Source: Cellulophaga sp. F20128 (GTDB lineage Bacteria; Bacteroidota; Bacteroidia; Flavobacteriales; Flavobacteriaceae). Taken from it: DNA of 64,000 nt. Below the pieces are notes generated by a model. That model was not told the origin of the DNA and searched no databases. It saw nothing but the letters and a program-made list of their open reading frames with translations. Shown here piece by piece: positions 1 to 64,000 of this stretch. How positions within the stretch are numbered: position 1 is the stretch's first letter; every line of letters starts with the position of its first letter. The DNA lies in NCBI RefSeq assembly GCF_023015805.1, contig NZ_JALKBA010000006.1, forward strand, positions 124,001 through 188,000. Reading direction: 5' to 3'. The translations under genes were made by a program, and so were the position numbers.

Positions 1-1832
1 TCATTTTGAACAATATAGACAACGGCATTTGGAAATTGGTCTTGCTCTGTCCAGGATTCAAATTCATTATCGCCTAAAAACAAATTTAACCCATACCTAG
101 TACCAACCCATATTCTTTCTTGTTTGTCAATTAGAATATCATAAACAGAATTATGTGACAATGGTTTTTTTGAGTTCGCACTTTTATAATAGTTAAAAAA
201 CGTGGGATCTGAATACTTCTTATCGGCAAATTGAATCTTGGTTAATCCTCCTTGAGTACCCACCAAAATAGTATTGTCCTTATCCGCTAAAATACAGTCT
301 GTAAAGTCATTTTTAAGCGAGTTTACATTATTAATTTCATTGCTATAGCGGAATATTTTAACCTTTTTGTCTGGTGACATTTCTAATCGAAAAATACCGT
401 GTCCAAAAGTGGCCCCCCAAATATTGTTATTCTTATCTAAGGTAATATCCTTTAAAAAATCTCCATTAATTGAATTTGGATTATTGGGATCTGAGTGAAA
501 CACCAGAAATTCTGGATTATTGGGGTCAAATGTGGTTAAATCTATCATGGCCAGCCCCCTTGTTGTACCCAACCACATTCTTTTGTTTATTTCATCTTTT
601 ACAATAGCCCTCACTACAGCCCCAGAAATACCATTTTCCTTACTATTGTTCTGGGTTAAATAATACGCCTTACCATCCCTAATCAAATTTAATCCACCAT
701 CAGGGGTACCCACCCATAAATCGGTTCCATCCTTAAAAATAGAAAATATGACATTGTCATTTAATAAATGTTCTCCTAGTTTATCTTTAGAGATATTACT
801 AAAATAGGGCTGACTAAAATCTATCAGATTTAGATAATTGGCGGTACCTATAAGAATTTTTTGTTTGCTAAGTCGCAATAATGCCTCAGTGGTATTGTTG
901 CTTAATCCATTAACCGTTCCATACTGAATTTTTTTTATAACTTTCTTCTGCAACCAATCGAACAAATAAACTCCATTTCCTGTACCTATCCATACCTGTG
1001 TTTCCTTTTCTTCTAAAAATGAAGACACATGTTTGGTTTTAAAATTACCAGTTTCTTCCAATTCTATAAGTTCCAGTTTTTTGGCTTGAATATCATACCG
1101 ATAAAAACCAAAATCACTCCCTAAGAGCAAATACTTTCCGGCCCTATAAATGGATTGTACATTACCATTAACTTTAAACTCTGGTATTTTTAAGAATGAT
1201 TGCTCATCCTTTGTATTCAATCTGTACACCTCACCCTCAAATCCGCCAACCCATAAATCACCCGATTTATCGTGTAGCAATGCCCCTAGTGGTTTATTTT
1301 TTAAGAAATGTGATTGACTTAGATTGTCATCCTTTGCAGTAAACCTATATAAACCAGAAATACGAGAAGCTACCCATACTGCCCCATCGGGGTCTATTTC
1401 AAGGTCCGAAATAATTTCATTACCCCCTGAGTTTTTTAAGCGAATCCTTTTAAAGACATCCTTAACTGGATTGTAAAGGTTAAGTCCGTTAGCAATGGTT
1501 CCTATCCAAATATTCCCGTTCTTATCTTCTAATAATTTATTGATAAGGTTACCAGAAATAGTGGTAGAATCATTTTCATTGTACTTATAGTGTTTAAAGG
1601 TGCTACCGTCAAATTTATTTAAACCGTCTTGAGTGGCTATCCATACAAACCCCAACTTGTCTAGAAGTAAATCATTGGTAGAAACTTGTGAAAGACCATC
1701 CTCTAGAGTTAAATATTTAATCCGGGTACTATCTAGTTGCGAAAAAACAGTGTTGGCAAATAAAAGGCACAAAAAAATAAAGTGCATTTTAGTTGCAGGC
1801 AAAACAGGAAATGACCAATTGTTTTTCTTCAT
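1..1832 (-). CDS. Two-component regulator propeller sensor, N-terminal part (cut by window edge)
   Basis: The minus-strand frame is open from an ATG at 1832 to the window edge, giving about 610 residues of the N-terminus; the C-terminus lies outside. Near residue 50 it reads LTLEDGLSQVSTND, then WIATQDGLNKFDG, and many further blades carry W(I/V)GT motifs. This is the repeat pattern of the two-component-regulator propeller that forms the periplasmic sensor of Bacteroidota hybrid two-component systems. A hydrophobic stretch ending VFSQ looks like a signal peptide; a second Met at 1787 would give a more compact one. In the frame upstream of 1832 there is a stop, so 1832 is the longest start. 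The output domain (histidine kinase/AraC, LuxR or GGDEF) is not visible, so the exact class is open. Such sensors usually control polysaccharide genes. Confidence 0.88.
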   Translation of the reverse strand, partial: MKKNNWSFPVLPATKMHFIFLCLLFANTVFSQLDSTRIKYLTLEDGLSQVSTNDLLLDKLGFVWIATQDGLNKFDGSTFKHYKYNENDSTTISGNLINKLLEDKNGNIWIGTIANGLNLYNPVKDVFKRIRLKNSGGNEIISDLEIDPDGAVWVASRISGLYRFTAKDDNLSQSHFLKNKPLGALLHDKSGDLWVGGFEGEVYRLNTKDEQSFLKIPEFKVNGNVQSIYRAGKYLLLGSDFGFYRYDIQAKKLELIELEETGNFKTKHVSSFLEEKETQVWIGTGNGVYLFDWLQKKVIKKIQYGTVNGLSNNTTEALLRLSKQKILIGTANYLNLIDFSQPYFSNISKDKLGEHLLNDNVIFSIFKDGTDLWVGTPDGGLNLIRDGKAYYLTQNNSKENGISGAVVRAIVKDEINKRMWLGTTRGLAMIDLTTFDPNNPEFLVFHSDPNNPNSINGDFLKDITLDKNNNIWGATFGHGIFRLEMSPDKKVKIFRYSNEINNVNSLKNDFTDCILADKDNTILVGTQGGLTKIQFADKKYSDPTFFNYYKSANSKKPLSHNSVYDILIDKQERIWVGTRYGLNLFLGDNEFESWTEQDQFPNAVVYIVQN

Positions 1833-2183
1833 TTACACTAAGGAATAAGTGGTCTGTTTGGATTTGTTTTCTCTTAGGTACCCTTGTTTAAACGCATATA
1901 GAAGACTTTAAATAAAATATTTTCAATACACTTCTCAACTACCCTTTTGACTACAATTTAGTACTTTTTTATGACCTAATAATTTGATATTGCATAAAAC
2001 TGAACAAATAACACTGAAAAACAACAGTTTAGGAGCAATTGGCACGCAAAAAACAATAATTGTGGAAAAGCACAAGGATGTGTTATTCAATAAGAAGGAA
2101 GAGGATTGACTCATATACCAAATATAATATAAGCCCAAGCAAACAGCGCTTAATTTGGATTTAGTCAACGGTACATAAAAAAT
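1833..2183. other. Intergenic region without a supported gene
   Basis: This 351-base AT-rich gap separates two minus-strand genes. It should hold the promoter of the propeller sensor and the 3' end of the DUF1080 message. I see no strong promoter box, terminator hairpin or tRNA. A 77-codon minus-strand frame at 1935-2168 has no recognisable features and I do not call it a gene. Confidence 0.6.
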
Positions 2184-2885
2184 TTACTTTAGGATAGGTT
2201 TAAGCTCAATATTTGTATAGTAAACAACCATATTTGGCCCTGCATGCACTTGTAACGCCAGTATACCAGCATCCGATTTTTTGTCTAATTGGTTGTCTGT
2301 TACATCAATAGTTTTATGTCCATTAATAAAGTGCTGTAACTGATTGCCTTTCGCTACAATTTTATAAGTATTCCATTGTTCTTGCTTAATAATGGCCTGA
2401 ATTTCTTCACTCTTTACAAATTGTTCAATTGCCTTTTTTCCATCTTCTGCTATGGTGATTTTCTCTCCTCTTTTAGCGATAATCCCCCTGCCCTTTTCCT
2501 CGTATAATATGCCAGAATAATTAATGCCAGCTTCCATATCTGCCTGGTATCCACCAACCACAAACAAATCGTTGTCTATTACTTTAGATCGGTATTGCAC
2601 CCCGCTATTACCGCCTATAATTTTATAGGAGAAGCTAAGTTCAAAATCAGCAAAAGAATCCTCATAAATTAAAAAAGTATTCTTTTCAATTTTATTTTCA
2701 TCGGTTGTACGTCCTACAATACTGCCATCTTCTACAGACCAAATACGAGAATCCCCTGTCCATTTATCAAGGTTTTTTCCATTAAAAAGTGAAACTACAT
2801 TTTCTTCAGATCCAGCTTCTTTTACGGTTGATTTACAAGCGCAGAGAAGCATACATATAACGATATAGACAAGTTTAACTTTCAT
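2184..2885 (-). CDS. DUF1080 (3-keto-disaccharide hydrolase-like) lipoprotein
   Basis: The 233-residue product starts with a lipoprotein signal peptide (CMLLCACKS; lipid-modified Cys about residue 17). The mature part has the DUF1080 signature: SLFNGKNLDKWTGD near residues 32-45, a concanavalin-like core with GGNSGVQYRS, and a C-terminal blade ending AGPNMVVYYTNIELKPI. Family members are lectin-like beta-sandwich proteins; some hydrolyse 3-keto-glycosides made by sugar oxidoreductases, and they often lie near Gfo/Idh/MocA genes. Such a gene is at 11220-12635, but not adjacent. The exact substrate cannot be told from sequence. It should sit in the periplasm or on the outer membrane. No clear terminator follows it. 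Confidence 0.88.
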   Translation of the reverse strand: MKVKLVYIVICMLLCACKSTVKEAGSEENVVSLFNGKNLDKWTGDSRIWSVEDGSIVGRTTDENKIEKNTFLIYEDSFADFELSFSYKIIGGNSGVQYRSKVIDNDLFVVGGYQADMEAGINYSGILYEEKGRGIIAKRGEKITIAEDGKKAIEQFVKSEEIQAIIKQEQWNTYKIVAKGNQLQHFINGHKTIDVTDNQLDKKSDAGILALQVHAGPNMVVYYTNIELKPILK

Positions 2886-3006
2886 TGGTTATGATTTTGT
2901 TGGTTGGTTGTGTAAAAATACTGATATATGTTTATCTATTCTATTATTAGAATAGAAATTAGAGCACAACAATTTATTAAAAACCCCTGTTAGGGTTTAT
3001 AAGGCA

Positions 3007-3369
3007 TTACAACAACATAAGTTCCTTAGAATGAATTGCTTTGAGAAGGTCTGCTTTAATTATACGATGACTATTAAAAAACTGCTTACCGTTTTTTAGT
3101 TTAAAAGAAACCTCAACCTTGCCATCTGGACTATCTGAAATAGCCGTAATAACAACTTTGCTTTTAGGGATACGTTTATAATCAACAATTCCTCCTTTTT
3201 TAATAATAAAGTTCTTTTTGGGAAAGTAAATGTGTTGGTATGAATTTGCAGTTGATTCACCTATCATTAAAACATCACCAATTTTAATAGCATCTACGTT
3301 GGTAGAAGTTTGTGCATTTACAGCAATTGAAATACAGAAAAAGGATAGTACAAAAATTATTGTCTTCAT
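3007..3369 (-). CDS. Small exported protein of unknown function
   Basis: I place the start at 3369 (MKTIIFVLSFF...), which gives 120 residues with a clean signal peptide cut after VNAQ; an upstream extension to 3435 would put 22 unrelated residues ahead of it. The mature part (KIGDVLMIGESTANSYQHI, FIIKKGGIVDYKR) is a compact beta-rich domain that I recognise only as a type of flavobacterial exported protein without assigned function. It lies downstream of the OmpA gene but beyond that gene's terminator, so it is probably transcribed separately. No catalytic motif is visible. Confidence 0.7.
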   Translation of the reverse strand: MKTIIFVLSFFCISIAVNAQTSTNVDAIKIGDVLMIGESTANSYQHIYFPKKNFIIKKGGIVDYKRIPKSKVVITAISDSPDGKVEVSFKLKNGKQFFNSHRIIKADLLKAIHSKELMLL

Positions 3370-3470
3370 AAAATTAGTCTTCAAGATTACAAATTCTAAA
3401 ATAATAAGAAGTGAAAAGAAATGAAAAGATGGCACCTATTTTTATAGAAATATTAACATATATAGGTATA

Positions 3471-3509
3471 AAAAAAGAGCACTGCTATAGATAGCAATGC
3501 TCTTTTTTT
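3471..3509 (-). terminator. Rho-independent terminator of the adhesin/PorP/OmpA operon
   Basis: A near-perfect hairpin with arms GAGCAcTGCTAT and ATAGCAaTGCTC (one C/A mismatch, two-base loop) is flanked by A and T tracts on both sides. It lies 19 bases beyond the stop of the OmpA gene at 3528 and should end that operon on the minus strand; its symmetry means it could work in both directions. Confidence 0.85.
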
Positions 3510-3527
3510 ATTAGCTAAAGCGAAAAT

Positions 3528-5444
3528 TTATTTAGGAACAATTATAAAATCTGATCGTCTGTTAACAAGATGTTTTTGTTCTGTACATTTTACACCATTG
3601 CTACATTCATTTTTAAGTTGACTCTCTCCGTAACCGTTGGCACTCTCTATTCGGGTATCCGCTATTCCATTGGCTATTAAATAACTTCTAGTAGATTTTG
3701 CCCTTGCGTCAGATAAATTAAGATTATAACCATCCTTTCCTCTTGAGTCTGTATGTGACTCAATTTTAATCTTTATTTCTGGAAACTCACGCATAGCGAA
3801 CAGTACTTTTTCTAATTCTATTTCGGCTCTTGCAGTGATGTCTGACTTATCATAATCAAAATAAATAGGTTCAACATTAATTTTAATATCATCTCCATCC
3901 TTAACTACAAGGCTCTCAAAAGGCGTTAAATAAACCTTATTATTTAAAGAAGGTTCATTAATTATATCTGTTGTTGTTACCACAATGGATTTTTTAGAAT
4001 ACTTCCTTTTTGAAAACACTAATTTATTTGTTTTATCACATGGAAGTATAAAATTATAAAATCCATAAATATCCGTTTTTGTTGCTAATACCAAACCGTC
4101 TTCCGAATCGAATAACTCAACAATAGCTTCTATTATTGGTTCTTTTGTTTTTTCATCCAGGACATAACCGGCATATTCAAGACAATCTGTTGGCTTAATT
4201 CCTTCAAAATAATAGATATCATCATCTCCCTTTCCTCCAAAACGGTTAGAAGCAATATAACCATCATTGGAAGCCATTTCTCGTATATAAGAAAAATCGT
4301 CCATATTACTATTAATAGGTTCTCCTCTATTTAAGGGTAACGAAAATTCAAACTTTGGAAGTATCGCAGATGCAAAAACATCCAATCCACCTAGTCCATA
4401 ATGACCATCTGAAGAAAAATATAAAATATCATTGCCTACAAAAGGAAACATTTCTCTTCCCCTTGTGTTAATCACTGGGCCCAAGTTTTCTGGAGAACCA
4501 GCAGCATCACCGGTATTTGTTAGCGCAACTACATAGATATCACTTTCTCCATAACCTCCTGGCATATCAGAGGTAAAATACAAGGACATTCCATCGCGAC
4601 TTAAAGTTGGGTGCCCGCAGGAATAGTCTTTACTATTAAAGCTTAAAGAAGAAACATTTATTAATTTATTATCTAAAATGGTTCCTTTTAAAATTTCCAT
4701 ATTAGACAGTCCATCTGCATTTGCATTTAGTTTGTTCTTTTTGATATAATTACGTGTAAAATAAACAGTTCTTGAATTGTGTGAAAAAGCAATGGTAGCA
4801 TCATGAAAAGAAGACTCCATATTCTCAAGGAATTTTTCAGGGACATAGTCCGTAACCTTGGGGTTTGTAAAATACAAATCTAAATAGGGCTGATTATTCC
4901 ATGGATATAATTTATTTGACTTTAATGTATCTCTAGTTGATGCAAACACCAAGCCTGTTTTATACAATGCTGGTGCAAAATCAGACTTTCCGCTGTTAAA
5001 CTCTAAATTGGTTAATTTATACATTGGGTTTTCAGTAGATATACTGTCTAAATGAGCTTTTTGAGCCAAGATCATTTTTAATTTCATTGGATCTTTGTAG
5101 TACTCTTTTAAAAGCTCATCTGCCTTACTAATTTCCATACTTGCTTTTAGACATTGGACCAGCTTAATAAGGTTTCCCTCTTCTATTTCTTTACCCTGAA
5201 TAGCATATAATTTACTATACCAATCTTTTGCACTCTGGTACTCATTAATATTAAAATAACTATCTGCTAAACGTTGAATAATCTGTAAGGAAGGTCTCCG
5301 TTTTTCTGATGCCAAATCTTCATAAAGATTAATGGCTTCTTCAAATTTAAAATCAGAATAGAAAAGTTCTGCTCGTTCTTCTTTGCTTTGAGCTACTGAA
5401 AATGTAACTGAAAGTATAACTATATATAGTAAGTTTTTTTTCAT
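3528..5444 (-). CDS. OmpA-family outer membrane protein with TPR, PD40 propeller and carboxypeptidase-like domains
   Basis: The 638-residue protein has a signal peptide (ending SVAQ), a TPR-like helical region (about 20-130), WD40-like PD40 blades (about 140-410; for example HPTLSRDGMSLYFTSDMPGG), a carboxypeptidase regulatory-like domain (about 415-500; GYVLDEKTKEPIIEA) and a C-terminal OmpA peptidoglycan-binding domain (about 523-638; ESHTDSRGKDGYNLNLSDAR, with the Asp and Arg that bind peptidoglycan). This is the architecture of PorE-like or SprE/OmpA partners of type IX secretion. It starts 11 bases after the PorP/SprF gene ends, so the two are co-transcribed. It probably anchors the surface adhesin complex to the cell wall. 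Confidence 0.93.
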   Translation of the reverse strand: MKKNLLYIVILSVTFSVAQSKEERAELFYSDFKFEEAINLYEDLASEKRRPSLQIIQRLADSYFNINEYQSAKDWYSKLYAIQGKEIEEGNLIKLVQCLKASMEISKADELLKEYYKDPMKLKMILAQKAHLDSISTENPMYKLTNLEFNSGKSDFAPALYKTGLVFASTRDTLKSNKLYPWNNQPYLDLYFTNPKVTDYVPEKFLENMESSFHDATIAFSHNSRTVYFTRNYIKKNKLNANADGLSNMEILKGTILDNKLINVSSLSFNSKDYSCGHPTLSRDGMSLYFTSDMPGGYGESDIYVVALTNTGDAAGSPENLGPVINTRGREMFPFVGNDILYFSSDGHYGLGGLDVFASAILPKFEFSLPLNRGEPINSNMDDFSYIREMASNDGYIASNRFGGKGDDDIYYFEGIKPTDCLEYAGYVLDEKTKEPIIEAIVELFDSEDGLVLATKTDIYGFYNFILPCDKTNKLVFSKRKYSKKSIVVTTTDIINEPSLNNKVYLTPFESLVVKDGDDIKINVEPIYFDYDKSDITARAEIELEKVLFAMREFPEIKIKIESHTDSRGKDGYNLNLSDARAKSTRSYLIANGIADTRIESANGYGESQLKNECSNGVKCTEQKHLVNRRSDFIIVPK

Positions 5445-5455
5445 AGTACTGCTTA

Positions 5456-6379
5456 TTAAAAGAATCTTGGTGATAGTGCTCTTCTCTTTGTTCCAAATAC
5501 GTTATACTTTAAAATAATTTCATGAGACCCGTTATTATAATCCCCTAAATCAGTTAAAGAATAATCATATGCATAGCCAACAAACAACTCGCGAACAATA
5601 TAAAACCCTGCAAGGGCACTAACAGCATCATTATATCGGTAGGCCACTCCTAAACTCAATTTTTCATTGAGTAAAAAATTACCTGATACATCAACTGTCA
5701 TTGGTGCTCCCGCAACATGTTTCGTTAAAAAAGCAGGTTTAAATTTCAAGGTTCTTGACAGATCAAAAACATAACCGCCCATCAAATAAAATTGACTTTT
5801 TCTATCGGTCACAACCTCATCGTCTTTATCATAAAGTTGAGAGTTAAACAAATTATTTGTAGATAAACCAAAATACCAATTGTTACTATATAGAAATGCA
5901 CCTGCACCAAGTATTGGTCTAACAGTTTTAGCATTATCACTAAAAACAGGATCCATATCATCTGCATAACTGCCTTTAGACCAATCTATATTCAACACAT
6001 CCAGGCCTGCATTAATTCCTAAGGATAACTTAGTGTAATATCCTATTGGTAATTCATAAGCAAAATTACCATTCACTTGTATATTATTAGAAGCACCTAG
6101 CTTATCATTTATAGCCGTAAGCCCTAATCCAACCTTTCTTCCAGCCTTTCCTTGAATTGAAAATGACTGATTATTTGGAGAGCCGTCTAGACCTACCCAT
6201 TGTGATCTATGAAGTATAGTTGCTTCTAAGGTTCCACTTGTACCGGTATATCCGGAATTTAGTACCATTGTGTTATACATATATTGTGTATACTGAGGGG
6301 CTTGTTGCGCGGATAGGATGCCTACATTTAGTATTAAAGTAAGCAGCAATATCCCGCCTTTATTATTAATTAAATTCAT
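5456..6379 (-). CDS. PorP/SprF family type IX secretion membrane protein
   Basis: The 307-residue product has a signal peptide (ending LSAQ), then APQYTQYMYNTMVLNSGYTG, the hallmark N-terminus of PorP/SprF proteins, followed by a beta-barrel-like alternation and a C-terminal aromatic (ending SPRFF). SprF-like proteins are outer-membrane partners needed for secretion or surface attachment of one specific large adhesin with a type B C-terminal signal, which matches the gene immediately upstream. It sits between the adhesin (38-base gap) and the OmpA gene (11-base gap), which indicates one operon. I call it a dedicated paralogue and not the core PorP, because the other core secretion genes are absent here. 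Confidence 0.94.
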   Translation of the reverse strand: MNLINNKGGILLLTLILNVGILSAQQAPQYTQYMYNTMVLNSGYTGTSGTLEATILHRSQWVGLDGSPNNQSFSIQGKAGRKVGLGLTAINDKLGASNNIQVNGNFAYELPIGYYTKLSLGINAGLDVLNIDWSKGSYADDMDPVFSDNAKTVRPILGAGAFLYSNNWYFGLSTNNLFNSQLYDKDDEVVTDRKSQFYLMGGYVFDLSRTLKFKPAFLTKHVAGAPMTVDVSGNFLLNEKLSLGVAYRYNDAVSALAGFYIVRELFVGYAYDYSLTDLGDYNNGSHEIILKYNVFGTKRRALSPRFF

Positions 6380-6417
6380 AAGGTTTTGATTTGAAATGAT
6401 TTTGGTTAACTATGGGT

Positions 6418-9400
6418 TTATCTTGCTAATTGAATCCATCCGGTTAGATTCCTGTTTAATTCTGGAATATTTATTATGTAATAATACGTTCCAGAGGGTA
6501 AGTGATCCCCTTTCTTTAAAACTCCATTGACATTAGCAATTCCGTTCCAATTATTTTGATAATTAACAGTTTTATAAACAAGGTTTCCATTTCTGTTAAA
6601 AACCTGTAATGTAGAAGCATATGTTTCTATACAATTTACTTCAAAAAAGTCGTTATAGCCGTCGTTGTTGGGTGTAAATTCATTGAATACAAAGAGACAA
6701 AACTCTTCCCCTAAAACAACGCCACAAGACATCGTTGAGACATCAACTGTTTCAATCTCAGAGCTACAACCAAAATCGCTATCGTACGAAACTTTAATAG
6801 TAGTATCTTGCAATTCATTCCAAGTTACCGTTACTGAATTATCAGTACTCGTACCCCCTTCTGTTATGCTTCCTCCTACTATGGTCCAAACATAATTTAG
6901 TTTGTTGCTTTCGGTTTCATACGTATATGTGCGTTCTGATATACAAACTTCATCAAATTCTCCAATTATAGTAACCGTTTCTTCTGCTGTAACAATAACA
7001 TTGATTATTTGTCTTGTAGAACTTTCACAACCCGATGCTACATTGGCAACATAGTAAATACCACCATCTACAAGTGCAGCTGAGGGGTCTAACATAGTCC
7101 CTCCCGTCTCGCTATCATAAAAAACAACGTCCGATTCATTTATTTGAATATCGGCAATAATTGGATCCTCACTTTCACAAAACGTTTGTGTTGTATTTGA
7201 AGTAGTTGCTGACGGAGTCTCTGTAATATTTGCTGTAATTGCTAGCCTTGTTGCGCTCTCACAACCAGATTCCACATTCGCGACATAGTAAATACCACCG
7301 TCTACTAATGCATCTGAAGGATCTAACATAGTACCTTCTGTTGCCCTGTCATAGAAAACAACATTTGGTTCATTTACTTGAATATCTGAAACAACTGCAT
7401 TCTCTTCGCCACAAAAAGATTGTGTGCTATTCAAAGTAGTTGCAGGAGGAGTATCAATAAAACTAACTGTAATCGCTAATCTTGTAGTGCTCTCACAACC
7501 AGAACCTACATTTGCAGCAAAATATACACCGCCGTCTACCAAAGGTGTCGTAATATCTAATAACAAGCCACTTAATAAACTATCATAAAAGACAGCTCCA
7601 GACTCATTTATTTGAATATCGGCTAGTGTTACGACATCTCCCATACAAAATGTTTGACTTATGTTAATTGTAGTGGGTGGTAACAAATCTGTTAAATTTA
7701 CAGTAATCGCAACACGTGGTAATATAGAGGCCAAAATACCTTCTACACCAGCAAAATAAACTTGTCCGTCTACCAATGGTGTATTTATATCCAGTAAAAC
7801 ATCGCCTAACAGGCTACCAAAAAATGAAATATCACTATCTACTACCAAATCTGCCAAAGTAGGGGCATCTGAAGCACAGAATTCTTGTATGAGATCATCA
7901 ACTTCCAATTCTGGTATATCTACGATAACCTCAGCTGTAATACTACACAACCCCCCGTCTATAAAAACTTCAAGTATATTGTCTATATCGGTTGTAAGAT
8001 CAATTCCATCTACAGTAATATCAAATTCTAAATTAGAATCTAATGCGCCATTATATGTTGTACCATTTATAGATAGTGTAATAGCATCTCCAGGAGCAAC
8101 ATTACCAGAAACTACACCTGTTACATTTGTACTAGGGTTGCCTTGAAAAATACTAATTAGATTGGCTAGTGTTATACTAGAATCTAATGTTACAGTAGCT
8201 GCATTACTAGAATCTATTACATCTAATACTACTTCTTTTAAATCGCCTGGGGCATTTTTACAACCGGCTAAATCTTCGCTAATACTTACGTAATACGTAT
8301 AAGGTCCACTTGTTTCATTTAAGCCAGTTATATTAAGTACTCCATTACCATCTATCGAATAAGTAACACTACCTACAACTAGGCCATCCGTAATTTCACT
8401 ACTTCCGGCTGCATCAAAATACCATGAAAAAGTTCCTGCTATTGTACTAGAAGGCACCAATACAGCATCAGTTATGGAACAAATAGGGTCTTGGTTTCCA
8501 ATCACTGTAATATCCGCAGCGGTTGGAATATCTACAACGTTTACGGCTACGGTAACCCTTGGGGATTCTTCTGTACATCCTATCTTTGCAGATGATACGT
8601 AATAGGTGGCGTCAGAATTTAATATGGGTGTTGTATAGGCTGTACCAGAATTCACTGTTGCCAACAAATTACCACCAATTAAGGCATCATACCATCGTAA
8701 CTCTACATTACTAGCACCATCTGCTTCTGCTAAAAGATCAACAGAAGAACCAGCACAGATATTTATATCACCCACTGGGGATGTCATTACTGGCTGTGCA
8801 GGAGCTTTATAAATATCAAAAATTTTTATTTCCTGACTTAAAGCTACACTTAAAAGTGAAGATAAACGTACAGTAACTCTATCTATGGATGCACCAGGAT
8901 CAAATCCAATCATGGCACTTCCTCCTCCTTGTAATAAACCTAAAAGATCTAAAGTTAATAGGTTTGATAAATTCTCAGAATAAATATTTTGAGTACCATT
9001 TTGAGCAATGATTTCAACATTATTCGCTAATCCTACCGCCAATAACGATGGGTCTACAGCTAATCTGATATAGAAATTATCATCAGCATGCGAAACGTTA
9101 TCATAAAAAACGGTTTGTTCTATTTGTGCGGCGACGCCTAAAATACCTAAACTAAGTTCAGAAAATGTACTAGAGTTCCCATCTAAAATAAAATTTGGAT
9201 TTGTAACTCCTGCGCCTCCAAGGTTCAATAAGTCTAAAGTTAAACCAGACCCATTATAAGCAGTATAATTAGGAAGACCACAACCTCCACCAGTACCATT
9301 GGTATAAAACGCTTCATAGAGTCCTAATGTTTTAGTGTTGAAAAACCCTAATAAAGAACCCATTCTATTTTGCAAACGAATCCTATTGTAATCAACGTCT

Positions 9401-9912
9401 GGGGTAATCGCTAAAAAATAATCATTATTGCTATTTACAACAACACGTAGCTCATCTGTGCCAAAATGGGTCGTATTATTTGATTCCCTTTGTAGAATTG
9501 TAGCGGCATTATTTTTGGCTTCAACTAAAATTTCTTGATTTCCAATGAGTAAGGTACCTACTATCTCTGATAAAAGACCTCCTAAACTTCCTCCCAATAA
9601 ACTTGGAAGTAAATCATCTTCCGTTTCTATTTTTACATAGGATGTTGTATTCTGAGGTACAACGGTAGGAAATTGAAGTTCCAGATAACCTGAATATGCA
9701 CCAGCACCCAATACAAGCCCAGAACTAGCATTAATTGCGGCATTGGTAGTTAGGTCTTCATCGTGAGCAAGACTTGCATTATCAGTTTGATATTCATCTG
9801 TTACTGAAGTTGCATAAATTTTTGTTTGGGCATTTATAGTTGTCGCTATGGACAAAAATAAAGGCAGTACTACAAAAACAACTTTTTTAAATTGAAGTAA
9901 ATATTTACTCAT
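6418..9912 (-). CDS. Large secreted adhesin with repeats and type B gliding-type C-terminal sorting domain
   Basis: The 1164-residue protein has a signal peptide (cut near residue 29, TTINAQ), a long beta-rich N-terminal region, an Ig-like domain near 385-460 (TSPVGDINICAGSSVDLLAEA), four tandem repeats of about 78 residues (roughly 674-975), a PKD/Ig-like segment with the pattern TYTYETESNKLNYVWTI, and a C-terminal gliding-motility-associated domain (about 1075-1164; VFNEFTPNNDGYNDFFEV, ending GWIQLAR). The last is the type B sorting signal for type IX secretion, usually paired with a SprF-like protein as here. It is likely a cell-surface adhesin. The upstream 12-bp inverted repeat at 10017-10045 may be regulatory. 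The bound ligand is unknown. Confidence 0.92.
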   Translation of the reverse strand: MSKYLLQFKKVVFVVLPLFLSIATTINAQTKIYATSVTDEYQTDNASLAHDEDLTTNAAINASSGLVLGAGAYSGYLELQFPTVVPQNTTSYVKIETEDDLLPSLLGGSLGGLLSEIVGTLLIGNQEILVEAKNNAATILQRESNNTTHFGTDELRVVVNSNNDYFLAITPDVDYNRIRLQNRMGSLLGFFNTKTLGLYEAFYTNGTGGGCGLPNYTAYNGSGLTLDLLNLGGAGVTNPNFILDGNSSTFSELSLGILGVAAQIEQTVFYDNVSHADDNFYIRLAVDPSLLAVGLANNVEIIAQNGTQNIYSENLSNLLTLDLLGLLQGGGSAMIGFDPGASIDRVTVRLSSLLSVALSQEIKIFDIYKAPAQPVMTSPVGDINICAGSSVDLLAEADGASNVELRWYDALIGGNLLATVNSGTAYTTPILNSDATYYVSSAKIGCTEESPRVTVAVNVVDIPTAADITVIGNQDPICSITDAVLVPSSTIAGTFSWYFDAAGSSEITDGLVVGSVTYSIDGNGVLNITGLNETSGPYTYYVSISEDLAGCKNAPGDLKEVVLDVIDSSNAATVTLDSSITLANLISIFQGNPSTNVTGVVSGNVAPGDAITLSINGTTYNGALDSNLEFDITVDGIDLTTDIDNILEVFIDGGLCSITAEVIVDIPELEVDDLIQEFCASDAPTLADLVVDSDISFFGSLLGDVLLDINTPLVDGQVYFAGVEGILASILPRVAITVNLTDLLPPTTINISQTFCMGDVVTLADIQINESGAVFYDSLLSGLLLDITTPLVDGGVYFAANVGSGCESTTRLAITVSFIDTPPATTLNSTQSFCGEENAVVSDIQVNEPNVVFYDRATEGTMLDPSDALVDGGIYYVANVESGCESATRLAITANITETPSATTSNTTQTFCESEDPIIADIQINESDVVFYDSETGGTMLDPSAALVDGGIYYVANVASGCESSTRQIINVIVTAEETVTIIGEFDEVCISERTYTYETESNKLNYVWTIVGGSITEGGTSTDNSVTVTWNELQDTTIKVSYDSDFGCSSEIETVDVSTMSCGVVLGEEFCLFVFNEFTPNNDGYNDFFEVNCIETYASTLQVFNRNGNLVYKTVNYQNNWNGIANVNGVLKKGDHLPSGTYYYIINIPELNRNLTGWIQLAR
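6990..7890 (-). repeat. Four tandem coding repeats of about 235 bp inside the adhesin
   Basis: Four consecutive units begin near 7885, 7655, 7420 and 7185 (minus strand). Each encodes a block with the pattern (T/E)FC...ADIQ(I/V)NE...VFYD...LDP...LVDGGIYYVANV.SGCES.TR. The two units nearest the C-terminus are closest to each other at DNA level, and the unit at 7885 is the most diverged. The pattern suggests stepwise duplication. Paired Cys residues in each unit could form disulfides after export. Confidence 0.85.
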
Positions 9913-10016
9913 ACACGTAAGTTTAATTATGTTTAATAAGTTTTAACTTACATTTAACGCAATAAAAATAACGTTATTTTGTACGAAACACATAAACTCG
10001 ATGAAACGACCACAAC

Positions 10017-10045
10017 AATCGATAAAATGACTGATTTTATCGATT
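10017..10045. promoter_or_regulatory. Perfect 12-bp inverted repeat upstream of the adhesin operon
   Basis: Arms AATCGATAAAAT and ATTTTATCGATT are separated by five bases (GACTG). No T tract follows on either strand, so it is not a standard terminator. It lies about 105 bases upstream of the adhesin start and may be an operator or an mRNA leader hairpin; which one cannot be told. Confidence 0.5.
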
Positions 10046-10186
10046 ATGTGTATAATACCCGGTAAAAAGCAACAAAATAGGATAAAAAGCACGGAAACAA
10101 GACCTAAACCAAATGATTATCTTACGGTTAAGCAGGAAAACAAGTATTTTTCCTACGTATTTATGATCTAAATTTTACGTCATAAA

Positions 10187-10221
10187 AAAGTCTATTATCT
10201 TTCAATTAGATAATAGACTTT
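10187..10221 (-). terminator. Terminator of the CAP-domain gene
   Basis: A perfect 13-bp stem (AAGTCTATTATCT with AGATAATAGACTT) around a seven-base loop is followed on the minus strand by a run of T. It lies 60 bases past the stop of the CAP-domain gene at 10282, so it should end that message. Confidence 0.8.
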
Positions 10222-10281
10222 AACGTAAATCTGAGTTTTATTCTATAAAACGCCCCCTAAAGCATAGTGACTAACGTTATA

Positions 10282-10782
10282 TTATTTGTAAAACATTTGC
10301 GTGAAAAAAAGTTTCCCTTCTGCATTGGCTTTAATATGAATTGCTGAATGTGTATAATCACCTTCCATAACCTTTTTGTGTATAGGACTATTGATCCACG
10401 CATGCACAACACCCTCAGCGGTAGTAAAATCCATTGCAAGGTTTTCAGCAACAAAATCAGCTTTGGCCTTTACAGCCAAATTAGAAGCTCTTAGATCAAA
10501 ATTATCATGACTAATACGCCCTTCTGCAATCATATACTCATTGTGCTCTTTTGCAAAACTGTAAGCAACATTGGCAAATTTTAAAGAGATAAGCCCGTTA
10601 GATGCTCTATATTCATTTACCAACCCCAGAACATTACTTTCCATAGTAGAATTATTGGAAGTGCTTAATTCTTTATATAAAACGTCATCCTCTGTTTCGG
10701 CAGTAGAACATGAAGTCATTGTTATGATATAAGATAATATTACTAGAGTAAAAATTTTAAAATTTTTCATTGCTTTTAACAT
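10282..10782 (-). CDS. CAP-domain (SCP/PR-1-like) lipoprotein
   Basis: The 166-residue product has a lipoprotein signal (IITMTSCSTA; Cys near residue 25). A second Met at residue 5 (position 10770, MKNFKIFTLV) would give a more typical signal, so the start is uncertain by four codons. The mature domain follows the bacterial CAP pattern: LVNEYRASNGLISLKF, AKEHNEYM, ISHDNFDLR, ENLA and VVHAWINSPIHKKVMEG, with His and Glu of the CAP cavity present. Function in bacteria is poorly known; an extracytoplasmic binding or peptidase-like role is usual speculation. It is a single-gene unit with its own promoter (10801-10808) and terminator. Confidence 0.9.
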   Translation of the reverse strand: MLKAMKNFKIFTLVILSYIITMTSCSTAETEDDVLYKELSTSNNSTMESNVLGLVNEYRASNGLISLKFANVAYSFAKEHNEYMIAEGRISHDNFDLRASNLAVKAKADFVAENLAMDFTTAEGVVHAWINSPIHKKVMEGDYTHSAIHIKANAEGKLFFTQMFYK

Positions 10783-10800
10783 TTTTTATTTTTGCGAGTG

Positions 10801-10808
10801 CAAAATTA
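10801..10808 (-). promoter_or_regulatory. Bacteroidota -7 box for the CAP-domain gene
   Basis: Minus-strand TAATTTTG matches the TAnnTTTG consensus exactly and ends 18 bases before the ATG at 10782. A -33 TTTG element is not clear, so it is a good but unproved promoter. Confidence 0.55.
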
Positions 10809-11149
10809 CCCTGTATAAAATGTTTTTTATGCAATAAACACACCTACTACTTATTTTTACCGTTAAAGTGCATTAAATCGATCAGGCATTGTAAACAGTG
10901 AGTTTACCCAAGTTTTTTTAATCTAAAAAATGAGGCCGATAATCTATGAAGTAGTTTGTTATTTGAAAACAAAATGCCCTACAGTACTTACATTTTTAAT
11001 TTTAAAGTGTAGGTATTTAAGGCCTCTGAAATAATGGGGAAATTACAGGTGAAGCTCCACACTGTTTTTTAATAGGTACTAAGAGTACATTTAAAGGAAC
11101 ACAAAGAAAGAGAAGTGAGGCCTAGAGGCAATAAAAATTGTATTAAATA

Positions 11150-11199
11150 AAAAAGAATGCCAGTATAGAAAGAAAGTTATGATCTTTTTATACTGGCAT
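11150..11199 (-). terminator. Terminator of the Tat-exported oxidoreductase gene
   Basis: Perfect 11-bp arms ATGCCAGTATA (11157-11167) and TATACTGGCAT (11189-11199) flank a 21-base loop that contains a further short AAAAG/CTTT pairing. On the minus strand a T-rich tract follows. It starts 20 bases after the stop of the gene at 11220. Confidence 0.75.
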
Positions 11200-11219
11200 A
11201 AGTCCTATTAATTTGAGTA

Positions 11220-12635
11220 TTACAAGGTATAAAACTCCTCCCACCCTTTACGAGGAACTGCACCCGTAAGCATCAAATTTGCCAATGGATTATTGGTAAT
11301 CTGTTTTGTTTCTCGGTCAAAGACTAACTTGGTATTTAATCGTTGTGCTAACACCCCTAAGGTAAATACCTGACTCAATGGTCCTCCTACACTAAAAGGG
11401 GAACGTGTTTGTTCTTCTCCTTTACATGCTAATAAGAAGTTTTGAAAGTGATCCGATGGACTTTCCGGTACTATAGGTAAGTATCTTTCAATATCTTTTG
11501 AATTTTTAGAAGGAATAATTGATAGTGTGCTACTATGAGAACCTCCTTTAAAAGTGAGGTCTTTTCCATATATTATTTTACCCGGGTTTAATTTTGTAGT
11601 AGCTATTTTTCCATTACTTGGTGGTGGTATGTTTGGATCTGTTTTAGAAACGCCATATCCTTTAGGAAGCGGAGGTTTATTATCTAAACCATCATACCAG
11701 GTAATATCTAAGGCAGGCATTGTTCCTCGTTCTGGAAATTTAAAAACAAGTGTTGAAGACATGGGGAAGAAAAACGGATTGTGACCGTCTAATTTAATAG
11801 GGTCTACTTCATAGGGCAATCCAAGATCTAGGAACTCGTGAGCTGTATCCATAATATGTGCGCCCCAATCACCTAAAGCTCCCATTCCAAAGTCGTACCA
11901 ACAACGCCATTGTCCATTGATAAAATCCTTATTGTAATCATGTTCACTAGCTGTTGATAGCCAAGCATCCCAATCTAAAGTATCTGGCATAGCCTCTTTT
12001 TTAGGATAGCTTGTCATGTTAGGATCAAATCCATGCCAACGACGACGACTATTCATATGTGCTGTTATGGCGGTCACATCTTTAATTATCCCTGCTTCCT
12101 TCCATGCTTTAAATTGAAAATAATTGGCCCCTGAATGCCCTTGATTCCCCATCTGAGTAACGACATTGTGCTTCTCGGCACATTTCATCATCAACTCAAC
12201 CTCATTGAAAGTTCTAGCCATTGGCTTTTCAACATAAACGTGAATACCAAAAGACATGGCCAGCATTGTAATTGGGAAATGTGAGAAATCTGGAGTACCA
12301 ACACTTACAGCATCTATCTTATCCCCCATCTTTTCAAACATTTCTCTAAAATCTTTAAATCTAGGAACGTCTGGAAACATTTTAAGAACCTCTAAGGTGT
12401 GCGGTGCTCCCATATCTGTGTCGCACAATGCCACAATATTTGCCAACCCGGTATTGTATAAGGCTTTGGTTATATCGCCTCCCCTATTTCCAATACCGCA
12501 ACAAGCCAAATTTACCTTGTCACTCGGTGCTATACTACCAAAGGTTTTTCCCAATACTGACGATGGTATAATGGAGAGACCTGCCACACCTGCCATAGCA
12601 GAGGCACTTGTGCTTACAAATTTTCTTCTTTTCAT
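11220..12635 (-). CDS. Tat-exported Gfo/Idh/MocA family oxidoreductase
   Basis: The 471-residue protein begins MKRRKFVSTSASAMAGVAGL, a twin-arginine-type signal (KRRKF), so the folded, NAD(P)-loaded enzyme is likely exported to the periplasm. The Rossmann core follows (LACCGIGNRGGDITKAL near residues 44-60), then VEKPMARTF with the family's conserved Lys, and a C-terminal domain with WYDFGMGALGDWGAHIMDT supplying the catalytic His. This is the large secreted subtype common in Bacteroidota and Planctomycetes that oxidises sugars or their glycosides, and DUF1080 proteins may act on its 3-keto products. It is monocistronic. The exact sugar is unknown. Confidence 0.93.
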   Translation of the reverse strand: MKRRKFVSTSASAMAGVAGLSIIPSSVLGKTFGSIAPSDKVNLACCGIGNRGGDITKALYNTGLANIVALCDTDMGAPHTLEVLKMFPDVPRFKDFREMFEKMGDKIDAVSVGTPDFSHFPITMLAMSFGIHVYVEKPMARTFNEVELMMKCAEKHNVVTQMGNQGHSGANYFQFKAWKEAGIIKDVTAITAHMNSRRRWHGFDPNMTSYPKKEAMPDTLDWDAWLSTASEHDYNKDFINGQWRCWYDFGMGALGDWGAHIMDTAHEFLDLGLPYEVDPIKLDGHNPFFFPMSSTLVFKFPERGTMPALDITWYDGLDNKPPLPKGYGVSKTDPNIPPPSNGKIATTKLNPGKIIYGKDLTFKGGSHSSTLSIIPSKNSKDIERYLPIVPESPSDHFQNFLLACKGEEQTRSPFSVGGPLSQVFTLGVLAQRLNTKLVFDRETKQITNNPLANLMLTGAVPRKGWEEFYTL

Positions 12636-12955
12636 ACTGTTATTTTTTTATCTTATTCTAAACATTCAAGCTGTATTCCCTTCCATGAATGAAACAATGC
12701 TCTGCTTTTATAAAAATAGAAAAATTTATGACGTTTCTCTTCGTTTCAACAAATAGTAATTTATTTCTTAGAATATGTTACATAATTACAACTGATTTTT
12801 ATTGAAATCATCCCTCCAAAAAGGTCTAACTAACGGGAAAGCAGCCCAGTATTAGTACATCAAAAATAAAATATCGATTTTGTTAATAAGTAGTATGCTT
12901 CAACAAACCAAAAAGACAATGAACCTTTTATTTTTGTTCTCTTTCTGAAATTGAT
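12636..12955. other. Divergent intergenic region
   Basis: This 320-base spacer lies between the exported oxidoreductase (minus) and a small plus-strand gene. The only clear signal is the plus-strand -7 box at 12929-12936. A long plus-strand frame covering 12256-12756 lies mainly antisense to the oxidoreductase and is not a gene. No RNA gene is seen. Confidence 0.6.
12929..12936 (+). promoter_or_regulatory. Bacteroidota -7 box for the 112-residue protein gene
   Basis: TATTTTTG fits TAnnTTTG exactly and ends 19 bases before the ATG at 12956. This supports the reality and start of the small gene; no good -33 element is visible. Confidence 0.6.
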
Positions 12956-13294
12956 ATGGAGTATTTAAAAGAAGGTGATAAATTATTTAATGTTACTAGA
13001 GATGGGTTTAACGATTTTGCACGCTATTCCTTTTCTGAAGTTGTGCGCCTTACTAAAACTTTGGCCGTTCTTAAAAACGGTGTAAAATTGGTAAATCAGC
13101 CGAGAAAATCATATATCATTAGCGATGTTGGATATGCTGTATCCCAAAAAAAAGGTGTTCATTGGCATAGGGTAACACTAGACGCTATTAGAGATGCTCA
13201 ATTGGAAAATGAAAAAATAGTTGCCTATGATTGGTTTCAAGAAAAGGAATTTAATATTACAGAAATAAAAAACATCTACAAGCTTTTAGCCTAA
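12956..13294 (+). CDS. Conserved-looking small cytosolic protein, function unknown
   Basis: The 112-residue product has no signal peptide or membrane segment. It is rich in charged and aromatic residues (KEGDKLFNVTRDGFNDFARY, HWHRVTLDAIRDAQ, AYDWFQEKEFN). I do not recognise a family. Reasons to call it real are coding-like composition, an ATG start, and an exact promoter box 19 bases upstream. The first 85 residues look like a small beta-rich domain, judging by the phrase spacing around KLVNQPRKSYIISDVGYAVSQ; this is a weak inference. It appears to be a single gene with no partner. Confidence 0.7.
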   Translation: MEYLKEGDKLFNVTRDGFNDFARYSFSEVVRLTKTLAVLKNGVKLVNQPRKSYIISDVGYAVSQKKGVHWHRVTLDAIRDAQLENEKIVAYDWFQEKEFNITEIKNIYKLLA

Positions 13295-13317
13295 TCCACA
13301 AAAGAAGGAGGTTGCAA

Positions 13318-13422
13318 CTAGCTTAGGACAAGTATAATTTCTACAATTAAATAAACCAAAAGTCCAAAAAATAGCGCAGCAAGTATAATTAAAAAGTAGT
13401 CTGGGTTAAGTTTATTTTTCAT
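13318..13422 (-). CDS. 34-residue single-span membrane protein (small unlisted frame)
   Basis: A minus-strand frame runs from ATG at 13420-13422 to TAG at 13318-13320. It reads MKNKLNPDYFLIILAALFFG, followed by a hydrophobic stretch and ILVLS at the end: a short charged N-terminus, then one long membrane helix. This is the typical form of bacterial small membrane proteins. It lies alone in a 328-base gap between a plus-strand gene and the DUF457 gene. No promoter box or Shine-Dalgarno is clear, so it may also be chance in an AT-rich gap. Confidence 0.42.
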   Translation of the reverse strand: MKNKLNPDYFLIILAALFFGLLVYLIVEIILVLS

Positions 13423-13622
13423 AGCAATTGTAGTATAGGTCTTGGGAAATCCCTATAATATTCTAACCTGTTTAATTTGTAATAAAAGCGAAGGTAACCC
13501 AACCCAAACCCGTATTTTTATATATTGGTTATATTGACAATAATTGCGGTTAAACTTCCTATATTATCTATTTTAGTGCCGTTTAAAGAACCAAAGAAAT
13601 CCAACTGTTTAATAAAAAAACA

Positions 13623-14621
13623 TTAATTTCCTTTTATGCGCTGCCATAAATCAATAAGCAATTGCTTCCCTTCTGTCTTGTCTTTTGGTTGTTCTATAAA
13701 ATGAAGTGTTCCGTTTTCATCCAGCTCTATCAAAAATTGAAATACAAAATTTTGAGCATTTGGCTGTATGCTCAACACTCCAAATCGCAAATCGTTAAAA
13801 TAGAGTTTACCATCCTTTTTAGTAATGGTATACCACCCTTTAGTAATCCCTATCATCTTTTTCATTTTTTTATTGTTGATTAAATCACCCAACAACTCAT
13901 GGTTTTTTGGATAGGATTGAAATTGAATGGGTTGGGTATCAAAAAAGGAGTAATACCCAATTAAAAAATGGTCTTTAACAGCTACATTGGCTGTCCATAA
14001 TATGGTATTTAAAGGAGAGGGTTTGGTTTCTAACTCCACAAAATCAATTTGCTGCTCTTTTAGTGCTACTTCAAATTGTTTGTATGCAATGCCTTTACTG
14101 ATAAACGTTAGCGCCAAATAACTACTGCTCATAATTAATCCCATTGAATTATAAAACCGTCGCTTCTTTGAACTACGGTTTTGACGCATTGCAAGAATCA
14201 AAAATACCAGAAATGGCACCGTGTATAAGGGGTCTATTACAAAAATGGTCTTAAAGGCTAATCTAAGGTCTAATGGCCAAAATAATTGTGTCCCCCAAGT
14301 GGTATGTGCATCCAAAAGCGGATGTGTGAAAAATGCCCAGAAAAATAACCAAGTCCAATTTTTTATACTTTTATGGCTTTCATAAGTGGATACCAACCAG
14401 CCAAAGATTGGCGCAAAAACAATAGAAAAAAATAGGGAATGCGTAAAACCTCGGTGAATTTTTAAGGCTGTTACCGTATCAGTAAAATAAGAGGCAAAAG
14501 TATCTAAGTCTGGTATGGTCCCTGCTATTGCGCCATACAACATTGCTTTATTGCCGATCTTCTTCCCTAATACTGCCTCACCAACTGCAGCACCTAGAAC
14601 AATTTGAGTTAATGAATCCAT
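13623..14621 (-). CDS. DUF457/YdjM-type membrane-bound metal-dependent hydrolase
   Basis: The 332-residue protein opens MDSLTQIVLGAAVGEAVLGK and carries the family's metal-binding motifs: GTIPDLD, IHRGFTHSLFFS and HPLLDAHTTWGTQLF, which supply Asp and His ligands. Four or more membrane segments occupy the first 180 residues; the last 140 form a soluble domain (LETKPSPLNTILW...). The family is the YdjM/LexA-binding inner-membrane hydrolase family (DUF457), whose substrates are largely unknown; lipid hydrolysis has been suggested. It is monocistronic, with a TAGGTTTG box 55 bases upstream. Confidence 0.9.
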   Translation of the reverse strand: MDSLTQIVLGAAVGEAVLGKKIGNKAMLYGAIAGTIPDLDTFASYFTDTVTALKIHRGFTHSLFFSIVFAPIFGWLVSTYESHKSIKNWTWLFFWAFFTHPLLDAHTTWGTQLFWPLDLRLAFKTIFVIDPLYTVPFLVFLILAMRQNRSSKKRRFYNSMGLIMSSSYLALTFISKGIAYKQFEVALKEQQIDFVELETKPSPLNTILWTANVAVKDHFLIGYYSFFDTQPIQFQSYPKNHELLGDLINNKKMKKMIGITKGWYTITKKDGKLYFNDLRFGVLSIQPNAQNFVFQFLIELDENGTLHFIEQPKDKTEGKQLLIDLWQRIKGN

Positions 14622-14675
14622 TGAAAAAAAATAACGCTCATTTATAATCCAGTCTAAAATGGGTTTCTATGGTTA

Positions 14676-14683
14676 CAAACCTA
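14676..14683 (-). promoter_or_regulatory. Candidate -7 box for the DUF457 gene
   Basis: Minus-strand TAGGTTTG matches TAnnTTTG and lies 54 bases before the ATG at 14621. A TTTG occurs 14 bases further upstream, which is close for a -33 element, so the call is tentative. Confidence 0.38.
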
Positions 14684-14821
14684 CATAATAAAAGAAACAA
14701 ATTAATTGGTTGTACTAAAAAGCAGGCAATAAATAAGAATTTCTTTCTCTTAACAAGTAGACATTGCCGCTTATCTTAATTAAAAACATTTTCTTTGTAA
14801 TGATTTTCAAAAGATGAAATT

Positions 14822-15379
14822 ATGAATTATATTTTAGAACCCTGGCCTTGGTATGTGGCTGGCCCGCTTATAGCCTTAATTATGTTTTTACTACTTATGG
14901 TAGGCAAGAGGTTTGGAATGTCATCCAACCTTAGAACACTTTGTACCATCTGTGGGGCAGGCAGTAAAAGCAATTTTTTTAAGTTTGATTGGAAGTCACA
15001 ACGATGGAATTTAATTGTGGTTCTTGGAGCCATTATTGGCGGATTTTTAGGTTCTACCTACTTATCCACTACTACGGAAGTTGCTATTTCCCCTAAAACT
15101 ATTGAAGACCTACAGGAATTGGGCTTTGCTAGTGCAGGTACAGCTTATTTGCCAACAGAATTGTTTGATATTTCCGCCTTAAGTAATATGAAAAGTGTCT
15201 TACTACTAGCTATTGGCGGACTCTTGGTAGGTTTTGGTGCTAGATATGCTGGTGGATGTACTTCGGGTCATGCAATTTCAGGGCTAAGCAACCTACAGTT
15301 ACCCTCCCTAATAGCCGTAATTGGCTTTTTTATTGGAGGTTTATTTATGATTCATGTTATTTTTCCTTTAATTTTTTAA
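14822..15379 (+). CDS. YeeE/YedE family sulfur transporter, first half
   Basis: The 185-residue membrane protein has about five hydrophobic segments and the YeeE/YedE motif GFGARYAGGCTSGHAISGLS near residues 138-157. The Cys in GGCTSGH is the conserved residue used to hand on thiosulfate or a related sulfur compound. The partner half follows after three bases, so the transporter is split into two polypeptides as in many Bacteroidota. Residues 30-60 include a CTICGAGSKSNFFK Cys pair, common in this long form. It likely imports thiosulfate for cysteine synthesis or sulfur transfer; the substrate is inferred from the family. Confidence 0.93.
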   Translation: MNYILEPWPWYVAGPLIALIMFLLLMVGKRFGMSSNLRTLCTICGAGSKSNFFKFDWKSQRWNLIVVLGAIIGGFLGSTYLSTTTEVAISPKTIEDLQELGFASAGTAYLPTELFDISALSNMKSVLLLAIGGLLVGFGARYAGGCTSGHAISGLSNLQLPSLIAVIGFFIGGLFMIHVIFPLIF

Positions 15380-15382
15380 GCT

Positions 15383-15796
15383 ATGAGAACACTAGTATAT
15401 TTAGGTATCGGGATATTTTTTGGCATCACAATGTTTAAATCTGAAGCCGCATCATGGTTTCGTATCTATGAAATGTTTCAATTCCAATCCTTTCATATGT
15501 ATGGCATAATAGGCTCTGCATTGGTGATTGGTATTGTTATGATTCAGCTTATAAAAAGGTTTGGTATAAAATCTTTTTATGGTGAAAAAATCCAGATCCT
15601 ACCGAAGGACAAAGGCATACGTAACTACCTAATTGGCGGCATCATATTTGGATTGGGCTGGGCACTTTCTGGAGCATGCCCTGGACCTATGTTTACACTC
15701 ATTGGAGCTGGGTATTTGCCAATTTTAATAGTGATTGTTTTTGCTGTTTTAGGTACTTTTTTATACGGAATTCTTAAAGACAAACTACCACATTAA
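15383..15796 (+). CDS. YeeE/YedE family sulfur transporter, second half
   Basis: The 137-residue membrane protein begins MRTLVYLGIGIFFGITMFKSEA and contains the second family motif, GGIIFGLGWALSGACPGPMF (about residues 90-109), whose Cys pairs with that of the first half. It has about four membrane segments. It starts three bases after the previous stop and is translated from the same message. Together the two halves equal one full-length YeeE. Confidence 0.93.
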   Translation: MRTLVYLGIGIFFGITMFKSEAASWFRIYEMFQFQSFHMYGIIGSALVIGIVMIQLIKRFGIKSFYGEKIQILPKDKGIRNYLIGGIIFGLGWALSGACPGPMFTLIGAGYLPILIVIVFAVLGTFLYGILKDKLPH

Positions 15797-15801
15797 AAAG
15801 A

Positions 15802-15842
15802 TAAGTAGCGCAGATTGCTTATTCAACAAACTGCGCTACTTA
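15802..15842. terminator. Probable bidirectional terminator after the sulfur transporter
   Basis: A perfect 12-bp inverted repeat (TAAGTAGCGCAG with CTGCGCTACTTA) starts six bases past the second transporter gene. Only the minus strand shows a short T tract after the hairpin, so it may also stop transcription from the phosphatase gene that ends at 16001. Confidence 0.65.
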
Positions 15843-16000
15843 CTTCCTAAATCAATTTTTTAAGAATGATATCACATTTTCAATCCACATTAAACTGAAT
15901 TACAAAGAGTTACCCCGTATCATATAACCTATTTCACTAGAGAGATCTTTAGATAAATTTATGGTAACCATCAAAATACTGCGACAAAGGTATAACCTTT

Positions 16001-18613
16001 TTAAAACGTAACTTTTATAGTCTTTTTATTTGCTGTTTTAGCTTTAACCTTAATGAATATTTTTTTCTCTTTAGTTGTAGAGTTTTCTAATACTATTATA
16101 TACTTTCCCATAGCGAAAACCTTAGGTTTAAATACATTTGATGTCATTTTTATACAATACACCAATGTTTCATTTTCATCAAATACAGAAAGTAATGGTT
16201 TTACACCGTCAACATCCTCTATTGTAGGTAACCAAGCTACAGCTTTTCTGCCGTAATTATCTTCTTGTTTAATAGTAACTGGCCAACCTGGAAGTTGAGA
16301 ACTAGCCCCTTTTGTAGGATCTGCATAGCGCGCCCAGCAAGCAGTTTCAATGGTTCTTTCTTTTTTATTAAAAGTAACGATACCATAACCAGTAGCTCTG
16401 TTATGCACTATTGCTGGTTCTAATCCTGTATGAAAAGGATTGCCCACAGCATATACAGTTAACTTATTTCCAAAACCATCAATATGATCTCCGGTATATG
16501 CCGGTTTATCATAACTGTGATTTTTACTATTTACTTCTGGCCAAAATCGCCTTGGCCAAATATTATTGAGGGCTGGTCCTGCAAAGGCATAACCACTGTC
16601 TCCGTGTTCGGTTACCCCATATTGTATAAAACTTCCCAAATGCTGATCCCCAGCAATATGAAAAGCAAAACATTTACGTATCGCTTCAACAGCTTTATCC
16701 CTTTGGTTGGCTGGCCAACCATTAGAATCCATATCTACTGTAGGGGTATCTCCCAATACATACTCCCCTTTTTCAGGAATTGGCAATGAAGGCACCACAT
16801 TATCATTTAAAGCGGTCTTAGGCAAGGTAGCCACTGTTGCAAAATTGGTTTGTGATAAGACTACTTTCATTTCTACATTATTTCCCCAATCTTGAGACCA
16901 ATCATCTATAAATTTATGTTGCCGGTCTCCTAAAAGAACAGCATCTAAATCTCTGTGCTTTTTAATATCAAAATCTTTGTTATGTATCCATCCATTCACC
17001 ACATCGGCCTCTGGTGGTAGGATATGTTTGGGAGCCGACTTAAATTTTCTATCTTCTAGAATTGCAAAACTTAATCCTCCGTAATTCCAATGGGTATAAT
17101 ACACCCCAATTCCTTGTTTTACAGGCGTTGGGTCATAAGGATCGGGCAAGTGGCTTGTTTGCGTATATTGTACCATATTCACCCATTCTGCTGGCATCTT
17201 ATACCCCCCAGAATCTTGGGCTAGCATACCATGTCCTTGGCTAATATCTGCTTTTTTTCCTCCTTCACCCCAAACATTACCGTGATATACATCGTGATCA
17301 TCAGGAATAATAGCACAAGGTTTATGCCTAAATAACTCACGATAAGACCAACCAAACATCATCCATTTTCTTAAATAACCCAAGCAAAGATCGTCTATAT
17401 CTCCTGTACGTTGTGCCCCAAAACCTCCGGTTCCCTCGTAAAATTGATCTCCTAAAAATAGTATGATATCTGGGTTAAGCTTAGATACATTATCATACAC
17501 ATCGGTATCGGGAAACCCATAATGCATGTTACAACTAAAAACGGCAGCGGATACCTCCTCCTTATCTACAGGTTCTTTGGCAATGGTACCATCATAGGTA
17601 TATTGATGAATTTCATTTTTTAAAGGCAGCTCAACTGAAACGCGGTAAGGTGTGTCTTTTGTTGCATTCCAATCTTCGATGGCAAAATTAACAGCCCTCC
17701 CAATATGTTCAATTGTTTTGGTAGCTCGGGTACCCCAAACTCCATTTTCTTTAAACTGCAGAACAACCTTATGTCCTTTAATTTGTTCTATTGGAGCCAG
17801 TTGTGCTGTTATTTTTAATTTATTTTGATGTAAAGTATATTGGGCAAAACACACAGGTCCAAAGAGTTGTTCTTCATTCACATACAGGTCATCACCAGTA
17901 ATTTTCCAATCTGAAAAACCAACAAATTCATCTGATTTTAGGCTTGACTTTGTATTTACATCCGCAAGTAATCCAAAATTCCCTGCAACGACATCTGCAT
18001 CTATTGGAATACTTTCTGATACAAAAAGTTCGTTATTTTTTTCATTGTCCGTAATCGATACTTTTAAATCATAACCGTCTCCACGCTGTTTAAAATCGAC
18101 CAGCAGTCTACTAGCAGTTGGTATTTTGGTAAAACCAGTAGCAATACGTTCTTTTCCAACCTTGAAATTACCGCTAAGTGCATACCCTATATCTAAGCCT
18201 TTTCCAAAAACAGCCGCAGATCTATAATCGTCAAACAAACCCTTTGAGCCTATTCTTAAACCAATACATCCACTTTCAGAAGATGGTAGCCTATCCAACA
18301 TAGTTATGGTAACACCAATACTAAAATCTGTGGTTTTTTTAGGTTTTTGTATGGTTAATAATTGTAAGTTTCTATTGGCACCAGCTAGCCTACAAACAGC
18401 CATCCCATTTTTAAGCTTCCAGTCCTGCATACGATTGCCCCAATATTCAGGTCCAACCCATTTCATATCTGACCAATTTTCCCAATTACTATTAAAATTG
18501 ACACCTTTTAATTTACTTCCTGAAGTCAGTATATCTAAAGGGAAAGCAGCTGCCGAAAAACTAGGTATAAATGCTCCAAGAGCAATGGTTTTAATATATT
18601 TTCTTCTGTTCAT
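16001..18613 (-). CDS. Large secreted PhoD-like metallophosphoesterase
   Basis: The 870-residue protein starts MNRRKYIKTIALGAFIPSFS, a Tat-like export signal. Residues about 40-240 form a concanavalin-like sandwich (for example SSESGCIGLRIGSKGLFDDY), then an Ig-like linker, and from about 355 the PhoD-like phosphatase domain: VFSCNMHYG, LFLGDQFYEG, IPDDHDVYHG and FHIAGDQHLGSF supply the metal-binding Asp, Tyr and His residues. PhoD enzymes are Ca/Fe-dependent phosphodiesterases. The N-terminal lectin-like part is not usual for short PhoD. It is divergent from the GH95 fucosidase gene and shares a 104-base control region with a spaced inverted repeat, so it may be co-regulated with the fucose locus. 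The substrate is unknown. Confidence 0.87.
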   Translation of the reverse strand: MNRRKYIKTIALGAFIPSFSAAAFPLDILTSGSKLKGVNFNSNWENWSDMKWVGPEYWGNRMQDWKLKNGMAVCRLAGANRNLQLLTIQKPKKTTDFSIGVTITMLDRLPSSESGCIGLRIGSKGLFDDYRSAAVFGKGLDIGYALSGNFKVGKERIATGFTKIPTASRLLVDFKQRGDGYDLKVSITDNEKNNELFVSESIPIDADVVAGNFGLLADVNTKSSLKSDEFVGFSDWKITGDDLYVNEEQLFGPVCFAQYTLHQNKLKITAQLAPIEQIKGHKVVLQFKENGVWGTRATKTIEHIGRAVNFAIEDWNATKDTPYRVSVELPLKNEIHQYTYDGTIAKEPVDKEEVSAAVFSCNMHYGFPDTDVYDNVSKLNPDIILFLGDQFYEGTGGFGAQRTGDIDDLCLGYLRKWMMFGWSYRELFRHKPCAIIPDDHDVYHGNVWGEGGKKADISQGHGMLAQDSGGYKMPAEWVNMVQYTQTSHLPDPYDPTPVKQGIGVYYTHWNYGGLSFAILEDRKFKSAPKHILPPEADVVNGWIHNKDFDIKKHRDLDAVLLGDRQHKFIDDWSQDWGNNVEMKVVLSQTNFATVATLPKTALNDNVVPSLPIPEKGEYVLGDTPTVDMDSNGWPANQRDKAVEAIRKCFAFHIAGDQHLGSFIQYGVTEHGDSGYAFAGPALNNIWPRRFWPEVNSKNHSYDKPAYTGDHIDGFGNKLTVYAVGNPFHTGLEPAIVHNRATGYGIVTFNKKERTIETACWARYADPTKGASSQLPGWPVTIKQEDNYGRKAVAWLPTIEDVDGVKPLLSVFDENETLVYCIKMTSNVFKPKVFAMGKYIIVLENSTTKEKKIFIKVKAKTANKKTIKVTF

Positions 18614-18627
18614 TACTTAGAGTTCAT

Positions 18628-18679
18628 TTTAGTGCAATTTACAAAAATTAATTGTTATTATTAGGTCAGTTGCACTAAA
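18628..18679. promoter_or_regulatory. Spaced inverted repeat in the divergent PhoD/GH95 control region
   Basis: Perfect 10-bp arms TTTAGTGCAA (18628-18637) and TTGCACTAAA (18670-18679) lie 32 bases apart, with centres 42 bp apart (about four helical turns). The left arm sits 15 bases from the phosphatase start and the right arm 38 bases from the GH95 start. The spacer holds a minus-strand AATTTTTG (18642-18649), a near match to the -7 box of the phosphatase gene. This fits an operator for a regulator that binds both sites. Confidence 0.55.
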
Positions 18680-18684
18680 TATAC

Positions 18685-18692
18685 TTATTTTG
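18685..18692 (+). promoter_or_regulatory. Candidate -7 box for the GH95 gene
   Basis: TTATTTTG matches TAnnTTTG at seven of eight positions and ends 25 bases before the GH95 ATG. It lies just downstream of the right arm of the inverted repeat, so a protein bound there would touch the polymerase. Confidence 0.4.
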
Positions 18693-18717
18693 TTGTACCG
18701 TATTAATTCGATATCCT

Positions 18718-21114
18718 ATGGCCAATAAAATCTATCTTATCAAAATATTCATATTATTTATTTTTATATGGAGTTGTACCTCATCCTCAGAAAACAAAAT
18801 CCAACCACAGCCCATGTCGCTTTGGTACACTTCACCTGCTGAAAATTGGCTAGAAGCTTTGCCTTTGGGGAACGGAAGATTAGGTGCTATGGTTAATGGT
18901 ACCATTAACAAAGAGCAACTACAGCTCAACGAAGAAAGCCTTTGGGCCGGGAAGCCTGAAGATCCCTTTCCAGAAAAAGTTGGCGTACATTATGCAAAGT
19001 TCCAGCAATTAAATCTAGAGGGCAAGTATAAGGAAGCGCTTCACTACGGTATGCAACATCTGGCCGTATCGCCAACATCAATTAGATCGTATGAGCCTTT
19101 GGGAAACCTAGACATCACTTTTAATCATAAAGCCGAGGCAGAAAACTACAAACGAGAATTAAATTTAAACAATGGTATCGTCACTATAAATTATTCAATT
19201 AATGGCAAACGTTTTATTCGGGAATCTTTTATATCCAACACCTATAATGTGATCTACCATAACTTCAAAAGTTTAGATGGCGAAGCTATTAATAGTCGTA
19301 TTTCATTTTCTAGAAAAAAAGATATCGTTCAAACTATTAGTGAAGATAACATTCTCCAAATAAACGGTCAGATATTTGACGACCCCAATGGCTATGATGA
19401 TAACCCAGGAGGCTCTGGAGAAGGCGGTCTGCACATGAAATTTGCATCGCAAATAGCGGTCTTATATAAAGATGGTAAATTAGGCAAAAAGGATACTACA
19501 CTTACCCTAGAAAATAGTACAAATTTCACCGTAGTCGTTAGTGCCACCACAGATTATAATCTAGCAGCCCTAAATTTTGACAGCACTATAGACACCCAAC
19601 TAAACACAGCTCAAATACTTGAAGCTGCCATGGAGGTTTCCTATTCAGAAGCCAAAGCCCAACATATTGCCGAACACAGTAAAATGTTCAATAGGGTACA
19701 ATTATCATTAACGGACAGCTTGCTAGATACCATACCTACTAATGTGCGTTTAAAGAATGTAAGCAATGGTACCAATGACAATCATTTAACTACTTTATTC
19801 TTTCAATACGGCAGGTATTTATTAATGGGAAGCTCTGCAAACCGAGCTTCTTTGCCGAGTAACTTACAAGGGGTATGGAATAAAGATATGTGGGCACCGT
19901 GGGAATCTGATTTCCATTTAAACATTAATTTACAAATGAATTATTGGCCAGCAGACCTCTGCAACCTATCTGAAACATTTGACCCCTTATCTAATTATAT
20001 GGTAAAATTAGCTGAGCAAGGCAAAACCACAGCAAAAAACTTTATAGGATCCCACGGGTGGATGGCACATCATGTATCCAATCCTTTTGGCCGAACAACA
20101 CCTTCTGGATCTAATAAGGACTCTCAGCTAACCAATGGCTATTCTTTTCCACTGGCAGGTACATGGATGTCCCTTTCACTTTGGAGGCATTATGAATTTA
20201 CCCAAGACCAAGACTATTTAAACACTACTGCTTATCCTGTATTGCAGGGAGCAACACAATTTGTTTTAGATTTTTTACAAGAAAATGATGCTGGGGAACT
20301 AGTCACTACCCCCTCTTACTCTCCCGAAAATGCGTATATAGACCCTGAATCAGGGGAAAAAATGAGGAATACCATAGCCGCTGCAATGGACATACAACTT
20401 ATTAAGGACTTGTTTAAAGCCTGCTTAGAATCTGAAAAAATATTAGGCAAAAATATACTTACCAATAAGGTTCGGGCAGCGCTTGCAAAGCTTCCAAAAA
20501 CCAAGATCGGGGCAAATGGAACTATTCAAGAGTGGTATTTTGATTATGATGAAGCAGAACCGGGCCATCGGCATATGTCTCATTTATACGCACTTTACCC
20601 TTCTAACCAAATTACACCGAAAACAAAAGAACTCTTTACTGCGGCAGAGAAAACCATAGAAAAACGCTTGTCTTATGGAGGCGGACAAACCGGCTGGAGC
20701 AGGGCTTGGGTAATTAATTTTTATGCACGACTGTTACAAGGAGATAAAAGTTTAGAGCATATCAACCAAATGATGGGACATCAACTTTCCCCTAATATGT
20801 TCGATTTAATTGGAAAAATATTTCAAATTGATGGCAACCTAGGTGCAACGGCTGGAATAGCCGAAATGTTACTGCAATCACATGAAGACGGCAGCATTAA
20901 ACTGTTACCCGCTTTGCCCAAAGAATGGTCTTCTGGAAAGGTAAAAGGGCTTAAAGCAAGAGGTAATTATGAGCTCGATATTGAATGGGAAAATAAAAAC
21001 ATAACCAAAGCGGTAATTCGGGCACATAGTGGTGGGAAAGTATCCGTTTTTTATAAAGATAAGGAATGGGTTGTAGATTTACAGAAAGGAGAAAAGCAGG
21101 AATTATTTGAATAA
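18718..21114 (+). CDS. GH95 alpha-L-fucosidase lipoprotein
   Basis: The 798-residue protein has a lipoprotein signal (FIWSCTSS; Cys near residue 20) and then MSLWYTSPAENWLEALPLGN with GRLGAMVNG, the standard opening of GH95. Catalytic-region motifs are present: HLNINLQMNYWPADLCN (the two Asn residues that assist catalysis), TTPSYSPENAY (the acid Glu), and QIDGNLGATAGIAEML (the Asp of the C-terminal side of the (alpha/alpha)6 barrel). GH95 enzymes invert and usually remove terminal alpha-1,2-linked L-fucose, although some members act on L-galactose. It is the first gene of the fucose module and should sit on the cell surface or in the periplasm. Confidence 0.94.
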   Translation: MANKIYLIKIFILFIFIWSCTSSSENKIQPQPMSLWYTSPAENWLEALPLGNGRLGAMVNGTINKEQLQLNEESLWAGKPEDPFPEKVGVHYAKFQQLNLEGKYKEALHYGMQHLAVSPTSIRSYEPLGNLDITFNHKAEAENYKRELNLNNGIVTINYSINGKRFIRESFISNTYNVIYHNFKSLDGEAINSRISFSRKKDIVQTISEDNILQINGQIFDDPNGYDDNPGGSGEGGLHMKFASQIAVLYKDGKLGKKDTTLTLENSTNFTVVVSATTDYNLAALNFDSTIDTQLNTAQILEAAMEVSYSEAKAQHIAEHSKMFNRVQLSLTDSLLDTIPTNVRLKNVSNGTNDNHLTTLFFQYGRYLLMGSSANRASLPSNLQGVWNKDMWAPWESDFHLNINLQMNYWPADLCNLSETFDPLSNYMVKLAEQGKTTAKNFIGSHGWMAHHVSNPFGRTTPSGSNKDSQLTNGYSFPLAGTWMSLSLWRHYEFTQDQDYLNTTAYPVLQGATQFVLDFLQENDAGELVTTPSYSPENAYIDPESGEKMRNTIAAAMDIQLIKDLFKACLESEKILGKNILTNKVRAALAKLPKTKIGANGTIQEWYFDYDEAEPGHRHMSHLYALYPSNQITPKTKELFTAAEKTIEKRLSYGGGQTGWSRAWVINFYARLLQGDKSLEHINQMMGHQLSPNMFDLIGKIFQIDGNLGATAGIAEMLLQSHEDGSIKLLPALPKEWSSGKVKGLKARGNYELDIEWENKNITKAVIRAHSGGKVSVFYKDKEWVVDLQKGEKQELFE

Positions 21115-21247
21115 AACCTTCAATTATTTTATGAGGTACTTTAAATTCATTTTTGCTAAATTTCACTATTAAATGGAATAAACTCTGATATATTGAATGG
21201 TTGCTTATTACCCTTTAATTATGCAGTAAACAACCCTAAACCTCTGA

Positions 21248-21258
21248 TGTACAGTACA
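21248..21258. promoter_or_regulatory. Short palindrome upstream of the symporter gene
   Basis: TGTACAGTACA is a perfect 5+1+5 palindrome 39 bases before the symporter ATG. It lies in a 183-base gap between the GH95 gene and the symporter, where a second promoter of the module is likely. Such short palindromes can occur by chance. Confidence 0.3.
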
Positions 21259-21297
21259 AACAATTAATCGTTTATGTTTATTAAAATTATGTGAACT

Positions 21298-22896
21298 ATG
21301 AAATCTATCAATGGTATCGATTTATTTGTGATTGTTTTATACATGGTTACCATTGTAGGTATTGGTCTTTGGTATTCTCGTAGAAAAAGAAAAACTAGTG
21401 AAGGCTATTTTTTAGCAGGTAAATCACTTGCCTGGTCTGTAATTGGAGCCTCCCTTTTTGCTTCCAATATTTCCACAATTCATCTTGTTGGTCTGGCGCA
21501 ATCTGGTTTTGAAGACGGTATTGTTTGGGGTAATTTTGAGTGGTTTTCTGCTTTTGAACTTATCATATTGGCATTTGTGTTCATTCCCTTTTATTTGCGC
21601 ACTCAAATTACAACCTTACCGCAATTTCTAGAAAAACGATATGATGTGCGCTCTAGAGTAGTCCTTGCTATTTTTAGTATCCTCGCAGCCTTATTTATGC
21701 ATATAGGAGTAAGTTTTTACGCGGGTGCTGTGGTTTTTGAATCCATTTTTGGAATCAATATCTTAACCTCAATCATTATCATTGCTGTGGCTACAGGCAT
21801 TTACACAATCATTGGAGGACTAACCTCTGTTGTTGTAACAGAAACGGTACAAACAATAATATTAATTCTAGGTTCCCTAACCATAACTATACTTGCAATT
21901 TATCAACTTCCCGATGTAGGTATACATAGTTATAGTGAACTAAAACTTGCTGTAGATCCGGACCGCTTAAAAGCAGTAAGTTTTAATTCCACCACCAAGG
22001 GATTTACCTTTTTGGATATGCTTTTTGGGCATTTAATCTTGGGTATTTGGTATTGGTGTACAGATCAAACCATTGTGCAACGAGTCTTAGGAGCTAAATC
22101 TGAAAAACAGGCTAAACTAGGAGCCTTGTTTGCCGGTTTCTTAAAAATTCTACCCGTTTTTATTATGGTTATACCAGGAATTTTGGCCTTTGCCCTTTTC
22201 CACGATCAAATTGGTAGTGACACCAAGAGCGTCTTACCTACTTTAATTATGGAATTAATGCCAATTGGACTTAAAGGTCTTATGGTTGCCGCCTTGCTGG
22301 CTGCCGTTATGAGTAGTGTTGCTGCAGCTTTAAACAGTTGTTCTACATTGATCGTTTATGATGTGTTTGATAAAATAAAACCGAATCTTTCTGATACCGC
22401 TAAAATTAATATTGGTAAAATTACAGGCGTAGTTGTTTTGGTGCTGGCGGTAATATGGTCTCCTTTTCTAGGGAGTTTAGGTGCTATTTTTGCATTGATA
22501 AATCAAATGTTTTCCATTTTTGCACCCTCTATTGTAGCGGTGTTTGTTTGGGGGATACTATCAAAAAAGGGAACGGCTAACGCAGCATTTTACACCCTTA
22601 TATTTGGAAGTCTCTTTGCTGCCATTGTTTTTTATGTTGAAAAATACATGCATATTGGGGGCATTGAAAACTACATCTCGAGTTCCAAAGGCTTAGGTAT
22701 AAATTGGTTGCGACAAACCTATATTTATTTTATAATTTCTTCTGTTATCTATGTCACCATTTCTACTTTAGATAAAACAGAGCAATTTATAGCATCTGAG
22801 TTTTACTTAAAAGTAAGCACACCTTCGAAAACCATAAACTATTTAAGCATACTGTTAGTTGTAGTAATGTTAGTATTGTACTATATATTTTATTAA
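21298..22896 (+). CDS. Sodium:solute symporter (SSS family), probable sugar importer
   Basis: The 532-residue protein has about 13-14 membrane segments. It begins MKSINGIDLFVIVLYMVTIV, then RRKRKTSEGYFLAGKSLAWSV, the typical SSS entry (YFLAGKS), and ALFASNIS-like residues (GASLFASNISTIHLVGLAQSG) that line the sodium site, followed later by AAVMSSVAAALNSCSTL. Members move sugars, sialic acid or myo-inositol with Na+. Placement between a fucosidase and a sulfatase suggests import of L-fucose or a related monosaccharide. The next gene starts after ten bases, so they are co-transcribed. Substrate choice is inferred from context only. Confidence 0.92.
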   Translation: MKSINGIDLFVIVLYMVTIVGIGLWYSRRKRKTSEGYFLAGKSLAWSVIGASLFASNISTIHLVGLAQSGFEDGIVWGNFEWFSAFELIILAFVFIPFYLRTQITTLPQFLEKRYDVRSRVVLAIFSILAALFMHIGVSFYAGAVVFESIFGINILTSIIIIAVATGIYTIIGGLTSVVVTETVQTIILILGSLTITILAIYQLPDVGIHSYSELKLAVDPDRLKAVSFNSTTKGFTFLDMLFGHLILGIWYWCTDQTIVQRVLGAKSEKQAKLGALFAGFLKILPVFIMVIPGILAFALFHDQIGSDTKSVLPTLIMELMPIGLKGLMVAALLAAVMSSVAAALNSCSTLIVYDVFDKIKPNLSDTAKINIGKITGVVVLVLAVIWSPFLGSLGAIFALINQMFSIFAPSIVAVFVWGILSKKGTANAAFYTLIFGSLFAAIVFYVEKYMHIGGIENYISSSKGLGINWLRQTYIYFIISSVIYVTISTLDKTEQFIASEFYLKVSTPSKTINYLSILLVVVMLVLYYIFY

Positions 22897-22906
22897 TAAA
22901 ATAATT

Positions 22907-24481
22907 ATGAGCATACCTCTTAAACCAATGCGGTCAGAATTATTCAGCACTACAAAAATCCTTATTTTTGCTGTTCTTGCCTCATTTATGTCTTGTAAAC
23001 AGTCTCTCCAAAATAGGGATGCACAAAAACCCAACATCATAATTATCCTTGCAGACGATTTGGGGTATGGTGATCCAGAAGTGTATAATACGGAATCTAA
23101 AATACCAACACCAAACATAAATGCATTAGCCCAAAGTGGTATTCGCTTTACCAATGCCCATGCTCCCAGTAGTGTATGTACCCCAACTAGGTATGGCATA
23201 TTAACAGGACAATATGCATGGCGAACACCTTTAAAGAGTGCAGTGCTTTGGATGTGGGACAAGCCTTTAATAGAAAAAGATAGGCTAACAATGCCTAAAA
23301 TGCTGAAAAGCAACGGATACAACACCGCAAGTATTGGCAAATGGCATTTGGGATGGAGATGGAAAGGATTGGATAATAACTATATGAACGATACCATTCC
23401 AATTGGCGATTACAGTCTAAAAGGAAGAAATGAACTTTGGAAAAAAATAGATTTCACAAAGCCAATTGGTGGTGGTCCCTTAGAAGCCGGATTTGATTAT
23501 TATTTTGGGGATGATGTTCCTAATTTTGCACCCTATGCCTATATTGAAAACAATACCTTTGTAAAAACGCCAGATACCCTTAAACTTGCCGGAATGTATG
23601 GCGGACCAGGACCTATGACCAGCGGTTGGGATTTAACCGAGGTTATGCCAACAATTACCGCTAAATCGGTTGCATATATTGAAGAACAAGCAGAAAGTGA
23701 CAAACCTTTCTTTTTATATTTTGCCCTTACAGCCCCACATACACCTATTGCGCCAACCAAAAATTTTATAGGCAAAAGCAAGGCTGGCTTGTATGGCGAT
23801 TTTGTTCATGAAGTAGACTGGACGGTGGGTGAAATAATTGCGGCATTAAAGCGTACCGGGCAATTAGACAACACCCTTGTTGTTTTTACTTCGGACAATG
23901 GTTCTCCTCAACGCGATGGTCAAAATATGGGTGGAGCAACAGGCTCAGTAAAGAAGTACGGACATGACCCTAGTAGACCCTTAAAAGGTATAAAAGCCGA
24001 TATATGGGAAGGCGGACACCGGGTTCCCTTTATTGTATCTTGGCCAAAGCAAATTAGCAATATGCAGGTTTCTGATCAACTTATTGGTTTAAACGACCTC
24101 ATGGCTACCTTTTCTGCCATTACAAATGATAGCAAAGATGCCGTCCCTTTTGAAGATAGTATGGACTTTAGCACTGTTTTACAGACCAATGAAAAAACGC
24201 CAATCCGGGAAGATTTAGTGCATCATTCCATAAAAGGAATGTTCGCTATTCGCAAGGGGTCTTGGAAATTTATTGATGGTATAGGGTCTGGCGGCTGGAG
24301 TGGGATCCCAGTAGCAAAAAAAGGCAGCAGCTTACCCAAAGGACAGTTGTACAATCTAGATACTGATTTGGGTGAAAAAAACAATTTATATGATCAATAC
24401 CCAGACATTGTAGAAACATTGCGTTTACAACTAAAACAATACAAGGAACAAGGGTATAGCAATCCTAATTTTAAAAAATAA
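22907..24481 (+). CDS. S1-family sulfatase (formylglycine-dependent), lipoprotein
   Basis: The 524-residue protein has a hydrophobic leader with FMSCKQ (lipoprotein-type Cys near residue 30). Key sulfatase features are visible: IIILADDLGYGD (metal-binding Asp pair), SSVCTPTRYGILTG with Cys91 as the residue to be oxidised to formylglycine (C-x-P-x-R), GKWHLGW, FALTAPHTP and FTSDNGSPQ (metal-binding Asp/Asn). The start at 22907 adds seven residues before another Met. The enzyme likely removes sulfate esters from a fucose-containing algal polysaccharide before or after fucosidase action. A matching anaerobic or FGE-type maturase is not in the window. It is followed after four bases by the oxidoreductase. 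Confidence 0.94.
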   Translation: MSIPLKPMRSELFSTTKILIFAVLASFMSCKQSLQNRDAQKPNIIIILADDLGYGDPEVYNTESKIPTPNINALAQSGIRFTNAHAPSSVCTPTRYGILTGQYAWRTPLKSAVLWMWDKPLIEKDRLTMPKMLKSNGYNTASIGKWHLGWRWKGLDNNYMNDTIPIGDYSLKGRNELWKKIDFTKPIGGGPLEAGFDYYFGDDVPNFAPYAYIENNTFVKTPDTLKLAGMYGGPGPMTSGWDLTEVMPTITAKSVAYIEEQAESDKPFFLYFALTAPHTPIAPTKNFIGKSKAGLYGDFVHEVDWTVGEIIAALKRTGQLDNTLVVFTSDNGSPQRDGQNMGGATGSVKKYGHDPSRPLKGIKADIWEGGHRVPFIVSWPKQISNMQVSDQLIGLNDLMATFSAITNDSKDAVPFEDSMDFSTVLQTNEKTPIREDLVHHSIKGMFAIRKGSWKFIDGIGSGGWSGIPVAKKGSSLPKGQLYNLDTDLGEKNNLYDQYPDIVETLRLQLKQYKEQGYSNPNFKK

Positions 24482-24485
24482 CCTT

Positions 24486-25562
24486 ATGTTTCAACAACAC
24501 CCCATTTTGCCAGACAATCCCTTGCCAATTGCAATCATTGGTGCTGGTGGCATTGTTAAAGATGCACATTTACCAGCTTATACCTTGGCAAAATTTCCTG
24601 TGATGGGTGTTTATGATATTGACCGCGCCAAGGCAATTGCTTTAAAAGGTAAATTTGCTTGCATACAAGAAACGTATTCCACATTAACAGAGTTAATTAA
24701 AGAGGCTACCAAGCAGAATGCGGTGTTTGACCTTGCCGTACCAGCAAATTATTATTGTTCTATTTTAAAACAACTTCCTTTTGGTGCCGCTGTACTTATT
24801 CAAAAACCAATGGGTGAAACCCTGGCGCAGGCACTAGAGATTGCTAATATATGTAGAGAAAGACAGCTGGTTTCGGCCGTAAATTTTCAATTAAAATTTG
24901 CACCTTACTGTCTTGCGGCCAAAGACATTATTTCAAAAAAACTCATAGGCGATATTTTTGATATAGAACTTAAGGTTTGTGTAAACACCCCTTGGGAGTT
25001 ATGGGACTTTCTATACAAAAAACCCCGAGTAGAAGTAGTATATCACAGTATTCATTATTTGGACTTGGTCCGTAGTTTTTTAGGGAATCCTAAAAAAGTA
25101 TACGCCAGCACCATTAAACATCCAAAAACCAAAGAATTAGCGGCAACACGAAGCAGTATCATTCTAGATTACGATGAATACACCCAAGCAAGAATTCTTA
25201 CCAATCACGGGCATCACTATGGCACAAAACACCAAGAATCCTACCTAAAGATTGAAGGCACTAAAGGTGCAATTAAAATAAAGATTGGCTTGTCATTAGA
25301 TTACCCCAATGGTAGACCCCCAAAAATGGAATATACAATTGTAGGTAATAAAAAAGGTTGGCAAGAAATTCGTTTAGAGGGAGCTTGGTTTCCACATGCA
25401 TTTATTGGAACAATGGCAAATTTACAAAACCATATCCTAGATTCAAATTTTCCTCTTCTTTGTAGTACTACAGATGCCTTAGACACGATGCAATTGGTAG
25501 AAACTGTATACGAATCTAGCGCAACTGGTGGTACATTATTTAACCCTATTAAAATTAATTAA
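24486..25562 (+). CDS. Gfo/Idh/MocA family sugar oxidoreductase (cytosolic)
   Basis: The 358-residue protein begins near LPIAIIGAGGIVKDAHLPAY, a Rossmann NAD(P)-binding turn, without an export signal. The usual EKP motif is replaced by QKP (VLIQKPMGETL), keeping the Lys; VYHSIHYLDLVRSF carries the active-site His. Family members oxidise sugars or catalyse related sugar redox steps. Between a sulfatase and a GH29 fucosidase it might be the sugar dehydrogenase of the locus, for example acting on L-fucose, but this is a guess: typical L-fucose dehydrogenases belong to the short-chain or aldo-keto families. The next gene starts 10 bases after the stop. Confidence 0.88.
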   Translation: MFQQHPILPDNPLPIAIIGAGGIVKDAHLPAYTLAKFPVMGVYDIDRAKAIALKGKFACIQETYSTLTELIKEATKQNAVFDLAVPANYYCSILKQLPFGAAVLIQKPMGETLAQALEIANICRERQLVSAVNFQLKFAPYCLAAKDIISKKLIGDIFDIELKVCVNTPWELWDFLYKKPRVEVVYHSIHYLDLVRSFLGNPKKVYASTIKHPKTKELAATRSSIILDYDEYTQARILTNHGHHYGTKHQESYLKIEGTKGAIKIKIGLSLDYPNGRPPKMEYTIVGNKKGWQEIRLEGAWFPHAFIGTMANLQNHILDSNFPLLCSTTDALDTMQLVETVYESSATGGTLFNPIKIN

Positions 25563-25572
25563 TACTTATAAA

Positions 25573-26952
25573 ATGAAAACAACATACAAGTACACTGTAG
25601 TTCTATTCAGCCTATTTACCCTATTTACGGTGAATGCACAATTGTCTGGCGGTGGTGAGGCGAATCCAAATTTAACAACGAATACCAAAGCCCTAGAATC
25701 TTTTAAAGATATGAGGTTTGGAATGTTTATTCACTGGGGACCCGTGGCTTTACGAGGAACAGAAATAAGTTGGTCTAGAGGCAAACAAGTGGCTATTGAC
25801 GATTATGACAATTTATACAAAGAGTTTAATCCCGTTCTGTTCAATGCAGCTACCTGGGTAAAAACTGCCAAAGATGCAGGTATGAAGTATATGGCGCTAA
25901 CAACCAGGCACCATGACGGCTTTTGTCTTTGGGATAGCAAACATACAGATTACGATATGGGAAACACGCCTTACGGGAAAGGCATTATAAAAGAATTGGT
26001 GGAAGAATGCAAAAAACAAGGAATCGTTTTTGGTGCCTATTATACCGTTTGTGACTGGAAACATGAAGATTACCCAGTTGTTTACCCATACAAAGAAAAT
26101 GTACGTATTGATAGAGAAATAAAAGATCCCAAGGAAAAAGCAGGAATGCAACGCTATATCACCTTTATGAAAAACCAACTTAAAGAAATCATAGACAATT
26201 ATGATCCTGCTTTTATCTGGTTTGATGGGGAATGGGAATGGGCATGGACACACGAAATGGGTATGGATATGTATAAATACTTGAGGGAATTAAAAGATGA
26301 TATCCTAATAAACAACCGAGTTGACAAAGGTCGTGAAGGTATGGCAGGGATAACCAAAAGCATTAAATATGCAGGAGATTATGCCACTCCTGAACAACAA
26401 ATTGGAAAATTTGACAATAAGAATGCATGGGAATCTTGCATGACCATTGCCACCCAATGGGCATGGAAGGCCAATGATAAACTTAAATCAAAAAAAGAAT
26501 GTATTCAGACGTTAGTACGTACCATTGGTGGTGACGGAAACCTGCTATTAAACGTTGGCCCTATGGCCGATGGAAGGATTGAACAACGGCAAATAGACCG
26601 ATTGAAAGAAGTTGGAGATTGGGTTAAAATAAACCAAGACGCCATATATGGGACACGAGGAGGCCCCTATTTACCTACCGATTATATGGTGAGTACAAGA
26701 AAGGAAAACAAGATTTATGTGTTTTTATTACAGCATCCTGAAAAAGAAATAGAAGTGACACTTCCAAAAAAAACTAGAATCACAAAAGCCTATTTTTTAG
26801 ATGGTAATACACCCGTAACATTTAAAAATGGAAAAAATAGTGCAGCCATCACCCTACCGGATGTTTTACCTGATGATAGTGTATCAGTCATCACATTAGA
26901 GTTAAACACCTCCGCTATGGAACAAGAAATTTCTGCCGTACAGAATAATTAA
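25573..26952 (+). CDS. GH29 alpha-L-fucosidase
   Basis: I choose the ATG at 25573 (MKTTYKYTVVLFSL), which gives 459 residues with a clean signal peptide ending FTVNAQ; a start at 25528 would overlap the oxidoreductase gene. GH29 motifs include RFGMFIHWGPVALRGTE, LTTRHHDGFCLWDS, and FIWFDGEWEWAW, whose Asp is the likely nucleophile, and NLLLNVGPMADGRI. GH29 enzymes retain configuration and hydrolyse alpha-L-fucosides. A second, mechanistically different fucosidase in the same locus (GH95 is inverting) suggests different linkages. It is 10 bases from the preceding stop and 27 from the next gene. Confidence 0.94.
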   Translation: MKTTYKYTVVLFSLFTLFTVNAQLSGGGEANPNLTTNTKALESFKDMRFGMFIHWGPVALRGTEISWSRGKQVAIDDYDNLYKEFNPVLFNAATWVKTAKDAGMKYMALTTRHHDGFCLWDSKHTDYDMGNTPYGKGIIKELVEECKKQGIVFGAYYTVCDWKHEDYPVVYPYKENVRIDREIKDPKEKAGMQRYITFMKNQLKEIIDNYDPAFIWFDGEWEWAWTHEMGMDMYKYLRELKDDILINNRVDKGREGMAGITKSIKYAGDYATPEQQIGKFDNKNAWESCMTIATQWAWKANDKLKSKKECIQTLVRTIGGDGNLLLNVGPMADGRIEQRQIDRLKEVGDWVKINQDAIYGTRGGPYLPTDYMVSTRKENKIYVFLLQHPEKEIEVTLPKKTRITKAYFLDGNTPVTFKNGKNSAAITLPDVLPDDSVSVITLELNTSAMEQEISAVQNN

Positions 26953-26979
26953 ACATCACTTATAAGCGTATAAAAACCC

Positions 26980-28185
26980 ATGAAACACTTGTATTGTATA
27001 CTTTTCTTAATTGTTGGAAGTGCTTGTAAAACACCCTTTGCCATACAACCACAACCCTTAAATGCAATTGTAAAAGAGAAGGGCGAAAGTAAAATTCTCC
27101 AAGGGCCTTCAACCCTTAATATTGACGGTTATTTTGTTTGGGGAGGAAGTGTTATTCAGGGCGATGACGGCAAATATCACATGTTCTTTTCACTATGGGA
27201 AAGTGGTTCCACTAATGGCAGCTTTGCTCAAAGCTGGGTTTTAGAATCTAAAATAGGCTATGCAGTTTCTGATTTTCCCGATCGTGATTTTAAGTTTCAA
27301 AAAATAATTTTAAAGGGTAGCAGGTATAGTGGAGATACGACCGCATGGGATGCGCAAATGGTACACAATCCGCATATAAAGAAATTTAAAGACACCTACT
27401 ACCTCTACTATATTGGTGGCAAGGACTACGGAGAACAGCCCAATGGTTCTACCGGTGAAAATTTAGACAAAAGGTCAAGAGTACAGCAATCACTTTGTAT
27501 TGGAGCCATTGCCTTTACCAATTTTGAGGACCTCATAAATGGAAATTTTCAAAGACCAAAAGAACCGCTATTAACAGCAAGAACACGAGTTAAACCGAAC
27601 AATATTCTCCATGGTTCTCCCAAGGGAACTATTGCGAAACCCGATAATATTATCGTAGTAAATCCGGCGGTAGTTTTCAATCCAAAAACCAAAGATTACA
27701 TGCTTTTTTTTAAAGGCAATTTATATGAACCTGGTTGGAAAGGAGCGCATGGTGTTGCCATAGGAAAAACACCCTTGGGGCCCTTTAAGGCTAAAGAAGA
27801 GTTTGTTTTTGACATACGAATGCCAGACGGTTCTATAGCAAGCACAGAAGACCCCTATGTTTGGTACGCCAAAAACCAGAAAAAATTCTTTGCGGTTGTA
27901 AAAGATTTTTCAGGGCGACTAACAGGAGAAAAGAAAACTTTAGCATTTCTCTTATCTCAAGACGGACTCCAATGGGAGGTAGCACAAACACCCTTATTTA
28001 TAAATAGAACGCTCCATTTAACGAACGGCACTAAAGTAACCGTAGATCGCCTTGAAAGGCCACAATTATTAATCGACAAAAAAGGAGTCCCCCTAGTTAT
28101 GTATGCCGCATCTGCTTTGGAAAATGTAAATCCTAAAACGGATGGTAGTAGTTTTAATGTTCAAATATCAATTTCCAACAAATAG
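26980..28185 (+). CDS. GH43-like five-bladed propeller glycoside hydrolase, lipoprotein
   Basis: The 401-residue protein has a lipoprotein signal (IVGSACKT) and then a propeller pattern: DGYFVWGGSVIQGDDGKYHMF, DAQMVHNPHIKKFKDTYYLYY, VVNPAVVFNPKTKDYMLFF and SIASTEDPYVWYAK. The repeat of a short Asp/Asn-rich turn followed by W/Y-rich strand resembles clan GH-F (GH43/GH117-like) hydrolases. I cannot assign the family: a clear N-terminal general-base Asp is not obvious, whereas D/E residues in DAQM, STEDPY and a late LERPQLL are candidates. It lies between a fucosidase and fuconate dehydratase, so a role on a fucose-rich glycan is likely. Eight bases separate it from the next gene. Confidence 0.8.
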   Translation: MKHLYCILFLIVGSACKTPFAIQPQPLNAIVKEKGESKILQGPSTLNIDGYFVWGGSVIQGDDGKYHMFFSLWESGSTNGSFAQSWVLESKIGYAVSDFPDRDFKFQKIILKGSRYSGDTTAWDAQMVHNPHIKKFKDTYYLYYIGGKDYGEQPNGSTGENLDKRSRVQQSLCIGAIAFTNFEDLINGNFQRPKEPLLTARTRVKPNNILHGSPKGTIAKPDNIIVVNPAVVFNPKTKDYMLFFKGNLYEPGWKGAHGVAIGKTPLGPFKAKEEFVFDIRMPDGSIASTEDPYVWYAKNQKKFFAVVKDFSGRLTGEKKTLAFLLSQDGLQWEVAQTPLFINRTLHLTNGTKVTVDRLERPQLLIDKKGVPLVMYAASALENVNPKTDGSSFNVQISISNK

Positions 28186-28193
28186 TATAACCA

Positions 28194-29432
28194 ATGAATA
28201 CACCCATTATTATAAAAAAAGCAACTTCCCGAGATACTAGGTTTAAACTAAAGGACGGCGCTGGATCTGATGCTGTGCACACAACTCCAATATACGCCTA
28301 CGCTGTTTGTAGTTTACAAACAGACCGAAAAATAGAAGGCGTAGGCTTAGCATTTACTTTAGGGACTGGCAACGGAATTGTTTGTCAGGCTATAGATTAT
28401 TTGGTGAAACATATAGAAGGAAGAGAAATTAATGAATTAATGGCCGATTTTGGAACTACCTATAAAATTATGGCCGACGATCCCAATTTTAGATGGTTGG
28501 GTCCGCATAAGGGAGTTGTTCATTTAGCACTAGCAGCCATCGTCAACGCTTGTTATGATTTATGGGCAAAATCTAAAGGAGTCCCCTTATGGAAACTATT
28601 GATAGACCTATCGCCCGAAGCACTGGTCAATACCTTGGATTTTTCATATTATGAAGATGTTCTCACAAAAGAAGATGCCATTGCACTATTAAAATCTCAG
28701 CAAAACGGAAGAACAGCGCGAGAGAAAATTATAACAGCAGGATATCCTGGGTATGATACCTCTATTGGTTGGTTTAATTATAGCGATGAAAAAGTAGCTC
28801 AAAATATTTTGAAAGCGATGGATAATGGTTTTACTGCTATGAAACTGAAGGTTGGTTCTAAAAATCCAGAGCGAGACATTCGGAGGGCAGAAATGGTGCG
28901 TAAAATTGCGGGCGATAAGGCCACCATTATGTTTGATGCCAATCAACAATGGAATCTTAATGAAGCCATTTCCATTTGCAAAAAGCTACAAGACTTAAAT
29001 CCATTTTGGGTTGAAGAACCAACACATCCAGATGATGTACAAGCTCATGTAACCTTAGCCAATACAGTTTCTGTAAAATTAGCTTTAGGAGAACATGTCC
29101 CCAATAAAATACTCTTTAAAAATTTCATTCAATCCGGTTGTATGTCCTTCAATCAAGTTGATGCCGTTAGAGTTGGAGGCGTTTCTGAGTTTATTCTTAT
29201 AAGTCTTTTGTCTAGAAAACACAATATCCCTGTTGTACCGCATGTTGGCGATATGGGACAAATTCATCAACATTTAGTACTATTTAATCACATTTCTATT
29301 GGTCATCCAGCCCTACTTTTGGAGCATATTCCGCATCTTAAGGACCATTTTAAATTCCCTGTGCAGATCATAAATGGAAAATACCAAACTCCGCTAGAAC
29401 CAGGAATGAGTAGTGATTTATTAAAGCTATAA
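28194..29432 (+). CDS. L-fuconate dehydratase-like enolase-superfamily enzyme
   Basis: The 412-residue protein has the fuconate-dehydratase opening (SRDTRFKLKDGAGSDAVHTT) and the enolase-superfamily core: MKLKVG (KxK base), MFDANQQW (first metal Asp), FWVEEPTHPDD (Glu), LGEHVPN (Glu) and PVVPHVGDMGQIH (His). These match the L-fuconate dehydratase group, which removes water from L-fuconate to give 2-keto-3-deoxy-L-fuconate in the non-phosphorylated fucose pathway. It is somewhat shorter than the usual 430-440 residues. The placement in a fucosidase operon strengthens the assignment. The aldonolactonase and the later dehydrogenase and hydrolase are not adjacent. Confidence 0.88.
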   Translation: MNTPIIIKKATSRDTRFKLKDGAGSDAVHTTPIYAYAVCSLQTDRKIEGVGLAFTLGTGNGIVCQAIDYLVKHIEGREINELMADFGTTYKIMADDPNFRWLGPHKGVVHLALAAIVNACYDLWAKSKGVPLWKLLIDLSPEALVNTLDFSYYEDVLTKEDAIALLKSQQNGRTAREKIITAGYPGYDTSIGWFNYSDEKVAQNILKAMDNGFTAMKLKVGSKNPERDIRRAEMVRKIAGDKATIMFDANQQWNLNEAISICKKLQDLNPFWVEEPTHPDDVQAHVTLANTVSVKLALGEHVPNKILFKNFIQSGCMSFNQVDAVRVGGVSEFILISLLSRKHNIPVVPHVGDMGQIHQHLVLFNHISIGHPALLLEHIPHLKDHFKFPVQIINGKYQTPLEPGMSSDLLKL

Positions 29433-29481
29433 AATTCAGTATATTTATATCACGTAGCAAACCATGCAATCCAAAGCATAA

Positions 29482-30123
29482 ATGAAGGAAACAAAAAAAG
29501 TAAAAACGAAAGACAAAATAGTATTATGTGCCATTCAACTATTCAATGAAAACGGTGTACAAAGCATTACCAGTAGACATATTGCAGCAGAATTAGGCAT
29601 TAGTCATGGAAATTTAGATTATCATTATAAAACAAAGGAAGACCTTATTTTGGCAATCTATAAAAGAATGCGAAAAGAAATGTCTGAATCCTATTTATTA
29701 CGTGATGAATACGCCTCTCCAATGGAGCATTTTCACAGACTACTTATTCACACCGAAGAGTTCCAAAATAAATATCGCTTTTTCAATTTAGATGTTTTGG
29801 AAATATCACGTTCGTATCCTAAGATCAGTAAACTATTAAAAAAAACATTAGAAATTAGAAAAACCCAAATGCAATCTTTCTTTAATGAATTCATTACAGA
29901 AGGGTATATGCAACTTCATAAAGGTGATAAATTGACGCGCTTGCAGCACACCATTCGCATAGTAATTACCTTTTGGTTATCGAAACAAGAAGTCCTTACC
30001 AGTTCTAAATTTGATGAAAAAGGAGAAATGGTACTTCATATATGGGATGTTATGCTACCGTATTTAACGGAGAAAGGGCATAAAGAACAACAAAGACTAA
30101 TTGGGGAATTTAGTGACCTATAA
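29482..30123 (+). CDS. TetR/AcrR family transcriptional regulator
   Basis: The 213-residue protein has the N-terminal TetR helix-turn-helix (KTKDKIVLCAIQLFNENGVQ, SRHIAAELGISHGNLDYHYK, about residues 5-55) and an all-helical ligand domain. It begins 49 bases after the fuconate dehydratase stop and ends at a strong terminator, so it looks like the last gene of the fucose module. It may respond to a fucose-derived metabolite and control the module, perhaps through the inverted repeat at 18628-18679; this is inference. Confidence 0.92.
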   Translation: MKETKKVKTKDKIVLCAIQLFNENGVQSITSRHIAAELGISHGNLDYHYKTKEDLILAIYKRMRKEMSESYLLRDEYASPMEHFHRLLIHTEEFQNKYRFFNLDVLEISRSYPKISKLLKKTLEIRKTQMQSFFNEFITEGYMQLHKGDKLTRLQHTIRIVITFWLSKQEVLTSSKFDEKGEMVLHIWDVMLPYLTEKGHKEQQRLIGEFSDL

Positions 30124-30157
30124 AAAAAGGCTTCATGGGTTAATGAAGCCTTTTTTT
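30123..30157. terminator. Bidirectional terminator between the fucose module and the DPP4 gene
   Basis: AGGCTTCAT and ATGAAGCCT form a perfect stem with a six-base loop, flanked by A and T runs. It lies between convergent genes that stop at 30123 and 30173 and can stop both. Confidence 0.88.
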
Positions 30158-30172
30158 ATAGGTTTTGTCATA

Positions 30173-32245
30173 TCACTTCTTTAACACAAGGTGTTGAATA
30201 AAAAACTCCATCATTCTATCTCTATTCACAGCGGTATGTCCTTGATCTGGACCAATTTGAACTTCAAAACTTTTTCCTGCGGCCTGCAAGGCTTTAATAA
30301 GTTGTAAAGAATTGGCTGGGTGCACATTATTGTCATTGGTACCGAAAAAGATCATTAATTCTCCTTGTAAATCCTTGGCCATATTCATTAAACTAGACGC
30401 TTCGTACCCTTCTAGGTTATCTTCTAGTAAATCCATATAACGTTCCGTATAAATATTATCGTAATTACGCCAATCCGTAACAGCTGAATTTGCAACGGCA
30501 ACGTGATATACATCTGGGTAACGAAGCAAACTAGTAGCCGCTGTTGTTCCACCATAGGAGGTTCCATATACACCTACCCTATCTTTGTCAAAATAAGGTC
30601 TATTGTAGAGCGATTTAATCCCAGCTGCAAAATCATCCATTTCTACAATTCCTAAATTACCATATAGGTTATCTAGCAACCTTTTCCCTCTACCTCGTAC
30701 ATTTCTTCCATCAACATTAGCCACGAGAAAACCATATTCTGTTAGCGCATTTGGCAGAGAAAATCTTTCGGTAAACGCATTGGTTGCAGGACCTCCATAG
30801 TTACTTAAAATAAGCGGGTATTTTTTTGCAGGATCAAAGTTTGAAGGAAAATGTAACATACCGTGCAATTCTGTTTCTCCATCAGCCGAAGTAAAGGTAA
30901 ATACCTCTACCTTTTTTAAACCCATTGCGTGAAACTCGGTCATATCACTTTTTCCAATTTCAGCAATTTTTTTCCCTTTTATGCTCATTAAATTTGTAAA
31001 AGGGGGTATAGCATGTGTTTCTGAAACATCGACAAAATAGTTGTTGTTTGGTGCTAGTGAAATAGTATGATGATACGCAGGGTTTGTAAGTCTTGTATTT
31101 CTACTTCCGTTTAACTTTACACTATGCAATTGCATTTTCATGTGATTATCCCCACTTCTGGCCATATAATACACTATACCTTTAGCCTCATCTACCTTTA
31201 CAAGATTAGACACCTCATAGGCATGGCTAGTGACCGGGTTTATTAATGTTCCATCAAAATTATACAAATAATAATTAGTAAAACCAGATCTTTCTGATGC
31301 CCAAATAAATTGGTTACCATTTTCCAAAATGTGCATTTCTGGACTATTCTCAGTAAAACTCGGCAACCACTCTTCACGCACAACCACCCTAGAAGTTCCT
31401 GTGTTAGGATTAGCAGCTTTTAGCTCCATAATGTTCTGCTTCCTATTGGTACTGTGATACAGCAATTCTTTCCCATCTGGTGTCCAACTAATATCATAAA
31501 TATAGGTCCCTAGGTCCCCATCATGATAAGGTTTACCGTCTCTTAGATCCAAGATTGTTGTCTTTTTTGTTTCTAAATCATAAACCAATAAATCTACTGG
31601 TAAATTTTTTGCGCCTACTTTAGGATAGGCTTCAATCTCTACTGAATCTTGAATCTTTGTTTGATGGTACAAGACATAATATTTTTTCGCCTCTTTTTCT
31701 TCAAATCTATAAAATGCTATTTTTTTGCTATCCGGTGACCACCACATTGCCGTATTCTGACCTAATTCTTCCCCGTATACCCAAGTAGCAATTCCGAATT
31801 TAACTTGATTTTCCTCATTTCCATCTGTTGTAATGGCTATACTATTGCTCCCATCAATAGCACTCACATGCATATTTCTATCCTTTGTAAATGCCTTTAA
31901 TTTACCATCTGGAGAATCTGCTGAAGCGTATTGTCTTCCACGTGCAGGTCTATTGCCCCACCTTCTTCTAGCACTATTCTGCATAGGTTCATTATCCTTT
32001 GCTTCCCCCTTGCCAACTGTATACACATAGTTTTGCCCCTCTTTTATATATTGAAAAGAAGTACCATCTTCATTCCAATTAACATACATTGGTGCCATTT
32101 TCACCGAACTTCTTATTTTTGGAGCTACTGTTTTATATTGCTCATAACCAGGCATTTTCTTTAGTTTATCCTGGGCATTTATAGTTGTAAATGGTGCCAA
32201 AAACAAAACCGCCATAAAAACAGTTTTAATACTATTCAATTTCAT
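30173..32245 (-). CDS. S9 dipeptidyl-peptidase IV-type serine peptidase
   Basis: The 690-residue protein has a signal peptide ending TTINAQ. Residues about 40-440 are the DPP4 N-terminal propeller, including WVYGEELGQ with the double-Glu motif (159-160) that holds the substrate amino end. The C-terminal alpha/beta hydrolase has VGVYGTSYGG with Ser563, Asp638 (FFGTNDNNVHP) and His670 (GPDQGHTAVN) as the triad. It should cut X-Pro or X-Ala dipeptides from peptides in the periplasm. The DPP4 consensus GWSYGG is GTSYGG here. It is a single gene, divergent from the oxidoreductase at 32430. Confidence 0.95.
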   Translation of the reverse strand: MKLNSIKTVFMAVLFLAPFTTINAQDKLKKMPGYEQYKTVAPKIRSSVKMAPMYVNWNEDGTSFQYIKEGQNYVYTVGKGEAKDNEPMQNSARRRWGNRPARGRQYASADSPDGKLKAFTKDRNMHVSAIDGSNSIAITTDGNEENQVKFGIATWVYGEELGQNTAMWWSPDSKKIAFYRFEEKEAKKYYVLYHQTKIQDSVEIEAYPKVGAKNLPVDLLVYDLETKKTTILDLRDGKPYHDGDLGTYIYDISWTPDGKELLYHSTNRKQNIMELKAANPNTGTSRVVVREEWLPSFTENSPEMHILENGNQFIWASERSGFTNYYLYNFDGTLINPVTSHAYEVSNLVKVDEAKGIVYYMARSGDNHMKMQLHSVKLNGSRNTRLTNPAYHHTISLAPNNNYFVDVSETHAIPPFTNLMSIKGKKIAEIGKSDMTEFHAMGLKKVEVFTFTSADGETELHGMLHFPSNFDPAKKYPLILSNYGGPATNAFTERFSLPNALTEYGFLVANVDGRNVRGRGKRLLDNLYGNLGIVEMDDFAAGIKSLYNRPYFDKDRVGVYGTSYGGTTAATSLLRYPDVYHVAVANSAVTDWRNYDNIYTERYMDLLEDNLEGYEASSLMNMAKDLQGELMIFFGTNDNNVHPANSLQLIKALQAAGKSFEVQIGPDQGHTAVNRDRMMEFFIQHLVLKK

Positions 32246-32405
32246 AGTTCTCTTAGTTAAATTTCAATTGCTAAATTTACAATTATTAAACAAAAATCTA
32301 ACTTTTACGCAAAAAATGTTAGTATAAAAAGGTTGTTCTTGCTCTTTTTCTAACAATTACCTTATAAACTTTTAAAGACATAAACTTTAGAACAAACATT
32401 ATCCC

Positions 32406-32413
32406 TATTTTTG
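32406..32413 (+). promoter_or_regulatory. Bacteroidota -7 box for the 32430 gene
   Basis: TATTTTTG fits the consensus and ends 16 bases before the ATG at 32430. An in-frame TTG at 32421 falls close to the expected transcript start, so the ATG is the better start. Confidence 0.58.
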
Positions 32414-32429
32414 TTCAAAATTGATTTTT

Positions 32430-33389
32430 ATGCTTAACGTTGGAGTTTTAGGAGCAGGACATTTGGGGAAAATCCATTTGCGTTTGCTCAATGAATCAAA
32501 TAAATTTAATTTAATTGGTTTTTATGATCCTGATGCCATTAACGGTAAAAAAGTAGCTGCGGAGTTTGGTTATACCTATTTTGACAATATCAATAAATTG
32601 ATGGATGCCGTGGATGTTTTGGATATTGTTACACCTACGCTTTCACATTTTGATTGTGCCAAGAAAGCCATTGAAAAAGGAAAACATATTTTCATTGAGA
32701 AACCAATAACCAACACATTGGAAGAGGCTGAAGCTTTAATAGCACTCAAAAATAAACATCAGGTAAAAGGGCAAGTAGGTCATGTAGAACGTTTTAACCC
32801 TGCTTTTTCTGCGGTCAAGGATAGTATTATAAATCCTATGTTCATTGAAACCCACAGGTTGGCAGAGTTTAATCCGCGTGGCACAGATGTCCCTGTAGTG
32901 TTAGATTTAATGATTCATGATATTGATGCCATCCTTAGTGTGGTTCACTCTAATGTAAAAAGCATAAACGCGAGTGGCGTATCTGTTATTAGCAAATCTC
33001 CAGACATTGCAAATGCTCGAATTGAATTTGAAAACGGCTGTGTGGCAAACCTTACAGCTAGTAGGATATCATTAAAAAATATGCGCAAGTCAAGGTTTTT
33101 TCAACAAGACGCTTATATCTCTGTGGACTTTTTAGAAAAAAAGGTAGAAGTAGTAAGAATGAAGGATGCTCCTGAACAGCCAGGAGATTTTGACATGATA
33201 TTGCAAAATGCGGAAGGTGAAAAAAAGCAAATTTATTTTGAAAACCCTGAAATTGACAACAATAATGCAATTTTAGATGAATTGGAAACTTTTGCAGATG
33301 CCATTACCAATAATACAACACCAATTGTAACATTAGAGCAAGGAACTCAAGCGTTGCGCGTTGCCTTGCAAATCATAGCATCATTTTAA
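32430..33389 (+). CDS. Gfo/Idh/MocA family oxidoreductase
   Basis: The 319-residue product starts at the ATG, MLNVGVLGAGHLGKIHLRLL, with the Rossmann GxGxxG-like turn at once; no signal peptide. FIEKPITNTLEEAEALI holds the EKP motif and VLDLMIHDIDAIL the catalytic His. Adjacent genes are not sugar genes, so the substrate is not indicated; related cytosolic enzymes are often annotated UDP-sugar or biliverdin-reductase-like oxidoreductases. The hydroxyacyl-CoA dehydrogenase starts 18 bases later, and the two probably share a message. Confidence 0.9.
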   Translation: MLNVGVLGAGHLGKIHLRLLNESNKFNLIGFYDPDAINGKKVAAEFGYTYFDNINKLMDAVDVLDIVTPTLSHFDCAKKAIEKGKHIFIEKPITNTLEEAEALIALKNKHQVKGQVGHVERFNPAFSAVKDSIINPMFIETHRLAEFNPRGTDVPVVLDLMIHDIDAILSVVHSNVKSINASGVSVISKSPDIANARIEFENGCVANLTASRISLKNMRKSRFFQQDAYISVDFLEKKVEVVRMKDAPEQPGDFDMILQNAEGEKKQIYFENPEIDNNNAILDELETFADAITNNTTPIVTLEQGTQALRVALQIIASF

Positions 33390-33407
33390 GACGAAAAAAC
33401 GAACGGA

Positions 33408-34298
33408 ATGAAAAATATAGCAATTATCGGGGCAGGAACTATGGGCAATGGAATTGCTCACGTATTTGCTCAAAACAATTATAAGGTTAATTTAATAGAC
33501 ATCACACAAGCTTCTTTAGACAAAGGAATAGCAACCATTACTAAAAATTTAGATAGGATGGTAGCTAAGGATAAAATTACGGAAACAGACAAAACAAATA
33601 CTTTAGCTAACATTACCCTATGTACCACTTTGGCTGAAGGGGTTAAAAACACGGAGTTGGTTGTAGAGGCCGCCACGGAAAATGTGGATTTAAAATTGAA
33701 AATATTTAAAGACCTAGATGCTTTGTGTGACGCGGATACCATTTTGGCTACCAACACTTCCTCCATCTCTATTACCAAAATAGCTGCAGAAACCAAGAGA
33801 CCAGATAAGGTTATAGGCATGCACTTTATGAATCCCGTACCCATAATGCAATTGGTAGAGATTATAAGGGGCTACAACACCTCAGATGCGGTTACCGCAA
33901 CCATAATGAAGGTCGCTACTAATCTAGGAAAAACACCGACAGAAGTGAACGATTACCCAGGTTTTGTTGCCAACAGAATCTTAATGCCTATGATAAATGA
34001 GGCCATAGAAACACTGTACAATGGCGTAGCTGGAGTTTCTGAAATCGACACGGTTATGAAATTGGGAATGGCGCATCCTATGGGCCCCTTACAATTAGCC
34101 GATTTTATTGGATTAGATGTTTGTTTATCCATCTTAAATGTAATGTATGACGGATTTAAAAATCCTAAATATGCGCCCTGCCCCTTGTTAGTTAATATGG
34201 TTATGGCCAAGAAATTGGGTGTAAAATCAGGCGAAGGGTTTTATGATTATTCAGCATCTAGGAAAGCCGAAAAAGTAGCAGCTCAATTTTTGAACTAA
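33408..34298 (+). CDS. hbd: 3-hydroxybutyryl-CoA dehydrogenase
   Basis: The 296-residue protein opens MKNIAIIGAGTMGNGIAHVF (NAD-binding turn), then VEAATEN and GMHFMNPVPIMQLVEIIRG with the His/Glu/Asn of the 3-hydroxyacyl-CoA dehydrogenase site, and the C-terminal domain NDYPGFVANRILMPMINEA. The length suits stand-alone NAD-dependent 3-hydroxybutyryl-CoA dehydrogenases (about 285-300). It oxidises or forms (S)-3-hydroxyacyl-CoA in fatty acid or amino acid degradation. It is in a tight plus-strand run. Confidence 0.95.
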   Translation: MKNIAIIGAGTMGNGIAHVFAQNNYKVNLIDITQASLDKGIATITKNLDRMVAKDKITETDKTNTLANITLCTTLAEGVKNTELVVEAATENVDLKLKIFKDLDALCDADTILATNTSSISITKIAAETKRPDKVIGMHFMNPVPIMQLVEIIRGYNTSDAVTATIMKVATNLGKTPTEVNDYPGFVANRILMPMINEAIETLYNGVAGVSEIDTVMKLGMAHPMGPLQLADFIGLDVCLSILNVMYDGFKNPKYAPCPLLVNMVMAKKLGVKSGEGFYDYSASRKAEKVAAQFLN

Positions 34299-34306
34299 AT
34301 TTTATT

Positions 34307-35545
34307 GTGGCAAACATAAAACCATTTAAAGCAGTACGGCCAACCAGAGACAAAGTTAGTTTGGTGGCTTCACGCTCCTATCAAAGCTATACACAAGCAG
34401 AACGCGAAGCCCGATTAGACCACAATCCGTTTTCATTTTTACATATTGTTAATCCTGGTTATAAATACGATAAAGAAATTTCAGGGATTTCACGTTATCA
34501 ATTAGTAAAGAACAGATATTTAGAATTTAAGGAAGACGGTGTCTTTGAACAAGATGAAAAACCCTTGTTTTACATCTACAAAATAGTCGATAGAAATAAG
34601 CAAGTATTTAATGGTATTGTAGCCGCTGCTAGCGTACTGGATTATCAAAATAACCTCATTAAAAAGCACGAAAATACCATTGCAAAAAGGGAACTAATTT
34701 TTAAAGACTATTTAAAAACGGTAGGTTTTAATACAGAGCCAGTGCTTATTACCTATCCCGACAACAAAACGATTACAGCCATTATACAGCGTAAGCAACT
34801 AGAACGTGCCGAATATGAATTTACCACTACCTATAGAGACACACACTATTTGTGGCTTATAACAGAGGAAAATAGTATTGAGACGATTATAGAAACATTT
34901 AAAAACATAGCTGTTTTATATATTGCAGACGGACACCATCGTTCGTCTTCATCAGAACTCTTAAGTCTTGACCTAAAAGAGCGTAATAAAAACCATAAGG
35001 GAACAGAGAATTACAATTATTTTATGACCTATCTCATCCCAGAATCTGAGTTAAAAATTCACGAGTTCAACCGACTTGTAAAGGATCTAAATGGTTTATC
35101 AAAAGAGGAGTTTTTAATTCAACTAGATGCCTTATATCGCATTGAAAATAGAGGTGTAATTCCATACAAACCTACAGAAAAACATCATTTCAGCATGTAT
35201 TTGGATGGCGAGTTTTATTCCTTACATTTGCGTAAATCTAGTTATAAATTTAAAACTTCATTGGATCGGTTAGACGCCCAATTACTATATGAAACCGTGC
35301 TAAAACCAATTTTAAATATTACAGATTTACGGAACAACAACCGTATCGATTACCTCAGTGGTAAAAAAGAAATTATCAGTATTAAAACGAAGGTAGATAG
35401 CGGAGCATTTCAAGTTGGCTTTAATATGATTCCCGCAAATATTGAAGAATTAAAAAACATTGCGGATGAGGGTTTAAGAATGCCACCCAAAAGCACTTTC
35501 ATAGAGCCAAAACTGCGCAGTGGAGTAACTATTTATGAATTTTAA
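34307..35545 (+). CDS. DUF1015 family protein
   Basis: The 412-residue protein uses a GTG start at 34307 (VANIKPFKAVRPTRDKVSLV), eight bases after the preceding stop. It shows the DUF1015 pattern: FKAVRP near the start, NPFSFLHI-like segment, QDEKPLFYIY and the hallmark YIADGHHRSSSS with a His pair. The family is conserved in bacteria and archaea, suspected to be a cytosolic enzyme with kinase-like or SpoIIE-like annotation in places, but its reaction is not established. Gene order next to yggS-type genes is common. Confidence 0.9.
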   Translation: MANIKPFKAVRPTRDKVSLVASRSYQSYTQAEREARLDHNPFSFLHIVNPGYKYDKEISGISRYQLVKNRYLEFKEDGVFEQDEKPLFYIYKIVDRNKQVFNGIVAAASVLDYQNNLIKKHENTIAKRELIFKDYLKTVGFNTEPVLITYPDNKTITAIIQRKQLERAEYEFTTTYRDTHYLWLITEENSIETIIETFKNIAVLYIADGHHRSSSSELLSLDLKERNKNHKGTENYNYFMTYLIPESELKIHEFNRLVKDLNGLSKEEFLIQLDALYRIENRGVIPYKPTEKHHFSMYLDGEFYSLHLRKSSYKFKTSLDRLDAQLLYETVLKPILNITDLRNNNRIDYLSGKKEIISIKTKVDSGAFQVGFNMIPANIEELKNIADEGLRMPPKSTFIEPKLRSGVTIYEF

Positions 35546-35560
35546 TTGCAAATTAAAATT

Positions 35561-36229
35561 ATGTCTATTACAGAATCCTTATTGAAAATAAAAAGTGAAA
35601 TTCCAGACACAGTTACCCTTGTAGCGGTTTCTAAAACAAAACCTATCGCCGATCTTAAAGAAGCCTATACAGCTGGTCAACGTGTTTTTGGAGAAAATAA
35701 AGTGCAAGAAATGACCCAGAAATGGGAGGTTTTACCCAAAGATATTCAATGGCATATGATTGGACATGTACAAAGAAACAAAGTGAAATATATGGCTGAG
35801 TTTGTTTCATTGATTCATGGTGTTGATAGCTTTAAACTATTGAAAGAAATAAATAAACAAGCAAAAATACACAACCGTACCATTGACTGTCTGTTGCAAA
35901 TACATATCGCTGAAGAAGATACCAAGTTTGGTTTAAGTGAAAATGAGTTGCTAGAAATTGTTTCTTCTGAAGAATGTGCCACATTAGAAAATATTACCAT
36001 TGTTGGCCTAATGGGTATGGCTACATTTACCTCAGATGAAATCCAAATAAAAAAAGAGTTCGCGGCATTAAAATCTATTTTTGACAGGCTTAAAAACAAA
36101 GCGTCCAAGAATATAAAAATTAATACACTGTCTATGGGGATGAGTGGTGATTATAAAGTTGCAATTGAAAAAGGAAGTACTATGGTCCGGATCGGAAGTA
36201 GTATCTTTGGCACTAGAAATTATACATAA
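35561..36229 (+). CDS. YggS family pyridoxal phosphate-binding protein
   Basis: I use the ATG at 35561 (MSITESLLKIK), giving 222 residues; a TTG start at 35546 directly at the previous stop is less likely. The PLP-binding Lys25 lies in TLVAVSKTKPIADL, followed by QWHMIGHVQRNK, LLQIHIAEEDTKFGLSENEL and LSMGMSGDYKVAIEKGSTMV, IGSSIFG, all typical of the family. It keeps PLP homeostasis and has no known catalysis. It lies 15 bases after the DUF1015 gene. Confidence 0.94.
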   Translation: MSITESLLKIKSEIPDTVTLVAVSKTKPIADLKEAYTAGQRVFGENKVQEMTQKWEVLPKDIQWHMIGHVQRNKVKYMAEFVSLIHGVDSFKLLKEINKQAKIHNRTIDCLLQIHIAEEDTKFGLSENELLEIVSSEECATLENITIVGLMGMATFTSDEIQIKKEFAALKSIFDRLKNKASKNIKINTLSMGMSGDYKVAIEKGSTMVRIGSSIFGTRNYT

Positions 36230-36251
36230 ACAACAGTCGATAATTTATTTG

Positions 36252-37616
36252 ATGTACGTAATCTTAGATATAGAAACCACCGGAGGAAAATACAATGAAG
36301 AAGGAATAACAGAGATTGCTATTCATAGGTTTGACGGACATAAAGTAGTTGACAAATTCATTAGTTTAATAAATCCAGAAAAAGAAATACAACCCTTTGT
36401 TGTAAAATTAACGGGCATAAATGATAAAATGTTACGCACAGCGCCAAAATTCCATGAGGTGGCCAAGCGTATTGTTGAAATTACGGAAGATGCGGTATTA
36501 GTAGCACATAACGCTCAATTTGATTATAGAATCCTGAGAACTGAATTTAGACGGTTAGGCTATAATTTTGAACGCAAAACACTATGTACCGTAAATTTAT
36601 CTAAAGAACTTATTCCAGATATGGAATCTTATAGTTTAGGTAAATTAGTTCGTTCTTTAGGTATCCCTGTGAGCGACAGACACAGAGCAAATGGCGATGC
36701 ACTTGCTACACTTCAACTTTTTAAATTATTATTGGCCAAAGATTCTGATAAAACCATAATAAAGAGTGTTATTAAAGAGGGTACTATGGGAGAACTTTCT
36801 ACGAGACAAATAGACCTTGTTGAGCAGTTACCCACAGAAACTGGTGTTTATTATATGCATGATAAAGAGGGTGAAATTATTTTTATTGGCAAATCTTCTA
36901 ACATTAAAAAAAGGGTGAACAAACATTTTACAGGAACTTCTAATGTAGCCCGAAAACTTCAAAAACAAACACGACGCATTACTTTTGAAAAGACGGGGAA
37001 TGAATTGGTGGCACTTTTAAAAGAAAATGAAGAGTTAGTCCGGACAAAACCAAAATACAATGGACATCCTAAAAAAGTACTATTCTCCTTTGGAATATTT
37101 AAGAAGGAAAACAAGGATGGGTATTTATCGCTTTATATCGATAAAACAAAAGCAGCTGAAAACACCATCAGCACTTTTAGTAGTATAATTGCCGCCAAAA
37201 ATTTTATGGCGAGCATCACTAGTGAATTTAATTTATGTGGTAAAGTAAATGCAATATCCCAAGCAAAAACCAATTGTGGCAATTATGAGGATGGTAAATG
37301 TCTGGGAGCTTGCCTACGAAAAGAAGACCAAAGCACCTACAATGAAAGAGTTTTAGCAGCAATAGACAAATACAGCCTTCACCATAAATCGATCTTAATT
37401 AAAGATAAAGGCCGAGAAATTGGTGAATATTCCGCTATTTTAATACAAAAAGGGGAATTTAAAGGATACGGATTCTACAATTTAAACCATCAAATAAATA
37501 ATATTCATATCTTAGAAACTATTATCACAAAAATGAAGGGCTCTCAAAACGCAAATCACTTAATAGAAACGTATTTAAGAAAGCGAAAAGGGTTAAAAAT
37601 AACTGAATTAGATTAA
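36252..37616 (+). CDS. DEDDh exonuclease fused to GIY-YIG (UvrC/Cho-like) nuclease domain
   Basis: The ATG at 36252 (MYVILDIETTGG) gives 454 residues. Residues 1-165 are an epsilon-type 3'-5' exonuclease: ILDIETTGG (Asp/Glu), AHNAQFDYRIL and HRANGDALATLQLF (DEDDh). Residues about 190-275 are a GIY-YIG nuclease (PTETGVYYMHDKEGE, IFIGKSSNIKKRV, and LVALLKENEELV with the metal-binding Glu). The remaining part has a Cys-rich segment (TNCGNYEDGKCLGACLRK) like UvrC/Cho. Such fusions occur widely in Bacteroidota and point to DNA repair by incision plus trimming. It starts 22 bases after the yggS gene. Confidence 0.92.
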   Translation: MYVILDIETTGGKYNEEGITEIAIHRFDGHKVVDKFISLINPEKEIQPFVVKLTGINDKMLRTAPKFHEVAKRIVEITEDAVLVAHNAQFDYRILRTEFRRLGYNFERKTLCTVNLSKELIPDMESYSLGKLVRSLGIPVSDRHRANGDALATLQLFKLLLAKDSDKTIIKSVIKEGTMGELSTRQIDLVEQLPTETGVYYMHDKEGEIIFIGKSSNIKKRVNKHFTGTSNVARKLQKQTRRITFEKTGNELVALLKENEELVRTKPKYNGHPKKVLFSFGIFKKENKDGYLSLYIDKTKAAENTISTFSSIIAAKNFMASITSEFNLCGKVNAISQAKTNCGNYEDGKCLGACLRKEDQSTYNERVLAAIDKYSLHHKSILIKDKGREIGEYSAILIQKGEFKGYGFYNLNHQINNIHILETIITKMKGSQNANHLIETYLRKRKGLKITELD

Positions 37617-37621
37617 TCCTA

Positions 37622-38467
37622 TTGAAGAACGAAACCCCTAATACTGGCTGGAAAGGAAAATTACACGAAATTATTTACGGTACACATACACCTGCCGGTA
37701 AATTATTCGATATTATTCTTCTGGTGGTAATTCTTTATAGTATCATTGTAGTTATGCTAGAAAGTGTTCCTGATTTTGACAAGGAACACCATCAATTTTT
37801 AAATATCTCAGAATGGATTGTCACCATCCTTTTTTCTATAGAATATATATTGAGAATCATCTGTATTAAAAGTCCTAAAAAGTATATTTTCAGCTTTTTT
37901 GGAATTATAGATTTTCTTTCAACCATTCCAAAATACCTCTCTTTTTTCTTTATCGGATCACAATATTTATCGGCCTTTAGAGCCTTGCGCCTGTTACGTG
38001 TTTTTAGAATCTTAAAATTAGCCCGTTTTGTTGGTGAATCCAACAAGCTTTCTAAGGCATTAAAAGCGAGTAGAACTAAAATTTTTGTATTTGTCTTTTT
38101 TGTTCTTATTATTTCTGTGCTTTTAGGTACCCTTATGTATTTAATTGAAGGCCCTAAACACGGGTTTAACAGTATTCCACATAGTGTGTATTGGACCATT
38201 GTTACCTTAACAACCGTTGGCTACGGTGATATTTCACCCCAGACAGCTTTAGGGCAGTTTTTAGCAACCCTTATTATGATTATCGGTTATGGTATTATTG
38301 CCGTTCCTACAGGTATTGTATCGGCTGAATACGCATCTTCTAAAAAAGATGCCACGATGGATGACGGTAGGTCTTGCCCTAACTGTAGTGCAGAAATAAA
38401 ACGTGCTGATGCTGATTTCTGCAGAAAATGCGGGTATAAATTAAATGAAGAACAGAAGGAAGAATAG
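37622..38467 (+). CDS. Voltage-gated potassium channel-type ion transporter with C-terminal zinc ribbon
   Basis: A TTG start at 37622 is required to include the complete first segments; no ATG lies upstream of the first membrane helix. The 281-residue protein has six membrane segments; S4 carries the spaced Arg row (FRALRLLRVFRILKLARF), and the filter is TLTTVGYGD near residues 195-203. The end (CPNCSAEIKRADADFCRKCG) is a four-Cys zinc ribbon on the cytosolic side. It resembles the KvAP/Kv-like ion transporter family of Bacteroidota. It overlaps the miaA start by one base. Confidence 0.93.
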   Translation: MKNETPNTGWKGKLHEIIYGTHTPAGKLFDIILLVVILYSIIVVMLESVPDFDKEHHQFLNISEWIVTILFSIEYILRIICIKSPKKYIFSFFGIIDFLSTIPKYLSFFFIGSQYLSAFRALRLLRVFRILKLARFVGESNKLSKALKASRTKIFVFVFFVLIISVLLGTLMYLIEGPKHGFNSIPHSVYWTIVTLTTVGYGDISPQTALGQFLATLIMIIGYGIIAVPTGIVSAEYASSKKDATMDDGRSCPNCSAEIKRADADFCRKCGYKLNEEQKEE

Positions 38468-39378
38468 TGGCTATTAAAACAATTATCTCTGTTATTGGAC
38501 CTACAGCAATTGGCAAAACAAAAGCAGCAATTGCATTAGCGAACCATTTTAAAACTGAAATTATTTCTGCTGACTCTCGTCAGTTTTATAAAGAAATGAC
38601 AATTGGAACTGCGGCGCCAGATCCAGACGAACTAGCTAGTGCACCACATCATTTTATACAACACAAAAGCATATTAGAACCCTACTCTGTTGGTGATTTT
38701 GAAAAAGACGCCCTTGCCTTGTTAGACACTCTTTTTGTTACAAATGACACTGTTATTTTAGTTGGTGGTAGTGGTTTGTATGTAGATGCCCTCACCAAAG
38801 GCTTGGATAGTTTTCCGGAAATTGACCCTACTATTAGAATTGAATTAAACGCTATTTTTGAAAGTGATGGAATAATTGCGTTGCAAGAGAAATTAGAATT
38901 CCTTGACCCTGAATATTACAACAAAGTAGACAAAGATAATCCACACCGATTAATCAGGGCATTAGAAGTTTGCATAGGCGCAAATAAACCCTACTCTTCT
39001 TTTTTAAACAAAGCTAAACCAGAAAGACCATTTCAAGTCATTACTGTAGGAATACTTGCCGAAAGAACAGTGATTTATGACCGAATTAATAAAAGAGTAG
39101 ATCTTATGATGCAAGCGGGCTTATTAGAAGAAGCCAAGGCCTTACTCCCCTACAAATCCCTTAACGCATTGCAAACGGTGGGTTACCGTGAGTTATTTCA
39201 ATATTTTAATGGGGAATGGACCCTAGATTTTGCCATTGCCGAAATAAAGAAAAATACCCGAAGGTTTGCAAAAAGACAAATGACTTGGTTTAAAAGGAAT
39301 GAAAAAACATTCTGGGTTTCCTTTGATGACGATATTAAGAATATCATTCACACCGTAGAACAAAATAAAAAGACATAA
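38467..39378 (+). CDS. miaA: tRNA dimethylallyltransferase
   Basis: The 303-residue protein uses GTG at 38467, overlapping the preceding stop by one base. It has the P-loop SVIGPTAIGKTKAAIALA, then SADSRQFYKEMTIGTA (Asp and DSRQ of MiaA), PHHFIQHKS, and LVGGSGLYVDALTKGLD, all standard. It adds dimethylallyl to A37 of tRNAs that read UNN codons. It is the last gene of the plus-strand run and is followed by a strong terminator. Confidence 0.97.
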   Translation: MAIKTIISVIGPTAIGKTKAAIALANHFKTEIISADSRQFYKEMTIGTAAPDPDELASAPHHFIQHKSILEPYSVGDFEKDALALLDTLFVTNDTVILVGGSGLYVDALTKGLDSFPEIDPTIRIELNAIFESDGIIALQEKLEFLDPEYYNKVDKDNPHRLIRALEVCIGANKPYSSFLNKAKPERPFQVITVGILAERTVIYDRINKRVDLMMQAGLLEEAKALLPYKSLNALQTVGYRELFQYFNGEWTLDFAIAEIKKNTRRFAKRQMTWFKRNEKTFWVSFDDDIKNIIHTVEQNKKT

Positions 39379-39412
39379 AAAAACCATCCTATAAAATAGG
39401 ATGGTTTTTTTT
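39377..39412. terminator. Bidirectional terminator between miaA and the response regulator
   Basis: ACCATCCTAT and ATAGGATGGT form a perfect 10-bp stem with a three-base loop, with A and T runs on the two sides. It separates convergent genes that stop at 39378 and 39429. Confidence 0.92.
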
Positions 39413-39428
39413 ATAAATAATTTTTAAG

Positions 39429-40145
39429 CTATTTGTCTTCTTCTGTTTTAATCACCAATCGAAACCCTTCTCCGTGAATATTAAGAATTTCAACATTCTC
39501 ATCCTTCTTTAGGTACTTTCTAAGTTTAGCAATATATACATCCATACTTCTTGATGTAAAATAATTATCATCCCTCCATATTTTTGTCAGCGCTAACTCT
39601 CTTGGCATTAAATCATTTTCATACAAGGCCAATAATCGCAATAGATCATTCTCTTTTGGAGATAGTTTTATTGCTTCCTCATCCTTAAACTTTAAAAACC
39701 GTAGTTTAGAGTTGAGTTTAAAATCACTAATATCAAATTCAAACTTTTTGCTATCTGCAGCTGTATTTGAAGATTTTCTTTGAAGAATCGCCTTAAGTTT
39801 CATCAGGAGTACTTCTGAATCAAAAGGTTTGTTCAAATAATCATCTGCACCCGCCTTGTATCCTTTAAGAACATCCTCTTTCATTGTCTTAGCGGTTAGA
39901 AAAACAATAGGAACATTTTCATTTTTTTCTCTAATCTCCCTTGCTAAAGTGTATCCATCTTTATATGGCATCATCACATCCAAAATACAAACATCATAAA
40001 TGTCCTTCTTGAACTTTTCAAATCCTTCCATTCCATTTTTAGCCAATACAACATCAAAATTATTCATTCCTAAATAATCCTTAAGTACGATACCAAAATT
40101 GGGATCATCCTCGACCAAAAGTATTTTTTTGTTTACTGTTTCCAT
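39429..40145 (-). CDS. OmpR-family response regulator
   Basis: The 238-residue protein has a receiver domain (ILLVEDDPNFGIV; phospho-Asp56 in CILDVMMP; PIVFLTAK; YLNKPFDSEVL) and a C-terminal winged-helix DNA-binding domain (KLSPKENDLLRLL, TSRSMDVYIAKLRKYLKK, GEGFRLV). It is the partner of the kinase at 40152-41735, from which it is separated by six bases. The pair resembles the RprX/RprY systems of Bacteroides; regulated genes cannot be read here. Confidence 0.95.
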   Translation of the reverse strand: METVNKKILLVEDDPNFGIVLKDYLGMNNFDVVLAKNGMEGFEKFKKDIYDVCILDVMMPYKDGYTLAREIREKNENVPIVFLTAKTMKEDVLKGYKAGADDYLNKPFDSEVLLMKLKAILQRKSSNTAADSKKFEFDISDFKLNSKLRFLKFKDEEAIKLSPKENDLLRLLALYENDLMPRELALTKIWRDDNYFTSRSMDVYIAKLRKYLKKDENVEILNIHGEGFRLVIKTEEDK

Positions 40146-40151
40146 ATTTTT

Positions 40152-41735
40152 TTAAATTTTAGGCAATTTTATAAAGAAAGTACTCCCTTTTCCTTTGTCA
40201 CTTTCTGCATATACCTCACCTTGGTGATCATCTATTATTTTTTTTACATAGGCCAATCCTAACCCATGTCCTTTTACATTATGTATATCTCCTGTGTGTT
40301 CTCTGTAAAATTTTTCAAAAACTTTTTTTAACACAGCTTTACTCATTCCTAATCCTTGATCCTGTATTTTTATAATAATACTATTCTTAGTACTCTCCGT
40401 ATAAACATCTATTTTTGGTGCTTCTGGAGAGTATTTAATTGCGTTATCTAAAACATTTACAACTACATTGGTAAAGTGCATCTCATTGGCTAAAATCTCC
40501 GTATTTGCCGCTTCTAAATGTGTATGTATATATCCGCCTCTGTCTTTCACTATTAACTCTACATGAGTAATTGCATCCTCTATTATGTCGTGCACATCTA
40601 CCCTTTCCTTACTAATATCCAATTGGTTTTTTTCCAATTTAGAGATTCGCAAGACATTCTCTACTTGTGCATGCATTCTTTTATTCTCATCCCTAATCAT
40701 CTGTAAATATCGCCCTACCTTCTCATTGTCATTTATTACAGAGGGATTTTTAATAGCTTCCACCGCTAGGTTAATCGTTGCAATAGGAGTTTTAAATTCA
40801 TGCGTCATATTATTGATGAAATCTGTTTTTATCTCAGATATTTTCTTTTGCCGAATCAATTGATAAATAGCACCAGAATACGTCAGTAATATAATTATGG
40901 TAAATAAAAATGTCAACAAAGACATTCCCAATATAGAACCTACCAAATACTCTTTCTTATCTGGGAAATTAACCAGCAATGCAAAATCTGTATTGCCATC
41001 ACTATCCCTAAAAATTGGAGTTCTGTGAATTGTAGCCGGATCGTATTTAAATTTCCTAGACCTAACAGACGTTGGTAAATCTTTACTATAAATTCCGTAT
41101 TCAAAATCTATATCAATCTTTCTATCTTTAAACTCTTGCCCTAAGAGGATTTCTACTTCTTCTTTAGAAACTCTTTTATGCATGGGCTTGCTATTGGCAA
41201 TGTCTCTAAAAGATGCTTCAAATGTAAGCCTCTCAATTCGGCCCATATCTCCAAATTTCTCAATTATTTTTATTGGAGTATAATTGTATCTTTGACCATC
41301 TAGACCAAATTCTTCTTTTAAGACTTCCTCCTTCGTAAAACTAGAAAAATTAGATACTGTTATAGTACTATCATCTACGATATCATTGTCAAAGAACGAT
41401 CTTGAAACATTGTAATCCTCTTTTAATATACTATGTCTATATTTCGTTAGCTCCCTAGAATCATCATCTGTTTGTGTAAAAAACAACCTGCTTATTTCGA
41501 ATTCTGATGGATCACCTACACTGTCCTTTAGTGCAATAAATTTTTCAACATAATCATTTACTTCCCTATTTTCTATTTTGCTGGCAACATTATCTAAAAC
41601 TTGCGAAACTGTTTGATAAAATTGCTCCTCTTTATCCTCAATTGATTTTTTTATCCAATATGCTTGAACAAATATTACACCTGTTAAAGATAAGGTCATC
41701 AATACAATAAGTAGGACTAGTAACTTCCTGTTCAT
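40152..41735 (-). CDS. Membrane sensor histidine kinase
   Basis: The 527-residue protein has membrane segments at about 5-28 and 265-290 with a periplasmic sensor of about 235 residues between them. The dimerisation helix has INNMTHEFKTPIATI with His312 as the phosphorylation site, followed by the ATP-binding N, G1 and G2 boxes (NVLDNAIKYS, IQDQGLGMS, GHGLGLAYVKKI). RprX-like. Its minus-strand promoter box TAATTTTG (41741-41748) ends five bases before the ATG at 41735, suggesting a very short or absent leader. Confidence 0.95.
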   Translation of the reverse strand: MNRKLLVLLIVLMTLSLTGVIFVQAYWIKKSIEDKEEQFYQTVSQVLDNVASKIENREVNDYVEKFIALKDSVGDPSEFEISRLFFTQTDDDSRELTKYRHSILKEDYNVSRSFFDNDIVDDSTITVSNFSSFTKEEVLKEEFGLDGQRYNYTPIKIIEKFGDMGRIERLTFEASFRDIANSKPMHKRVSKEEVEILLGQEFKDRKIDIDFEYGIYSKDLPTSVRSRKFKYDPATIHRTPIFRDSDGNTDFALLVNFPDKKEYLVGSILGMSLLTFLFTIIILLTYSGAIYQLIRQKKISEIKTDFINNMTHEFKTPIATINLAVEAIKNPSVINDNEKVGRYLQMIRDENKRMHAQVENVLRISKLEKNQLDISKERVDVHDIIEDAITHVELIVKDRGGYIHTHLEAANTEILANEMHFTNVVVNVLDNAIKYSPEAPKIDVYTESTKNSIIIKIQDQGLGMSKAVLKKVFEKFYREHTGDIHNVKGHGLGLAYVKKIIDDHQGEVYAESDKGKGSTFFIKLPKI

Positions 41736-41740
41736 TTCAG

Positions 41741-41748
41741 CAAAATTA
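41741..41748 (-). promoter_or_regulatory. Bacteroidota -7 box just before the histidine kinase start
   Basis: Minus-strand TAATTTTG is an exact match and only five bases (CTGAA) separate it from ATG. From the usual distance of this box to the transcript start, the message would start at or within a base or two of the start codon. Confidence 0.5.
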
Positions 41749-41808
41749 TGATTTTAACATATAACAATGACCCTGTTTAACCTAACCTTAACATTAAAAG
41801 TTAATTTT

Positions 41809-42402
41809 TCAAATTAATTTCGAGTTTTGAATTAATTTATCGTGTATTTCTTTTGTTTTTAACCTTGTAATTGCAATATCTTCATTTATTAACATAAAAT
41901 CTGATAAATTTTCTTTTTCATCGTCAGAAAGTTGATTTGCGATACGAGAAAGTACATTTTCTCTTGTAGTTTGATCTCTTTTTATGATTCTTTGGATGCG
42001 GTCTTCTAAGGGTGCAGTAATTAAAACTATGGTATCATAAAAATCTTGGTTCTTATTTTCAAAAATGATAGCACTTTCTTGGATAACATAAGGAGCATCT
42101 TGCTTTTTTGTCCATTGTAGGAAATGTTTTCGTACTGCTGGATGCACGATGTCATTCAATTTTTGTAAGACTGTTTCATCTGTAAAAACTTTCGAGGCCA
42201 CATACCTTCTATTTAACTCATCACCAGTATATGCTCCTGCCCCAAGCAACTCAATAATTGCTTTTTTTACTTTCTTCGATGCATTCATAACTCGCTTTGC
42301 TTCACCATCAGAATCATACACAGGGATTCCCAATTCGGTAAACATTTTAGCTACAGTACTTTTTCCGCTTCCTATTCCCCCGGTTAAACCAACGATCATC
42401 AT
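41809..42402 (-). CDS. coaE: Dephospho-CoA kinase
   Basis: The 197-residue protein has the P-loop MMIVGLTGGIGSGKSTVAKM, then GIPVYDSDGEAKRVM, DIVHPAVRKHFLQW, and APLEDRIQRIIKRDQ, all typical of CoaE. It phosphorylates dephospho-CoA to give CoA, the last step of the pathway; CoaBC of the same pathway is at 47900. Its start overlaps the YbbR gene by four bases, so they are translationally coupled. A start one codon later (42399) is also possible. Confidence 0.95.
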   Translation of the reverse strand: MMIVGLTGGIGSGKSTVAKMFTELGIPVYDSDGEAKRVMNASKKVKKAIIELLGAGAYTGDELNRRYVASKVFTDETVLQKLNDIVHPAVRKHFLQWTKKQDAPYVIQESAIIFENKNQDFYDTIVLITAPLEDRIQRIIKRDQTTRENVLSRIANQLSDDEKENLSDFMLINEDIAITRLKTKEIHDKLIQNSKLI

Positions 42403-43367
42403 TTTCTATTCAATATAAATTCAACTTCATATTCAGTGAGCTTTACGCTATATAGGCCTTTAGGCTGTTTTACCACCTTTAGTTTTAAAACCGGTAAATC
42501 TCCTTCAGTATACGTATTAAAGTCTGCCACTAGACTAAAATCTGCCGCCCCAATACCTTTGAGCACATCTACCTTAGCCTTACACAACACTGCAACTTTA
42601 TTGGGAAAGGTTCGTATATCCATTCCTTCTTTGATGTTCACCACTTCTACCGCCAGTTCAATCATTTTTTCTGAGAATCGAAACACATTTCCAGAAACCA
42701 CTACAGCCTTCGCAGAAAACTTAGAACTCTTTAAATTGGAAGGAAGCACCAAACCCACCGTTTCCTCAAAACTATCAGCCACATCAGAAAAGTTTAAAGT
42801 TTCAGTAGGGATACTTTTTATCGTATCAATCTCACTTTTAGGCCCTGAAATAGTTATGGAATTGGGTGTGATTTTTAGTTCGTTTTCCAACATGTGGTTT
42901 TGTTCTAAATCTAGGGTCACGTTTGCATCAATAGGTACTTCAACAGTGTAGGATTTATACAAATCCACAAGCAAATCCTTTTTTAGATCAACAGACACAA
43001 GCATCTCATAGTTAGGTAATTGACTCTCTATTTGCTTTCTAAAAACTGATTGCCGTAAAAAGTAACTGTTGTTTTCGTTTTCAATGTCAGACAAATCCAC
43101 ATTGATATCTTTTCTATTAAAATTAAAACCTAAAAAATTAAAACCGCTGGTACGCAATATCACCTGTACTTCTTTTTTTGAGGAATTATTTGTAAAAAAA
43201 AGACTATCAGGAACATTAATATAGTTTAGATTAAATGTAGTATTTGCAGTATACGTCTCCGATAAATTACTCACAAACCAAGCCAATGTTGCGCACAAAA
43301 CGAAGAGTAAAAATATTTTTACTTTTCTTCTATTTAGACCATTTTTTATTTTTTTTATCAAAATCAC
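42399..43367 (-). CDS. YbbR-domain (CdaR-like) membrane protein
   Basis: The 322-residue protein has one N-terminal membrane segment (KIFLLFVLCATLAWFVSNL) followed by YbbR-type repeats: a first block with LNYINVPDSLFFTN, then TVEVPIDANVTLDL and SITISGPKSEIDTI-like phrases (NSITISGPKSEIDTIKSI). YbbR proteins lie outside the membrane; in Gram-positives they tune the diadenylate cyclase. No cyclase gene is adjacent here. It overlaps coaE and the GT2 gene by four bases on each side. Confidence 0.88.
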   Translation of the reverse strand: MILIKKIKNGLNRRKVKIFLLFVLCATLAWFVSNLSETYTANTTFNLNYINVPDSLFFTNNSSKKEVQVILRTSGFNFLGFNFNRKDINVDLSDIENENNSYFLRQSVFRKQIESQLPNYEMLVSVDLKKDLLVDLYKSYTVEVPIDANVTLDLEQNHMLENELKITPNSITISGPKSEIDTIKSIPTETLNFSDVADSFEETVGLVLPSNLKSSKFSAKAVVVSGNVFRFSEKMIELAVEVVNIKEGMDIRTFPNKVAVLCKAKVDVLKGIGAADFSLVADFNTYTEGDLPVLKLKVVKQPKGLYSVKLTEYEVEFILNRK

Positions 43368-44365
43368 GCTTTAAAAAATAACTTAGGAAATAATTCTTGG
43401 GCTGTCCTTTTACTTGCAGCTAAAACAAGGGTGGATTTAATAAATCCATACCCATAGCCAACAAATTGTATGCCAACCGCTACTACAGATAGCAAGGCTA
43501 TGGCTAATTTTTTATTTTTCAACAAAGAGTCAATAAAAATACCTCCAAAATACACCCCATAAGCATACATAAACCAAGGAAATCCTATTAAAAGAGCAAC
43601 TAAAGCCCCTAGAAACCCAAAGCAAAATAAAGCTGGAAACCAATAGGTAACCTTAGCAGTTTCAGGATGCCATTTGTTTAAGATAGGACGCACCATTCCA
43701 AATTTATGAACCTGCGTATAAAACTTATTCCAATCTATTCTGCGTTTGTGATATACGTAAGCTTCCGGAATAAGTTTGGTAGCAAACCCATTGTCCCAGA
43801 TCCGTATCGTAAGATCTGGGTCTTCCCCGGGATGAATATTACCATAACCTCCTGTTTTTTCAAAAGCTATTTTTGATATACCCATATTAAAACTACGAGG
43901 CTGAAACTTATTCACTGACTTTTTACCGCCGCGAATACCACCGGTGGTCCAAAAAGACGTCATGGCGTAGTTAATGGCTTTTTGCACCGTAGAAAAAGAG
44001 GCATGTGCTGCATCGGGGCCCCCGTAACAATCGACATACTCCGTTTGTAGGGATTTTTCTGCAGTTTCCAAATAATGAGGAGGCAAAATACAATCTGAGT
44101 CTAGTACTATAAAGTAATTCCCTTTGGCCTTACCCATTCCATAATTTCTAGAATCGCCCGGACCAGAGTTTTCTTTTTTATAATACGTTATAGGCAATTC
44201 TGAAAAACGCGCAACCTCCTCTTCTGAACTAATTGTAGAACCATCTTCGATTATTACAATTTCAAAAGGCTTCGCATAGGTTTGTTTTTCCAGACTTTCT
44301 AGCAACTCCCTAATTTCATTAGGCCTATTATATACCGGAACTATAAAAGAAAATAAAAAATCCAT
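43364..44365 (-). CDS. Family 2 glycosyltransferase with C-terminal membrane region
   Basis: The 333-residue protein starts MDFLFSFIVPVYNRPNEIRE, a GT-A fold entry, and has FEIVIIEDGST, GPGDSRNYGMGKA and FIVLDSDCILP (the DxD metal site), then NMGISKIAFEKTGGYG and HPGEDPDLTIRIWDNG. Three membrane helices follow in the last 100 residues. It transfers a sugar to a membrane-linked acceptor; the sugar is unknown. It overlaps the YbbR gene by four bases and is the first gene after the fabI terminator, so it may begin an operon GT2-YbbR-coaE. Confidence 0.92.
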   Translation of the reverse strand: MDFLFSFIVPVYNRPNEIRELLESLEKQTYAKPFEIVIIEDGSTISSEEEVARFSELPITYYKKENSGPGDSRNYGMGKAKGNYFIVLDSDCILPPHYLETAEKSLQTEYVDCYGGPDAAHASFSTVQKAINYAMTSFWTTGGIRGGKKSVNKFQPRSFNMGISKIAFEKTGGYGNIHPGEDPDLTIRIWDNGFATKLIPEAYVYHKRRIDWNKFYTQVHKFGMVRPILNKWHPETAKVTYWFPALFCFGFLGALVALLIGFPWFMYAYGVYFGGIFIDSLLKNKKLAIALLSVVAVGIQFVGYGYGFIKSTLVLAASKRTAQELFPKLFFKA

Positions 44366-44384
44366 TTCTTATTACTGTAAACAT

Positions 44385-44412
44385 AAAAGCCACCCATAAA
44401 AGGATGGCTTTT
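44385..44412 (-). terminator. Terminator of fabI
   Basis: On the minus strand AAAGCCATCC pairs with GGGTGGCTTT (one G-T pair) around a short loop, followed by a T-containing tract. It lies about 17 bases past the fabI stop at 44429. Confidence 0.75.
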
Positions 44413-44428
44413 ACCTATTTATAATCAT

Positions 44429-45244
44429 TTATTCTTCTGTAAATCGCTCAATAACTTCTTGACTTACGCCAGTATTAGAAAAACCACCGTCATGGAATAA
44501 GTTTTGCATCGTTACTTTTTTTGTCAAATCTGAAAACAAAGACACTGTATAATCTGCACAATCTTGAGCCGTTGCGTTTCCTAAGGGAGACATTTTGTCT
44601 GCATATTCAATAAAACCTCCAAACCCCTTAACCCCTTGCCCTGCTGTTGTAGGCGTTGGAGACTGAGAAATTGTATTTACGCGTACTTGTTTTTCTTTTC
44701 CAAAGAAATAGCCAAAACTACGGGCAACAGACTCTAAATAAGCTTTATTATCTGCCATATCATTATAATCTGGAAAGGTTCGCTGTGCAGCCATATAGGT
44801 TAAAGCAACAATACTCCCCCATTGGTTCATAGCATCAGCTTTGTATAAACTTTGCATAACCTTATGAAAAGACAGTGCTGAAACATCCCAACCTTTGGCT
44901 GTGAAATCATATTTCTCATCGGTATAGGCACGCCCTTTTCTTACGTTGACAGACATTCCAATAGAATGCAGTACAAAATCCAATTTACCTCCTAAAATCT
45001 CAGTAGCCTTAGCCACCAAATTATTTAAATCTTCTTCACTTGTTGCATCTGCAGGAATAATTTCTGAACCTGTCTTCGCTGCTAATTCATTAATTTGCCC
45101 CATACGCATTGCGATAGGCGCATTTGTCAACACAAAAGTACCACCTTCTGCATGTACTCTTTCTGCTGTTTTCCAAGCTATTGAATTTTCATCCAATGCT
45201 CCAAAAATAATACCTCTTTTTCCTTTTAATAAATTGTATGCCAT
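44429..45244 (-). CDS. fabI: Enoyl-[acyl-carrier-protein] reductase (NADH)
   Basis: The 271-residue protein has the NADH-binding turn (MAYNLLKGKRGIIFGALDEN), then LDFVLHSIGMS, TYMAAQRTFPDYNDMADNK with the catalytic Tyr-x6-Lys, and SQSPTPTTAGQGVKGFGGF, the substrate-loop motif of FabI in Bacteroidota. It carries out the last reduction of each fatty-acid elongation cycle. A single gene with its own terminator; a weak TATCTTTA -7-like box lies about 30 bases upstream. Confidence 0.97.
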   Translation of the reverse strand: MAYNLLKGKRGIIFGALDENSIAWKTAERVHAEGGTFVLTNAPIAMRMGQINELAAKTGSEIIPADATSEEDLNNLVAKATEILGGKLDFVLHSIGMSVNVRKGRAYTDEKYDFTAKGWDVSALSFHKVMQSLYKADAMNQWGSIVALTYMAAQRTFPDYNDMADNKAYLESVARSFGYFFGKEKQVRVNTISQSPTPTTAGQGVKGFGGFIEYADKMSPLGNATAQDCADYTVSLFSDLTKKVTMQNLFHDGGFSNTGVSQEVIERFTEE

Positions 45245-45308
45245 TTGCTATTTCTTTTGGTAATTATAAGACCGTAAAGATATTCAAAAAAAAACGAAAA
45301 CTACACCC

Positions 45309-46961
45309 CTAGTTTAGCAACTGTTTTGCATGTGCAATGGCCGAATCTGATAAATCTTTACCTCCTAACATCTCTGCCAATTCTACGACCCTATCCGCTG
45401 CAGAAAGTTGTTTCATTTTGGTATGGGTTACGTTATCCTTATCCTCTTTATACACTTTAAAATGATGATTCCCTTTGGATGCTACTTGAGGCAAGTGTGT
45501 AATCGAGAAAATTTGCATCGTTTCGCTCATTTCCTGCATAATACTTCCCATTTTGTTTGATATTTCTCCAGATACCCCAGTATCGATCTCATCAAACATC
45601 AAGGTAGGTAGGTGTTCATACTTTGCTAAAACTGCTTTTATAGCCAACATGATCCGCGAAAGTTCGCCGCCAGAAGCCACTTTTCTTAATTCACCAAAAG
45701 CAGATCCCTTATTGGCAGAAAATTGAAACACCAGCTCATCCTTGCCATTGTACACAAAATTTGAGGTCTCATTGATTTCAATCTTAAAAACCGCACTCGG
45801 CATTCCCAAGGCTCCCAAAATTGTCTCTAACTGCTGTTTTAACTCGGGTATAATTCCCTTTCTGCGTTTTGATATCGTTGCACACAAATTGTTTAACGAT
45901 TTTTCTTTCGCTTTTACTACGAGCTCCTTTTCTTTAATAGTCGCATCTATGTTTTCAGTAGCATCTACTTTAACTGCTATTTCTTCCTTAATTCGGATCA
46001 ATTCTGCTATCTCCAATACACTGTGCTTCTTTTGTAAATCATACAACAACTGCAACTTTGTATTTACTTCTTCCAATACTTTAGGGCTTGCCTCTATTTT
46101 ATTCTCTAACCTCCCTAATTCTTCAAAAATATCATCGACCTCTATATAAACCGACTGTACACGGTCGTTTAAGGCCGAAAATTGACTTCCATATCCTGCC
46201 AATTTACTTGAAACTTGTTTCAATTCTACCAACAGATGCAATATGCCAATTTGCTCATCAGACAATAGTTGATGCCCTTTAGACAGCTGTTCCATAATGT
46301 TTTCTACATTATTTAACTGCTCATATTGCTCTTCCAATTCTTCTAGTATACCCTCCTTTAATGGGGCATTTTCTAATTCTTGCAACAAAAAGGTATTGTA
46401 GTCGTGCTCTTTTATTCCTTCTTGTTTTGCTTGAATTAATTTTTCCAAGGCTTTGCTTTCTTTTTTTAAAAGCACCCAATCATTGGCATATTCTCGCAAT
46501 AGATCTCCATTGGCAGCTAATCCGTCTATAACTTTAAATTGATAGGCATTATCCCCCAATTGTGCCGTTTGATTCTGCGAATGCACATCAATTAAACTGT
46601 CACCTAAGGCAGACAATACCGATAAATTTACAGGAGAATCGTTTATAAATGCTCTCGATTTACCACTCGGTAATATCTCGCGCCTAATAATGGTGTTTTC
46701 CTCATAGTCTAGGTCATTTTCCTTAAAAAAAGAGATAAGATCATATTTGGCAATTGAAAAGTCGGCCTCAATGACACACTTTTGTTCTTCATCTCTGAGC
46801 GATGACAAATCTGCACGTTTCCCTAACACCAATGCCAATCCACCTAATAAAATAGATTTACCAGCGCCAGTTTCCCCTGTAATAACAGTAAAACCATTGG
46901 TAAAAGACACATGTAAATGGTCTATTAAAGCGTAATTTTTTATAGAAAGTGATACTAACAA
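45309..46961 (-). CDS. recN: DNA repair protein RecN
   Basis: The 550-residue SMC-like protein has an N-terminal Walker A (VITGETGAGKSILLGGLALV), a long coiled coil in the middle (about 150-370), and a C-terminal ABC signature (KVASGGELSRIMLAIKAVL) with Walker B (PTLMFDEIDTGVSG). RecN supports double-strand-break repair. Upstream lies a -7 box at 46984-46991. It sits at the end of the BamD/rpoZ/coaBC/DUF4835 block, an arrangement common in the Flavobacteriaceae. Confidence 0.97.
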   Translation of the reverse strand: MLVSLSIKNYALIDHLHVSFTNGFTVITGETGAGKSILLGGLALVLGKRADLSSLRDEEQKCVIEADFSIAKYDLISFFKENDLDYEENTIIRREILPSGKSRAFINDSPVNLSVLSALGDSLIDVHSQNQTAQLGDNAYQFKVIDGLAANGDLLREYANDWVLLKKESKALEKLIQAKQEGIKEHDYNTFLLQELENAPLKEGILEELEEQYEQLNNVENIMEQLSKGHQLLSDEQIGILHLLVELKQVSSKLAGYGSQFSALNDRVQSVYIEVDDIFEELGRLENKIEASPKVLEEVNTKLQLLYDLQKKHSVLEIAELIRIKEEIAVKVDATENIDATIKEKELVVKAKEKSLNNLCATISKRRKGIIPELKQQLETILGALGMPSAVFKIEINETSNFVYNGKDELVFQFSANKGSAFGELRKVASGGELSRIMLAIKAVLAKYEHLPTLMFDEIDTGVSGEISNKMGSIMQEMSETMQIFSITHLPQVASKGNHHFKVYKEDKDNVTHTKMKQLSAADRVVELAEMLGGKDLSDSAIAHAKQLLN

Positions 46962-46983
46962 TTTGCGTAATTAAAGATTACAT

Positions 46984-46991
46984 CAAATATA
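46984..46991 (-). promoter_or_regulatory. Bacteroidota -7 box for recN
   Basis: Minus-strand TATATTTG fits TAnnTTTG and ends 22 bases before the recN ATG at 46961. It implies that recN can be transcribed apart from the upstream DUF4835 gene. Confidence 0.5.
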
Positions 46992-47016
46992 AATATAATA
47001 TAAAAGGAAGTGCAGG

Positions 47017-47907
47017 TTAATATTTTATTTTATTCCAAGTACTGGAATAAAATGGAGCGGCACTATTTAAAGTTTCTTTTAATTTTACAACATCCATTTT
47101 AGGGCCGTCTGAAAAAACATTTACAATTTCTTCGGATTTAGCATCAAAAAAAGTCTGCAACAAAAAGGCATTCGGTCTCCGCTTTGCCATAGTCCCTAAA
47201 AGTCGGATTGAACCAGAAACCACTTGCTTACCCGAACTATTGTTATCTGCCAACACATCCATACCTTTTCTATGGTAATTATACATTGCCACTCTAAACT
47301 CTCGATAGGTATTTGATAAAATATTATCTACCAATTCAAAACGAGTCCGCTCACTTGCAGATTTACTCCATCCTGCAGAATTATTCCCCTGCGCTTGCGT
47401 AACAATAGCTTGTGCTTTTTTAAAATACTCGGTTCCTCCTTCTAAGGCAAACGTATCAGCGTCTAAACCAAGCATAACATATGCATAATAAGACAATACT
47501 CCTACCAGGTTAGAATCGAATGTATTTTCACTAAATACAACCGGCTGAAACTCTATGTAAAAGAAATTAAACTGATTGTCCTTGTAATTAAAGATTGGGG
47601 TTTCGTAGGAGGTGTTAAAAACAGGCCTAGACGATTGTATTTGAATATCTGCTGTAAATCTATTTGACTCGTATTCTGAGACCGTGATAAACATCCTTGC
47701 ATTAACGCGCTCCTGATCTTTGTAGATGCGATTAGACCATTTGGTCTTATTCATGAAATCATTAAGCGAACGTTCTAAAGTCTTAAAAACTTGCTGATTT
47801 GTCTGACCAACTTGATCTGAGTTTATGGTTACCGTACAGTTCAGTTCTTGAGCATTCGCTGGGGTGAAAATAGCCAAACAAAAAAGTGCGAGTACGAGTC
47901 TATACAT
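47017..47907 (-). CDS. DUF4835 family exported protein
   Basis: The 296-residue protein has a signal peptide (MYRLVLALFCLAIFTPANAQ) and no membrane segment afterwards. Phrases such as LNCTVTINSDQVGQTNQQVF, FNFFYIEFQPVVFSENTFDS and YYAYVMLGLDADTFALEGG are characteristic of DUF4835, a Bacteroidota-specific family without known function that is found next to coaBC and recN. Its start overlaps the coaBC end by eight bases. Its role, maybe in the envelope, is not established. Confidence 0.92.
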   Translation of the reverse strand: MYRLVLALFCLAIFTPANAQELNCTVTINSDQVGQTNQQVFKTLERSLNDFMNKTKWSNRIYKDQERVNARMFITVSEYESNRFTADIQIQSSRPVFNTSYETPIFNYKDNQFNFFYIEFQPVVFSENTFDSNLVGVLSYYAYVMLGLDADTFALEGGTEYFKKAQAIVTQAQGNNSAGWSKSASERTRFELVDNILSNTYREFRVAMYNYHRKGMDVLADNNSSGKQVVSGSIRLLGTMAKRRPNAFLLQTFFDAKSEEIVNVFSDGPKMDVVKLKETLNSAAPFYSSTWNKIKY

Positions 47908-49105
47908 TGATTTTTAAGATAATTTCGTTTATGATATCTAAAGCAACATCTGCCTTGGTCTTTAGTTCAAACGTTTTTATATCCAAATTCTTATCTATGA
48001 TGGTAATTTTATTGGTCGATTTACCAAAACCAGCTCCTGTATCATTCAAAGAATTTAATACAATAAGGTCTAAATTCTTCTTTTTCAACTTTTTAGAAGC
48101 GTTTTCAACCTCATTTTCCGTTTCTAAGGCAAAACCCACTAAAAACTGATGCTTTTTTTCTTGTCCTAAGGAGTACAAAATATCTTTGGTTTTCACCAAT
48201 TCTATCTGAAATTCTGCATCATTTTTCTTTATTTTCTGAACTGCTACTGTTTTGGGTTTATAATCTGCAACAGCGGCTGCACCTATAGCTATATCCACAG
48301 CCCCATAATAGTGATGAACAGCGGTATACATCTCTTCGGCTGAAGTAACTTTTACAAGCTTTATATGGTCATGTTCCAGATGCAGATGTGTAGGTCCAGA
48401 AATCAAAATTACAGTTGCTCCAGAATTAGCAGCTGCTTTGGCTAACTCAAAGCCCATTTTCCCCGAAGAGTGATTCCCAATAAACCGAACAGGATCAATG
48501 GCCTCGTAGGTGGGTCCGGCTGTAATTAGCACTTTTTTACCCTCCAGCGGCAAGCCATTGTGTAAAAACTGTTTTATAAAAGCAACAATATCTTCTGGCT
48601 CAGCCATTCTACCTTCACCATGTAATCCACTTGCTAATTCTCCACTACCTACAGGTATCATTAAATTACCAAAGGACAATAATTTATCAAAGGAGGTTTG
48701 TGTTGATGGATGCTTGTACATATCCAAATCCATTGCTGGCGCAAAAAATACAGGACATTTCGCAGAAAGGTAGGTAGCCATTAATAAGTTGTCACAGCTT
48801 CCATACGCCATTTTAGACAAGGTATTGGCTGTAGCCGGTGCAATAATCATAAGATCTGCCCACAACCCCATTTCAACGTGGTTGTTCCAAGAAGTGCCTG
48901 CCTCATCATTAGCCACAAAGGATGAAACCACCGGGTTTTTAGACAAGGTAGCTAAAGTAAGAGGGGAAACAAAAGAGCTGGCGCTATCTGTTAAAATCAC
49001 TTTAACATTAGCGCCAGCTTTTATGAGTAAACGAACAAGAAATGTTGTTTTATATGCGGCTATTCCCCCAGTAATTCCTAAAAGAATATTTTTACCACTT
49101 AGCAT
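47900..49105 (-). CDS. coaBC: Bifunctional phosphopantothenoylcysteine decarboxylase/phosphopantothenate-cysteine ligase
   Basis: The 401-residue protein has an N-terminal flavin-dependent decarboxylase (GKNILLGITGGIAAYKTTFL, IIAPATANTLSKMAYGSCDN, FFAPAMDLDMY) and, from about residue 185, the CTP-dependent ligase (VLITAGPTYEAIDPVRFIGN, HSSGKMGFELAKAA, GAAAVADYKPK). Together they make 4'-phosphopantetheine from phosphopantothenate and Cys. It follows rpoZ by two bases and overlaps the DUF4835 gene. Confidence 0.97.
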   Translation of the reverse strand: MLSGKNILLGITGGIAAYKTTFLVRLLIKAGANVKVILTDSASSFVSPLTLATLSKNPVVSSFVANDEAGTSWNNHVEMGLWADLMIIAPATANTLSKMAYGSCDNLLMATYLSAKCPVFFAPAMDLDMYKHPSTQTSFDKLLSFGNLMIPVGSGELASGLHGEGRMAEPEDIVAFIKQFLHNGLPLEGKKVLITAGPTYEAIDPVRFIGNHSSGKMGFELAKAAANSGATVILISGPTHLHLEHDHIKLVKVTSAEEMYTAVHHYYGAVDIAIGAAAVADYKPKTVAVQKIKKNDAEFQIELVKTKDILYSLGQEKKHQFLVGFALETENEVENASKKLKKKNLDLIVLNSLNDTGAGFGKSTNKITIIDKNLDIKTFELKTKADVALDIINEIILKINV

Positions 49106-49107
49106 TT

Positions 49108-49440
49108 CTATAAGTCTTTCGCTGTATTCCTATGGTATATTCTATCTTCTAACCACTCTGTTACTGCCAAAGCATGTGGCTTAGGAAGTTTTTCGTAAAA
49201 CTTAGAAACCTCTATTTGCTCTTTGTTTTCAAAAACCTCATCCAAACTATCATTGTACGTTGCAAATTCTTCTAATTTTTCTAAAAGCTCTTTTTTAATA
49301 TCAGCATTAATCTGAATTGCTCTTTTAGAAACTATTGAAATTGCTTCATATATGTTACCTGTAGCTGCATCAAACTCATTTTTATTAATGGTTGTTGTAG
49401 ATACATCTGCCTTTGAATTTTTCAAATCGTTCATATTCAT
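49108..49440 (-). CDS. rpoZ: RNA polymerase omega subunit
   Basis: The 110-residue protein (49440 start; a second Met two codons later also works) matches the Bacteroidota RpoZ-like family: DAATGNIYEAISIVSKRAIQ with the helical core, then a Glu-rich extension and KPHALAVTEWLEDRIYHR at the end. The position between bamD and coaBC is the usual one in the family. It helps RNA polymerase assembly. Confidence 0.9.
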   Translation of the reverse strand: MNMNDLKNSKADVSTTTINKNEFDAATGNIYEAISIVSKRAIQINADIKKELLEKLEEFATYNDSLDEVFENKEQIEVSKFYEKLPKPHALAVTEWLEDRIYHRNTAKDL

Positions 49441-49453
49441 AGCTTAAATATAT

Positions 49454-50266
49454 TTATTTTGTGTAATTTTCTAATTCTTTATCAATCTTTTCCACAAGGT
49501 TATCGGCCTTTTTAGCGTACTTGGTATCAGGAAAATATTTTAGTAATGTATTGTAAGCGGTTTTTGCATCCTTTAAACGCCCTTCTTTTTTTCGAGGGGT
49601 ACTGTTTAATGCCAAGTTAGATGCTGCAGCTGTCTTGTAATACAAAGCATCTTCTCTATATACCGATCCTGGATTATCTATAACAAAGTTATCTAAAGCC
49701 TTTATGGCTGAAATAGAATGTTCTAAGGTATAAAATTCTCCTAGTTTGGTAAACTGCTTCCCTATCTCTAACGCTTTCTTTTCCTTTTTTGTTGTTAGCT
49801 CCTGAGCAATTTCATTGGCAGCAGCTAAATATTCAGAATCTGGGTAGGTATTAATAAAGTTTTGCAACTTTAATAGGGCTTTGTCCGTATCTGTTTGGTC
49901 TAAGGAATACACGGGAGACAAGTGATAATAGCTCTTAGCACTCATAAATGAAGCTTCTTGTGCTTTTTCACTTCGAGGATATGCTTTTAAAAATCGCTCA
50001 AATTGGTAACCAGCATCGTTGTACTGTCCTATTTCATAGTAGGTATTCGCAAAAAAGAACATAACACGTTCTCCTTGTGGCTTTCCAACATATTTTGGCG
50101 CTATTTGCTCAAACAAACGATTAGCTCTTTTAAAATCGCCATCATTATAAAACTTTTCAGCGAGCTCATACTTGACCTTTACTTCTTCATTTTTTAGAGC
50201 TTGTTGGTACTCATTACATGAAACCAACACTACTACTAACGTCAAAAGGGGTATTAATTTCTTCAT
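49454..50266 (-). CDS. bamD: Outer membrane assembly lipoprotein BamD
   Basis: I use the Met at 50266 (MKKLIPLLTLVVVLVSCNEY), giving 270 residues with a classical lipoprotein signal; the longer start at 50278 lies only four bases after the -7 box (50283-50290). The mature protein is a row of TPR helices (YELAEKFYNDGDFKRANRLF, ANTYYEIGQYNDAGYQFERF, AAANEIAQELTTKKEKKALE). BamD supports insertion of outer-membrane proteins with BamA. It begins the bamD-rpoZ-coaBC-DUF4835 unit. Confidence 0.94.
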   Translation of the reverse strand: MKKLIPLLTLVVVLVSCNEYQQALKNEEVKVKYELAEKFYNDGDFKRANRLFEQIAPKYVGKPQGERVMFFFANTYYEIGQYNDAGYQFERFLKAYPRSEKAQEASFMSAKSYYHLSPVYSLDQTDTDKALLKLQNFINTYPDSEYLAAANEIAQELTTKKEKKALEIGKQFTKLGEFYTLEHSISAIKALDNFVIDNPGSVYREDALYYKTAAASNLALNSTPRKKEGRLKDAKTAYNTLLKYFPDTKYAKKADNLVEKIDKELENYTK

Positions 50267-50282
50267 TCTTAAAAACATTTTG

Positions 50283-50290
50283 CAAAATTA
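50283..50290 (-). promoter_or_regulatory. Bacteroidota -7 box for the bamD operon
   Basis: Minus-strand TAATTTTG matches exactly. Its position puts the expected transcript start at about the ATG at 50278, which favours the ATG at 50266 as the true start. Confidence 0.55.
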
Positions 50291-50408
50291 GTGATTCTAT
50301 ACGGATATAAAAAACATTTTTATAGTGCTAAAATAGTAATGTGAAAATAGTTGAACGAAGTTTTTGGCTAAGTTTTAACTTAAAATCCATTTAAACGGGC
50401 AAATAAAT

Positions 50409-51323
50409 CTAAACTAGCTCTTTTTTAAAGTTGTTCATATATGCATTTAGTTTCGACTTTAAATCGTCAGAAGCCTCAATTAAAGGGAGCCTCACCTTAG
50501 CTGATGCAAGATTCAGATTTTCAAAGATTGCTTTTATCCCCGCTGGATTTCCCTCTCTGAAAATCAAGTCAATTCCCTCATGCATTGCTTGGTACAATTG
50601 CTGTGCTGCCGCTGCTCTATCTTCTAGACCCACCGCTATCATTTTAGAAAACTCTGCTGGTATACCCTGTCCAATTACAGATATAACTCCCGATCCTCCC
50701 GCTAAAACCGTAGCAAGTGCGGTAGCATCATCCCCAGAGATAACCATAAAATCTGTGGGTTTCTCTTTTAAAATGGATAGAATTTGAACCATATCACCAC
50801 TAGCTTCCTTTATTGCAATTATATTGCTACAGTCTTTGGCCAATCTAAGTGTTGTATCGGCGGTCATATTACTACCAGTCCTGCCAGGGACATTATAAAC
50901 GATAACAGGTTTAGGTGAAGCTGCAGAAATGGCTTTAAAATGCTGATAAATGCCTTCTTGAGTTGGTCTATTGTAGTATGGTGACACCGATAGTATTGCA
51001 ACAAAATCGCTTAAATCCCTCTCTTTTAATTCGGCTACAACCGCCATAGTATTGTTGCCACCCACTCCCAGAACCAAAGGTAATCTCCCTGCATTCACAG
51101 ATACAACAGTGTCGATCACCAATTGCTTTTCATTTGAGGTTAACGTAGCTGGTTCTCCTGTAGTTCCAAGTACCACTAAATAATTTACTCCATTAGAAAT
51201 AGTATACTCAACAATATTCCTTAAGGCTGTAACATCTACAGATAAATCTTCTTTAAAAGGCGTAATAAGTGCAACGCCAGTACCAACCAATTCCTTCACT
51301 TGTTTAATCTTTAATATTATCAC
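50409..51323 (-). CDS. dapA: 4-hydroxy-tetrahydrodipicolinate synthase
   Basis: The 304-residue TIM-barrel protein has the family's motifs: [45 protein letters not shown] (active-site Tyr and Arg), and [11 protein letters not shown] (the Schiff-base Lys). It condenses pyruvate with aspartate semialdehyde in lysine and diaminopimelate synthesis. It starts 26 bases after the small gene at 51350; both may be co-transcribed. Confidence 0.97.
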
Positions 51324-51349
51324 TAAAGAACCTAGTTATACCCTAGACC

Positions 51350-51886
51350 CTATTTAATCTCCCCTAAAACTGAAAGATACTTTCTCAGTTCATTTTTAAA
51401 AATGTTAAAATCCGTTATTGGTGTATTCAAGATTAAATCATTTAAATTTTTGTCAATCTCCCCAAAGCCTACTTTAATTCTAGCCTTAGATTGCAACGTC
51501 ATTAATTGCAATACCAAATTATCATCCGTATAATAACTTATGAGTATATCATACTCTTTACTTAAAAACTCTAATGCGTAACTATTCACAATCTTACCGC
51601 CCCAACCCAAATCATTCTCCGAAAAAACTGGTGTAGCATAGGGTGAATTCTTGTCTTGTTCCTTTTTATAGCCAATAATTTTTAACCCGTTTGGCTGTAA
51701 AGAAAACTCCGTAATAAACTGATTAAACATCGCGGCGTCTTTTACCCTGTCTAAATCTACAATACAGCCTATTTTACGCACCCCCTTATTAACCCTTGAA
51801 CAAGCTACTTTATTCTTCTTGCTCTGATTGAGGTATTTTAATCCTGCTTTACGCTTAAATTTATCTTTAATGCCTTTTAAAAACAT
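51350..51886 (-). CDS. DUF6913-like protein of unknown function
   Basis: The 178-residue protein starts MFLKGIKDKFKRKAGLKYLN, a basic amphipathic N-terminus, followed by an alpha/beta domain (VRKIGCIVDLDRVKDAAMFN, LQPNGLKIIGYKKEQ, KIVNSYALEFLSKEYDILIS, KARIKVGFGEIDKNLNDLIL). I associate it with DUF6913, a Flavobacteriia family, but only from memory of its form. It lies upstream of dapA on the same strand. A -7 box (51904-51911) with an overlapping inverted repeat precedes it. Confidence 0.72.
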   Translation of the reverse strand: MFLKGIKDKFKRKAGLKYLNQSKKNKVACSRVNKGVRKIGCIVDLDRVKDAAMFNQFITEFSLQPNGLKIIGYKKEQDKNSPYATPVFSENDLGWGGKIVNSYALEFLSKEYDILISYYTDDNLVLQLMTLQSKARIKVGFGEIDKNLNDLILNTPITDFNIFKNELRKYLSVLGEIK

Positions 51887-51892
51887 GTACTT

Positions 51893-51912
51893 TTACATTT
51901 ACACAAATGTAA
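51893..51912. promoter_or_regulatory. Inverted repeat overlapping the -7 box of the 51886 gene
   Basis: TTACATTT and AAATGTAA (8+4+8) form a perfect inverted repeat. Its right arm on the plus strand contains the -7 box TACATTTG (minus strand, 51904-51911) 17 bases before the ATG. A second box TATCTTTG (51936-51943, minus) is also possible. A protein bound here would block the promoter. Confidence 0.45.
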
Positions 51913-51972
51913 TTATTATCTACCACAATTTAACGCAAAGATAGGCAGCAAGATACTATTAAATATACAACA

Positions 51973-51994
51973 TTTTGTTATAAATATAACAAAA
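51973..51994. promoter_or_regulatory. Perfect 22-bp palindrome immediately upstream of fdhD
   Basis: Arms TTTTGTTATA and TATAACAAAA are separated by AA; the right end lies 13 bases before the fdhD ATG at 52008. No T tract follows and the position is before the gene, so it is best read as an operator for a dimeric regulator. It is too AT-rich to name a regulator family with confidence (Crp/Fnr, Rrf2 or TetR types would all suit). Confidence 0.6.
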
Positions 51995-52007
51995 CACTCA
52001 TAAGCCA

Positions 52008-52844
52008 ATGGACACAACCGCTATAACAACTAGGAAAATAATAAAAGTTAATAAGGCAAAAAAAAGGTTAGTAAGCGATTTTTTAGCAATTGAAGAACCT
52101 TTAGAAATAAGCATAAGTATCCCTACTGCCACCCCGGCTGTCCTCAACAAAAATATATCCATTACTATGCGTACCCCAAATAATGACGCCAATTTAGCCC
52201 TTGGTTTTTTGTTTACAGAAGGAATAATCTCAGTCCATACCGCGGTAACCCAAATTATACCATCAGAAAACAAAATTAACCTCTTTCTTAAAAATGATTC
52301 CCAAATTGACCTCAGCACTTTAGATCGGAATTTTTACACAAGCAGTAGCTGTGGGGTTTGCGGAAAAGCGAGTATTGATTCCATAAAAACAGTGTGTACC
52401 ATTGATACCAAAAAGGAGCGTTTTAAAGTAGATAGCACATGCATACAAGATTTACCTGCTAAATTAAGAGTGGCACAAGAGGTTTTTGAATCTACCGGAG
52501 GTTTACATGCGGCTGCCTTGTTCTCATTAGAAGGAGACTTACTCTTCTTAAGGGAAGACGTTGGTAGACACAATGCATTAGACAAGTTAATTGGCCATGC
52601 ACTTACAGAAAACTTAATGCCTTTATCCAAACATCTGCTACTTTTAAGTGGTAGGGCAAGTTTTGAGCTCATACAAAAAGCCGCTATGGCAGGCATTCAA
52701 TTTATAATGGCAGTTGGTGCGCCATCTAGCCTTGCCGTAGAATTAGCAACTGAATTTGACATAACGCTCATCGGTTTTTTAACAAAAGACAAATTCAATA
52801 TTTATTGTGGAGAAAAGAGGGTAGAAAACCTTATTTTTGAGTAA
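52008..52844 (+). CDS. fdhD: Formate dehydrogenase accessory sulfurtransferase FdhD
   Basis: The 278-residue protein begins MDTTAITTRKIIKVNKAKKR and carries SSSCGVCGKASIDSI with the two Cys residues that receive sulfur (CxxC), then TGGLHAAALFSLEG and REDVGRHNALDKLIGHAL, and GRASFELIQKAAMAGI. FdhD hands sulfur from the cysteine desulfurase to the bis-MGD molybdenum cofactor of formate-dehydrogenase-like enzymes. Here it is next to a YdeP-type enzyme and preceded by a palindrome at 51973-51994, so it seems dedicated to that enzyme. Confidence 0.96.
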   Translation: MDTTAITTRKIIKVNKAKKRLVSDFLAIEEPLEISISIPTATPAVLNKNISITMRTPNNDANLALGFLFTEGIISVHTAVTQIIPSENKINLFLKNDSQIDLSTLDRNFYTSSSCGVCGKASIDSIKTVCTIDTKKERFKVDSTCIQDLPAKLRVAQEVFESTGGLHAAALFSLEGDLLFLREDVGRHNALDKLIGHALTENLMPLSKHLLLLSGRASFELIQKAAMAGIQFIMAVGAPSSLAVELATEFDITLIGFLTKDKFNIYCGEKRVENLIFE

Positions 52845-52873
52845 ATTGAGGTATTAATCACAACCGAAGGCCA

Positions 52874-53248
52874 TTGAAAATAAGAATAAAAGGCAACACT
52901 ATTAGATATAGACTAACTCGTTCTGAGGTTACTGCCTTATGTAGTAAGGGTAGCGTAATAGAAACTACAAATTTTAACACCAGCACCTTTACCTACCTCA
53001 TAAAAAAATCGGAACTAAGCCGTATTACGGCTCATTTTGTTGAGAACACAATTACCGTACAGGTTCCTGAAGCCATGCTTGCCAACTGGGACACAAATAC
53101 TGTCATAGGCTTAGAAAACACCCTTATTTTAGATGACAAGACTACCCTAGCCATCTTAATTGAAAAAGATTTTACCTGCTTGGATGAACGCGGGGAAGAT
53201 GAATCTGACAATTACCCCAACCCTTTAGCAAAAAAAAAGAATGGCTAA
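52874..53248 (+). CDS. DUF7009-like small protein linked to the molybdoenzyme
   Basis: A TTG start at 52874 gives 124 residues (MKIRIKGNTIRYRLTRSEVT). It shows an all-beta pattern (SVIETTNFNTSTFTYLIKKS, NTITVQVPEAMLANWDTNT) with a Lys-rich tail that overlaps the next gene by eight bases. I place it in a small family of unknown function (DUF7009) often found between fdhD and FdhF/YdeP genes. There is no signal peptide or metal motif. A chaperone or partner subunit role is plausible. Confidence 0.78.
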   Translation: MKIRIKGNTIRYRLTRSEVTALCSKGSVIETTNFNTSTFTYLIKKSELSRITAHFVENTITVQVPEAMLANWDTNTVIGLENTLILDDKTTLAILIEKDFTCLDERGEDESDNYPNPLAKKKNG

Positions 53249-55550
53249 AACTAAAAAAACCATCCTTCCAAATCCTGAAACACCAGAGAAATTCACAGGA
53301 CTAAACACTAGCGAACCAAAAAAAGTAGCGGCTGGCATCCCTGCTGTTATCTCTTCTGCCAAGCACGTTTTTAGCGAAATGGGAATTGCTCGCGGACTAA
53401 AAGCTTTAGCAAACCTCAATCAAAAAGACGGTATCGATTGCCCTGGCTGCGCTTGGCCAGATCCAGATGATGAACGCAGTGCAATTGCAGAATACTGTGA
53501 AAATGGCGCGAAGGCAATTGCTGAAGAAGCCACAACAAAAAAATTAACGCCCGATTTTTTTACCAAAAATAGCATTGTAGAACTTTCTAATTTATCCGAT
53601 TATGAAATTGGCAAGAAAGGAAGAATTGCCCAACCCATGTACGTACCAAAAGGAGGCACACATTATAAAGAGATTTCTTGGGAAGACGCCTTTAAATTAA
53701 CGGCCAAGCATTTAAATGCATTAGACTCTCCCAACGAAGCAATTTTCTACACCTCTGGAAGAACCAGCAATGAAGCTGCATTTTTATACCAATTGTTTGT
53801 AAGGGAATACGGAACCAACAATTTGCCAGATTGCAGCAATATGTGTCACGAAAGTAGCGGTGTGGCCCTAACAGAAACCCTTGGTATTGGTAAAGGAACT
53901 GTAACCCTGGCTGGTTTTTACAAAACGGAGGTCATTCTTATTTTGGGTCAGAACCCAGGAACAAACCACCCAAGAATGCTATCTGCCTTGCAAAAAGCCA
54001 AGGAAAATGGTGCCACAATAATTGCTATTAATCCAATTATTGAAACGGGCTTGTTAAATTTTAGAAATCCACAAAAACTAAAAGGTGCCCTCGGGATCTC
54101 TGCCAAGCTAACAGACCTTTATCTTCAAGTTAAGTTAAATGGTGATATGGCCTTACTACAGGCCTTAACCAAATTACTACTAGAAAAAGAAGATGCGATA
54201 GCACATTCTGTTTTTGATTGGGATTTTATCAATCTAAAAACTAATGGTGTTGAAGAATACCTAAGTCATATCCGAAGTTTAGACCTAAACACTTTAATTG
54301 AGGCTTGTGGCATATCCCTAGCACAATTAAAAGTCGTGGTTGCCTTACTATCGGAAAAGAAAAAAATAATTGCCTGCTGGGCAATGGGACTAACCCAACA
54401 CAAAAACTCAGTGAATACGATTAAAGAAATCGTAAACCTCTTACTTTTAAAAGGCAGTATTGGCAAAGAAGGTGCAGGCACATGCCCTGTTCGCGGGCAT
54501 AGCAATGTACAAGGCGATCGTACTATGGGTATTTACGAAAAACCTCCCAAAGATTTACTTCATAAAATAGAAGCAGTTTTTGGGTTTCTCCCACCTCAAG
54601 AAAACGGTTTTGACACGGTGCAAAGTATAGAAGCAATGCACAGCAATAAGGCAAAAGTATTCTTTGGGATGGGGGGTAATTTTTTATCGGCCACGCCAGA
54701 CACGCTTTTTACTGCAAAGGCTTTACAAAACTGCAACTTAACAGTGCAAGTATCTACCAAGCTCAACAGAAGTCACCTAATTCACGGTAAAGAAGCCCTA
54801 ATTTTACCCTGTTTGGGTAGAACGGATAAAGATAGGAGTGGCGGCGAACTTCAATTTGTTACCGTAGAAAACTCTATGGGTGTAGTTCATAGCTCTAAGG
54901 GTAGCCTAAACCCTATTTCTGATAAATTATTAAGCGAACCACAATTAGTCTGCCGCTTGGCAAAAGAAACCCTCCCCAACTCAAAAGTTTCTTGGTCCCT
55001 ATTTGAAAACAATTACGATGCCATTAGAGACCATATTGAAGCATGTATTCCAGGTTTTAACGATTTCAATAAAAGAGTTCGGGAACCAGGAGGATTTTAT
55101 TTGCCAAATGGCCCACGAAACAACGATTACAACACTGCAACTGGCAAAGCGAACTTTACCGTTTCTAGCGTAACCTCTATTCCCTTACAGGCTGATGAAT
55201 TTTTAATGATGACAGTGCGTAGTCACGATCAATTTAACACCACCATTTACGGTTTAAATGATAGGTACCGAGGGGTTTACAACGAAAGACGTGTTGTTTT
55301 TATAAACCCCAGGGATATCGCAAAGTTAAACCTAGCGGAAGGTGCTGTTGTAGACTTATACAATGTTGCCGATGACACCATAAGGATTGCTAAAAAATTC
55401 ATCCTAGTAGCTTATAACATTCCGCAACAATGTATAGCCACCTATTTTCCTGAAACCAATGTTTTGGTCCCTATTAAAAGTACGGCCGATCACAGCAACA
55501 CTCCTACTTCAAAATCGGTTGTGGTAACTATTAAAAAACATAACAGCTAA
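53241..55550 (+). CDS. FdhF/YdeP family molybdopterin oxidoreductase
   Basis: The 769-residue protein has the YdeP entry CPGCAWPDPDDERSAIAE near residues 71-90, a molybdopterin core with SGRTSNEAAFLYQLFVREY and LPDCSNMCHESSGVALTETL (the Cys-His pair at the metal), GTCPVRGHSNVQGDRTMGI and a C-terminal bis-MGD-binding domain (TVRSHDQFNTTIYGLNDRYR). It has no export signal and no clear iron-sulfur ligands at the N-terminus other than the CxxC of CPGCAWP. Related enzymes are called formate dehydrogenase alpha-like (YdeP, acid resistance in E. coli), but substrate and partner electron carriers are not established. No beta or gamma subunit is adjacent. Confidence 0.93.
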   Translation: MAKTKKTILPNPETPEKFTGLNTSEPKKVAAGIPAVISSAKHVFSEMGIARGLKALANLNQKDGIDCPGCAWPDPDDERSAIAEYCENGAKAIAEEATTKKLTPDFFTKNSIVELSNLSDYEIGKKGRIAQPMYVPKGGTHYKEISWEDAFKLTAKHLNALDSPNEAIFYTSGRTSNEAAFLYQLFVREYGTNNLPDCSNMCHESSGVALTETLGIGKGTVTLAGFYKTEVILILGQNPGTNHPRMLSALQKAKENGATIIAINPIIETGLLNFRNPQKLKGALGISAKLTDLYLQVKLNGDMALLQALTKLLLEKEDAIAHSVFDWDFINLKTNGVEEYLSHIRSLDLNTLIEACGISLAQLKVVVALLSEKKKIIACWAMGLTQHKNSVNTIKEIVNLLLLKGSIGKEGAGTCPVRGHSNVQGDRTMGIYEKPPKDLLHKIEAVFGFLPPQENGFDTVQSIEAMHSNKAKVFFGMGGNFLSATPDTLFTAKALQNCNLTVQVSTKLNRSHLIHGKEALILPCLGRTDKDRSGGELQFVTVENSMGVVHSSKGSLNPISDKLLSEPQLVCRLAKETLPNSKVSWSLFENNYDAIRDHIEACIPGFNDFNKRVREPGGFYLPNGPRNNDYNTATGKANFTVSSVTSIPLQADEFLMMTVRSHDQFNTTIYGLNDRYRGVYNERRVVFINPRDIAKLNLAEGAVVDLYNVADDTIRIAKKFILVAYNIPQQCIATYFPETNVLVPIKSTADHSNTPTSKSVVVTIKKHNS

Positions 55551-55587
55551 TTTAATAGAAATAAAACTTGATTATAAAAAAAAGACC

Positions 55588-57474
55588 ATGTACAAAAAAA
55601 CAATTCTCCTAATCATTGCCACTTGCTCGGTTTTTTCAGCCTTTGCGCAGCACTATTTCGATATTGAATTCCCGAACGCCAATAGGGGTGCAGTCTGTCA
55701 AAAATACATTCAACTATTTAACCAAAGACCAAAAGAGGTTGGTTTCTCAATAGTAAAAGATGAAAACAATACGCTTTTTTTTCAAACTAACAGTAAAGAA
55801 TGGTTTCAACAGTTATTTAAAAATGCTGGTGATGGCTTAGCAGTTGATATTGTTAGTAAAGATCGTTACAATTGTTCAGAGGATGAAATTGAAAAATCCC
55901 AAATTAAAGGACACTTATTAAAACCGGTTTACTCAAGTGCTTTACACAAAATATTAAAACAGGATGAAAAAGGAATGTTCAAAGTAAGGCTTGGCAGCAT
56001 TCCATCGGATTTAATAGGCAAAGACTTAGAGTTTAATATTCTATTCTTAAGCAATAAAAACCTATGCTTGTACTATAACATCTATGATATAAAATCGTAT
56101 CAATGGGAATTGTTAGATATGGGATTCTATTTAGATTCTTTGACCTATAAAACTAAATTAAGAGTTAAACTAGACCAAGAGAGTTATACTTTAAAGTATA
56201 AGACCTTAAAATTTAAAATACCCTTTCAAAAAAATAAATCTGAATATTCTCAAGAAGACATCAAACCGTTGTATGATTCTTTACGATTAACAGATTTCAA
56301 TATTAAAAAAATACATATTAGAGCCTACTCCTCCATAGAAGGTAATCTAGAACGAAATATTGAATTACAAGAACAAAGAGCGAATAGTATTGTTAGTGCC
56401 ATGCAATCATTTCAACAACCTACCATTGTAACTGAAGTTAATTCATCTGAAAACTGGGTCGAATTTTTAAATGACATTACTGGCACCGAGTATGAAAATT
56501 ACAAAGAATTAAGTAAAGCCCAAATAAAATCTAAGCTTGCCAATGGATCTGCTTCTGACCTCGAAAAGTATTTAAAAAACCACAGAAAAGCAATCATTTC
56601 ATTAGAGCTAGAAAAAAAGGATCCCTATAATAAAATGACAGCTGACGAACTTATGTCAACCTTTAACAAAACCATTATAGAAGATAATTTAGACAATGCC
56701 TTAGCAATTCAAAATTCTTTATTTGAAAGGCTAAAAGGAAAAGAGAAAAACCCAGATTTTCTGCAAAAAATGATTGTTCCAAAACAGCTTAAATTCGTTC
56801 AAATTTTTAACAAAAACTCTGCATTTAGAGCATTAATGGATATAAAGCAATTACTTATTTCTTACAATGATTTTTTAGAGCTTTCTAATTTAAGCCCTAA
56901 AGACCCTAGAATTCAATACAATTTAATAGCTGCTAAAATACAACTATGGCGTTTTAAGGCCCTGCCGATTAAAGAAGAAACGCTAAAAAAAGAAATACTC
57001 GAATTAAAAAACTTCGATATAAAAGCACCATTAATAAAGCGGATGATGGTAAATTTTCATATTACTAAAAGCGAGTTGTTAATGCAAAAAAGAGATTATA
57101 TCAATAAAGACAAATCTGTTGCTTACATCTATGAAAACTACAAAAGTGTTCCTTTAACAGATTATGACTACCTAAGTCTAGCACAATATTTATCCTATTA
57201 CTCTAACCACTCTAAAGCTATTAAGATTTTGGAGGACAAAGTAAAAAGCATAGAAGTTGATGAAAATCTGCTATTTTACTATATTAACTTAACTTTAATT
57301 GATACCGAATTAACACAAACCCCAGATTACAGAACTATTATGCTCAATGCCTTAAATATGAATAAAGAAAAATTTTGTCGCTTGTTCAATCCGTCTAATG
57401 ATGGTGGTGTAACTTTTCAATTATTGGAAGATGATTATTTAAGAAATACATATTGTGAAAATTGTACTAAGTAA
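55588..57474 (+). CDS. Exported protein with a divergent OmpA-like domain and TPR-like helices
   Basis: The 628-residue protein has a signal peptide ending SAFAQ. Residues about 205-275 resemble an OmpA-like domain: IPFQKNKSEYSQEDIKPLYD, then IRAYSSIEGNLERNIELQ and EQRANSIVSAM. The peptidoglycan-binding Asp of the usual TD(S/T)xG is replaced by SS and the later Arg is retained in the EQRAN segment. The C-terminal 250 residues are alpha-helical (PRIQYNLIAAKIQLWRF, ALLSYNDF-type and Tyr-rich repeats) like TPRs. I do not know its function. It follows ydeP by 37 bases but is probably independent. The stop is one base from that of the convergent antiporter gene. Confidence 0.78.
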   Translation: MYKKTILLIIATCSVFSAFAQHYFDIEFPNANRGAVCQKYIQLFNQRPKEVGFSIVKDENNTLFFQTNSKEWFQQLFKNAGDGLAVDIVSKDRYNCSEDEIEKSQIKGHLLKPVYSSALHKILKQDEKGMFKVRLGSIPSDLIGKDLEFNILFLSNKNLCLYYNIYDIKSYQWELLDMGFYLDSLTYKTKLRVKLDQESYTLKYKTLKFKIPFQKNKSEYSQEDIKPLYDSLRLTDFNIKKIHIRAYSSIEGNLERNIELQEQRANSIVSAMQSFQQPTIVTEVNSSENWVEFLNDITGTEYENYKELSKAQIKSKLANGSASDLEKYLKNHRKAIISLELEKKDPYNKMTADELMSTFNKTIIEDNLDNALAIQNSLFERLKGKEKNPDFLQKMIVPKQLKFVQIFNKNSAFRALMDIKQLLISYNDFLELSNLSPKDPRIQYNLIAAKIQLWRFKALPIKEETLKKEILELKNFDIKAPLIKRMMVNFHITKSELLMQKRDYINKDKSVAYIYENYKSVPLTDYDYLSLAQYLSYYSNHSKAIKILEDKVKSIEVDENLLFYYINLTLIDTELTQTPDYRTIMLNALNMNKEKFCRLFNPSNDGGVTFQLLEDDYLRNTYCENCTK

Positions 57475-57475
57475 A

Positions 57476-58726
57476 TTAACCTAATTTCCTTTTCTCTACT
57501 TTCTTAACCAATGCACCAACGGTTAAGCCTTGAACCAGTATTGAAAAGACAACTACTATATATGTAATTACTAAAAACAAGTCTCTGTGCATTTCTTGGG
57601 TCAATCCCAAAGCCAAGGCAATAGAAATACCCCCTCGCAACCCTCCCCAGGTCATGATTAAATTGGTTTTGGGCACAAAATCTAGTTTGTTTTTAAAAAA
57701 GTTTATGGGTGCCATTAATGATAAATACCGGCACATTAATACAATTGGAATAGTCACTATCCCTATCAAGATAAATTCACCTTGAAATGATAACACAAGC
57801 ATTTCCATTCCTATTAACACAAAAAGCACATTGTTTAGGAGAATGTCTATAAGTTCCCAGAATTTGTCTACGTAATTTTCAGTAGTTGCAGACATTGCAC
57901 TATCCCGAACGGTATCATTACCAACAACCAAACCTGCGGTTACCATTGCAAGCGGTGCGGATAAATGCAATTTTTGAGCTACAACAGTACCCACCATTAC
58001 CGTTGCCAACGTTATAATTACCTCTATATCGTAATCATCTATAGATTTCATAAAACGATAGGTTAACCATCCTAAAAGCAGACCAAAAGCTATACCTCCC
58101 AACACCTCAACGCCAAATAGTTCCAAAACATCCAAGGCCGTAGTTTCTGTTGCTCCGGAAGAAGCAAATTGATAAATAGTTAAAAAAACAACGACGCCAA
58201 CACCGTCATTAAAAAGCGATTCTCCAACAATTTTAGTTTCCAAGTTTTTAGGAACTCCTGCTTTTTTCAAAATACCCAGAACAGCAATAGGATCTGTAGG
58301 TGAAATTAAGGCTCCAAATAGCAAACAATATATAAATTCTACCGAAAATCCGAAGAGTTGAAGCAGAAAGAAAACAGCGGTTCCAACTAAAAATGTAGAA
58401 ACTAGCACCCCCAAGGTCGCAAAAACAAAAATAGGCCATCTTTGCACTTTTAACTGCTCAAAATTGGTGTGTAAAGCACCAGCAAAAAGCAAGAAACTTA
58501 GCATAATATCCAATAAAACCGATTTAAAATCAATTTGTGAAATAATAAACCGCTCAGCATCCAATAAGGTAGAATCAAAGTAACTTATAGCAAATACAAC
58601 CAAGGTAAAGACAATGGTTATTAGCATCAGCCCAATGGTATTAGGCAGTTTTAGGAAGCGTACGTTTATGTAACCAAAAATGGCCGAAATAAACACTAGT
58701 ATTGCTGAAATTACAAAATAATCCAT
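57476..58726 (-). CDS. NhaP-type cation:proton antiporter (CPA1)
   Basis: The 416-residue membrane protein has about 12 segments and CPA1 signature parts: FGALISPTDPIAVLGILK, GESLFNDGVGVVVFL with the conserved Asn-Asp of the ion site, and MTWGGLRGGISIALALG. It should exchange Na+ (or K+) for protons for pH and salt homeostasis, sensible in a marine cell. It has no long cytosolic tail. Its stop is separated by one base from the convergent gene. Confidence 0.93.
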   Translation of the reverse strand: MDYFVISAILVFISAIFGYINVRFLKLPNTIGLMLITIVFTLVVFAISYFDSTLLDAERFIISQIDFKSVLLDIMLSFLLFAGALHTNFEQLKVQRWPIFVFATLGVLVSTFLVGTAVFFLLQLFGFSVEFIYCLLFGALISPTDPIAVLGILKKAGVPKNLETKIVGESLFNDGVGVVVFLTIYQFASSGATETTALDVLELFGVEVLGGIAFGLLLGWLTYRFMKSIDDYDIEVIITLATVMVGTVVAQKLHLSAPLAMVTAGLVVGNDTVRDSAMSATTENYVDKFWELIDILLNNVLFVLIGMEMLVLSFQGEFILIGIVTIPIVLMCRYLSLMAPINFFKNKLDFVPKTNLIMTWGGLRGGISIALALGLTQEMHRDLFLVITYIVVVFSILVQGLTVGALVKKVEKRKLG

Positions 58727-58755
58727 TTTAATTTTTTAGGTTCTGAGAAATCGAG

Positions 58756-60765
<2,010 letters not shown>

Positions 60766-60803
60766 TCAATTTCAAACAAAAGAAATTCTTATTCCCTAGA
60801 TTT

Positions 60804-61670
60804 CTATTTGTGTATACTTTTTAATTTAATTTTCCCTTTCAACATCCGATCATTCCCATAGATATCCTTTCGAAGTTCTATCTCTGAAAAATTTTGATGC
60901 GCTAAAAGCGCTTGAGTTTCTTTTCCTAAATACTGATTGGTTTCAAAATACAAACTCCCATTTTCTTTTAAGTGTTTCCCTGCAAAATTAGTTATGGCCT
61001 TGTAGAACAACAGCGGATTCTCATCGGAAACAAAAAGTGCCAAACTAGGTTCGTGATTCAAAACGTTATCTGCCATTTGTTCTTTTTCCAACATTCTTAC
61101 ATAAGGCGGATTAGAAACGATGATATCAAATTTTTGTTGAAGGTTTGGTTCCTTGAGAATATCATCCTTCAAAAATGTAACAATAGTATGATTTGCTTCG
61201 GTATTTTTTTGGGCAACAACGAGAGCTTCTTCTGATACATCCAACGCATAAAGGGAAGCATTGGGTAAATTTTTCGCCAAAGAAATGGCAATACAACCAC
61301 TACCCGTACCAATATCTAATATACTGACACTTGCACTAGGGGTAACATCTTCTACTATCCAACGCACCAATTCTTCCGTTTCTGGCCTAGGAATTAACAC
61401 CTTGGAATTTACTGCAAAATCTAGATCCATAAAATGAGCCGTTCCCAAAATATACTGAATTGGTATTTCTTGTTTCAATTTTTCAATCGTAGCAAACAAA
61501 GGAGTTTCTTCTTCCTTCGAAAGCATAAATTCCGGTTGTAACGCAAGAATAAATCGCTCTAATTTAAGATAGTGCTCTATCGTCATATAGAAAAAACTAT
61601 TTACTTCTTCTACAGGATACAAAGCATCCAATTCTTGGTGATAAATATTTTTTATCGCTCTCAATAACAT
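60804..61670 (-). CDS. prmC: Peptide chain release factor N5-glutamine methyltransferase
   Basis: The 288-residue protein has a helical N-terminal substrate domain, then IPIQYILGTAHFMDLDFAV and VLIPRPETEELVRWI, the AdoMet turn ILDIGTGSGCIAISLAKN, and the catalytic IVSNPPYVRMLE (NPPY). It methylates Gln in the GGQ motif of release factors. It is followed at 58756 by ligA, after a 53-base gap. Confidence 0.97.
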   Translation of the reverse strand: MLLRAIKNIYHQELDALYPVEEVNSFFYMTIEHYLKLERFILALQPEFMLSKEEETPLFATIEKLKQEIPIQYILGTAHFMDLDFAVNSKVLIPRPETEELVRWIVEDVTPSASVSILDIGTGSGCIAISLAKNLPNASLYALDVSEEALVVAQKNTEANHTIVTFLKDDILKEPNLQQKFDIIVSNPPYVRMLEKEQMADNVLNHEPSLALFVSDENPLLFYKAITNFAGKHLKENGSLYFETNQYLGKETQALLAHQNFSEIELRKDIYGNDRMLKGKIKLKSIHK

Positions 61671-61730
61671 TTTATAAACTAACTATTTAGATTAACCTAT
61701 TAAACAGGTTATATTCAATTATTTACAACG

Positions 61731-62216
61731 CTACAATTCTCGAAGCATCCAAACCGGACAAGAATAATGACCAGTATTTCCCATGGGTGCATCAAGAGTA
61801 ACAAAACCTGATTTTTTATATAGATTTTGAGCTTCTTTCATATAAGGCATCGTTTCTATATAGCATTTCTGAAAACCATACTCACTTGCTTTAGCGATAC
61901 AAACCTCCATCATTTTACGCCCCAAACCTTTTCCTCTGACATCTTCTAAAAAATACATTTTCTGAAGCTCACATACTTTGCCCTCATAATTTTCTAATTG
62001 TGCAATACCAGCACATCCTTTAATAACACCATTATGGACTACCACAAAGTATGTAGCTTTTGGTACGTTGTAATTTTCATACATTTTATCTAGTGCCTTA
62101 TCTGCATAAGCTGTCCCTACTTTGGGCACACCTAAATCTTCTAAAACACCCCGAATCACCCTAGCAACTGCTGCATTATCCTTTTGTAGTATGGGGCGAA
62201 TACTTACATTATCCAT
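61731..62216 (-). CDS. GNAT family N-acetyltransferase
   Basis: The 161-residue protein has the GNAT fold: motif A with LEDVRGKGLGRKMMEVCIAK (pyrophosphate-binding R/K-GxG), then YGFQKCYIETMPYMKEAQ, and KKSGFVTLDAPMGNTGHYSC. The acceptor is unknown. It is divergent from ribD, with 41 bases between the two start codons, and so shares a control region with it. Confidence 0.93.
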   Translation of the reverse strand: MDNVSIRPILQKDNAAVARVIRGVLEDLGVPKVGTAYADKALDKMYENYNVPKATYFVVVHNGVIKGCAGIAQLENYEGKVCELQKMYFLEDVRGKGLGRKMMEVCIAKASEYGFQKCYIETMPYMKEAQNLYKKSGFVTLDAPMGNTGHYSCPVWMLREL

Positions 62217-62245
62217 TTAACAAATACTATATCTTATTATTGTTC

Positions 62246-62253
62246 TATTTTTG
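62246..62253 (+). promoter_or_regulatory. Bacteroidota -7 box placed four bases before the ribD GTG
   Basis: TATTTTTG is an exact TAnnTTTG match. It lies inside any frame that would start at the TTG at 62240, which argues against that start. The GTG at 62258 would be at or near the transcript start, so the ribD message may lack a leader. Confidence 0.5.
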
Positions 62254-62257
62254 CGAG

Positions 62258-63310
62258 GTGAAGATACAAGAAAAATACATTTTACGTTGTATACAAATTG
62301 CCAAAAACGGTTTGGGAACTACATTCCCAAATCCAATGGTTGGTGCTGTCATTGTGTATAACGAAACTATAATTGGAGAAGGATATACATCTCCTTATGG
62401 TGGTCCACATGCCGAAGTAAATGCAATTAATTCGGTACACGACAAATCGCTTTTAACAAAGGCAACCATCTATGTTACATTAGAACCTTGCGCTCATTAT
62501 GGAAAAACACCACCTTGCGCAGACCTCATTATAAAACACAAAATACCAAATGTTATTATAGGTCTAATGGATCCACATAAAAAAGTTGCTGGCGCAGGCA
62601 TTCAAAAATTAAAAGATGCGGGTTGCACCGTTGTTTCTGGGGTATTAGAAAAAGAATGTCGGATACATCACAAACGATTTTTATGTTTCCACGAGAAAAA
62701 AAGACCGTACGTTATATTGAAATGGGCAGAAACGAACGATGGTTATATTGCGCCGACCAATGACCAAAGAAATTTAAAGGCAGAACCGTTTTGGATAACT
62801 TCAAACAAAGCCCGCCAATTAGTTCACCAATGGAGAAGTGAAGAACAGGGAATATTAATTGGCACCAATACCGTTATTGCTGACAACCCCAAATTAGATG
62901 TTAGAAATTGGTATGGAAAACCACCAATACGAATTGTATTAGACCCCAATTTAAGAATTAACAGTACCCATGCTATTTTTAATAAGACAGTAAAAACCAT
63001 AATCATTACCTCCAAGGCGAATAAAAATAGCGCTATTAAGGGTGTTATTTATGAAGAAATAGATTTTAAGAGCAATGTAGCTCAGCAACTTTGCAATGTA
63101 TGTTACAAACACAATATACTTAGCCTTATTGTAGAAGGAGGCACCCAAACTTTAACGACTTTTATTGCGGCAAATCTGTGGGATGAAGCACGAATCTTTA
63201 AGGGGACTTCTAACTTTATAAAGGGTATTAAAGCTCCATTGTTTACAGGTAAAATAAGTAGTAAAAACTGTTATGGCAAAGACACTTTAACCACATACTC
63301 AAATGATTAA
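62258..63310 (+). CDS. ribD: Bifunctional riboflavin biosynthesis protein RibD
   Basis: With the GTG start at 62258 the product has 350 residues. Residues 1-145 are the deaminase: GTTFPNPMVGAVIVY, GGPHAEVNAIN (His/Glu of the zinc site), and PCAHYGKTPPCADLI (the two Cys). The rest is the reductase with YVILKWAETNDGYIAP, GILIGTNTVIADNPKLDVRN and LIVEGGTQTLTTFI. It converts the first pyrimidine intermediate of riboflavin synthesis. The downstream HAD gene overlaps its end by eight bases. Confidence 0.96.
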   Translation: MKIQEKYILRCIQIAKNGLGTTFPNPMVGAVIVYNETIIGEGYTSPYGGPHAEVNAINSVHDKSLLTKATIYVTLEPCAHYGKTPPCADLIIKHKIPNVIIGLMDPHKKVAGAGIQKLKDAGCTVVSGVLEKECRIHHKRFLCFHEKKRPYVILKWAETNDGYIAPTNDQRNLKAEPFWITSNKARQLVHQWRSEEQGILIGTNTVIADNPKLDVRNWYGKPPIRIVLDPNLRINSTHAIFNKTVKTIIITSKANKNSAIKGVIYEEIDFKSNVAQQLCNVCYKHNILSLIVEGGTQTLTTFIAANLWDEARIFKGTSNFIKGIKAPLFTGKISSKNCYGKDTLTTYSND

Positions 63311-63911
63311 AAACATTATTTTTGATTTTGGTGATATCTTTATTGACCTGGACAAATCTGCAACTGCAACAGCCTTAAAGAATTATGGCTTTACAGGACT
63401 AAGTAACGATTTAGAAAAACTGATGCACGCTTATGAAAAAGGACTGTTACACACTGATGATTTTGTAAAAAAAACGAATGTAATAGTACCCAAAGCGACA
63501 GAAAGTCAATTAATAGCCGCTTGGAATAAAATCATTTTAGACGTTCCTGAGGAGCGCCTATTGTTTCTAGAAGCACTTGCCAAAGAAAAAAAATACCGCT
63601 TGTTTTTATTAAGCAACACCAATGCTTTGCACATTGAAAAAGCGATCCAAAATATGGGTACTTCTCGGTACGAACGGTTTAAAAATTGTTTTGAAAAATT
63701 CTATTTATCCCATGAAATTCATTTTAGAAAACCCAATGTGGATATTTATGAATTTGTCCTTGACACAAACAATTTAACAGCAACCGAAAGCTTATTTATT
63801 GATGACACCAAAGAAAATACTGAGGCAGCTAAAACATTGGGAATACACACTTGGAACCTCAGGGTTGGTATAGAGGATATTATGGACCTAAACTCTAAAA
63901 TACCGGTATGA
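63303..63911 (+). CDS. HAD family hydrolase (phosphatase)
   Basis: The 202-residue protein begins MIKNIIFDFGDIFIDLDKSA, with a HAD motif I in which the first Asp is present (FDFGD). Motif II is LFLLSNTNALH, and motif IV LFIDDTKENTEAAK carries the acidic pair. It has a small helical cap, so it is like the YihX/HAD-IA phosphatases. A riboflavin-pathway phosphatase function (removing the phosphate from the ribityl intermediate) is tempting because of the overlap with ribD, but is inference. Confidence 0.9.
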   Translation: MIKNIIFDFGDIFIDLDKSATATALKNYGFTGLSNDLEKLMHAYEKGLLHTDDFVKKTNVIVPKATESQLIAAWNKIILDVPEERLLFLEALAKEKKYRLFLLSNTNALHIEKAIQNMGTSRYERFKNCFEKFYLSHEIHFRKPNVDIYEFVLDTNNLTATESLFIDDTKENTEAAKTLGIHTWNLRVGIEDIMDLNSKIPV

Positions 63912-64000
63912 TTTCCTTAGCGCTAAGTGTCCTTTTTTCAAGTTTAATTTTTATAATTTTTAAGTTGTTTGACACTTATAAAGTGCAGACGTTATACGCT
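63908..64000 (+). CDS. Probable EamA/DMT-family membrane transporter, N-terminal start (cut by window edge)
   Basis: An ATG at 63908 overlaps the stop of the HAD gene by four bases. The 31 visible residues, MISLALSVLFSSLIFIIFKL followed by FDTYKVQTLYA, form one membrane helix with a basic end, matching the first helix of the 10-helix EamA/DMT-type transporters known in the Bacteroidota. The rest is outside the window, so this is a provisional family call. Confidence 0.55.
   Translation, partial: MISLALSVLFSSLIFIIFKLFDTYKVQTLYA

Follow-up and report, generated by a model that had tools for sequence, protein, structure and literature searches.

The question raised by this locus is whether a 10-bp inverted repeat between two divergent genes of Cellulophaga sp. 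F20128 marks a shared regulator. The intergenic gap (18614–18717; 104 bp, 25% GC) belongs to the 64-kb stretch of DNA analysed here (hereafter, the window). It separates the divergent ORFs of an 870-aa PhoD-like (PF09423) protein (16001–18613, minus strand, ATG at 18613) and a GH95 family (alpha-L-fucosidase family) protein (18718–21114, plus strand, ATG at 18718), both assigned with Pfam. The repeat is present as described in the first-pass annotation: arm 1, TTTAGTGCAA (18628–18637, plus strand, centre 18632.5), and arm 2, TTGCACTAAA (18670–18679, arm on the minus strand, centre 18674.5), are exact reverse complements with centres 42 bp apart, and near-consensus -7 boxes are also found, TTATTTTG (18685–18692, plus strand) and AATTTTTG (18649–18642, minus strand). 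By itself, the inverted repeat is mildly surprising and constitutes weak evidence, because exact inverted repeats of at least 10 bp appear in 1.3% of shuffled gaps (P ~0.013; 5000 dinucleotide shuffles of the 104-bp gap), spaced exact arms of at least 10 bp are found in 9 of 42 divergent gaps, mostly longer ones, in 464 kb sampled from this genome, and the arm 10-mer has 23 copies in the 4.17-Mb genome. The spaced pair occurs once in this genome and, among 400 genomes of the family, only at the window locus and in one terminator-like hairpin with A/T runs. The arm 10-mer was rejected as the signature of a genome-wide regulon, since most of its copies are intragenic and the intergenic ones (by eye from translations, near msrB-like, ketoacyl-ACP-synthase-like and Hsp90-like genes, and a hairpin) have no sugar theme. 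Nor are the arms found upstream of ~100 GH95 relatives (80 genome loci) or at 18 PhoD places. The first-pass annotation had made retention of the arms in related genomes a test of its own proposal, and this test fails because the conserved element is the operator described below rather than the arm pair. Phylogenetic footprinting is impossible, since no orthologous divergent gap was found in any genome reached. The closest GH95 relatives come from Cyclobacterium (66–69%), a full-length PhoD relative is present in none of 17 congeners, and a close GH95 is also missing from the congeners.

Both genes are part of an inserted block, or island, located between YeeE and the DPP4 terminator (15797–30123). 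The order of its genes is PhoD, GH95, SSF symporter, sulfatase, GFO/IDH oxidoreductase, GH29 alpha-L-fucosidase, a 401-aa protein, L-fuconate dehydratase (enolase superfamily) and a TetR-family repressor, with the genes from SSF to the dehydratase lying on the plus strand at 21298–29432 (Pfam and PDB sequence matches). The L-fuconate dehydratase (match to PDB 2hne/1yey, E 5e-97) points to the oxidative (non-phosphorylating) L-fucose pathway; Pfam hits in the island include neither fucose dehydrogenase nor lactonase, which may lie elsewhere. Five congeners have DPP4 immediately after the YeeE pair, <200 bp away, versus 14.3 kb in the window, and the hairpin terminator downstream of TetR (from 30124) matches the congener hairpin preceding DPP4. 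The block was thus either gained in this genome or lost in the others, and its sparse distribution favours gain. No integrase was seen in the 14.3 kb. The 401-aa protein of the operon (26980–28185) has no Pfam hit; it weakly resembles beta-1,2-mannobiose phosphorylase (NCBIfam, E 2e-4) and has distant relatives downstream of GH95 at two other loci (L066 and L082).

The TetR-family protein closing the island (29482–30123, plus strand) contains the N-terminal HTH domain of the family (PF00440, 4.9e-9) and PF13972 (3.2e-25). Its relatives are rare, being found in 10 of 301 family genomes, that is, in 9 of the 300 others at 35–60% identity, the closest in genome G275 (60%). In six genomes (G275, G268, G288, G133, G181 and G068) the relatives lie near SSF, GFO, fuconate dehydratase, sulfatase or GH29 genes, and the fucose-linked loci share SSF at 74–79%, GFO at 59–63% and L-fuconate dehydratase at 69–78%. 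All six fucose-linked loci carry an operator upstream of SSF, TetR, sulfatase or susC. A palindrome search that made no use of the window arms recovered the form TTAGGGC-N4-GCCCTAA in five exact copies in four genomes (G288, G133 twice, G181 and G068), whereas scrambled halves yield a mean of 0.025 exact matches in the same sequence, and no site with two or fewer mismatches was found in ~1.8 Mb of other loci. G275 and G268 carry a variant form, TTAGGTCAAATGCACTAA 58 bp before SSF in the former and ATAGTGCATTTGTACTAA, with three mismatches, 56 bp before SSF in the latter. Genomes G288, G133 and G181 have the operator at the promoter of TetR itself, a common but not obligatory trait. Unlike these relatives, the window contains no operator-like site before SSF or TetR, apart from the two sites in the gap (O1 and O2).

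We regard the TetR at 29482–30123, which the first-pass annotation had proposed for gel-shift, as the best candidate regulator, because its relatives adjoin the same fucose genes, at loci whose promoters bear the same operator. The operator variants also appear to follow the recognition region of the protein. TetRs with GGTC/GCAC-type sites (window and G275), together with their closest sisters, mostly have the HTH residues RHIA...GNLDY, versus R[D/F/N]...GNLEY in those with GGGC/GCCC sites; the second TetR of G268, where the site is most diverged, deviates to RNIA...GNLTY. With four or five proteins per group, this apparent covariation of operator code and HTH residues is suggestive only. The TTAGGGC/GCCCTAA and TTAGGTC/GCACTAA codes seem to be paired with two HTH types within a single TetR subfamily (L216, L220–L223 and L266). 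Close TetR relatives from genus g22 (57–59%; L217 and L218) have a different conserved gene context, with neither fucose genes nor a clear operator.

The operator of the relatives has a counterpart in the gap. O2, TTAGGTCAGTTGCACTAA (18661–18678, plus strand), has no mismatches to TTAGGTCANNTGCACTAA, a pattern matched exactly by both the window and G275, and is its sole exact match in the 4.17-Mb genome. The 18-mer is identical to the one before SSF in G275 except for two central bases, and differs from TTAGGGC-N4-GCCCTAA at 2 of 14 positions. It is also the top PWM match of the window, with no equal in a 400-kb sample of the same genome. As in the relatives, this near-palindrome sits at the promoter of a prospective target, with similar position and spacing. 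O2 is therefore probably a TetR-type operator shared with the fucose loci of the relatives, recognisable by its sequence. In Flavobacterium, promoters have a -7 element, TAnnTTTG, 4–5 nt before the start and a weak -33 element (PMC6847099). The predicted GH95 -7 box begins 6 bp after O2 and matches five of the six fixed positions (scored), as does the weak predicted PhoD -7 box (by eye). The gap between operator and -7 box is likewise 6 bp at the TetR promoter of G181 (TATTTTTG) and before SSF in G068 (TACATTTA), 7 bp before SSF in G275 (TATATTTG) and 16 bp in G133. A sigma-70 promoter scan returned fewer matches than shuffles and was discarded as addressing the wrong promoter type. The predicted starts are ~18697 for GH95 and ~18637 for PhoD, so that O2, positioned over the GH95 core promoter, would cover approximately -37 to -20 of GH95 and, if PhoD uses AATTTTTG, approximately -24 to -41 of PhoD, where the upstream element of the PhoD promoter is predicted. 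Since O2 overlaps both predicted promoters, one bound dimer could block both.

The relation of the arms to this operator changes the geometry initially envisaged. The arms had been taken for two complete, equivalent sites; instead, arm 2 makes up the right half of the 18-bp O2, and arm 1 belongs to a site, O1 (TTTTGTAAATTGCACTAA; 18629–18646, minus strand), whose other half is degenerate. Consequently, the 42-bp distance does not describe the operators, the centres of which are 32 bp apart, and nothing supports the suggested DNA looping. A distance of 32 bp, about three turns, would permit binding on the same face, and simple occlusion would suffice. O1 has mismatches at 3 of 16 positions and, besides O2, is the only match with three or fewer in the 64-kb window. 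A match of this grade is expected 0.84 times per window, hence ~0.001–0.002 times in the 104-bp gap; simulation with random 104-mers of 25% GC gives P ~0.0009, and the PWM expectation is 0.005–0.014 per 104 bp. The search pattern was derived partly from the window, yet G275 agrees with it at all non-N positions, which makes the test of O1 against the G275 form independent of the window. The significance still needs discounting because the locus was picked for its repeat. O1 is probably a second operator, a half-degenerate copy of the first, which would cover the end of the PhoD -7 box and the start, much as the G275 susC operator lies at its own -7 region.

The PhoD-like protein has full-length relatives at 54–62% in other genera. 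No Pfam family covers its first ~350 residues, and the protein has no PDB sequence match. A sulfatase is encoded within the fetched 18–19 kb at 12 of 18 places with full-length PhoD versus 3 of 20 random stretches of the window genome, a rough comparison given that places and control stretches come from different genomes. In G275, the PhoD gene stands behind a distant GH95 gene in the same orientation, with sulfatase, susD and susC upstream; this susC carries an operator with two mismatches. The link between PhoD and fucose genes proposed in the first-pass annotation is thus seen independently in a second genome. Five genomes have both TetR and a full-length PhoD, above expectation (~1e-5, assuming 14 PhoD genomes), with shared lifestyle as a confounder. 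Literature searched on PhoD and fucoidan contained nothing relevant linking the two. The association of PhoD with fucose genes is likely real, and PhoD may be co-regulated in the window.

The island can be read directly, as can the sequence of the operator, the way it recurs where TetR and fucose genes are linked, and its placement with respect to the -7 boxes. In our judgement, the gap likely serves as control region for a fucose-catabolism island, in which TetR on O2, and probably on O1, blocks both promoters until a metabolite releases it. In this model, the island's own TetR would bind the near-palindrome O2 and probably the weaker copy O1 over the PhoD -7 box and start, and the bound repressor would exclude RNA polymerase from the GH95 and PhoD promoters. 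A metabolite of the fucose pathway (fucose, fuconate or similar) would then release the repressor, turning on GH95, probably also the downstream operon, and PhoD. We infer binding of O2 by the window TetR, repression rather than activation, the ligand and the control of PhoD; promoter occlusion relieved by a fucose-derived ligand appears to be the most likely mechanism. Almost as probable as not, in our view, is the wider proposition that an undescribed TetR-type regulator governs oxidative fucose/sulfated-fucan catabolism, that its two operator codes are clade-specific and mirrored by changes in its recognition region, and that in the window it represses both a PhoD-type esterase and a GH95 fucosidase at one overlapping divergent promoter.

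The strongest competitor, to which we give rather less than even weight, retains O2 as the real operator but regards arm 1 as a chance copy of a half-site, leaving PhoD regulated, if at all, only through its overlap with O2. The missing second half of O1, the PWM expectation given above at a locus chosen for its repeat, and the PhoD relatives, none of which has an operator with three or fewer mismatches just upstream, so that O1 is without counterpart, all fit this reading. Against it, O1 is the sole other match of its grade in 64 kb and falls over the predicted PhoD promoter, and the operator upstream of susC in G275 also overlaps a -7 region. That the whole repeat arose by chance in an AT-rich gap and binds no regulator is improbable: the shuffle frequency, the abundance of spaced repeats in other gaps of the genome and the absence of the arms from relatives are all compatible with it, whereas arm 2 coincides with an operator recovered independently from other genera, and the window site, its two central bases aside, has zero mismatches to the form of the closest relative.

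It is equally unlikely that a different regulator, either global or belonging to the fucose island, occupies the site in place of the TetR at 29482. TetR linkage and the operator could each merely follow the fucose genes; however, the TetR promoter itself carries the operator in G288, G133 and G181, and operator variants and TetR HTH residues are split alike. In addition, 18-bp palindromes suit TetR dimers. Finally, the inverted repeat might act as an RNA hairpin, either an attenuator or a terminator, and the plus strand does fold better than shuffles (z -2.8). With the predicted starts, however, neither leader would include both arms, and the gap has no T-run and no Rfam match; such a role is therefore very improbable.

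The preferred model of TetR-mediated occlusion invokes a kind of operator system that is already known. TetR-family repressors such as TetR, QacR and AcrR use palindromic operators of 15–20 bp over core promoters. The window system resembles them in its TetR_N plus C-terminal domain protein, in a near-palindromic operator overlapping a promoter and in linked targets, as well as, among the relatives of the window TetR, in an operator at the regulator's own promoter. It differs in that its targets belong to an oxidative fucose/sulfated-glycan module rather than to efflux, and in that the TetR gene ends the operon without a site of its own. In Bacteroides thetaiotaomicron, the GntR-family FucR (BT1272) exerts local control over the fucose operon fucRIAKUP (PMC3878776). 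The window shares with it the phylum Bacteroidota and the putative local regulation of a fucose operon, with a regulator of another protein family and a pathway proceeding via fuconate dehydratase. FucR sites have also been predicted at oxidative L-fucose loci of Halomonas and others (PMC5507952); these share with the window the L-fuconate dehydratase pathway and a putative local regulator, but belong to a different phylum and have a different gene set, and the text of that paper mentions no TetR. In the literature searched, no relevant paper assigns a TetR regulator to fucoidan or fucose in this group, the only regulator named being the GntR protein of gut Bacteroides. The present analysis provides candidates for both operator and regulator of the fucose-pathway islands of the family. 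By placing a large, uncharacterised PhoD-like protein at fucose and sulfatase-rich loci, it also offers a clue to the substrate of that protein. The repeat itself, chance-looking in isolation, became readable only through the relatives of the regulator. Outside the window, the genome has about eleven additional GH95-type matches (contigs C48, C37, C22 and C92), several of them in tandem on C48.
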